A stretch of 29,021 nt of DNA from a virus: positions 1 to 29,021 of IMG/VR virus record IMGVR_UViG_3300025097_002670; one strand, 5' to 3'. Below, one piece after another: positions 1 through 29,021 of this stretch (positions are counted from its first letter, which is position 1; every line of letters begins with the position of its first letter). The translations under genes were made by a program, and so were the position numbers. The notes below the pieces were generated by a model that worked only from the letters and a program-made list of their open reading frames with translations, had not been told where the DNA came from and searched no databases.

Positions 1-411
1 AAACCAATCCTCTCCAATATCTGTATACGCACAATTGTATAAGGCCATAGCTCCACGTTTACGAATGAGATCAGTTCCCATTGCCCATAAACCACGTCCT
101 GGAGGAGACCATTCCATCCTACATAAAGAGACTCCCATTTTGACGGCATAATCTTGCCAATATGATTCATCCCATTGTATTCTGTTTTTCTTATAATGTG
201 ACTTTCGTATACTAAAAAGTCCATTGATCACACGGATACAAGTATCATGCCAAGTTTCTTGACCATAAGGAATGTCATCAATGTACTGAATACGTGAATA
301 CGCATTGTGATAAATGAATTGACTAAAAAATCCTTGGCCCCATGTCGGCAGGATACTTCTGATTTGTGGTTCGTTATCTAATTCAAAGCAATCTTGATAG
401 TATTCAGTCAT
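1..411 (-). CDS. nrdJ: Class II (B12-dependent) ribonucleoside-triphosphate reductase, N-terminal part
   Basis: Start of an adenosylcobalamin-dependent ribonucleotide reductase, which makes deoxyribonucleotides from ribonucleotides without oxygen or a second subunit. The first 137 codons are present and the gene runs out of the window to the left. Near residues 103-130 the translation reads PPGRGLWAMGTD followed by RGAMALYNCAYT. This matches the active-site-entry block of monomeric class II RTPRs, where the cysteine after the N is a redox-active one. The upstream part has the family's Y-x-R and ETWxDTxxRV pattern. The ATG overlaps the TGA of the zinc-finger gene (ATGA, 408-411), so translation is probably coupled. 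A B12-dependent enzyme implies a host with access to cobalamin. The rest of the barrel lies outside and cannot be checked for inteins or introns. Confidence 0.85.
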   Translation of the reverse strand, partial: MTEYYQDCFELDNEPQIRSILPTWGQGFFSQFIYHNAYSRIQYIDDIPYGQETWHDTCIRVINGLFSIRKSHYKKNRIQWDESYWQDYAVKMGVSLCRMEWSPPGRGLWAMGTDLIRKRGAMALYNCAYTDIGEDWF

Positions 412-662
412 TTGTTTCTCGGTTTTATTGTTTTAGCAAAAGCAATTAAAGCAGATTCAACAATAGGTGTATCAGTTTCCTTCAATGCAGAATAACGTGC
501 TTCGTCTTCAATAAGATCATGAGTCATAAAGTGTTCTTTACGTTCATAATAACCTGTCATAGTTTGGTCACTATTAAATTTGTACCCACAAATACTACAA
601 CGATCTTCGATCACTTCTGCTTTATCATTTTCACCTTTGTTAAGTCTTTTTTCATATGTCAT
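408..662 (-). CDS. Small zinc-finger protein, function unknown
   Basis: 84-residue protein with a single C2H2-like zinc-binding pattern: CSIC at residues 22-25, then HFMTH about 20 residues later. The rest is highly charged. Such small zinc-finger proteins are common in phage replication operons and are usually thought to bind nucleic acid or protein, but nothing here shows a specific role. Its ATG overlaps the stop of the VRR-NUC gene by 4 bp (ATGA at 659-662) and its stop overlaps the reductase start in the same way. It is therefore embedded in a coupled three-gene string and is very likely translated. The name is based on the cysteine and histidine spacing only. Confidence 0.7.
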   Translation of the reverse strand: MTYEKRLNKGENDKAEVIEDRCSICGYKFNSDQTMTGYYERKEHFMTHDLIEDEARYSALKETDTPIVESALIAFAKTIKPRNK

Positions 663-1027
663 ATCGTCATCAACATCATTTCTGTAAGGTTAGATTTTTT
701 GAAAAGTTTCTTGTATTCATGCTCATTGGCGGCAGTAAGAACCCAAACAGGTGACCCGTTAGCATCCATAATGGGTAGCCATTCAAGTTGTGCTTTTGTG
801 AATTGAGATCCTTGCATTCGAGGTAACTTACATTCAATCCAACGTGGACCATATCGTTTATGTGTTGCATACAGATCAGGAAGACCATACTGAAATTTAC
901 CACCATGTATGATCTTAACTTTCCATCCCCGAACTTCCAGATATCTTTTTAGTGGATCTCTTACAAATACATCTTCCTTCCTTTCCCTTTTCTTTATCTT
1001 GTCGATTCCTAGCTGCCGTTCGTTCAC
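659..1027 (-). CDS. VRR-NUC domain nuclease (PD-(D/E)xK fold)
   Basis: 122-residue single-domain nuclease of the VRR-NUC family, related to Holliday-junction resolvase-like and FAN1-type nucleases. The sequence shows the family core: LKRYLEVRGW near residues 26-35, GKFQYGLPDL with the catalytic Asp at about 51, then WIECK with Glu 65 and Lys 67. A QLEWLPIMDANG helix and a VWVL strand follow. In phages these proteins are thought to cut branched or flap DNA during replication and recombination, which suits a place between the polymerase and the reductase. The start is a GTG at 1027, chosen because GGGAG lies 7 bases upstream. Its first 113 bases overlap the end of the preceding reading frame. 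Confidence 0.85.
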   Translation of the reverse strand: MNERQLGIDKIKKRERKEDVFVRDPLKRYLEVRGWKVKIIHGGKFQYGLPDLYATHKRYGPRWIECKLPRMQGSQFTKAQLEWLPIMDANGSPVWVLTAANEHEYKKLFKKSNLTEMMLMTI

Positions 1028-1355
1028 TTTTGATCTCCCGTAAAAGATTACTCCAAGCCTTTTTAAAAGCTCTTCGATGTTGTCGCATCAACTTCATTTC
1101 AGGAAGAACATCTTTTGTAAAGAATAGATCATAATTATTCCACATGTCTTCATTGATGTGTGGCTTCGTCCAAAGTATCACTATGGCTTTGTGTTCGTGA
1201 TCGTGGATCACTTGAAGTCTCGTCGCTAAAGATTCTTCCACTATCTTGAACTTTGGGTTCAAAATAAGATCGTATTGCTTCGGCGACACTCCCGCTTTCG
1301 ATGCATGTTTCTTCATTACGACATGTAATTGTCGTATTCTGTTTTGAAAGCTCAT
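915..1355 (-). CDS. Basic hypothetical protein, overlapping both neighbours
   Basis: Open frame of 146 codons from the ATG at 1355, which has AAAGGA about 11 bases upstream; a shorter form could start at the ATG at 1145. It overlaps the 3' part of the 1150-1656 gene by about 200 bases and the 5' part of the VRR-NUC gene by 113 bases. It is the only open frame covering 1028-1149. The middle (around MWNNYDLFF, then MKLMRQHRRAFKKAW) looks like an ordinary folded, basic protein. The C-terminal tail (KEKGKEG, ICKRSTKK) is lysine-rich and low in complexity. In the overlap its third codon positions are richer in G and C than usual here, which favours the other frame as the older one. No family is recognised. 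It may be an overprinted gene or partly non-coding. Confidence 0.45.
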   Translation of the reverse strand: MSFQNRIRQLHVVMKKHASKAGVSPKQYDLILNPKFKIVEESLATRLQVIHDHEHKAIVILWTKPHINEDMWNNYDLFFTKDVLPEMKLMRQHRRAFKKAWSNLLREIKSERTAARNRQDKEKGKEGRCICKRSTKKISGSSGMES

Positions 1356-1656
1356 AAATAAGTTCATCCTTTCGTAATAGATGATAATCCGATATATTCC
1401 TTAAACCTGCCCTCTTACGTAACTCATCTACGTGCATCAAGGACAAATGATTTTGACGTACTTCTACTATCCATGCATCTAAGTCTTCATTGTCTCCGCG
1501 ATTAACAATCGAAAATAAACGTTTTTTCTCAGATTCTGTAGCATGTACAAATAATTCACGAAAAGTTGAACTTTGAATAGCATACTCCAGATTTCGAATC
1601 GAGCGAACACGTTGTGTTACACGGAACAATAATTCTCCTATTGACAAATCGTCCAC
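1150..1656 (-). CDS. Hypothetical protein with SAP-like helical motif
   Basis: 168-residue protein with no recognised family. The N-terminal 70 residues are helical and charged. Residues about 73-106 (HVDELRKRAGL, then LLRKDELIYELSKQ) resemble the helix-extended-helix of SAP or Rho-N type DNA-binding motifs. The last 60 residues are rich in Ser, Asp, Thr and Glu and look disordered. The start is a GTG at 1656, with AGAGAA about 6 bases upstream in the short gap after the polymerase. Third codon positions stay AT-rich to the stop, as in the rest of the genome, so this frame is probably coding throughout, even where another frame overlaps at 1150-1355. A role in DNA binding beside the polymerase is inference. 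Confidence 0.65.
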   Translation of the reverse strand: MDDLSIGELLFRVTQRVRSIRNLEYAIQSSTFRELFVHATESEKKRLFSIVNRGDNEDLDAWIVEVRQNHLSLMHVDELRKRAGLRNISDYHLLRKDELIYELSKQNTTITCRNEETCIESGSVAEAIRSYFEPKVQDSGRIFSDETSSDPRSRTQSHSDTLDEATHQ

Positions 1657-1659
1657 AAT

Positions 1660-1681
1660 ATTCTCTTTGCGGGGAGAGAAT
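1660..1681 (-). promoter_or_regulatory. Hairpin covering the ribosome-binding site of the 1150-1656 gene
   Basis: Perfect 7-bp inverted repeat (ATTCTCT and AGAGAAT) with an 8-base loop, in the gap between the polymerase stop and the next GTG start. In the minus-strand RNA the 3' arm is AGAGAA, the likely ribosome-binding site, so the hairpin could hold translation of the downstream gene in check. There is no following U run, so it is not a typical terminator. Confidence 0.4.
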
Positions 1682-1684
1682 CAT

Positions 1685-4147
1685 TTACTTTTCAGCCCAT
1701 GATTGCATATCAGTTTCCCATTCCATTTTGATAAGAGGAATCAATTCCTTGACAACCTCTATGAAATCGTATACAATTTTTTCAAGTTGTGGCGACAAGT
1801 CTTCTTGAACAGGACACATGAGTTCATCATGTACATTGAATGGTTGAATTACCCAGGGACTTATTCCACATGGTTGCAATTCCCAGAGAAGCGTTTGGAG
1901 CGTTTTACAAATGATCGCCCCCGTACTTTGAATCTTGTGATTTGTGGCGGCTCGCATGTTGAAAGCTTGGAGTTGGAACGCGGCAGCATACAATGCACTT
2001 TTAACCGCTCCCGAAGCTGATTGCCATCTATCACGACGAAAGACTTTGGTTTGGGCTTGTCGCCAGCCGGGTGGTGGCTTAGTCGCGAGCATGTAGAGTG
2101 CTTTGCATACACGATTTTCGAGGACAAAAGATCGTACGAAACCATTGAGGGAAGATACTGTATCTACTGGATCGTGCCATTCAACGTTAGTTCCAATTCC
2201 TTTTGGCTGACGCATTGAACAATAGGCATCAAATATTTCTTGTTCGGCTCGTTTTTTCTCTGCATAACGATCATTGAAGAGTTTAATGGCAGCTTCTCCA
2301 ATTTCAATCGCGATACCAAGCCGTTTTTCCAAAGTATTAGCATCGCCTCCGTAGAGCAGACCACCGAATACCGCCCGTTTTCCTTTATCATAACGGTCAT
2401 CATCTGATCCTTTTGTTGCAACAATATCGTCATAAGTAGTGCCAGGCCATAAAGCCATAGCAAACAAACCGTGGATCTTTCTTGTTGTTCCTTCCCTACT
2501 AGGAAACGGTTCACAATTTCCACAGGTGCAAGGTCTCTTCAGCTGTGTATTTACAAAGAGAACTGATTCAAAACAATTTTTACATGCACCATAACTTGCA
2601 CCACAATTGGAACAATCAATTTTCTGACGATAATCGTTTGGTGATATCTGTTTCTGACATTCAGCACAAGTCAGAAGTTCTTTACGTAAGTTAGGATCAT
2701 TATAAACTGCCTCAGCGATACTGACTTCAAATGCTGCAAAGTCACCACCGTCTAGTTGCATGTCATCTTGTGTTAACGGAAAACATTGACGGATCTCTTT
2801 ATTGTGTTGGATACCAAGGGCATTGAGATTTGATATCCTTTTTCCATCTGAACTTTCAGTTCGACCGGAATTACGACCGGACAATGATCCAATAACAGTC
2901 GCAGCGGCATGGAACCTACCAGCCTGTAAAAGTTTTGTAAAAAGTACGTGCTTATTAGCAGATTGTCTACTATCGAGGACTTCCTTTGCTCTTTTCCCAG
3001 CTTCCGTAGGCCAATCACTAATTGCTTCAAGTACAGTCTTCTTAGTCGATCCGTGTTCATCGAATGCAACCTTTTCAGTTTCAGTCATCACGGCGGACAA
3101 GTACTTGTATACATGATGTGGGGCACGTGGTGCCAATTTCATCTTCTGTACTTCACCAGCATCAAGCTTTCTTATTTGATCTTCATCGATCTTGAATCCT
3201 CGCCAACGGCTTGCACCTACTTGACACGCAAGAACTGAATCAATGTCTCCGTGAGCAGGACGACCAAAATAGTCCAACAAACCCCTTGTATAAACCACAT
3301 CATCTGTCGCGTACTTCCGTGCACTCTTATGAAACTTCCAATGATAAATATGATCTTTGATTATTGCAGGCCATGCATAACCTTTTTTGTCACCTACCTT
3401 ACATGCCCAACCTTTTTCAGGCGTGGATAATGCAAGAGCAAATGGTGCCCAACCAATTTCAAGAGGTTTGTTCGGTGGTTTAACATCCGCCATAAAGAGG
3501 ACATCTTTGTATCCAAGACAATGTTGTGCTAAAACTTTCAAAGCTGCACTAGGTCTGAAAGTTAAAACAATGTCTTGGAATCCAGGAACCGGCTTGCCTG
3601 TTTGATAATCCTTGATTGGGTAACTCTTCCAACGTGCTTTCTTATCTTTCCCACGAGCAAACAAATACTGTTCAAACTGCAACCGACGATCTAGTTCATT
3701 AATTACAGAACTGACCATCTGCGAGGGAACTTTTCTAATGCGTATGGATTTACGATCCATTGTATCTTGGAACGGACCCTTTCGAGCATGGAGTAGCAAG
3801 TCAAGGGCAGACCTTGGCTTGACACAAGGCCCATCTCTTGCATCTGGTTCAATGGCGGCGTACGTTTCGATGTGGTCGATGGGTTCGGCATCTTGTCCAA
3901 CTTTTTCACTGAGCAATTCCAAACACGTAACTGTCTGAATGATCTTGAACCAGTCAAATGCTAAATTGAAGCCGACGACTGCTTCCGCGTCACACATACG
4001 TTCAATGAGTTCGAGTGTAGACCATATAGGTTCTGTCCACACATCATGAAGTTCAATAGGGTCATCATCGAATTGATACTGAATCAGGACCGTTGGTCCG
4101 TGGAAACCACAGGTTTCCGTGTCAAATACACATATGGGTCTGCTCAT
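1685..4147 (-). CDS. Family A DNA polymerase with 3'-5' exonuclease and cysteine-rich insertion
   Basis: 820-residue replicative polymerase. The N-terminal exonuclease domain has FDTET (residues 8-12, Exo I), GFNLAFDW (59-66, Exo II) and YATDD (279-283, Exo III), so proofreading looks intact. In the polymerase domain, motif A is GGDFAAFEVSIAEA (Asp 469, Glu 474). Motif B is KGKRAVFGGLLYGG (588-601). Motif C is VHDE (772-775, carrying the catalytic Asp 774). Between motifs A and B sits a segment with nine cysteines (494-545: CAEC, CSNC, CKNC, then CTCGNC), probably one or two zinc ribbons, which ordinary Pol I-type enzymes lack. In motif B the Phe-to-Tyr spacing is one residue longer than in E. 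coli Pol I or T7. The ATG at 4147 is preceded by GAGTG, and the Exo I motif so close to the start supports it. Confidence 0.95.
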   Translation of the reverse strand: MSRPICVFDTETCGFHGPTVLIQYQFDDDPIELHDVWTEPIWSTLELIERMCDAEAVVGFNLAFDWFKIIQTVTCLELLSEKVGQDAEPIDHIETYAAIEPDARDGPCVKPRSALDLLLHARKGPFQDTMDRKSIRIRKVPSQMVSSVINELDRRLQFEQYLFARGKDKKARWKSYPIKDYQTGKPVPGFQDIVLTFRPSAALKVLAQHCLGYKDVLFMADVKPPNKPLEIGWAPFALALSTPEKGWACKVGDKKGYAWPAIIKDHIYHWKFHKSARKYATDDVVYTRGLLDYFGRPAHGDIDSVLACQVGASRWRGFKIDEDQIRKLDAGEVQKMKLAPRAPHHVYKYLSAVMTETEKVAFDEHGSTKKTVLEAISDWPTEAGKRAKEVLDSRQSANKHVLFTKLLQAGRFHAAATVIGSLSGRNSGRTESSDGKRISNLNALGIQHNKEIRQCFPLTQDDMQLDGGDFAAFEVSIAEAVYNDPNLRKELLTCAECQKQISPNDYRQKIDCSNCGASYGACKNCFESVLFVNTQLKRPCTCGNCEPFPSREGTTRKIHGLFAMALWPGTTYDDIVATKGSDDDRYDKGKRAVFGGLLYGGDANTLEKRLGIAIEIGEAAIKLFNDRYAEKKRAEQEIFDAYCSMRQPKGIGTNVEWHDPVDTVSSLNGFVRSFVLENRVCKALYMLATKPPPGWRQAQTKVFRRDRWQSASGAVKSALYAAAFQLQAFNMRAATNHKIQSTGAIICKTLQTLLWELQPCGISPWVIQPFNVHDELMCPVQEDLSPQLEKIVYDFIEVVKELIPLIKMEWETDMQSWAEK

Positions 4148-4183
4148 ACATCACTCGTTACATTGTTAATCCAAGTAAATGAA

Positions 4184-4203
4184 TCTGAAATTTTGATTTC
4201 AGA
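4184..4203 (-). other. AT-rich hairpin upstream of the polymerase gene
   Basis: Perfect 8-bp inverted repeat (TCTGAAAT and ATTTCAGA) with a 4-base loop, in the 64-base gap between the 70-residue gene and the polymerase. It is AT-rich and followed only by a broken run of T, so it may be a weak terminator, an RNA processing site or a stabilising leader structure. The sequence does not decide between these. Confidence 0.35.
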
Positions 4204-4211
4204 GAATGTCA

Positions 4212-4424
4212 TTACTCAATCCTCTCAATTCTATATCGTTTACCATTTCCAAAACCAACTTCTATTTTTTCATTAAGTAATAAACGACACCAACCCTTGG
4301 ACTTTGAAACATGATCCATTACATCGTGTTCACCGTAATCTCCAGGTCCAATTTCTTTCCATGTACTTGCAATAGAAATTAGTGCACGATGTTGACAATT
4401 TGATTGCCCGGCGATGACATTCAT
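4212..4424 (-). CDS. Small hypothetical protein
   Basis: 70-residue protein without a recognisable family. It has a central acidic stretch (GPGDYGEHDVMDH) and a basic, beta-like C-terminus (EVGFGNGKRYRIERIE). There is no signal peptide or membrane segment. The ATG at 4424 overlaps the TGA of the upstream ParB-like gene (ATGA, 4421-4424), so it is probably translated by coupling. Its place between a ParB-like gene and the polymerase suggests a replication accessory role, but that is only context. Confidence 0.6.
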   Translation of the reverse strand: MNVIAGQSNCQHRALISIASTWKEIGPGDYGEHDVMDHVSKSKGWCRLLLNEKIEVGFGNGKRYRIERIE

Positions 4425-5389
4425 GGTACTAACTGTGCCTGTGAAAACTTAGGAATGTTGTAATACAAACCAACAACTTTGGCTGCTTCCTGAATATCCT
4501 TGTGAATTTCATACGTGGTTATGACACCACAAGCCCAAGCTAAGACACGTGTACAAAGCATATTTCCTTGAGGTGAAATCCATTCTTCAGCTAAGATAGC
4601 TTTCTCACCATTAACTTGTTTGAAAAGATTTTGTATCAATTCAAGCATATCTTCCATGTCACGTTTTGAACGAATTTTTCGACTGTCAGCACGATCTGTT
4701 TTCTTAATCCTATCCAAAACACCGCGACCTTGACCAGCTGCACGTCGATCACGAAGAACACCTGCCATTTTCAATAATTCATTTGGATCTGATGAGAACC
4801 TGGAAAGTTCAGCCATGTCACTAGGTAAGATATAACCTTGTGAAGCAGCAGTTTGAACTTCTTCAGGCATTTCAAGCAAGCGAATACGTTGCTGGACCCA
4901 ACCAGCAGATTTTGTAACACGTTGAGCAATGTCTATACGTGTCCAACCACAAATCCAATAATGCTTAATTGCTTGAGCCTCTTGTGCAAAATTTAATTCT
5001 TTTCGTTGAAGATTCTCAATCGCATTAAGATCACGTTGCTCAAAAATCGGCATATTCTCAGCTTTAATAATAGCTGGAATATGTTTTGCTTCATTGATCT
5101 TGTAAGATGTATATCGACGGTGCCCCACAATAAGATGATACTTGAAACCTTTATCAAGAAGATCACCTTCACGTTTCAATTCAGCATAATCTTTTGTTCG
5201 CAATGGTCGAATAGTGATCGGTTGTTGAAGACCACGAAGTGCAATGTCTTTTGCAAGATCAATGCAATCTGTAGGAGAAAACCAACCACGACAATTGAAT
5301 TCATGATCAATATAAATTTGTTCAATTGGTACTAACGGGATACCAATTGTTTGATCATTTTGCAAGGCTTCTGGTATCATACGTGTCAT
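4421..5389 (-). CDS. ParB/Spo0J-like protein 1
   Basis: 322-residue member of the ParB N-terminal (ParB/Srx) superfamily. After an N-terminal strand (IPLVPIEQIYID, 17-28) comes the LAKDIALRGLQQPITIRPL block (45-63) and the signature VGHRRYTSYK (88-97), the CTP/nucleotide-binding box of ParB proteins. An ENLQRKELNFAQEA helix and a helix-turn-helix follow (DIAQRVTKSAGWVQQRIRLL, about 154-173), as in classical ParB. The C-terminal third is charged and then cysteine-containing, with no recognised domain. No ParA ATPase is nearby, so plasmid-style partition is unlikely. Phage ParB-like proteins may act as nucleases, transcription regulators or DNA clamps. The start overlaps the methyltransferase stop by 4 bp. 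A second, divergent paralogue lies at 11511-12548. Confidence 0.85.
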   Translation of the reverse strand: MTRMIPEALQNDQTIGIPLVPIEQIYIDHEFNCRGWFSPTDCIDLAKDIALRGLQQPITIRPLRTKDYAELKREGDLLDKGFKYHLIVGHRRYTSYKINEAKHIPAIIKAENMPIFEQRDLNAIENLQRKELNFAQEAQAIKHYWICGWTRIDIAQRVTKSAGWVQQRIRLLEMPEEVQTAASQGYILPSDMAELSRFSSDPNELLKMAGVLRDRRAAGQGRGVLDRIKKTDRADSRKIRSKRDMEDMLELIQNLFKQVNGEKAILAEEWISPQGNMLCTRVLAWACGVITTYEIHKDIQEAAKVVGLYYNIPKFSQAQLVP

Positions 5390-6012
5390 GGATTACTCCT
5401 GCAGAATGCTTCTGCAAATGCTGGGGGTGTAATAGAACGATTTGCTTGACTACGAATATTTTCAGACATTTTGGAACCATCAAAAGCAGGTATAAATTTT
5501 TCTTCAGGGATTTCAAATCTTCCCCAAAGAAGAGTTTGTTTAGTATAAGGATCACCAAACCAGTTAGGTTGAAACTTGTAAGTAGGTTCACCTAACCAAC
5601 GTTGCATTTTACCAATTGGATTCTCCAATGCCCACCATTTAGGTTTTAATACATACACTAAACGTATGCAAGCATCCATGACCGAGATAGCTTGTTTCAT
5701 ATCTTTGTCAGTTCGTCCAATCCTTGCTCCAGCCGCACTGAAGCATGTACAAGGTGGAGCGGCGAGTACTCCATGTATATGACCCACAAACTTACGAATA
5801 TCACCAAAATCATTTGGCAATCGTCCCATGTTAGAAGGAGCAGATGGCCAAAGACAAATATCGTAATCAGGTAAAGTAACTCGAAGAACTCTGTAGTTTC
5901 GATCAACATATGGTTGACTCCATGAACCAGAACCGGCACATAGATCCAAAATCGTTGGACCATATGTACCAATTGCTTTTGGACCTTCTATAAGTATGTC
6001 AAGATCATCCAT
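5386..6012 (-). CDS. C5-cytosine DNA methyltransferase-like protein
   Basis: 208-residue, small phage-type DNA cytosine methyltransferase. Motif I is ILDLCAGSGSWSQPY (21-35), the AdoMet-binding loop. Motif IV is AAPPCTCFSAAG (84-95), with the catalytic Cys 88. Motif VI is ALENPIGKM (128-136), an ENP variant of ENV. A FGDPYTKQTLLWGRF block (152-166), typical of this phage subfamily, follows. The separate target-recognition domain of full-length C5 enzymes is missing or very short, so the target cannot be guessed. The likely role is methylating phage DNA to escape restriction, or as the first step of hypermodification. The ATG at 6012 lies 5 bases after a tRNA-like element whose acceptor 3' strand provides the AAAGG ribosome-binding site. 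The stop overlaps the ParB-like gene. Confidence 0.85.
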   Translation of the reverse strand: MDDLDILIEGPKAIGTYGPTILDLCAGSGSWSQPYVDRNYRVLRVTLPDYDICLWPSAPSNMGRLPNDFGDIRKFVGHIHGVLAAPPCTCFSAAGARIGRTDKDMKQAISVMDACIRLVYVLKPKWWALENPIGKMQRWLGEPTYKFQPNWFGDPYTKQTLLWGRFEIPEEKFIPAFDGSKMSENIRSQANRSITPPAFAEAFCRSNP

Positions 6013-6017
6013 TTAAA

Positions 6018-6091
6018 TGCCTTTGGCCGGATTCGAACCGACACTTCAAGAAGTAACCAGAAATCATGTCTTGACACAAATTCACAAAGGC
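6018..6091 (-). ncRNA. tRNA-like element with acceptor stem and T arm but no standard anticodon arm
   Basis: 74 bases that look like a class I tRNA at both ends. A perfect 7-bp acceptor stem (GCCTTTG at 6091-6085 with CAAAGGC at 6025-6019) is followed by an A discriminator at 6018, and a 5-bp T stem with loop TTCGAAT lies at 6042-6026. The inner 42 bases have the normal length, but no 5-7-5 anticodon arm fits and there is no D arm. The best inner pairing is a 6-bp stem (TCAAGA at 6074-6069 with TCTTGA at 6051-6046) with a 17-base loop. No CCA is encoded. The element sits 5 bases after the secreted-protein stop and 5 bases before the methyltransferase ATG, whose AAAGG site lies in the acceptor 3' strand. 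It could be a degenerate tRNA, a tRNA-mimic regulator or an RNA-processing site. Confidence 0.6.
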
Positions 6092-6096
6092 TACCA

Positions 6097-6420
6097 TTAT
6101 CGCCAGGATTTCACACGAAAATTACCTGCTTGTGCATCACCTGTGAGTGTCATTCTTCCCCTAGGAACACAAGTAGCACAACCAGGACCACCCCAACCAA
6201 CTCCTTCATAATGGCCAATCAATCCCCAAATATGCCCACGAATACCATGAGCATTCATGTATGCAGCTTCAAGTTCACATTTTCTTTGATCACTACAGTT
6301 GTAATACTCTGCCGGTGGAGAACTAACTCTTCTTTGTCTCCATCGTCTTCTGCCAAAAGCATCAGCATCTGAACAAAGCAATGAACCAAGCAGAAAAACA
6401 ACAATCAGTAACTTCTTCAT
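6097..6420 (-). CDS. Small secreted protein with signal peptide
   Basis: 107-residue protein beginning MKKLLIVVFLLGSLLC, a typical Sec signal peptide with an AxA-type site after about residue 21 (DADA). The mature part starts with an arginine-rich stretch (GRRRWRQRR), then has four cysteines, a helix (CELEAAYMNAHGI) and a GHYEGVGWGGPGC-CVPRGRMTLTGDA segment that looks conserved but that I do not recognise. The frame is open further upstream; the ATG at 6420 was chosen because GGAGAA lies just before it and the signal peptide begins there. A secreted, probably disulfide-bonded phage protein inside a replication operon is unusual. It might act in the host envelope (exclusion, lysis or export), but this is inference. 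Confidence 0.7.
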   Translation of the reverse strand: MKKLLIVVFLLGSLLCSDADAFGRRRWRQRRVSSPPAEYYNCSDQRKCELEAAYMNAHGIRGHIWGLIGHYEGVGWGGPGCATCVPRGRMTLTGDAQAGNFRVKSWR

Positions 6421-6433
6421 AATTTTCTCCATG

Positions 6434-7264
6434 TTACAATAAAACATCACTTTTGAAACCAGCAGCCTTGGCATGTCCTCCACCGTCATGCATTTTTGCA
6501 ATTGCACTCACATCTATTTCCCCTCGGGATCTGAGTGAATAAACGTAGTAACCGTCTCCATGAACAAAGTAAGTTCCACCTACACCTGTCTCTTCAGCCA
6601 ATTGTCCAGCAAGATCTGAGATCACGTCTCGCATAGTACAATTGACTACGGGAACTGGAACATCACAATGTGGAATATTGATCATGACTGCATTTTCTTT
6701 AGCACCTTCAACAATGAGTTCCAAGTAACGTGAAAGAATGATACCTGCTTCAAATACATCATCTGAATACAATTCATTCCAAATTTTGAAATCAAATGGG
6801 TATGTACGTAGACCATCATTGACCTCACGACTGCCTGGTAACTCCCACTTCCAAAGATCACGATCCTCTGTATAAAGAACTTGCCATGGTGGGACAGCTT
6901 CATTTTGAAAATGTTCCCAGGTCAAACGAGCACCGCTCTTGGTCATGTCAAAAACCAAAGTAAGATTGTCAAAAGACGTTCTTTCTTGTCCTGTTTCAAT
7001 ATTTTCAAGTTCAGCCTCGGCTGTTTTGTGGTGATCAAGACAAATAACTTGTCTTGCACGATCGCAGATCCTGTGCATTGTTTCCTTGTTGTACGAAAAA
7101 TCAAGAATATAGACGACTGCATCCTCTAAATCCAATGGAACTGGTTGACTATATTGAACAGGGATAAATTGAATGTCGTCACCAGTAAGATGATTCCATG
7201 CAACCCAAGCAGCACAGAAACCATCAAAACAAGACGCATGATACAGAACTCTGATCTTACTCAT
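6434..7264 (-). CDS. DHH/DHHA1 family phosphoesterase
   Basis: 276-residue, two-domain DHH phosphoesterase of the kind that hydrolyses short oligonucleotides or cyclic-dinucleotide-type substrates. Visible motifs: HASCFDGFCAAW (9-20, motif I, in the CxDGF form), YILDFSYNKE (52-61, motif II), CLDHHKT (75-81, the DHH triad) and a C-terminal GGGHAKAAGF (DHHA1 substrate-binding loop). The order and spacing fit the small NrnA/oligoribonuclease-like branch rather than RecJ, which is far longer. In a phage it could recycle RNA primers and nanoRNAs into nucleotides, or destroy signalling nucleotides used in defence. The second is speculation. The ATG at 7264 overlaps the stop of a 27-residue microgene (ATGA). 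Confidence 0.85.
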   Translation of the reverse strand: MSKIRVLYHASCFDGFCAAWVAWNHLTGDDIQFIPVQYSQPVPLDLEDAVVYILDFSYNKETMHRICDRARQVICLDHHKTAEAELENIETGQERTSFDNLTLVFDMTKSGARLTWEHFQNEAVPPWQVLYTEDRDLWKWELPGSREVNDGLRTYPFDFKIWNELYSDDVFEAGIILSRYLELIVEGAKENAVMINIPHCDVPVPVVNCTMRDVISDLAGQLAEETGVGGTYFVHGDGYYVYSLRSRGEIDVSAIAKMHDGGGHAKAAGFKSDVLL

Positions 7265-7344
7265 ACTACAAATACCTTTTTATCATATTCATCGGGACGA
7301 ATCAAACGAACAAACACATGCCCTTGTATCTCTGGAACATCCAT
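7261..7344 (-). CDS. 27-residue microprotein between helicase and DHH phosphoesterase
   Basis: Short reading frame of 27 codons, MDVPEIQGHVFVRLIRP and onward, ending KKVFVV. Its ATG overlaps the helicase stop (TAATG, 7342-7346) and its TGA overlaps the DHH gene start (ATGA, 7261-7264). It fills the gap between the two genes exactly, which argues for real translation by coupling. It carries mixed charges and a hydrophobic C-terminus but no clear membrane helix. The function is unknown. It could also simply carry ribosomes from one gene to the next. Confidence 0.55.
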   Translation of the reverse strand: MDVPEIQGHVFVRLIRPDEYDKKVFVV

Positions 7345-9467
7345 TAGGCCGCGACTCCATACATCTGTTTCAAAGCCCCAAGAGCCATAAGTTCCAAACG
7401 ACGTGAATTCATCAAGGAATCATATACACGTTTATCAGAAGGCAGATGAAAACAGTCATAAATCCAACCACCACGCACCATGTCCATCCCAATGCGATGC
7501 CCGCGATCAACAGCTTGCGTTCTGTTCTCGGGATTGAAGTCATTACTAAAAAAGAATGTCCCAGGAGAAGCAGTAAGAGTAATACCCATCCCAGCAGACC
7601 CTGGGTTGCCAACGAAGCAAACATATGGAAACCTTTCACGTTGTTGATCGTAAATCATTAATAAGTCAGCTTTTGAACCTTGGATCACATCACCCTTAGG
7701 TGTTTCCATGAACCAACCACGTCCATCACATTTGAACGATGTCCAACCCTGTTGATGACAAATCTTACATATACGATCAATTGAACCTTGAAAACCTGCA
7801 TATACATTAAAGCGACCAATCTCTTGGTGCATTTCAAGCAAGTCTGTAAGAACCTTATCTTTAGGACAAGGAACTTCATCCATTGTTCGATGCATTTCTT
7901 GTACAAGTTTTTGTCCTGCACAATTAAAGCATTCAATTTCACGTGTTCCAAGATTGATAGATTCTTCACCTACGATTTCAGGTATAAATTCCAAAGGATC
8001 TTCATCTTCTGGAAGTTTTTCCCAAAGATACCTCACACCTTTCTGAATTTCATCTGGTAATAAAAAATGATCAGGATCATTTGTGTCGAAATATTCAAGT
8101 TGAAAACCTTTTGCTTCACAACCAGGACAATCAATTTTCTTTCCAGTTGGTGTATCTTTGTAGATAAAACCATCGCTCAAAGTTCGTAACTTACTAAGAG
8201 CATCAACAGTCCTAACTTCGTTTGCAACGATTAATTTAGCGGCACGAAGAATTTCTTCTGTAGGTTCAACTTCAAAGATTTTGTATCGTTTTTCAGGAAG
8301 GTCTAAACAGTCCTTCTTAAATTTAACAAGGACTAATCCTTCTGTTCGATCATTCAACTTTTCAATTTCATTGACACCTTTAACATACTTGTGAAGTTTT
8401 TCCAAATTGGCAAGATTAACAAAATTCAATGTAGAATCATGAATAGGATTATCTTCTAACTTTCCACATAATTTACATTTTTCTTCATCATCTCGCCACA
8501 CTTCTAATTTCTTGTATTTACCTCCAGCGGCACCTTCGTATTCCGCAAGTATACCTAATCGCTCGCGAAAAAGATACCAATTTGCTTCTGACAAGAAACC
8601 TGGTGCTACAATTTCACATTGTTTCCAAATATCTGCTGGTGTTTTTGGTGAAGGTGAACCTGATAATTCTGCTATGATACACTCAGTTCCCCAATGCTTA
8701 CGCATTGCATCCGCAATCATTTGAGCAGCAATTGATCTTTGTGTTTCTGGTGTTTTACAACGTGAAGATTCATCCAGAACCAAAATACGTGGTGGCGGTC
8801 TATTCGGGTCCCAAGTATTAACAACCTTAACTAAACCTTGATAACTATGAAGTTGTGGAGCAATAGGTGTATTCCATTTCATGAAATCTACTTGAGCCGC
8901 AGCAATAGCTGATAAAGGTGCAGCCCAAACTATATCTGTCCACTTAAAATCCCAAATCTTCTGTAGCATTTCAACCATGATAATGGCAGCAAGAGTTTTG
9001 CCTGTACCCATTTCACATGCCCAAAGAAAATGACGTACAGAAAAACCATGTTGAATCATGTCAATTTGATGATCATAAGGTTCAAGAGTTTTGAATACTC
9101 TGTTAGCACAATATTCCTTTATTTCTTCTGGTAAAATCAAATTCCTTTCCCATTGTGTATAAGGAGAAGGTCCAAATTTCCCCATAAAAGCTTCAAGTTG
9201 AAAGATATTTCTTTGAGTTATAGGTGCAGACCATACCTTTGTTGGCTCTGTGTATGGAGCCATATTATCAGGAAAACCATGATACCTTCGTTTTTCAAAC
9301 GATGATTTTATATCATCTATCAATTCACGCACGTAACCGAAATGAAAAGCCATTCGATCACCTTCAATTCTTTTAATACGTACAGGTGTATATTGTCCAC
9401 CTGCAAGAAAATGCGTATCAAAATGATCTTGTTCTAATAATTCTAGTGTTGACTTCGCAGCGACCAT
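7344..9467 (-). CDS. SNF2-family (SF2) DNA helicase/translocase with zinc-knuckle insertions
   Basis: 707-residue helicase from the ATG at 9467, chosen over one 30 bases upstream because GAGAAAG sits at a good distance. Motif I is EMGTGKT (152-158), motif II LVLDESS (229-235), motif III ELSGSPSP (267-274). Motif V is GSAGMGITLTAS (623-634) and motif VI QAVDRGHRIG (651-660). The RecA-like halves are separated by a long insertion with four CxxC pairs (CKLC 331, CPGC 447, CFNC 513, CKIC 567), probably zinc-binding knuckles. Motif II is DES rather than DEAH. Phage SNF2 proteins are thought to remodel replication or recombination intermediates. It overlaps the upstream gene by 25 bases and is followed by a coupled microgene. 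Confidence 0.9.
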   Translation of the reverse strand: MVAAKSTLELLEQDHFDTHFLAGGQYTPVRIKRIEGDRMAFHFGYVRELIDDIKSSFEKRRYHGFPDNMAPYTEPTKVWSAPITQRNIFQLEAFMGKFGPSPYTQWERNLILPEEIKEYCANRVFKTLEPYDHQIDMIQHGFSVRHFLWACEMGTGKTLAAIIMVEMLQKIWDFKWTDIVWAAPLSAIAAAQVDFMKWNTPIAPQLHSYQGLVKVVNTWDPNRPPPRILVLDESSRCKTPETQRSIAAQMIADAMRKHWGTECIIAELSGSPSPKTPADIWKQCEIVAPGFLSEANWYLFRERLGILAEYEGAAGGKYKKLEVWRDDEEKCKLCGKLEDNPIHDSTLNFVNLANLEKLHKYVKGVNEIEKLNDRTEGLVLVKFKKDCLDLPEKRYKIFEVEPTEEILRAAKLIVANEVRTVDALSKLRTLSDGFIYKDTPTGKKIDCPGCEAKGFQLEYFDTNDPDHFLLPDEIQKGVRYLWEKLPEDEDPLEFIPEIVGEESINLGTREIECFNCAGQKLVQEMHRTMDEVPCPKDKVLTDLLEMHQEIGRFNVYAGFQGSIDRICKICHQQGWTSFKCDGRGWFMETPKGDVIQGSKADLLMIYDQQRERFPYVCFVGNPGSAGMGITLTASPGTFFFSNDFNPENRTQAVDRGHRIGMDMVRGGWIYDCFHLPSDKRVYDSLMNSRRLELMALGALKQMYGVAA

Positions 9468-9910
9468 GTGCCATCTTTCTCTGATATTTTGGACCATCCT
9501 TTGAATACTGTGATAAATCCAGCATGTTCAAGATGATTTTGAATCTGATTGGATATATGACGCATTTCTATTTCTTCAAAAAACATTTTACAGAAATACG
9601 ACCACGTAAAAACAGAACCTGTTGCAAGAGTTACAAACATATTCTTATGCTTTTTCGCTTCCTGTACAGTAAATTTTACTCCAGGAGTAAATGTAAATAA
9701 GTGATGTAAATCTTCCCAAGGACACAGAATAATGAATCCTAAATTAAAATGACTCAATATATTATCATCAAACATACTTAGACAAACAAATGCTTCACTT
9801 GCATCTTTTTCTTGTGTAGAAAGATTGATACCTGATGCTGCATCTACAACTTGACGTAAAGTTGAAAGATCAAATTCACATTGACTCAAACCAAATACAT
9901 TTTGTTTCAT
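9443..9910 (-). CDS. Hypothetical protein
   Basis: 155-residue soluble protein of unknown family with several cysteines and an aromatic-rich middle (FIILCPWEDLHHLFTF, then FTWSYFCKMFFEEIEMRH). The C-terminal half is helical and charged. No signal peptide, membrane span or catalytic motif is evident. The ATG overlaps the TGA of the glycosyltransferase gene (ATGA, 9907-9910), and its 3' end overlaps the helicase start. It is therefore part of the same translation unit and probably a real gene. It may be a partner of the glycosyltransferase or the helicase, but only by position. Confidence 0.65.
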   Translation of the reverse strand: MKQNVFGLSQCEFDLSTLRQVVDAASGINLSTQEKDASEAFVCLSMFDDNILSHFNLGFIILCPWEDLHHLFTFTPGVKFTVQEAKKHKNMFVTLATGSVFTWSYFCKMFFEEIEMRHISNQIQNHLEHAGFITVFKGWSKISEKDGTWSLRSQH

Positions 9911-10602
9911 TGAAAAAACTCCGGTGTCCGTGCATCCCCAAGAATTTGACCTTCCTGGTTATTCACTTCAGTTGTACTTATTTCACCTTTATGATCTACA
10001 AGTGTTGGTGAATGTGTTAAAAGTTTCTTTCCACAAAAAGTTAATACATGACCTATAGCACAGTCTAAATGTACAGCTGAAGAATGTGGTCCTTGTGCAG
10101 CGAGTTTGAAATTTGCTTCATGAACATTTACAATTAAATTGAGATGTTCACGTGGAAATAACAAACAACACGCACCACACCAAGACATATCACCAGGCAT
10201 TTGGGGTTTGTGCCAATTACCTTTTTCAAACATAGCTGAATTGTGCTTAGAACAATAAGGTGAAATGAAACCAGGAAGATCATCTTCAAGATCGAGGATC
10301 AACTTCCTAGTTTCACGTGAACATCCTTGCATGAATTCAATATCATCCTCACACATCATGATCCATGGACTAGCATTTACCTCTAATATTCTTTTGGCCG
10401 CATACAACCAATTATGAACAATACCAAGTTGATTAGGACTTTCATAATAGAGAACACGATCTTTATACAAGAACGGTGGAGTCTGTGGTTCTGCGAAGAC
10501 AAATGGGACAATATCCCATTCAGTTAAGAAAGACCTCAACATAGACGTGATGTAATTCACGTTATCGGGTCTTGGAGAAGTTATGATCCCGGCGGCGATC
10601 AT
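9907..10602 (-). CDS. GT-A type glycosyltransferase
   Basis: 231-residue protein with the outline of a small nucleotide-sugar-dependent GT-A glycosyltransferase. It starts with a Rossmann-like strand and loop (IAAGIITSPRPDNVNYITSML), then VHNWLYAAKRIL (62-73). The metal-binding acidic motif is CEDDIEF (84-90). Downstream are a cysteine-rich MSWCGACCLLF block, a HLDCAIGHVL helix and a HSPTLVDHKGEIST segment, like the end of GT25 and related families. It lies in the replication/DNA-modification module rather than among tail genes, so the acceptor could be modified DNA, but a host surface sugar or virion protein is equally possible. The ATG at 10602 has AAAGGA about 10 bases upstream, after a strong terminator. 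Confidence 0.75.
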   Translation of the reverse strand: MIAAGIITSPRPDNVNYITSMLRSFLTEWDIVPFVFAEPQTPPFLYKDRVLYYESPNQLGIVHNWLYAAKRILEVNASPWIMMCEDDIEFMQGCSRETRKLILDLEDDLPGFISPYCSKHNSAMFEKGNWHKPQMPGDMSWCGACCLLFPREHLNLIVNVHEANFKLAAQGPHSSAVHLDCAIGHVLTFCGKKLLTHSPTLVDHKGEISTTEVNNQEGQILGDARTPEFFQ

Positions 10603-10622
10603 ACATCAGTCCTTTCAAATAA

Positions 10623-10651
10623 ACTCCGGGAGAGAAATTCTCTCCCGGAGT
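10623..10651 (-). terminator. Perfect 14-bp palindrome, likely intrinsic terminator
   Basis: The 14-base arm ACTCCGGGAGAGAA is followed, after a single A, by its exact reverse complement. This gives a very stable GC-rich stem (probably folding with a 3-5-base loop) in an AT-rich genome. On the minus strand it lies 16 bases after the stop of the 243-residue gene and is followed by TTATTTG, a short U-rich tail. It probably ends or reduces the transcript carrying the two genes from 12548, separating them from the glycosyltransferase-helicase-polymerase arm. Confidence 0.75.
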
Positions 10652-10666
10652 CCACCACCATCATCC

Positions 10667-11398
10667 CTATCGACGTGACTCACCTTCTGCTGCTGTTTCC
10701 ACAGCCCCTTCCGGTGCATTCTCATCCTTTTCCGGTTCTATCTTGGCTGGAGGATTATTGAACTTGTTAACTTCCTCCACCAATTGTGCTTTTTCAGGCA
10801 TGTCAATCACAAGATCGTAAAAGGCTGTCCGTGGACCATGCCAAATGTTTGTACCTTTCTCAATCAAATGTGCCGTTTGTGTAGCAAACCATTTTTTGCT
10901 ATCCACAATCGCCACCAAGTTAGGTGCTTCATTTCGACCAGTTGCATTGCCCATGAAATACCCTGCAAAACACTTTTGCTCAGGCAACCAAACCAAAAAT
11001 TCGACTCCATGTCCAAAACCACCTTTGATATTTTTGTCCTCAGCTTTGGTAAGACAATCTTGAAATTCTTCGGATTCAGGATCAAAGAACGAAGTTGGAG
11101 GTGGACCAAAAACCATGGCCTTCGGTCGCCATGCAAAGAATCCTGCGGCAAATTCTTCACTGAGGTCTGTCACATTGCGTCCACGAACCAAACCAAAATG
11201 ACCAATGGGAAATTCCCCCTTTTTTACTGGTTTGGATTCACCACCCATCAACTGGATATACGGGAGCCAGTCACCAACTTTTGTTGCGGCTGCAAGAGCT
11301 TTGTCTGTACTATACCTGCTAGGCTCAGTGCCTGCAAGTAAATTGTCGTCTGGTACTGCTAAAGTATTTTCTTCCGTTGTAGCGATTTCATTACTCAT
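10667..11398 (-). CDS. Probable abundant DNA-metabolism protein, unknown family
   Basis: 243-residue protein, well folded in residues 30-210: DWLPYIQLMGG, then a GEFPIGHFGLV strand pair, FFAWRPKAMVFGPPPTSFF, and an NIWHGPRTAFYDLVIDM strand. A disordered, acidic Pro/Glu/Ala-rich tail follows. A beta-rich body with an acidic tail would suit a phage single-strand DNA-binding protein, but no family signature is recognised and this is a guess. Its codons end in C and G more often than those of the neighbours, hinting at high expression. It sits between the ParB-like gene and a strong terminator, so it is probably part of a short, strongly transcribed unit from the divergent promoter. The ATG at 11398 is preceded by a GAG at a short distance. 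Confidence 0.7.
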   Translation of the reverse strand: MSNEIATTEENTLAVPDDNLLAGTEPSRYSTDKALAAATKVGDWLPYIQLMGGESKPVKKGEFPIGHFGLVRGRNVTDLSEEFAAGFFAWRPKAMVFGPPPTSFFDPESEEFQDCLTKAEDKNIKGGFGHGVEFLVWLPEQKCFAGYFMGNATGRNEAPNLVAIVDSKKWFATQTAHLIEKGTNIWHGPRTAFYDLVIDMPEKAQLVEEVNKFNNPPAKIEPEKDENAPEGAVETAAEGESRR

Positions 11399-11415
11399 TT
11401 TTTTCTCGTTTCAAA

Positions 11416-11436
11416 ATCAAAGATCAAAGATCAAAG
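11416..11436. repeat. Three tandem copies of ATCAAAG
   Basis: Three exact 7-base repeats in the leader just upstream of the 243-residue gene. On the minus strand they read CTTTGAT three times. They could be a regulator or ribosomal-protein site or simple slippage; the sequence does not decide. Confidence 0.6.
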
Positions 11437-11438
11437 AA

Positions 11439-11501
11439 CAAATAAAAATAGATGGCAGCCCGCCCTTACATGACGGACCACCACCGCACTTGCCGCCGGG
11501 C
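11439..11501 (-). terminator. Possible GC-rich terminator or leader structure
   Basis: The 112-base gap after ParB-like protein 2 contains an abrupt GC-rich patch. In the minus-strand RNA, GGCGGC (11497-11492) can pair with GCTGCC (11459-11454), with one G-U pair. The stretch after it is T-rich (11453-11439). The loop is over 30 bases, so this is weaker than the terminator at 10623-10651. It might be an attenuator setting the ratio of the two genes. Confidence 0.3.
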
Positions 11502-11510
11502 AATGTTTCA

Positions 11511-12548
11511 CTACATGTTCACAATGTTGGCAGCATCTTTCGCAGCAGCATCTTGCTTGGCATCTTCTCGCTCTTTCTTCTTGCGTTCAACCTCGTCCTT
11601 TTTCTTCTGTTTACGGACGATATCCGCCTCACGTTGAGCTTGCTGCGAAGCCTCATCGAAATTGAGAGTCCAAGCTAATGCCAAAGATACGATATCACTC
11701 GGACTTGTGAGTCCACCATCTGTGACCAAAGCCAAGATGGCACCGCTACCTTCAGCCACAGCTTCAAACTCTTCCTTCAACACCGTAATCTTGCGAAGAT
11801 GCATTGCGGGCTGAAATTCAGCCGGTGCTGCATCTTTGCCAGCTTTCTTTGCGTCTCGAATTTCCTTGACGCGTGCCTTCATACGTGGCACAAACGTTTG
11901 AGGCTGTTCCGTTTGAGCAGCATCCACGTGCTCTGCCTGTTCTTCTTCGGGAAGCTTGGATAGAGCATAAGCGTTGGTAAGATGGATCTTGCCAGCATCG
12001 ACAAGTTCTTGAATTCCATCCTGCAACTTGTTGAGTGAAAGTCTTTGTTCCACCCACGTCTTGGATTGACACACTTTCTGTGCCAATTGTGTCACAGTCA
12101 TGAAAGGATTCCGCGAAAGAATGCGGAGAAGGTGGCGACTGTACTCGGCGGGTCGTGTAACAACACGTGTTGCATTGGTGATGATCTGAGCTTCAAGCAA
12201 CTCACCATCATCCATTGAAACGACGAATGCAGGAATTTCAAATCGACCTGCATCCGTTGATGCCGTGAATCGTTGCAAACCATCAATCAGTCCATACTTG
12301 GTAACACCAAGGCTATCGAGTTCACGAACCAAGATCGGTTGCAAAACACCACGTTCTCGAATGGAATTGACCAACAACTGATACTCCTCACGTTGACGAT
12401 CAACGTCACGTAAAGAGATCTCAGATTTCTCGATCAATCCCAAAGGAATGATCTTCGTTACCGTTCCGGCCTTTTCCTGTGCAGCTGCGATCTCTTCTTT
12501 TTCGATCGCATCCACGGACCGTTCTACAGTAGCAGCATCAGTTGACAT
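11511..12548 (-). CDS. ParB/Spo0J-like protein 2 with charged coiled-coil tail
   Basis: 345-residue ParB superfamily protein. An N-terminal strand (KIIPLGLIEKSEISLRDVD, 32-50) leads to the ILVRELDSLGVTKYGLIDGLQRFTAS block (72-97). Here DGLQRF replaces the usual GHRR box, but the key Arg is kept. A helix-turn-helix follows (TVTQLAQKVCQSKTWVEQRL, about 151-170). The C-terminus (about 300-340) is an almost continuous Lys/Glu/Arg helix, probably a coiled coil or nucleic-acid contact. It is the first gene left of the divergent promoter. Its codons are richer in C and G than most genes here, so it is probably made early and in quantity. With no ParA nearby, a role as a clamp or transcription factor on phage DNA, possibly on the symmetric repeats just upstream, is the simplest inference. 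Confidence 0.85.
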   Translation of the reverse strand: MSTDAATVERSVDAIEKEEIAAAQEKAGTVTKIIPLGLIEKSEISLRDVDRQREEYQLLVNSIRERGVLQPILVRELDSLGVTKYGLIDGLQRFTASTDAGRFEIPAFVVSMDDGELLEAQIITNATRVVTRPAEYSRHLLRILSRNPFMTVTQLAQKVCQSKTWVEQRLSLNKLQDGIQELVDAGKIHLTNAYALSKLPEEEQAEHVDAAQTEQPQTFVPRMKARVKEIRDAKKAGKDAAPAEFQPAMHLRKITVLKEEFEAVAEGSGAILALVTDGGLTSPSDIVSLALAWTLNFDEASQQAQREADIVRKQKKKDEVERKKKEREDAKQDAAAKDAANIVNM

Positions 12549-12614
12549 AGTGCTTCTCTTTCATCAATAAGGATTTGAAATCATCAGCCGACTACGATTC
12601 TTGATCGGCCAAAA

Positions 12615-12651
12615 TACACTATATTATACGAGTTTTAGCTGTAATAATTAC
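12615..12651 (-). promoter_or_regulatory. Leftward promoter in the symmetric divergent element
   Basis: A consensus TATAAT lies at 12628-12623 on the minus strand, with GTAATT as the -35 candidate at 12651-12646 and a 17-base spacer. It would start transcription near 12616, about 70 bases before ParB-like gene 2. The -10 is embedded in the left arm of a perfect 16-bp inverted repeat. The non-standard -35 suggests an activator or a phage factor. Confidence 0.65.
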
Positions 12652-12677
12652 GCAAAATAAACGTATAATATAGTGTA
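12641..12677 (+). promoter_or_regulatory. Rightward promoter in the symmetric divergent element
   Basis: Mirror image of the leftward promoter. TATAAT is at 12664-12669, GTAATA at 12641-12646, and the spacer is 17 bases. It would start near 12676 and drive the primase-helicase operon. The two -35 boxes share base 12646, which is also the centre of an 11-bp palindrome (GTAATAATTAC) and of the 16-bp repeat arms at 12615-12630 and 12662-12677. The whole 63-bp unit is therefore mirror-symmetric at its arms and centre. Confidence 0.7.
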
Positions 12678-12713
12678 AGTTTGTAAATTGATTTGATTTA
12701 GAATTTACAAACT
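12678..12713. promoter_or_regulatory. 12-bp inverted repeat just downstream of the rightward start
   Basis: Perfect arms AGTTTGTAAATT (12678-12689) and AATTTACAAACT (12702-12713) around a 12-base spacer. It begins right where rightward RNA would start, so it could be an operator blocking that promoter or a leader hairpin that stabilises the mRNA. The rest of the gap (12714-12819) is AT-rich. It holds a weak extra promoter candidate, TTGATC at 12738-12743 with TATAAA at 12763-12768 (19-base spacer), and the AGGA ribosome site of the primase gene. No short gene is visible there. Confidence 0.6.
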
Positions 12714-12819
12714 AACTTACTTATGAGGGTTAGATTATTGATCAGAAAAAATATAACTACCCTATAAAGTGAGCTATTAGACTTGCCCCCTATTTGTAAG
12801 TAATTTTGTAGGAACAAAA

Positions 12820-15516
12820 ATGACCGTATCAAGAATCGCATCTATTTTAAGGATGTTAAATCAAAACACCCACAACGATCTAGCATCTCTTTATAATAGT
12901 GGAATGGAATGTCAGGTCAACGTTGCACAAGATCTTGGTGAAGCTATTCAAGGTAAATTTGAAGGCAAATCCTGGACAGGATATACAGACGGTGATCAAA
13001 CTTGGAAACCATTTCGCATCCCTTATAATGCGAATTCAACGCCCGAGTATGATGTTACAACACCTATGAATTTTGATCTTGCTGAACATGCTGAAGCTAT
13101 CGGGATGACGGGTTGGGACTGGCAAAATTGTGTTAGCCGTTGGGTCGCTTTTGATTTCGATGCAATTGTAGGTCACTCAGATAAGCATAGTTCTAAACTA
13201 AGTGTTGAGGATCTTGTACGAGTGAAACAAGCAGCCTGTGATATACCGTGGGTGACTGTGCGTCATTCAACAGGTGGACGTGGGTTACACCTGTATGTGT
13301 TTCTTGATCCTGTATCTACAGCCAACCATACAGAACACCAAGCTTTGGCACGTTCTATTTTGTCCCTGATGTCAGGAATTGCACGTTATGATTTCGCATC
13401 CAAGGTTGACATTTGTGGTGGCAATATGTGGATTTGGCATCGTAAGATGCAAAAAAGTCCACAAGCTTTAGACCTCATCAAACAAGGTAAAATACTTAAA
13501 GAAATACCTGCAAATTGGCGTGACCATATAGCTGTTATGAAGGGTAATAGAAAGAAGATCAAACAACGAATACCAGCATCAGAAGAATTACCAGAATTAC
13601 ATGAAAAATTTGATCAAACAGCTGGTCAACAAAATTTAATTGCTTTGGATCTTATACACAAAAAGTTAATTGATTATCTTCATCAAAATTGTTCAAGACA
13701 ATGGTGGTGGGATTCTGATCATCATATGCTTGTCACACATACGTTGGATCTGAAATCAGCACATGAGGCTCTTGCCTTCAAAGGTATTTACGAAACAAGT
13801 TCACCTGGTAATGATGCTGAACAAAACTGTTTCGCTTTTCCAATGCGACAAGGTGCTTGGTCAATCAGACGTTATTCATTAGGTGCAAGTGAACATGCAT
13901 CATGGGAACAAGATGGTCGTGGTTGGACTAAGTGTTACTTGAATTATGAACCCAATCTTAAGATTGCTGCTCTTGCTCATGAAGGACTTGAAAGACCTTC
14001 AGGTGGATATGCTTTCAATTCACTTGCTGACGCAAAAGAAGCTGGATTAGCCGTCGGTTCTGAAATCAAAACACCAGCAGGCATGGACGGTCGTACTGCG
14101 ACCATCAAAATGCATAAAGATCGATCTCGAATCATTGTTGAAATTCCAGCAGAACATCATGATCAACCAGGAGACATGCTCAGTTGGTTACGTGAAAAGA
14201 ATAAGTGGGTAAGGATCTTGAATGCAAATCTCAGTAACGAAGGTGAAGTTGAAACAGAAAGTGTTGATGATTTCTGCCGACATATTGTTACACGTGACGG
14301 CGGAGATGCAGGTTGGATGATTCGAGGTGATGAATGGTGGAGACAAGAACCTTTGACACATGTTAAACTGGCTCTCAAGACACACGGATACAATGCACCA
14401 GAAGTTGATAAAATTGTTGGTGGAAATGTTTGTAAACCATGGCTCTTGACCGTTGCACCCTTTCAATCAGAATATCCAGGCGATAGACAATGGAACAAGA
14501 ACGCTCCACAACTAAAACATGTGCCTAGCAATAATGATACCCTCTCTTTTCCTCATTGGCAAATGATCTTAGATCATGTAGGCAAGGGTTTAGACGTTGC
14601 TGTAATAGAGTCAAATTGGTGCACAAGCAATAATATAGTCTCAGGTTCAGACTATCTTAAATGTTGGGTTGCTTCTTTGTTCCAATATCCACTTCAACCT
14701 CTTCCGTATCTATTTATCTTCTCTGATAAACAGAATACAGGAAAATCCATCCTTCATGAGTCTTTGAATTTGCTTTTCAGTCCCGGATACAGGCGAGCAG
14801 ACCATTCGCTTGGTGGTTCAATTTTCAATGGTGAACTTGAAGGTGCAATTCTTTGTGTAATAGAAGAAACCAATCTTGCTACAAATAAAACAGCTAATGC
14901 AAAGATAAAAGATTGGGTAACTTCACCTATGTTACCTATACACAAAAAAATGTTGACACCTTATGAGGTTATAAATACAACTCATTGGATACATTGTTCT
15001 AATTTCAAAACAGACTGTCCTATATGGCCAGGTGATACACGTATCACAATGATAAATGTACCAGAACTTCCTGTTAATCCAATACCAAAACCAGTCTTTA
15101 TGGAAGTTTTGGCCAAAGAAGCACCAGATTTTCTAGCTGCATTGCTATCACTAGAAATACCAGCTTCAAACGATAGGTTAAGATTACCTGTTCTCAATAC
15201 ACAACAAAAACTTGAAGCAGCTAAGATCAATGAAAATTTAGTTGAAATTTTCTTACGTGAAGCCTGTCATGAAGCACCAGGTTACATGATCTCGTTGGCA
15301 AAATTTGCAGAAGCATACATTGCATGGTTAGACCCCAGCGAACGTATTGGTTTGACAAAACGTAAAATTAGTTCATCTATGCCTGATAGAATTCCTAAAG
15401 GACGAAACCCTTATAATGCAGCATGGTCCTGGGGTAACATATCTTTCAAAGTTCCTGATGAAACTCGATCACCGTTAATTTGTTTTGAAGAAAAACTCGT
15501 AAGCAAGGAAATGTAA
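12820..15516 (+). CDS. Primase-helicase: AEP-type primase fused to SF3 helicase
   Basis: 898-residue replication protein. The N-terminal domain has the archaeo-eukaryotic primase pattern: WVAFDFDAI (108-116, two metal-binding Asp), STGGRGLHLYVF (150-161) and a later VDIC (196-199) that may give the third acid. The C-terminal domain is a D5-like superfamily 3 helicase. It has Walker A SDKQNTGKS (635-643), Walker B AILCVIEE (676-683), a sensor-like HCSN (725-728) and a possible arginine finger in GDTRITMINV. A winged-helix-like end follows. It probably primes and unwinds DNA for the polymerase encoded on the other arm. It is the first gene right of the divergent promoter, with AGGA about 8 bases before the ATG. 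The next gene overlaps it (TAATG). Confidence 0.9.
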   Translation: MTVSRIASILRMLNQNTHNDLASLYNSGMECQVNVAQDLGEAIQGKFEGKSWTGYTDGDQTWKPFRIPYNANSTPEYDVTTPMNFDLAEHAEAIGMTGWDWQNCVSRWVAFDFDAIVGHSDKHSSKLSVEDLVRVKQAACDIPWVTVRHSTGGRGLHLYVFLDPVSTANHTEHQALARSILSLMSGIARYDFASKVDICGGNMWIWHRKMQKSPQALDLIKQGKILKEIPANWRDHIAVMKGNRKKIKQRIPASEELPELHEKFDQTAGQQNLIALDLIHKKLIDYLHQNCSRQWWWDSDHHMLVTHTLDLKSAHEALAFKGIYETSSPGNDAEQNCFAFPMRQGAWSIRRYSLGASEHASWEQDGRGWTKCYLNYEPNLKIAALAHEGLERPSGGYAFNSLADAKEAGLAVGSEIKTPAGMDGRTATIKMHKDRSRIIVEIPAEHHDQPGDMLSWLREKNKWVRILNANLSNEGEVETESVDDFCRHIVTRDGGDAGWMIRGDEWWRQEPLTHVKLALKTHGYNAPEVDKIVGGNVCKPWLLTVAPFQSEYPGDRQWNKNAPQLKHVPSNNDTLSFPHWQMILDHVGKGLDVAVIESNWCTSNNIVSGSDYLKCWVASLFQYPLQPLPYLFIFSDKQNTGKSILHESLNLLFSPGYRRADHSLGGSIFNGELEGAILCVIEETNLATNKTANAKIKDWVTSPMLPIHKKMLTPYEVINTTHWIHCSNFKTDCPIWPGDTRITMINVPELPVNPIPKPVFMEVLAKEAPDFLAALLSLEIPASNDRLRLPVLNTQQKLEAAKINENLVEIFLREACHEAPGYMISLAKFAEAYIAWLDPSERIGLTKRKISSSMPDRIPKGRNPYNAAWSWGNISFKVPDETRSPLICFEEKLVSKEM

Positions 15517-15707
15517 TGAAATTTATTACACGTTGGAATGGATCATTGTTTCAGGGTGTAGGTTACTGCAAAGAACCAGGTTGGTTTAATGTATGGTGTG
15601 GACCTTTTGATCTTGATTGTTTTAATTTTGAAACATACAGAAGTGTAAATCTTAGGATCTTCTGGTGGTGTTTTTACTTGAAAAAGGATAAGAAAACATG
15701 GAAATAA
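15516..15707 (+). CDS. Small aromatic-rich hypothetical protein
   Basis: 63-residue protein with many aromatic and cysteine residues (about six Trp, several Phe and Tyr, three Cys) and a basic end (KKDKKTWK). There is one short hydrophobic run (LRIFWWCFYL), probably too short and too aromatic for a normal span. The ATG overlaps the primase-helicase stop (TAATG), and its end overlaps the kinase start by 10 bases, so it is coupled to both. The family is not recognised. Confidence 0.6.
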   Translation: MKFITRWNGSLFQGVGYCKEPGWFNVWCGPFDLDCFNFETYRSVNLRIFWWCFYLKKDKKTWK

Positions 15708-16255
15708 TTTACGTAATGGGTGTTACATGTGTAGGTAAGTCTACTTTCATGCAACGTTCAGTCGACATCATGGGTAACAAGATCGGACTCGTGGAAGTCG
15801 GCAAGGAAATGCGTAAGCGTTATCCTCCAGAACGATTTCGTGGTCAAGCAGCAATGGCTGACACAGAAGATGAAATTTTTGAAATTTACACCAAACAATT
15901 AAAATCTCAGTTGGATAAAGAAATTATCTTAGTTGACGGTCAACCTCGTTTTGAATCTCAAGTCCCAAGGATCTGGAATCAACATCCTGAAATTTCGAAA
16001 AGTTGTCTTTGGTTGCATATTTCTGATTGTGTGATACAGGGACGAATACGTGAACGGTTCTCTATTGAAGATCCAACTGACTGTTTTGAAAAAGGTACAC
16101 AAGCAGCAAAACGTGATCTCGCACAACAACGTGTGACCAATGACAAGATTCAACTGTTTCCTGTTCTTTGGTTACTCATAAGTCGTGGTGTCAAGATAAC
16201 ACCACTTGAACATCTTTCCGATTTCAATCATCGACTTTTCTGGAAAGGATACTGA
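15698..16255 (+). CDS. Adenylate-kinase-like P-loop nucleotide kinase
   Basis: 185-residue P-loop kinase. The Walker A is GVTCVGKST (8-16). A VDGQPRFESQ segment, like the LDGFPR block of adenylate and other NMP kinases, holds the acceptor site. An RIRERF-PTDCFEK lid-like region is followed by a helical end. It most likely phosphorylates a (d)NMP to the diphosphate, helping the reductase and deaminase feed the polymerase. An RNA or polynucleotide kinase is a less likely alternative. The ATG at 15698 lies behind AAAAGGA and overlaps the previous gene; its TGA overlaps the start of a 47-residue gene (TGATG). Confidence 0.8.
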   Translation: MEIIYVMGVTCVGKSTFMQRSVDIMGNKIGLVEVGKEMRKRYPPERFRGQAAMADTEDEIFEIYTKQLKSQLDKEIILVDGQPRFESQVPRIWNQHPEISKSCLWLHISDCVIQGRIRERFSIEDPTDCFEKGTQAAKRDLAQQRVTNDKIQLFPVLWLLISRGVKITPLEHLSDFNHRLFWKGY

Positions 16256-16398
16256 TGATAAGAAAACCTGATGAAGTCACATGGGCCAACATAGGCAAAT
16301 CATGTTTGTTGGGTTGGGACAAACAAGAATTTTTTGTTAACCGAATTACTTTGTCCATTTTCCTTGGTTCTTTGGTTTTAAGGTGGCACTTTGCCTGA
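16255..16398 (+). CDS. 47-residue putative small membrane protein
   Basis: Short open frame beginning MIRKPDEVTWANIGKS and ending in a hydrophobic stretch (ITLSIFLGSLVLRWHFA) that could be one membrane helix with the C-terminus at the far side. The ATG overlaps the kinase stop (TGATG at 16253-16257), which is the main support for translation. No separate ribosome-binding site is evident. The function is unknown. Confidence 0.5.
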   Translation: MIRKPDEVTWANIGKSCLLGWDKQEFFVNRITLSIFLGSLVLRWHFA

Positions 16399-16438
16399 AT
16401 GGTGTAAGAACAACTCAACCAATCAACGGAGAATACAA

Positions 16439-16744
16439 ATGTTGGAATTCACCTACGCAAATGTTCCACCACCCGCTGCAAGAGCACCCGGAAAACTCAA
16501 CACCAACCGTATCCGGCTCTGGTGGGACAACGATGTGCTCAAGTATGATCGCCGCTACGTGAGCAAAGATGGTAGCGTGAGCGATAACCCTATCGAACAC
16601 ACTTTCACCGGAACGTCAGTGCTCCACGTCGCCAAAAATATCCACTGGGGCTGCTGTGGCTGGTCCGCTGGTGGGCACCAACTCACCCAACTGCAAGACC
16701 TTATCAGGGAAACCGTCGAACCGGATGCAAATGGAACTCACTGA
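16439..16744 (+). CDS. Small protein with GC-rich, C-ending codons
   Basis: 101-residue protein, MLEFTYANVPPPAARAPGK at the start, then RIRLWWDNDVLKYDRRYVSKDGS and a CCGWSAGGHQLTQLQDLIRE helix. The frame is open 16 codons further upstream, but GGAG 7 bases before the ATG at 16439 decides the start. Third codon positions are mostly C or G (CTC, AAC, ACC, ATC, CGC), sharply unlike the A/T-ending genes on both sides. That points to selection for high expression or to recent acquisition. No family is recognised. It has an upstream gap of 40 bases and a downstream gap of 68 bases, so it may have its own mRNA. Nothing else is visible in those gaps. Confidence 0.75.
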   Translation: MLEFTYANVPPPAARAPGKLNTNRIRLWWDNDVLKYDRRYVSKDGSVSDNPIEHTFTGTSVLHVAKNIHWGCCGWSAGGHQLTQLQDLIRETVEPDANGTH

Positions 16745-16812
16745 ATTTGAAGAAATTTGTATGCTGAAAATCGTGCAGTACCGATGATTAAAATAACAGT
16801 GGAAGGAACAAA

Positions 16813-17709
16813 ATGTCCGATGATTTTCTGAATGATTTATTTGATCTTGGATCAGATAACGATCTCAAAGACACAACACGTAAGTTTCAAAAGGCTCCAT
16901 TTGGTTGGGTTGGTGGAAAAGCCAAGAGCCTCCCAACCTTGATTCCAATCTTAAAAAGCCATTTATGTAACAAATGGATTGATGTCTTTGGAGGATCTGG
17001 TATCGTTTCTTTGAACATGCCCGATTGTCCTTTAATGGTATTCAATGATGCATATTCAGGGATCGTAGATTTTTATCGTTGCTTACAATTGGGAAGTATG
17101 ACACAGGATCTTATACATCAACTTGGTAATTTACGACACCCATTATCTCGTGAAGAATGGGAGCGATGTCGTGCAACTTGGTGTGAAACAGATGATCCTG
17201 TTGAACGTGCAGCTAAATGGTATTATATGATCCGTTGCTCGGTCATTGCAAAAGGTCAATGCTTTGGACGTGCAACGAATGGTATACCACCTTTTAAGAT
17301 TCCCAAATCACTTGAAGTATTTGAATCTATTCACTGGAACATTCGTCGCTTCCAACTTGAAAATTTAGATTTCAAATTGATTCTTCGTGACTATGATAGT
17401 GAAGATGCTTTGTTCTATCTTGATCCACCATACGTAGGTACTGATCCTGGAATCTACAAAATAAAATTCAAGGAAAGTGATCTGCGGGAAATGTTGTCAA
17501 TAATTGGCACAATGAAAGGCACAGTCATTTTAAGTGGGTATGATAGTCCACTTATTCATTCAATGCACTATTGGACAGATCATACTAAATGGTCAGCAAG
17601 TGTATATGCTGAACCTCAAGCATACCATGAAGAAAATTACAAAGCTGACAAACAAAATGTCCAAACTATTGGTATATCAGAAGAACACCTTTGGATAAAG
17701 GAAGCATAA
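16813..17709 (+). CDS. dam: Dam-like N6-adenine DNA methyltransferase
   Basis: 298-residue D12-class adenine methyltransferase. The family order is clear: FGWVGGKAKSL (30-40, the AdoMet-binding entry), WIDVFGGSGIVSL (55-67, motif I) and VFNDAYSGIVDFYR (76-89). The catalytic motif IV is YLDPPYVG (202-209), followed by VILSGYDS and a C-terminal KQNVQTIGI end. The length suits T4/E. coli Dam-type enzymes (usually 260-280 residues), with a roughly 25-residue acidic N-terminal extension. It probably methylates an adenine in a short site, often GATC, protecting phage DNA from restriction. The target cannot be read off. A strong ribosome site, GGAAGGA, precedes the ATG. The stop overlaps the exonuclease start (TAATG). 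Confidence 0.9.
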   Translation: MSDDFLNDLFDLGSDNDLKDTTRKFQKAPFGWVGGKAKSLPTLIPILKSHLCNKWIDVFGGSGIVSLNMPDCPLMVFNDAYSGIVDFYRCLQLGSMTQDLIHQLGNLRHPLSREEWERCRATWCETDDPVERAAKWYYMIRCSVIAKGQCFGRATNGIPPFKIPKSLEVFESIHWNIRRFQLENLDFKLILRDYDSEDALFYLDPPYVGTDPGIYKIKFKESDLREMLSIIGTMKGTVILSGYDSPLIHSMHYWTDHTKWSASVYAEPQAYHEENYKADKQNVQTIGISEEHLWIKEA

Positions 17710-18341
17710 TGGCTGAATCAATGCAACATCTTAACCAGCATCTTCTGTGTTCAATTGATACAGAATTAACTGGTTTACGTCCAGGCTATCATGAAATTGT
17801 GCAAATATCTATTTGCCCTCTTAATGCAAAACTTGAACCTTCAACAGTTTATCCTGTTTTTGATATTTATCTCAAACCAAACTATCCTGAGCGTATCGAC
17901 TCCGAAGCTCGTCGTAAATCAGGAGATGTTATTCAAAAAGCTCTTGATACTGGAATGGATCGTATGGCTGCTGCGGATCTTTTAGAAAATTGGAATACAG
18001 AACTTCATCTTCCTGAAAAGAAACGAATTGTTCCACTTGGTTTCAACTATGCAGCTTTTGATAAACCCCACATCCAGGAATGGATTGGTTGGGAACACTA
18101 TAATGCAATGTTTGACTCCAGGATTCGAGATTTATTTGTCATAGCTTGTATGATGAATGATTTTGCAGATTTTAATGCAATGGAAATACCATTTCCTAGG
18201 TTAATGACACTGACAACCGTGGCTCGTCGTCTTGGTGTTGATGTTGATGATCTCAGAACACATGACTCATTATACGACTGTGACATAACACGTCGTGGTT
18301 ATGTAAAAACTTTAACAACTTTTTTTAATCCGGTGGTATGA
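17709..18341 (+). CDS. DEDD-family 3'-5' exonuclease (DnaQ/RNase T-like)
   Basis: 210-residue stand-alone exonuclease. Exo I is SIDTELTGL (15-23, Asp 17 and Glu 19). Exo II is GFNYAAFDKPHI (about 117-128). Exo III is THDSLYDCDIT, in the HxxxxD form, so it is the DEDDh type. The stretch LTTVARRLGVDV before Exo III is typical of DnaQ-like proteins. It may proofread, process 3' ends or degrade host RNA; the polymerase already has its own exonuclease domain. The start is the ATG at 17709, overlapping the methyltransferase TAA and preceded by AAAGGA; an in-frame ATG 18 bases upstream has no such site. The stop overlaps the next gene (ATGA). Confidence 0.85.
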   Translation: MAESMQHLNQHLLCSIDTELTGLRPGYHEIVQISICPLNAKLEPSTVYPVFDIYLKPNYPERIDSEARRKSGDVIQKALDTGMDRMAAADLLENWNTELHLPEKKRIVPLGFNYAAFDKPHIQEWIGWEHYNAMFDSRIRDLFVIACMMNDFADFNAMEIPFPRLMTLTTVARRLGVDVDDLRTHDSLYDCDITRRGYVKTLTTFFNPVV

Positions 18342-18520
18342 TGGAACATGAAAAACCTTGGTGGGCACCAAAAATGAAGTCTATAGTGAGAGCTATACTG
18401 GCAATCATGCTCACTGGTGCAGCAATTGTGTCAACTTTTTATTCTAGCTTAGCTTCTGAAGCTTTGTACGGATTAGCTGGATCTGCGATCACATTCTATT
18501 TTACTGAAAACGGAGACTGA
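18338..18520 (+). CDS. Small membrane protein
   Basis: 60-residue protein with an amphipathic N-terminus (EHEKPWWAPKMKS), a clear membrane helix (about 15-36, VRAILAIMLTGAAIVSTFYSS) and a second hydrophobic segment (about 41-56, ALYGLAGSAITFYF), ending in an acidic tail. This two-span layout is seen in small holins and in other phage membrane proteins. It sits in the early/nucleotide operon rather than beside a lysis cassette, so a holin call is not safe. Translation is coupled to the exonuclease by ATGA. A second ATG immediately follows the first. Confidence 0.65.
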   Translation: MMEHEKPWWAPKMKSIVRAILAIMLTGAAIVSTFYSSLASEALYGLAGSAITFYFTENGD

Positions 18521-18522
18521 GC

Positions 18523-18624
18523 ATGAAATACATCTTCCACAGTCCTGTTAACTTCGGTGGCGGGGAGTCACTTGAAATCACCTATGATGGAAGTGGTGAT
18601 CCTATGTACTTTGGTGACAAATAG
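18523..18624 (+). CDS. 33-residue microprotein
   Basis: Short frame starting MKYIFHSPVNFGGGESLEIT and ending in FGDK. It begins 2 bases after the membrane-protein stop and has a good GGAG ribosome site 7 bases before the ATG. It is followed 10 bases later by dcd. The composition is plausible for a small beta-hairpin protein. No family is recognised; the ribosome site and exact fit between two genes are the evidence. Confidence 0.5.
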   Translation: MKYIFHSPVNFGGGESLEITYDGSGDPMYFGDK

Positions 18625-18634
18625 AAAGAGCAAA

Positions 18635-19171
18635 ATGAGCATCTTAACAGGTCGCGAGATCATGCTACATGTGCAGACAGGTGCAATAGGAATTGATCCC
18701 TACAAAGAAGAAAACATTGGTCCAAATAGTTACAACTTAACACTCTCACCTGTATTGAAAGTATATGAAGAAGTTGTACTTGATTGCAAACACGATAACC
18801 GAATTCGTAGAATTGAAATTCCTACAGAAGGTTATATTCTGCAACCAGGAACCCTGTATCTAGGAAAGACACAAGAATTCACACGTACAGACAAACACGT
18901 CCCCATGATAGAAGGACGTTCATCCTTCGCCCGTTTGGGTATGGCCATACATGTGACTGGTGGGTTCGGAGACCTTGGATTTCAAGGTAATTGGACTTTA
19001 GAAATTATCGTGATACATCCCTTACGTGTCTATCCATACATGAAAGTATGTCAGATATTTTACCATGAACCAATAGGTCCAACAGACATTACCTATGACG
19101 GTAAATATCAAGGTGATCGAGATGTAAGATCAAGTCAGATACATACTGAACTTAATCCTCAGGAAGAATAG
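18635..19171 (+). CDS. dcd: dCTP deaminase
   Basis: 178-residue enzyme of the dCTP deaminase/dUTPase fold, which converts dCTP to dUTP (some members go on to dUMP), supplying thymidylate synthesis. Visible signatures: NIGPNSYNLTLSP (28-40), YLGKTQEFTR (75-84), EGRSSFARLGMAIH (93-106) and GFGDLGFQGNWTLEI (110-124) with the catalytic Glu at about 123. The usual Asp of the SYDLRL box is Asn here. Open sequence extends 26 codons upstream in another gene's territory; the ATG at 18635, with AAAGAG before it, fits the family N-terminus. The last 20 bases overlap the end of a convergent gene on the other strand. Confidence 0.92.
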   Translation: MSILTGREIMLHVQTGAIGIDPYKEENIGPNSYNLTLSPVLKVYEEVVLDCKHDNRIRRIEIPTEGYILQPGTLYLGKTQEFTRTDKHVPMIEGRSSFARLGMAIHVTGGFGDLGFQGNWTLEIIVIHPLRVYPYMKVCQIFYHEPIGPTDITYDGKYQGDRDVRSSQIHTELNPQEE

Positions 19172-19409
19172 GAATATTAAGTTTACCTTCAATTCGAGAT
19201 AAAGATTTCCGAATCGATGCAAGCTCATTCTCTAATTGTTGCACTCTTCGTTCACCTGATGTAGCATACATACTTTTTTCACGACTAGCATCTGAAAAAG
19301 ACTGAGATGCTATTTTTGCAATATGTTCATCTGATATTCGAAAAGCCAAAGCTGTTCCTAGGTTACTGATAGCTAATGCTGTCAGTAATGTCGTAATCCA
19401 TTTCCACAT
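19152..19409 (-). CDS. Membrane-anchored coiled-coil protein
   Basis: 85-residue protein: an N-terminal hydrophobic segment (MWKWITTLLTALAISNLGTALAF, a membrane anchor or signal peptide), then a charged helix with heptad-like leucines (VQQLENELASIRKSLSRIEGKL). The start is the ATG at 19409, with AAGGAG 6 bases upstream; an earlier in-frame ATG lacks this. The overall plan resembles inner-membrane spanins and other tail-operon membrane proteins, but no periplasmic partner gene is recognised nearby. It is the last gene of the minus-strand tail arm and overlaps the end of dcd tail-to-tail by 20 bases. Confidence 0.7.
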   Translation of the reverse strand: MWKWITTLLTALAISNLGTALAFRISDEHIAKIASQSFSDASREKSMYATSGERRVQQLENELASIRKSLSRIEGKLNIPILPED

Positions 19410-19472
19410 AACTAACTCCTTATTTGAATCTTTATTGGTTGACATAAATATCCTTTTCTTTAATTTTGAATT

Positions 19473-19694
19473 TTAAAATAATCCTTTTGGACATTCACGT
19501 TTTGCCCTAAAAAGAATTCGAATGTGATCTTCAAAGTCACATCCAATTACTTTACAACTTTTGCCTGTAAATTTCTCACAAGTTTTACAATACTTAAAAC
19601 GATCTTGTATCTCAGGATATGTTAAATCTGCTGTTACAGGATTATTCCTATTAAAAGCTGTAAGCATTCGTTGTGCATAGACACCATTATCCAT
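19473..19694 (-). CDS. Small cysteine-cluster protein
   Basis: 73-residue protein with a CKTC-x6-CKVIGC cluster plus a final Cys (RECPKGLF), probably one zinc site or iron-sulfur-like cluster. The N-terminal half is helical (YAQRMLTAFNRNNP). Its ATG lies inside the end of the upstream gene (8-bp overlap). Small proteins with this CxxC-C-C arrangement are common in tail operons of long-tailed phages, but I do not recognise the family or function. Confidence 0.65.
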   Translation of the reverse strand: MDNGVYAQRMLTAFNRNNPVTADLTYPEIQDRFKYCKTCEKFTGKSCKVIGCDFEDHIRILFRAKRECPKGLF

Positions 19695-19989
19695 ATTGCC
19701 TGAGTCTTTTCATATGAAACCAAGATCGACCACTAGGAAGAGTCACAGGTACAGACTCATCAGTAGCAACAGGGAATACACGTATTCTAAGAATATCACC
19801 TTTTTCAACAGCTAGTACCATACTACCTGTAAGAGTGATAACAGATGCTAAATCTTCAGCATCTGAATATTCCAAGTCACGTTTCTTCACACCGTTTACT
19901 TGGAACTCTATTCTAGCACCACTTGTAGCACCAGCAGATAAACCACAAAAAACTTGTGTGCTTGGTTTGCCTCGTGTTGTTAACGGCAT
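19687..19989 (-). CDS. Hypothetical beta-rich protein
   Basis: 100-residue protein, strongly beta-like (VITLTGSMVLAVEKGDILRIRVFPVATDESVPVTLP), possibly a virion or tail decoration protein or carbohydrate-contact domain. The start is ATG 19989, with GAGGG 6 bases before it and a TGATG overlap with the glycosyltransferase stop; a GTG one codon earlier is possible. No family is recognised. Confidence 0.65.
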   Translation of the reverse strand: MPLTTRGKPSTQVFCGLSAGATSGARIEFQVNGVKKRDLEYSDAEDLASVITLTGSMVLAVEKGDILRIRVFPVATDESVPVTLPSGRSWFHMKRLRQYG

Positions 19990-21191
19990 CACATTCCCTC
20001 TACAGTTTTGAGTTTTGCAAAACTGTTAAGTTTAGGTACAGCTTGCTTAATTGGAAGAATTTTTCCTATTCTTTGTGCTTTGTACCATTTATCAACACAT
20101 TGAGAAAGAAAAGCTTCCCATTTAGCAGATGCAGCTGGAAGTGTAAATTCAGACCAAGTTACCATTTGAGCACGATGCTGCATCGCCAGATTCTCATCTG
20201 TGGGTTCAACTGCTTGTACTAAAGCATCTGCTAAAACTTTAGGCTCAGGTCGTTGAGGAACAATTGTGGCCAGTTGTCCAAATTGTTTTGTTAATTCGTC
20301 CATGACTGGTATGGCTGTTGTGACAACAGGACAACCAGCTAACCAAGCTTCACAAACAGCTAATGGATGACCTTCAAAGTCTGTTGGTAAACAAAATACA
20401 TCTGCCATTGCTAACAAATCACCAACATGGAATTGTGGTTTAAGAAAAGCAACACGTCCTGCTGCAAGATTAGAACAACTTTTACTAAAATTTTCCTCTA
20501 AGTACCCTGATCCAACAACTAAAAGTTTCCATTCATCTGGAAGATGTTGTAAAGCACCAAGAAGAATTTCAGGATTCTTTTCTTCAACAAGACGACCCAT
20601 ATAAAGAATTATTTTATCATCTTCAGTGTATCCCCAAAGTTTTCTAATTGTTGGTCCACCAAATTTCGGAGTTACACGTCCTGGATCAACTGCATTATAA
20701 ATAACAGCATTGACACTGTTTGGATGATTAAAAACTTGTCTTGCAGCGTGTGAACATGCAACTGTAAAGTCTACAGTATCAAAATTTGTGTTACAAGTCT
20801 CACGTGCATAAGTATCAGTATTTTGAGCTAATTCCACAAGTGGACGTTCAAAAGACCATAAATACTGTGCAACATCTTTAACACACCAAGTGATTATAAT
20901 GTCTGCATCAAAACAAGCAGCACGAACAGCAGATGCAAAATCACCGTGATAATGCATTCCTTCCACACAACCTTGATTATAATCTTCCTGATGAATTGGA
21001 ACCAAAGGTCCACCCATCATTTTCAAAGCCCAATCATAATTTTGGTATATATGTTGATTTCGTACTGCAATTCCTGTGAATTCGAGATCATGAGCATAAC
21101 GGCAAAGTCCTAGCATAAGAGCATCAGCACCACCGACACCAATACAAGGACAAATCCAACCAACTTTTAGTCTTTTGATGCTGCGGGACAT
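19989..21191 (-). CDS. GT4-family glycosyltransferase (GT-B fold)
   Basis: 400-residue retaining glycosyltransferase. The N-terminal domain begins with KVGWICPCIGVGGADAL (9-25), the acceptor-side loop. The C-terminal domain has ILYMGRLVEEKNPEILL (195-211) and LLVVGSGYLEENF. The nucleotide-sugar signature is FEGHPLAVCEA (272-282, Glu 273 and Glu 281 in the E-x7-E motif). It lies within the tail module, so it may decorate virion proteins or host surface sugars; the substrate is unknown. It is a different fold from the GT-A enzyme at 9907-10602. The ATG at 21191 follows AAAGGAG and overlaps the upstream stop (ATGTGATG junction, repeated at its own 3' end). Confidence 0.9.
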   Translation of the reverse strand: MSRSIKRLKVGWICPCIGVGGADALMLGLCRYAHDLEFTGIAVRNQHIYQNYDWALKMMGGPLVPIHQEDYNQGCVEGMHYHGDFASAVRAACFDADIIITWCVKDVAQYLWSFERPLVELAQNTDTYARETCNTNFDTVDFTVACSHAARQVFNHPNSVNAVIYNAVDPGRVTPKFGGPTIRKLWGYTEDDKIILYMGRLVEEKNPEILLGALQHLPDEWKLLVVGSGYLEENFSKSCSNLAAGRVAFLKPQFHVGDLLAMADVFCLPTDFEGHPLAVCEAWLAGCPVVTTAIPVMDELTKQFGQLATIVPQRPEPKVLADALVQAVEPTDENLAMQHRAQMVTWSEFTLPAASAKWEAFLSQCVDKWYKAQRIGKILPIKQAVPKLNSFAKLKTVEGM

Positions 21192-22666
21192 CACATCTCC
21201 TTTGGGTTACCTAAACCTTGAGACAAACTTGCACAAGTAGAAAGTGTACATTTAATTCTGGGATCAGGATCTTCAAGTTGACCACATGGATCAAAGGGAT
21301 CAGGATCTTTCCAACAACAATATGTGACGCCAGGTCTTGTAGGATTTTTATCAAATTGTGATCCTGATCCAATGAATAAACCATTTTGAAATTCTAAAGT
21401 GTAACAAGCATGAACAGGTTCTGGACAATACTGAACTTCTTCACCTGGAACGTATGTGTAACAATAGTCATAATGATCAATGTCACAACTAAGAACTTTA
21501 AATGATCCTGTTTTTCCAGGTCTTCTCCAACCTAATTGAACACATTCACCAAAAACAGCTTGTGCATATAAGAATCCTGAAAAACTTTGAATGGTACTTA
21601 CAGTCTCAGGATCTGAACCACAAGGTGGACCAGATGGAAATTTCAATTTTAAACGGCCACCAAAACCACCTTTTGACAACCAAACATGTTCCTGTTCTGA
21701 ACCAATCTTGACCCATCCCTGATGGACTTGTGTACCAATTTGGATACTATTACCAATTTTTGGTTCATCTGTCCAATAAGGCCATACATTTGGATCTTTT
21801 ACTCCAACTGATAATTCGGGATACTGTTGATTCAGAATCGTGTCTTCTTTTTCACTGTACAAAGATATATTCGCTGTACAGTCTTCTGGATCATATTGTA
21901 ACCTAAATCCATTCTGTTCGTTGAACCAAATCTTTGGTGACTTGATCCATTTAGCTGCTCTTGTTGCATCCTCTAATTCTTGAAAACGCCAACAACCTGT
22001 CTGTGTATAGATAGCTGAAATAGTTTCAGCAGGATCATCTGTTGTACCAAGAGTAACACCCCAATCTACTTCTATTAAAAATTCACCTTCTCCTGTAATT
22101 TCAACTGATCCATCCATCTTGGAGGTAAAATCTTTTCTTTCCTGTTTTTCTAAAAATAAATCATCAACTGGCCCTTCTGTGTTAATAAAATTATAATCAA
22201 CATTGAAAGGTACGGTACTGTGAATAGTTCCAAATGCTGTTAAATCCAAGAAACTTAACTCTTTGGGACGAGTACTCCCAATAATTATGTATTCACCTTG
22301 AATTGTTCCTCGTTCAATGGTTACAGGATTTCCAATCTCTAAAACCTGCCGATCAACAACTTCTGTTGTGAATGCCTGAACAACTTCACCGTCCTGCTTA
22401 AGAACATTGTAACGCCTTGGCCAAACGTCAAATTTATCAACAACTTCTATAACAACACCTGACCAAGAATCCCGTTCCACGGGTTCAGGATTTTCTATCC
22501 CTAAATCTGGAATAAAATCATCTTTGGATCTTGTTTGAAAAGATTTAGGATCAGCTAGTGGACTTGGATCATAATCGATTTCATTGAAACCTGCTAACGG
22601 ATCACCAGGAGCTTGGTCATCACCGTCACCAGGGAATTGATCCCCAAAATCATTATTTCTAGGCAT
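21191..22666 (-). CDS. Putative tail/baseplate protein, cysteine-rich C-terminus
   Basis: 491-residue protein of unknown family, directly downstream of the hub-like tail gene. Residues 1-70 are acidic, Pro/Asp-rich and probably disordered. Residues about 70-135 are a beta-barrel-like region (WSGVVIEVVDKFDVWPRRYNV). The middle is beta-rich with many Trp and Asp. The last 130 residues hold about a dozen cysteines (YDYCYTYVP, YCCWKDPDPFDPCG), unusual for a cytoplasmically assembled tail protein and suggestive of metal binding or a Cys-rich adhesive tip. Position and size suggest a baseplate or tail-tip part. The start at 22666 lies 2 bases after the hub stop. Confidence 0.7.
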   Translation of the reverse strand: MPRNNDFGDQFPGDGDDQAPGDPLAGFNEIDYDPSPLADPKSFQTRSKDDFIPDLGIENPEPVERDSWSGVVIEVVDKFDVWPRRYNVLKQDGEVVQAFTTEVVDRQVLEIGNPVTIERGTIQGEYIIIGSTRPKELSFLDLTAFGTIHSTVPFNVDYNFINTEGPVDDLFLEKQERKDFTSKMDGSVEITGEGEFLIEVDWGVTLGTTDDPAETISAIYTQTGCWRFQELEDATRAAKWIKSPKIWFNEQNGFRLQYDPEDCTANISLYSEKEDTILNQQYPELSVGVKDPNVWPYWTDEPKIGNSIQIGTQVHQGWVKIGSEQEHVWLSKGGFGGRLKLKFPSGPPCGSDPETVSTIQSFSGFLYAQAVFGECVQLGWRRPGKTGSFKVLSCDIDHYDYCYTYVPGEEVQYCPEPVHACYTLEFQNGLFIGSGSQFDKNPTRPGVTYCCWKDPDPFDPCGQLEDPDPRIKCTLSTCASLSQGLGNPKEM

Positions 22667-22668
22667 AA

Positions 22669-25600
22669 TTAACTTTCAGGACAATCACCAATTGTACCAG
22701 TAACAACTGATCCTGGTCCAAAACCACCAGCATTACCTTCTGTGATCTCAGCAGCTGTTGGAAATTCATCACTTCCAAGTGCTGGCCAAAAGAATTTGTA
22801 TTGATCCATCTCTCCTGCACGAATACCTGTATGTAACACGAATTCAACTAGATTAGATACTGAATCAAAAACAGCTTCTTCTACAACACATTTCACATCT
22901 GCATTAGACACAAAAGTTGAACTAAGTTGTAGTAAAACAGTATCCAAAGTATCAACATTCAAACGTGAATGGAAAACAGATACATGAACTTTTTTCCACG
23001 TATTTGAATATCGGATCAACCAAAAGGTTGCAGACTTTAAAACCAATTCTCTGTCTGTATAAATATGAAAAAATTCTTCACTTTGATGTGCACCATATTT
23101 TTTCACGTTATGACGTAAAATAACTTTGGGATCTTCTTCTCCTTGTTCTAATTCAAGATAATCAATCTTGTATGTCGATGTAAGAACTGTTACCAGTTCT
23201 TCTGTTCTTGTGTATGCAATTTTCAAAGAGTCTAATTCAAAATCTCCTTCATCTAATGTTGTATCTTGTGAAGGTTCCTCAGATAAGTATTTAAGGAACA
23301 TTTCATCATTTATTAACAAAACACCTAAACGTGCTTCCCAAGCTGTACGACGTATTTCTTCTAGTGCATCTGGTCGTTCAAAAGTACAAAAATCCACAGG
23401 ATAAAGTTCTTCTCCGCCATTTTGTAACTTTGCTTTGATCGCTGCAAAATTAGAAGCATTAACCGTTTTGTCAGTATAGGTCTCAACAATATATTGAATG
23501 TAATCAACAACACTTGGACCAACAGGTGAAATCAATGAAACATAGACAACTTCTTCCCAATTTTCACCAGGAATCAAAACTAACGAAGTTGGAAATGTTA
23601 AAGATGTTACATCAATTGAACCTAAGTTTGCACTTTCATTTTTGATATAATATCTTGAAGGTACAGGTGCCAAAAATCGAAGACCATCTTCATTTGTTCG
23701 ATAAGCACTCACAGACTTAACTGTGGATGGGAGAATATTTGCAATATAAATGTCACAATCTGGACCGTCTTCTTCGATTCTAGATCCAGAATCAGCTTTC
23801 CAGAACATACTTTCAGGTAATTCCTCATAAGGAATACTATATCGAGTTAACCAATTTTCAGGGATGAGACCAGAAACTTCAACAACTTCTCCAACATCTG
23901 AACCTATTATTGTATAAATATCACGAAGTCCGGGTGCTACAGCAAAAACTGTATCTCCCAGAATATCATTTGGAAGCAAATAGACCAATTTTGTTAAAGT
24001 TGTCAATTCATCTTTACTGACAGGACCAGTTGCTCGTAAAATTGACAAAAGCATTTCTGCTTCAGGTCTATTCCAGATATTTGGGTCATAGTCACCAGTG
24101 AAGAAACCTTCAGGGTACCAATAACCAAATGGCCCAGGATACAATGGTGTATCAACAATTTCCCGTACAATGTTAGCCAAATTCATTCCACGTGGGAAAC
24201 CACCTGAACCACCTTTGTCCCATTCAACCAGTTCAAAATAAATTTTCAAACCAACTTGTTTTGTGACTTTCAGTATGTGACGATCTTTTGATCCATCTGA
24301 GTCATCAGTACCACGTTTCTTTACCAAGATCCATGTGTCTTCTAGCTGAGGAATAGATTCAGGATCACCATTAACATCAATAGTTGCTTCTAACCAAAAT
24401 AGGTTAGCACCATCGATGTCCTCAATACCTGAACAAGGATCATCATCTGGTTTCCAAGCATCTACTGCAATGTCTTTATCATAAGCTAATGGTCCTGCTA
24501 CATAACACATTACATCATCTGTATCAAATTGAACACGAAATCTAACCTTGTGTATTATGACATCAACATCTGCACCTGCACCAAAGATTTCTGCTCCATC
24601 TTTAGTTTTGACACATGTTTTCAACAACTGAGATTGTCTACAAATTTCTTTCCACACAGCTAAGTAATCTGCATGAATTTCACGCATTTTATTATACGTG
24701 TTAATTTGATTCTGAGCTGCTCTTTTCTTTTGCTCATATTCAAATTCAGCCAAACGACACATTTCTTGAAGAACTTTTTTACGTATAAAAATTGCATTTG
24801 CAGCAGCTGCCATAATTTGCAAAGCATTTTGTATTTGACGAATTTGTGTACGAATACCACGTGCTACTGCACCCGCATTCGCAAATCGTTGTGCTACTCT
24901 ACGAACACGTGTTAAAAGTGCAAGTAAAGCTAAAACTGTTGGACGTATTCTATCTTCATTTATGATTGCTTTAACATACTCATTCAAGATCCAAGACACA
25001 TCAGGTGCAATTGCATTAGCACCACGCATAACGAGTATCCAAAAATGAAGCATGAAACTTTCACGTCCATAATCAGCTTCTAAGTCTCTTAGACGTTGAT
25101 ACAATGTAATGTCAACACGTCCAAAAGCTTCAAGAAGAAATGCAACTTTTTTCTGTGAAACTTTCTTTGCAGGTACATGTTTCACACGTCCAATAGCTAA
25201 TGGCCAAGATTGACCTTCCAAATCAGATGCAACAAAATCAAGTTGACCTTCTTCAGGTGAAAAACCTATTTGATAAGATTCAACTTGAGATAAAATAGTG
25301 AAATCAATCGAACGAGCTTTTTCTTTCCATTCAAAAGGTGTACTAATTTGACCTTTGAACACAACAAACTTGTCAGCATCTACTAGACCGCCATACCATT
25401 GGTAGACAGTGGCAAGTTTCTTATGTATGTCTGTTTGATCCAGTATCCTTTTAATCTCACCACTTGTATCATCAAGTGATATAGGAACTTGGGCTGTTTG
25501 TGCTTTCTGAATTGTTAAAGCAGACTCAAGATTACCAACACTAAGAATTTTACCATCAATTCCTAGAATCGCTTTATCCGCATACTGCGATACACTTCCC

Positions 25601-25689
25601 GCAACCCATTCTATTTCAACAATAGTAACAGGTTCAGTTGCGTACTGTTTTGCAATCTCTGTTAATGCATTAGTTGTTAATGTTTTCAT
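22669..25689 (-). CDS. Large tail protein, baseplate-hub-like, with helical insertion
   Basis: 1006-residue protein. Residues 20-170 (VTIVEIEWVAGSVSQYADKA, DGKILSVGNL, VPISLDDTSGEIKRIL, YQWYGGLVDADKFVVFKGQI, then FSPEEGQLDF and WPLAIGRV) match, as far as I recall, a family of phage tail proteins whose N-terminal domain builds a hub-type ring. Residues about 180-360 form a long alpha-helical, Ala/Arg/Lys-rich insertion. The remainder is beta-rich, with repeated short strand-turn motifs, and ends Gly-rich (AGGFGPGSV). Size and gene order (after tape measure and small virion genes) suit a central baseplate or tail-tip hub. The ATG overlaps the previous stop (ATGA, 25686-25689). Confidence 0.75.
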   Translation of the reverse strand: MKTLTTNALTEIAKQYATEPVTIVEIEWVAGSVSQYADKAILGIDGKILSVGNLESALTIQKAQTAQVPISLDDTSGEIKRILDQTDIHKKLATVYQWYGGLVDADKFVVFKGQISTPFEWKEKARSIDFTILSQVESYQIGFSPEEGQLDFVASDLEGQSWPLAIGRVKHVPAKKVSQKKVAFLLEAFGRVDITLYQRLRDLEADYGRESFMLHFWILVMRGANAIAPDVSWILNEYVKAIINEDRIRPTVLALLALLTRVRRVAQRFANAGAVARGIRTQIRQIQNALQIMAAAANAIFIRKKVLQEMCRLAEFEYEQKKRAAQNQINTYNKMREIHADYLAVWKEICRQSQLLKTCVKTKDGAEIFGAGADVDVIIHKVRFRVQFDTDDVMCYVAGPLAYDKDIAVDAWKPDDDPCSGIEDIDGANLFWLEATIDVNGDPESIPQLEDTWILVKKRGTDDSDGSKDRHILKVTKQVGLKIYFELVEWDKGGSGGFPRGMNLANIVREIVDTPLYPGPFGYWYPEGFFTGDYDPNIWNRPEAEMLLSILRATGPVSKDELTTLTKLVYLLPNDILGDTVFAVAPGLRDIYTIIGSDVGEVVEVSGLIPENWLTRYSIPYEELPESMFWKADSGSRIEEDGPDCDIYIANILPSTVKSVSAYRTNEDGLRFLAPVPSRYYIKNESANLGSIDVTSLTFPTSLVLIPGENWEEVVYVSLISPVGPSVVDYIQYIVETYTDKTVNASNFAAIKAKLQNGGEELYPVDFCTFERPDALEEIRRTAWEARLGVLLINDEMFLKYLSEEPSQDTTLDEGDFELDSLKIAYTRTEELVTVLTSTYKIDYLELEQGEEDPKVILRHNVKKYGAHQSEEFFHIYTDRELVLKSATFWLIRYSNTWKKVHVSVFHSRLNVDTLDTVLLQLSSTFVSNADVKCVVEEAVFDSVSNLVEFVLHTGIRAGEMDQYKFFWPALGSDEFPTAAEITEGNAGGFGPGSVVTGTIGDCPES

Positions 25690-26078
25690 TCAATGATTTC
25701 AAATTCAACTAAGAGATTAACCTTTTCACGACTATCAGAAATCTGACTAATTTTATCCATACTAAGAGTCAAGGGATTTGGTTTAACATACCCTATCCAA
25801 GAATCACTACTTGATTGTTCTTCAACTTTCCAAAGATCAGCTGCATGAAGTTGAAAAAAAGCTTTGTACTCCAATGCTTTCATACGTGTAACTTGAAAAT
25901 TCCAACTATGTACAGCTTTAGCTGAGTGTGAATTTTTATGTGTACGTAAATCTCCATTAAAAGCACGTAATACTTGTAATTGAGATTGTGCCATACGTGT
26001 ATCACTAAAATCAAACATAGGCAAAATAATTGCCGCAGTTGATGTAGGATACGGAGCGTATATAACTATGAATTTCAT
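25686..26078 (-). CDS. Hypothetical tail-module protein
   Basis: 130-residue protein between a membrane protein and the hub-like gene, overlapping both by 4 bases. It has an N-terminal strand (MKFIVIYAPYP), a helical middle (RMKALEYKAFFQLHAADLWKV) and a beta-like end (KVNLLVEFEIIE). It is similar in plan to small tail-completion or hub-adaptor proteins that precede hub genes in siphophages, but no signature is recognised. Confidence 0.65.
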   Translation of the reverse strand: MKFIVIYAPYPTSTAAIILPMFDFSDTRMAQSQLQVLRAFNGDLRTHKNSHSAKAVHSWNFQVTRMKALEYKAFFQLHAADLWKVEEQSSSDSWIGYVKPNPLTLSMDKISQISDSREKVNLLVEFEIIE

Positions 26079-26278
26079 TTATTTTCACGCTTATTTGTCC
26101 AATTAGCTATTTGTCGCTCGATAAATTTTGAACCACATAATGCAATAGCCATCCCCCCAATAACTTTCAATTCAGTTGCATCAAATTCAGATGCATTATA
26201 ATACAATAAACCCCATAAAAATAATAAAATCATACCCAAACGTACTAAATCATAAATAGGATGATTAACATTTGACAT
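26075..26278 (-). CDS. Two-span small membrane protein, possible holin
   Basis: 67-residue protein with two predicted membrane helices (about 11-27, LGMILLFLWGLLYY; and 36-50, ELKVIGGMAIALCGS), a short acidic link and a basic C-terminus (RQIANWTNKRENK). This is the class II holin layout. No endolysin gene is adjacent in this window, and some tail operons carry similar proteins with other roles, so the holin call is tentative. Confidence 0.65.
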   Translation of the reverse strand: MSNVNHPIYDLVRLGMILLFLWGLLYYNASEFDATELKVIGGMAIALCGSKFIERQIANWTNKRENK

Positions 26279-26282
26279 GAAA

Positions 26283-28166
26283 TTATACCTCCGCTACAGG
26301 TTGAAACCAAAACTGTGCAGAATGTCCACATTCATTGAAAACTTCTGCAAATTCTCCATTCGGATTCACTATCAAACCGTCCCAAGTTCTATTTTCATGA
26401 TCGCGTACCCTAACTAGATCACCAAGAGATAAATCAATCAAATTTAAAAGTGCGTCTTTTTGGGCATCTGACAATGTTTGGAAAGAAAATTGCCTAATTT
26501 CAAAAGTTGGCCATTGTGTTGCTTTGTAACTTATAGCATCCCCTCCACGAGATTTTCTTTGAATACGTGTAACAGTTAATTCTTCAATATCCCCCATTAC
26601 AGGAGCAGGCAATGTAACAGTTGCTGTTGGACTGGTAGTTGGATAATCGATCTTGAAATCATATAACAAGGTAATTGCTGGTTTTGTAGGTGTATCACCT
26701 TGTGGTTGATACTCATAAATTCCAGTACCACAAACAACAGTTGTACTAGGACCACCACCTGACCAAAGAATACCTAAAATAGTTTGTTCAAATGTAATTG
26801 TATCCTCAAGATCAAAATGCAAACAAAAATTCAAATCAATTGTCTGTGTGATCTCTAACGTGTGCACAATTTGATGTGCTTCACCACCAACAAGTTCCAC
26901 ACCAATTTCTTGAATAAGCCATAAATGATCAGTGATACTTTGTTCAAACTGCATCACTAAATGTGAAAGTTGATCAATGAATAAAGAATGTTCTATTGAC
27001 TCACTATGACATTTAACAACAGTTATAGTTTGAACCCAAGTCAATTCATGTTGAATCTCTTTATACAAACCTACATCAGCTAATACAAATTGAGTAATAC
27101 CTAGTGTATGTGTAACTGATTTTCCATACGAACCTAAAGTTGCAAATTCTTGTTCCAATACCAAAACATGTTCAACAGTTGCATCAAGAATAAAGGTTCC
27201 TGATACATCTTGATCAATAAGAAGAACACTTGTAATTGATTTGTTAAAAACACGTTGAACAGTAAACTCTTGCAAAATAACAAGTTCATGTGTAGGACAT
27301 TCAGAAATAGTTATCTCATCCCATTCATGAATTATAATAAGATCGTGGATCACCTGTTCATCATACGTATCAGGTGCAGGCATATCCGTAGTGTATTCAA
27401 CAACTAACAACGGAGATGTTGAATGTTCACTACTATTATTTTCTGCATTCCAAGACCAAGATCGAAAATGCCATTCACGTGTCATTTGACGTGTAACAGA
27501 AAAAAGATCAACATCCAATAAAAATGTTAAATGATCTCCAGGAGACCATGTACCATTTGGATGAATATTTTCTGCATTTACCGTCATATCAAATAATTCT
27601 TGCGAGAAATCTGGTGTTGTTACTACCCCAACATTTGTACCAAATTCACAACAAGTGGCATTATCATCCCAATCAATAGTTCGCCCATTCGTACCTGCAA
27701 AATTCCATATATTGTTTCCATGCGGAGATGAAGCCGGAATAGGAGCTTGTTGAAAATTAACGTGCCAATTTGGAACAATACGTATTCTGGGAAAACCTGG
27801 ATGACCTCTGTTCACATTAGCATCTCTATCTGGATGTCCTAATGGGACAGCTAGATTAGGATTCCAATGAAAAACAAAAAAGGCACGTACAAAACGAATA
27901 AAAGGTTCTTGAGTAATTGAAGGAAAAGGTAAATTAAATCGCAACCAACTGATAGATGTTGCTGTCATGGCACCACCGAAAGGTGGCATAATATTAATGA
28001 AACCTGGACGAAGATCGTGAATCGTCCAATAAACAGATTCATTCTGCCAAGCAGCCGCGGGTGCAAGACCTGTGAGAAACCGCCCATCTCGGGAACCGTC
28101 ATCATCGGTTCCAGGCGAGCCATCAGGTTTTAAGATTAGTTGTTGATTCAATGAAACAGTTGGCAT
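26283..28166 (-). CDS. Large tail-associated protein with ten 20-residue repeats
   Basis: 627-residue protein in three parts. Residues 1-265 are beta-rich with many aromatics (WLRFNLPFPSITQEPFIRFV, then TREWHFRSWSWN), like receptor-binding or fibre proteins. Residues about 272-467 are ten tandem copies of about 20 residues with the pattern x-H-x-L-x-I-x-Q (for example THELVILQ, EHVLVLEQ, THTLGITQ). Residues 470-627 are a separate domain (SRGGDAISYKATQWPTFEIRQFSF, LIDLSLGDLVRVRDHENRTWDGLI) that resembles the C-terminal modules of tail assembly proteins. It lies between the virion protein and the membrane protein. It is probably an elongated tail fibre, tip or tail-sheath-associated filament. 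Confidence 0.75.
   Translation of the reverse strand: MPTVSLNQQLILKPDGSPGTDDDGSRDGRFLTGLAPAAAWQNESVYWTIHDLRPGFINIMPPFGGAMTATSISWLRFNLPFPSITQEPFIRFVRAFFVFHWNPNLAVPLGHPDRDANVNRGHPGFPRIRIVPNWHVNFQQAPIPASSPHGNNIWNFAGTNGRTIDWDDNATCCEFGTNVGVVTTPDFSQELFDMTVNAENIHPNGTWSPGDHLTFLLDVDLFSVTRQMTREWHFRSWSWNAENNSSEHSTSPLLVVEYTTDMPAPDTYDEQVIHDLIIIHEWDEITISECPTHELVILQEFTVQRVFNKSITSVLLIDQDVSGTFILDATVEHVLVLEQEFATLGSYGKSVTHTLGITQFVLADVGLYKEIQHELTWVQTITVVKCHSESIEHSLFIDQLSHLVMQFEQSITDHLWLIQEIGVELVGGEAHQIVHTLEITQTIDLNFCLHFDLEDTITFEQTILGILWSGGGPSTTVVCGTGIYEYQPQGDTPTKPAITLLYDFKIDYPTTSPTATVTLPAPVMGDIEELTVTRIQRKSRGGDAISYKATQWPTFEIRQFSFQTLSDAQKDALLNLIDLSLGDLVRVRDHENRTWDGLIVNPNGEFAEVFNECGHSAQFWFQPVAEV
26768..27353 (-). 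repeat. Coding tandem repeats, ten units of about 60 bp
   Basis: The protein repeat x-H-x-L-x-I-x-Q recurs at residues 274, 293, 313, 333, 353, 373, 393, 414, 435 and 456. The period is exactly 20 for most units, with one unit about 2 residues longer before position 435. The DNA copies have diverged, so the units are old or under selection for protein shape rather than recent duplications. Confidence 0.85.
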
Positions 28167-28168
28167 TC

Positions 28169-28783
28169 TTAAGTCCGTATACCGTAAGTGATTTTCAATT
28201 CATCTGTATTAACAACATTCAAAGAAGAATCAAATGAACCACTTGCCCAAAGAATACCAGCAGTAGTCGTTGCAAGACTATCAATAAAAATACCATGAAT
28301 CTCTGCTGTAGTATCAATAACAAAGGTTGAAACAGTATTCGTACCTTTGACCTTGGAAGCAGAATTGGTATCATCCCATTCTTTACGATTACCTGCGTAA
28401 TCAGTATTTTCCGCCCAACCCGCATGAGATGCTGATGTGTCATTTTCACTGGTTGTAGGTGTTGGTGATTGGTCAATTAGACCAACATACCATGGATCAA
28501 TTTGAGTAACTGGAGTAGAATTGCCAAATACCACATCCAACAAATGATTTTTCCCAACAATGGTGATCTCATTGTAACCTTGTGTCGAAAAAACCATCTT
28601 ACGTTCAGGTACCCAAATACCATTGATCTTTACATGATCAACGATACGCATGACCTTGGCTGTAAATCGATTTCGAAAAGTGATTGTGTCTTTAAAAGGC
28701 ACAATACCTCTTTTAGGCTGTATAACTTCACCAGCCCGTACAAGTTGATTTCCGATCATTTGTCGGAGACTAATTCCGTGCAT
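28169..28783 (-). CDS. Virion structural protein
   Basis: 204-residue protein. The N-terminal part (ISLRQMIGNQLVRAGEVIQPKRGIVPFKDTITF) is followed by a module reading DPWYVGLIDQSPTPTTSENDTSASHAGWAENTDYAGNRKEW, then VSTFVIDTTAEIHGIFIDS and TAGILWASGSF. I have seen this pattern in small phage structural proteins of tail or capsid decoration type; the exact role is unknown. The ATG at 28783 overlaps the stop of the upstream gene (TAATG) and follows GGAGAAGA. An extended reading frame upstream of this ATG is the shadow of the tape-measure gene. Confidence 0.8.
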   Translation of the reverse strand: MHGISLRQMIGNQLVRAGEVIQPKRGIVPFKDTITFRNRFTAKVMRIVDHVKINGIWVPERKMVFSTQGYNEITIVGKNHLLDVVFGNSTPVTQIDPWYVGLIDQSPTPTTSENDTSASHAGWAENTDYAGNRKEWDDTNSASKVKGTNTVSTFVIDTTAEIHGIFIDSLATTTAGILWASGSFDSSLNVVNTDELKITYGIRT

Positions 28784-29021
28784 TATATTCTTCTCCCTAA
28801 ACCAAGTCGTAAACGACGTTCGAGACCGTTCGCGATCTCCGTAATTTGTTGCTCTGTTGTTCCAGCAGCGGCAGTTATGTGTGTATCCCCAAATGTGACA
28901 TTGGTTCCACGTGCACCTGCAATATCTCGTGCACCATTGAAGTTGCGAATGTTCGGTGCTGCTTGATTGGAAGGAAGAATGTGTGGATTGCCCGAAAACA
29001 CTGGACCTCCACCTCCACACC
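28783..29021 (-). CDS. Probable tape-measure protein, C-terminal end (partial)
   Basis: Last 78 codons of a larger gene entering from the right edge; its start is outside the window. After a glycine-rich linker (GGGGPVFSGNP) the sequence GDTHITAAAGTTEQQITEIANGLERRL resembles the short strand plus helix that ends many tape-measure proteins (a strand, then a helix of paired E/R residues). Gene order supports this, since tail genes follow. The length and transmembrane segments of the rest cannot be checked here. Confidence 0.6.
   Translation of the reverse strand, partial: CGGGGPVFSGNPHILPSNQAAPNIRNFNGARDIAGARGTNVTFGDTHITAAAGTTEQQITEIANGLERRLRLGLGRRI

Follow-up and report, generated by a model that had tools for sequence, protein, structure and literature searches.

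The locus examined here raises the question of whether a short segment between two phage genes, resembling the outer half of a tRNA and lying directly ahead of a DNA methyltransferase gene, is a real tRNA-like element and, if so, what it may do for the virus. The window, i.e., the whole stretch of DNA that was analyzed (29,021 bases), corresponds to positions 1-29,021 of virus record IMGVR_UViG_3300025097_002670. A longer record, IMGVR_UViG_3300006927_000001 (81,873 bases), showed 99.98-100% identity to the window over the stretches compared and was thus considered to represent the same virus. PHROG searches returned matches to a major head protein, portal, terminase large subunit, ribonucleotide reductase, primase, helicase and DNA polymerase, and the polymerase was assigned to family A by Pfam. 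The matches to head, portal, terminase large subunit and replication proteins indicated that the virus is a tailed phage. Blastn of a 7-kb piece of the window and tblastn of its polymerase gave no match in the phage collection.

The segment is flanked by two small genes on the minus strand. Downstream lies a small C5-cytosine-type DNA methyltransferase of 208 aa (5386-6012, -; PHROG 757, E 7e-33), which scored slightly below cut-off against Pfam PF00145 (21.5 bits, cut-off 22). Upstream lies a 107-aa ORF (6097-6420, -) with a hydrophobic N-terminus, for which the PHROG search gave no match and which has a 52% identical counterpart in the close relative described below. The phage also encodes two different ParB-like proteins (4421-5389 and 11511-12548, both -).

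Between these two genes, positions 6018-6091 (-) hold a 74-nt tRNA-like element without a cloverleaf, which is not a chance resemblance. Its acceptor stem consists of seven Watson-Crick pairs between GCCTTTG (6085-6091) and CAAAGGC (6019-6025), and the discriminator A (6018) is followed by TTTAA, with no CCA encoded. The T arm, GTCGG-TTCGAAT-CCGGC (6026-6042), has five pairs, one of them T-G (G-U), and both the distance from acceptor to T arm and the total length are those of a class I tRNA. Five nucleotides separate the upstream stop codon from the acceptor, and another five separate the discriminator from the methyltransferase ATG. The acceptor 3' strand contains AAAGG (6020-6024), a weak Shine-Dalgarno-like site (duplex with the anti-SD, -3.2 kcal/mol) that stops 7 nt short of the ATG at 6012. 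No D arm was found in the fold of the element or in a D-arm scan, and searching the inner 42 nt exhaustively for a 5-7-5 anticodon arm gave at best four of five pairs, wobbles included. In the minimum free energy structure the inner part forms a 6-bp stem, TCAAGA (6069-6074) with TCTTGA (6046-6051), closing a 17-nt loop (6052-6068); a second 6-bp stem, which contains wobbles, has a 4-nt loop. A sequence-only reading of the locus had described the 7-bp acceptor, the A discriminator, the TTCGAAT T arm at class I spacing, the missing anticodon arm, the best inner stem and the 7-base distance of AAAGG from the ATG, and all of these were recovered when re-derived from the minus-strand sequence.

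The rarity of this arrangement was assessed with a strict motif (seven Watson-Crick acceptor pairs, a 5-bp T arm and the A at class I distance), which occurred once in the window, whereas 20 Mb of first-order Markov sequence, scanned on one strand, contained none. Folded alone, the element reached -21.1 kcal/mol (z -1.99), and because five of 200 shuffles equaled it, its stability on its own is only modestly unusual. This z-score is what speaks for a chance resemblance, an explanation to which we give a negligible probability, as the Markov result and a counterpart at the same junction of a related phage both stand against it. With the Rfam tRNA model (RF00005), a 201-base stretch containing the element scored 31.2 bits (cut-off 29), with non-standard pairs flagged, and the element was the sole match to the model in the 82-kb record (E <= 0.001); an Rfam gathering scan of the whole 29,021-base window returned no match. 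On the opposite strand (6017-6091, +), a weak match to the Rfam family Plastid-ycf2 was observed (16.7 bits, cut-off 65.7). In L161, the antisense of a tRNA-Met also gave a sub-threshold match to this family, which thus seems to respond to mirror tRNAs.

In its standard mode, ARAGORN called no tRNA and no tmRNA in the window, and the intron mode at default stringency and the mitochondrial mode likewise left the element uncalled. With an allowed intron of 10-150 nt (-i10,150), the program made 10 calls in the 1.31 Mb scan set described below, against one in one Markov control, and no call at the window element, at its counterpart in the close relative L010 or at a third element found in G022. 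The relaxed search that the sequence-only reading had recommended was of limited use: -ps80 was useless as a detector, returning 859 calls from the real sequence and 629 from the Markov sequence, and -ps50, a threshold far below the noise-swamped -ps80, forced a tRNA-??? or a tRNA-Arg with a 5-nt intron on the window element. This uncontrolled setting forced calls on the window, L010 and G022 elements alike, and the mitochondrial mode, also uncontrolled, gave a tRNA-Leu in L010 and nothing in the window or G022 pieces.

A search with the polymerase identified one close relative, IMGVR_UViG_3300023192_001077 (L010), whose polymerase and methyltransferase are 89% and 91% identical to those of the window, with 456 of 721 four-fold sites (63.2%) identical across four genes. 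The order helicase, DHH phosphoesterase, small ORF, methyltransferase, ParB and polymerase is common to both, with additional small ORFs between helicase and DHH in L010. At the same junction, L010 carries a T arm (GTAGG-TTCAAAT-CCTGC), an acceptor ((T)GTCCTG/CAGGAT(C)) and a discriminator A, and shares with the window the ATTTAA-RTG run into the methyltransferase. Its TGTCCTG starts 5 nt past the upstream stop and pairs with CAGGATC at six of seven positions, and both spacings, stop-5 nt-element and discriminator-5 nt-start, are identical in the two phages. The L010 element is 117 nt long, its inner part being 43 nt longer than that of the window and unalignable with it, and it keeps a D-arm-like stretch, CTCAGTGGTAG. 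It scored 16.3 bits against the tRNA model, and no tRNA was called by standard ARAGORN at the L010 locus and around the junction.

The comparison of the two elements returned the compensating changes on which the sequence-only reading had made the element depend, and the element was thus not refuted. Acceptor pairs 2-71, 3-70, 4-69 and 5-68 and the middle pair of the T stem differ on both sides and still pair in L010, although one of these five pairs is G-U and pair 1-72 is broken there. In the L010 record, 1.0% of 7-mers pair with CAGGATC at six or more of seven positions, and 0.06% in addition form Watson-Crick pairs at all five inner positions, a criterion that was set post hoc. In simulations of neutral decay from an intact ancestor at the observed divergence, 12 of 12 and at least 11 of 12 pairs were kept in 0.1% of runs, and at least five double-sided compensations arose in about 1e-5; at a lower divergence of 0.1 per branch, the probability of pair retention was 0.07. 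Identity between the T arms (14 of 17 positions) was not significant alone (p 0.08). Only two orthologues are available, so the covariation rests on one comparison. In this pair of sequences, pairing was maintained in the outer half and not in the inner half, and the compensated pairs point to past or present selection acting on the acceptor and T arm. Together with the fully scrambled inner parts, they favor selection over an outer half that has simply not yet decayed. The compensations are undated, and part of them could stem from a time when both elements were working tRNAs.

More distant relatives were collected with a two-sequence polymerase profile, which yielded 25 phages with 30-58% identity in the best segment. 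At E <= 1e-5, the window methyltransferase was found in one of the 26 records, namely L010's own, and an 88-aa ORF of L040 showed 32% resemblance to part of it. Matches to the tRNA model above its cut-off were present in 14 of the 26 records, but not in that of L010. In seven of the 25 distant phages (L038, L040, L044, L046, L048, L052 and L060), the 6 kb upstream of the polymerase contained ARAGORN tRNAs on the same strand as that gene, which suggests that this stretch often holds tRNA genes. A set of 23 methyltransferase loci included the window virus and L010; at the other 21, all distant, ARAGORN found no tRNA, and in a T-arm scan of the same loci no T arm lay shortly upstream of the methyltransferase match.

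Further elements were sought in 1.31 Mb of sequence from 72 sources, some of them overlapping, which included most distant-relative records. The strict acceptor and T-arm motif occurred 24 times, and eight of these occurrences were not covered by an ARAGORN call; five Markov controls had 0-2 occurrences each. The L010 element, with its 6/7 acceptor, fails this motif. Strong T arms numbered 38, against three in ten Markov controls together, and 16 of the 38 fell outside standard ARAGORN calls. Amongst these 16, two (L097 and L157) are identical in sequence, six are called by the intron mode, and three, of which two belong to G019 and one to G021, possess a D arm and an anticodon stem whose loop carries an insert of 51-55 nt. 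Several others of the 16 are partial or unclear. The G022 element (L151:9220-9332, -; 113 nt) combines a perfect 7-bp acceptor, a perfect T arm and an encoded ACCA, and neither a D arm nor a 7-nt anticodon loop was found in it. Its acceptor probability varied from 0.06 to 0.98 depending on the folded length, and no long ORF was seen just upstream. Weak blastn matches of the G022 element in an Erythrobacter phage and of the window element in Synechococcus phage S-T4 were both discarded as ordinary tRNAs; the latter (NC_048049.1, about 23483-23557) is an ARAGORN tRNA-Leu (taa) ahead of a tail fibre gene and is absent from the record's feature table for that stretch.

A T arm followed by ATTTAARTG was found in five stretches of viral contigs, namely the window virus, L010 and three others. 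One of these, L166, has an ordinary tRNA-Lys, and L164 (5130-5193, +) and L165 share an identical 64-nt mini-cloverleaf that ARAGORN does not call (fold z -3.86). It has no linkers and no variable loop, and its two inner 5-pair arms have 6-nt loops, one of the arms folding as six pairs with a 4-nt loop. The mini-cloverleaf sits in a tRNA cluster, the stretch examined has no homologue of a window protein, and a search of the phage collection gave no match.

The three insert-bearing tRNAs (L142:8252-8374 and 8379-8502, -, in G019; L148:15779-15906, -, in G021) have D and T arms, acceptors of 7, 7 and 6 pairs, anticodon stems of 4, 5 and 5 pairs, and anticodon-loop inserts of 51, 53 and 55 nt, respectively. 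The tandem G019 inserts look alike (ACTCGAYAG ... GGGTCG ... GGTTATTGATTATCTA / TTGGTTATCTA). These inserts are candidate small tRNA introns or insertions; the Rfam intron families gave no match in the G019 stretch, and in L142 the two tandem tRNAs are covered by a sub-threshold match to YrlA (27.8 bits, cut-off 69). Other tRNA-like genes with long inserts were seen at L097:12014-12185 (-), the same as L157:7627-7798 (+), at L100:8224-8344 (+), at L109:8567-8696 (+) and in L126 at about 5454-5680 (-), all but the last being called by the ARAGORN intron mode. ARAGORN also reported phage-encoded tmRNAs in L114 (about 15369-15759, +; G009) and in L148 (near 3681, -; G021), and L112:15681-15883 (+; G008) holds broken tRNA pieces in tandem beside an intact tRNA-Thr.

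Predicted folding was also followed into the methyltransferase gene. As long as the transcript did not extend past the start codon, the window acceptor helix had a probability of 0.81-0.91. This fell to 0.49 when 13 nt of coding sequence were added, and to about 0 from 18 nt of methyltransferase sequence onward, where a long-range fold outcompetes the helix. In L010, the fold of the region was no better than shuffles (z -0.87), with probabilities in context of 0.04-0.23 for the acceptor and 0.48-0.86 for the T arm. The idea of an evolved fold switch between the element and the methyltransferase codons was rejected: 73 of 300 random synonymous recodings gave folds of equal or greater stability, 83% of them likewise left the acceptor below 0.5, and no counterpart was seen in L010. 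Since the competing window fold is not above its synonymous controls, it is not read as an evolved switch. These predictions, which ignore T-loop tertiary contacts and modifications, lend weak support, and masking of the ribosome site is unsupported by them.

A tRNA ancestry of the element is likely, because of its tRNA-like outer half, its class I length, the D-arm-like stretch in L010 and the tRNA-rich neighborhood. No donor tRNA was found, the 22-base tail having no exact match among the genome contigs searched. What the ancestor has become is the point on which the explanations differ. The sequence-only reading had named a decayed tRNA as the plain alternative, i.e., a gene in which mutation has erased the D and anticodon arms but not yet reached the acceptor and T arm, and which has no present function, the compensated pairs dating from the working-tRNA period. 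This joint account has a substantial claim, although we consider it to fall well short of probable. At 74 nt, the element matches a class I tRNA exactly in length, the fold scores of both elements are ordinary, CTCAGTGGTAG is kept in L010, seven of the 25 distant relatives have intact tRNAs in the neighborhood, and relatives' genomes hold several broken tRNAs or remnants, such as that in G008. Against it, the inner arms are unrecognizable and unalignable in both lineages, yet 12/12 and 11/12 outer pairs remain, a retention that was rare in the neutral simulations at the window-L010 divergence. An intact tRNA at the same place in homologous phages, which would have pointed to decay, was not called at the junction of the only orthologue, whereas the distant relatives do carry intact tRNAs nearby; the L010 compensations weaken the decay account and these neighborhood tRNAs still favor it. 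That the element is an att site, with the 3' end of a host tRNA copied through integration, is very improbable. Phage att sites often copy tRNA 3' ends, and integration leaves tRNA fragments, as reported in PMC9897764, but the 5' acceptor strand is present as well, the 22-base tail has no exact match in the contigs, and a PF00589 integrase was found in neither of the two records, which may be fragments and were searched for that family alone.

We tentatively favor, over decay, an intercistronic processing element: a tRNA-derived, anticodon-less signal that may be kept in a polycistronic phage mRNA as a site of the RNase P/RNase Z type, although our confidence in this reading does not reach an even chance. 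Given the compensating changes in L010, the element is probably a working RNA signal and perhaps a cutting site for tRNA enzymes. Within a tRNA, RNase P and RNase Z recognize the acceptor/T-arm stack. This recognition, together with the cutting of plant t-elements, mascRNA, phage RNAs and mRNAs in the sources discussed below, is why processing is preferred. Under the processing reading, a former tRNA gene would have turned into an anticodon-less tRNA-like signal inside the mRNA, and its 12-bp acceptor/T-arm stack and T loop would be recognized by the host enzymes that process tRNA ends. RNase P would cut 5 nt past the stop codon of the upstream ORF. RNase Z, the proposed 3' enzyme because no CCA is encoded, would cut directly behind the discriminator, at a distance of 5 nt from the methyltransferase start. 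The two cuts would detach the upstream mRNA, leave methyltransferase, ParB and polymerase on an mRNA whose leader is very short, and also release a small tRNA-like RNA. A single mRNA across the element, its recognition, its cutting and an effect on expression are what we infer for this scheme. It is supported by the acceptor/T-arm structure at an mRNA gene junction, 5 nt from both stop and start, in the window and in L010, and by the third element in G022, which has the same outer half, no cloverleaf and an encoded ACCA. Counting against it, the compensations may be old, pair 1-72 is broken in L010, the window acceptor loses to the long-range fold, the several tRNA remnants of the relatives favor decay, and promoter-like sites around the element are as many as in shuffles.

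Other functions of the outer half were also considered. One, suggested by the sequence-only reading, is translational regulation, in which the acceptor would mask AAAGG until a ribosome at the upstream stop, 5 nt off, or a tRNA-binding protein opened the site. AAAGG in the window and AGGA in L010 do lie within the acceptor 3' strand, the 5-nt spacing from the stop is the same in both, and tRNA-like operators are known: that of thrS, which has a tRNA-like structure adjoining a ribosome site as here, mimics an anticodon arm, which the window element is without. The details of the switch did not hold up, as the helix is predicted at about 0 once methyltransferase codons are included and the site is not unusually occluded (mean pairing seventh lowest of 21 gene starts). 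AAAGG is weak and ordinary among the 25 gene starts listed, it is predicted to be just partly paired, and masking the first 15 nt leaves it unfreed. Control of methyltransferase translation is thus weakly supported, the ribosome site is not robustly predicted to be sequestered, and we regard this reading as improbable. We rate slightly lower still a stable small tRNA-like RNA acting in trans, e.g., as a decoy that would occupy host enzymes binding or cutting tRNAs and could not itself be cut at an anticodon. The intact outer half agrees with such a role, as do other phage elements without a standard ARAGORN call or a 7-nt anticodon loop (G022, with encoded CCA, and L164), but the element is wedged between two genes and promoter-like sites are no commoner than in shuffles. 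A broader proposal, doubtful though less so than these two, is that the window, L010 and G022 elements, with L164 in another form, represent a scattered, unannotated phage class of anticodon-less tRNA-like RNAs, which would retain just the features seen by tRNA end-processing enzymes or EF-Tu-like partners and would serve either to punctuate operons or as uncuttable decoys against defenses that target tRNAs.

The favored processing element has partial likenesses amongst known systems. The tRNA-like domain of tmRNA consists of an acceptor and a T arm with no D stem. The window element shares this layout and differs in that its pair 3-70 is C-G, not G3-U70, its length is 74 nt and no tmRNA was called. 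Plant mitochondrial t-elements, in the passages of PMC11658184 that deal with them, are tRNA-derived, lie at gene ends, are cut by RNase P and RNase Z and are uncharged, and none in Arabidopsis has a genomically encoded CCA. They resemble the window element in having a tRNA-like structure at a gene junction and no encoded CCA, but they belong to plant mitochondria and are predicted to keep a typical tRNA-like secondary structure, whereas the phage element has no D and anticodon arms; in addition, t-elements are cut, whereas cutting of the window element is a prediction. The same passages describe mascRNA (MALAT1) as recognized and cut by RNase P and RNase Z, with a diverged D stem and anticodon region, and uncharged. 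It is thus like the window element in its tRNA-like structure with diverged inner parts, but it derives from a human long noncoding RNA and not from an intercistronic phage site. Non-tRNA substrates of RNase P listed in part of PMC11143913 include polycistronic operon mRNAs, the C4 antisense RNA of P1/P7, phage M3 RNA and pre-tmRNA. These are likewise RNAs outside tRNA genes in bacteria and phages, and in that part none is described with an acceptor and T arm at class I spacing directly before a start codon. In literature searches, which covered mostly titles and the openings of abstracts, no phage element of this kind was recognized.

Elements of this type are missed by standard tRNA calls and may thus be widespread, as 16 of the 38 strong T arms in the scanned part of this phage group were uncalled by standard ARAGORN. 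By analogy, the window element would act like a t-element. If it is cut, phages would punctuate their mRNA with the tRNA-maturation enzymes of the host, needing no protein of their own, as plant mitochondria do.
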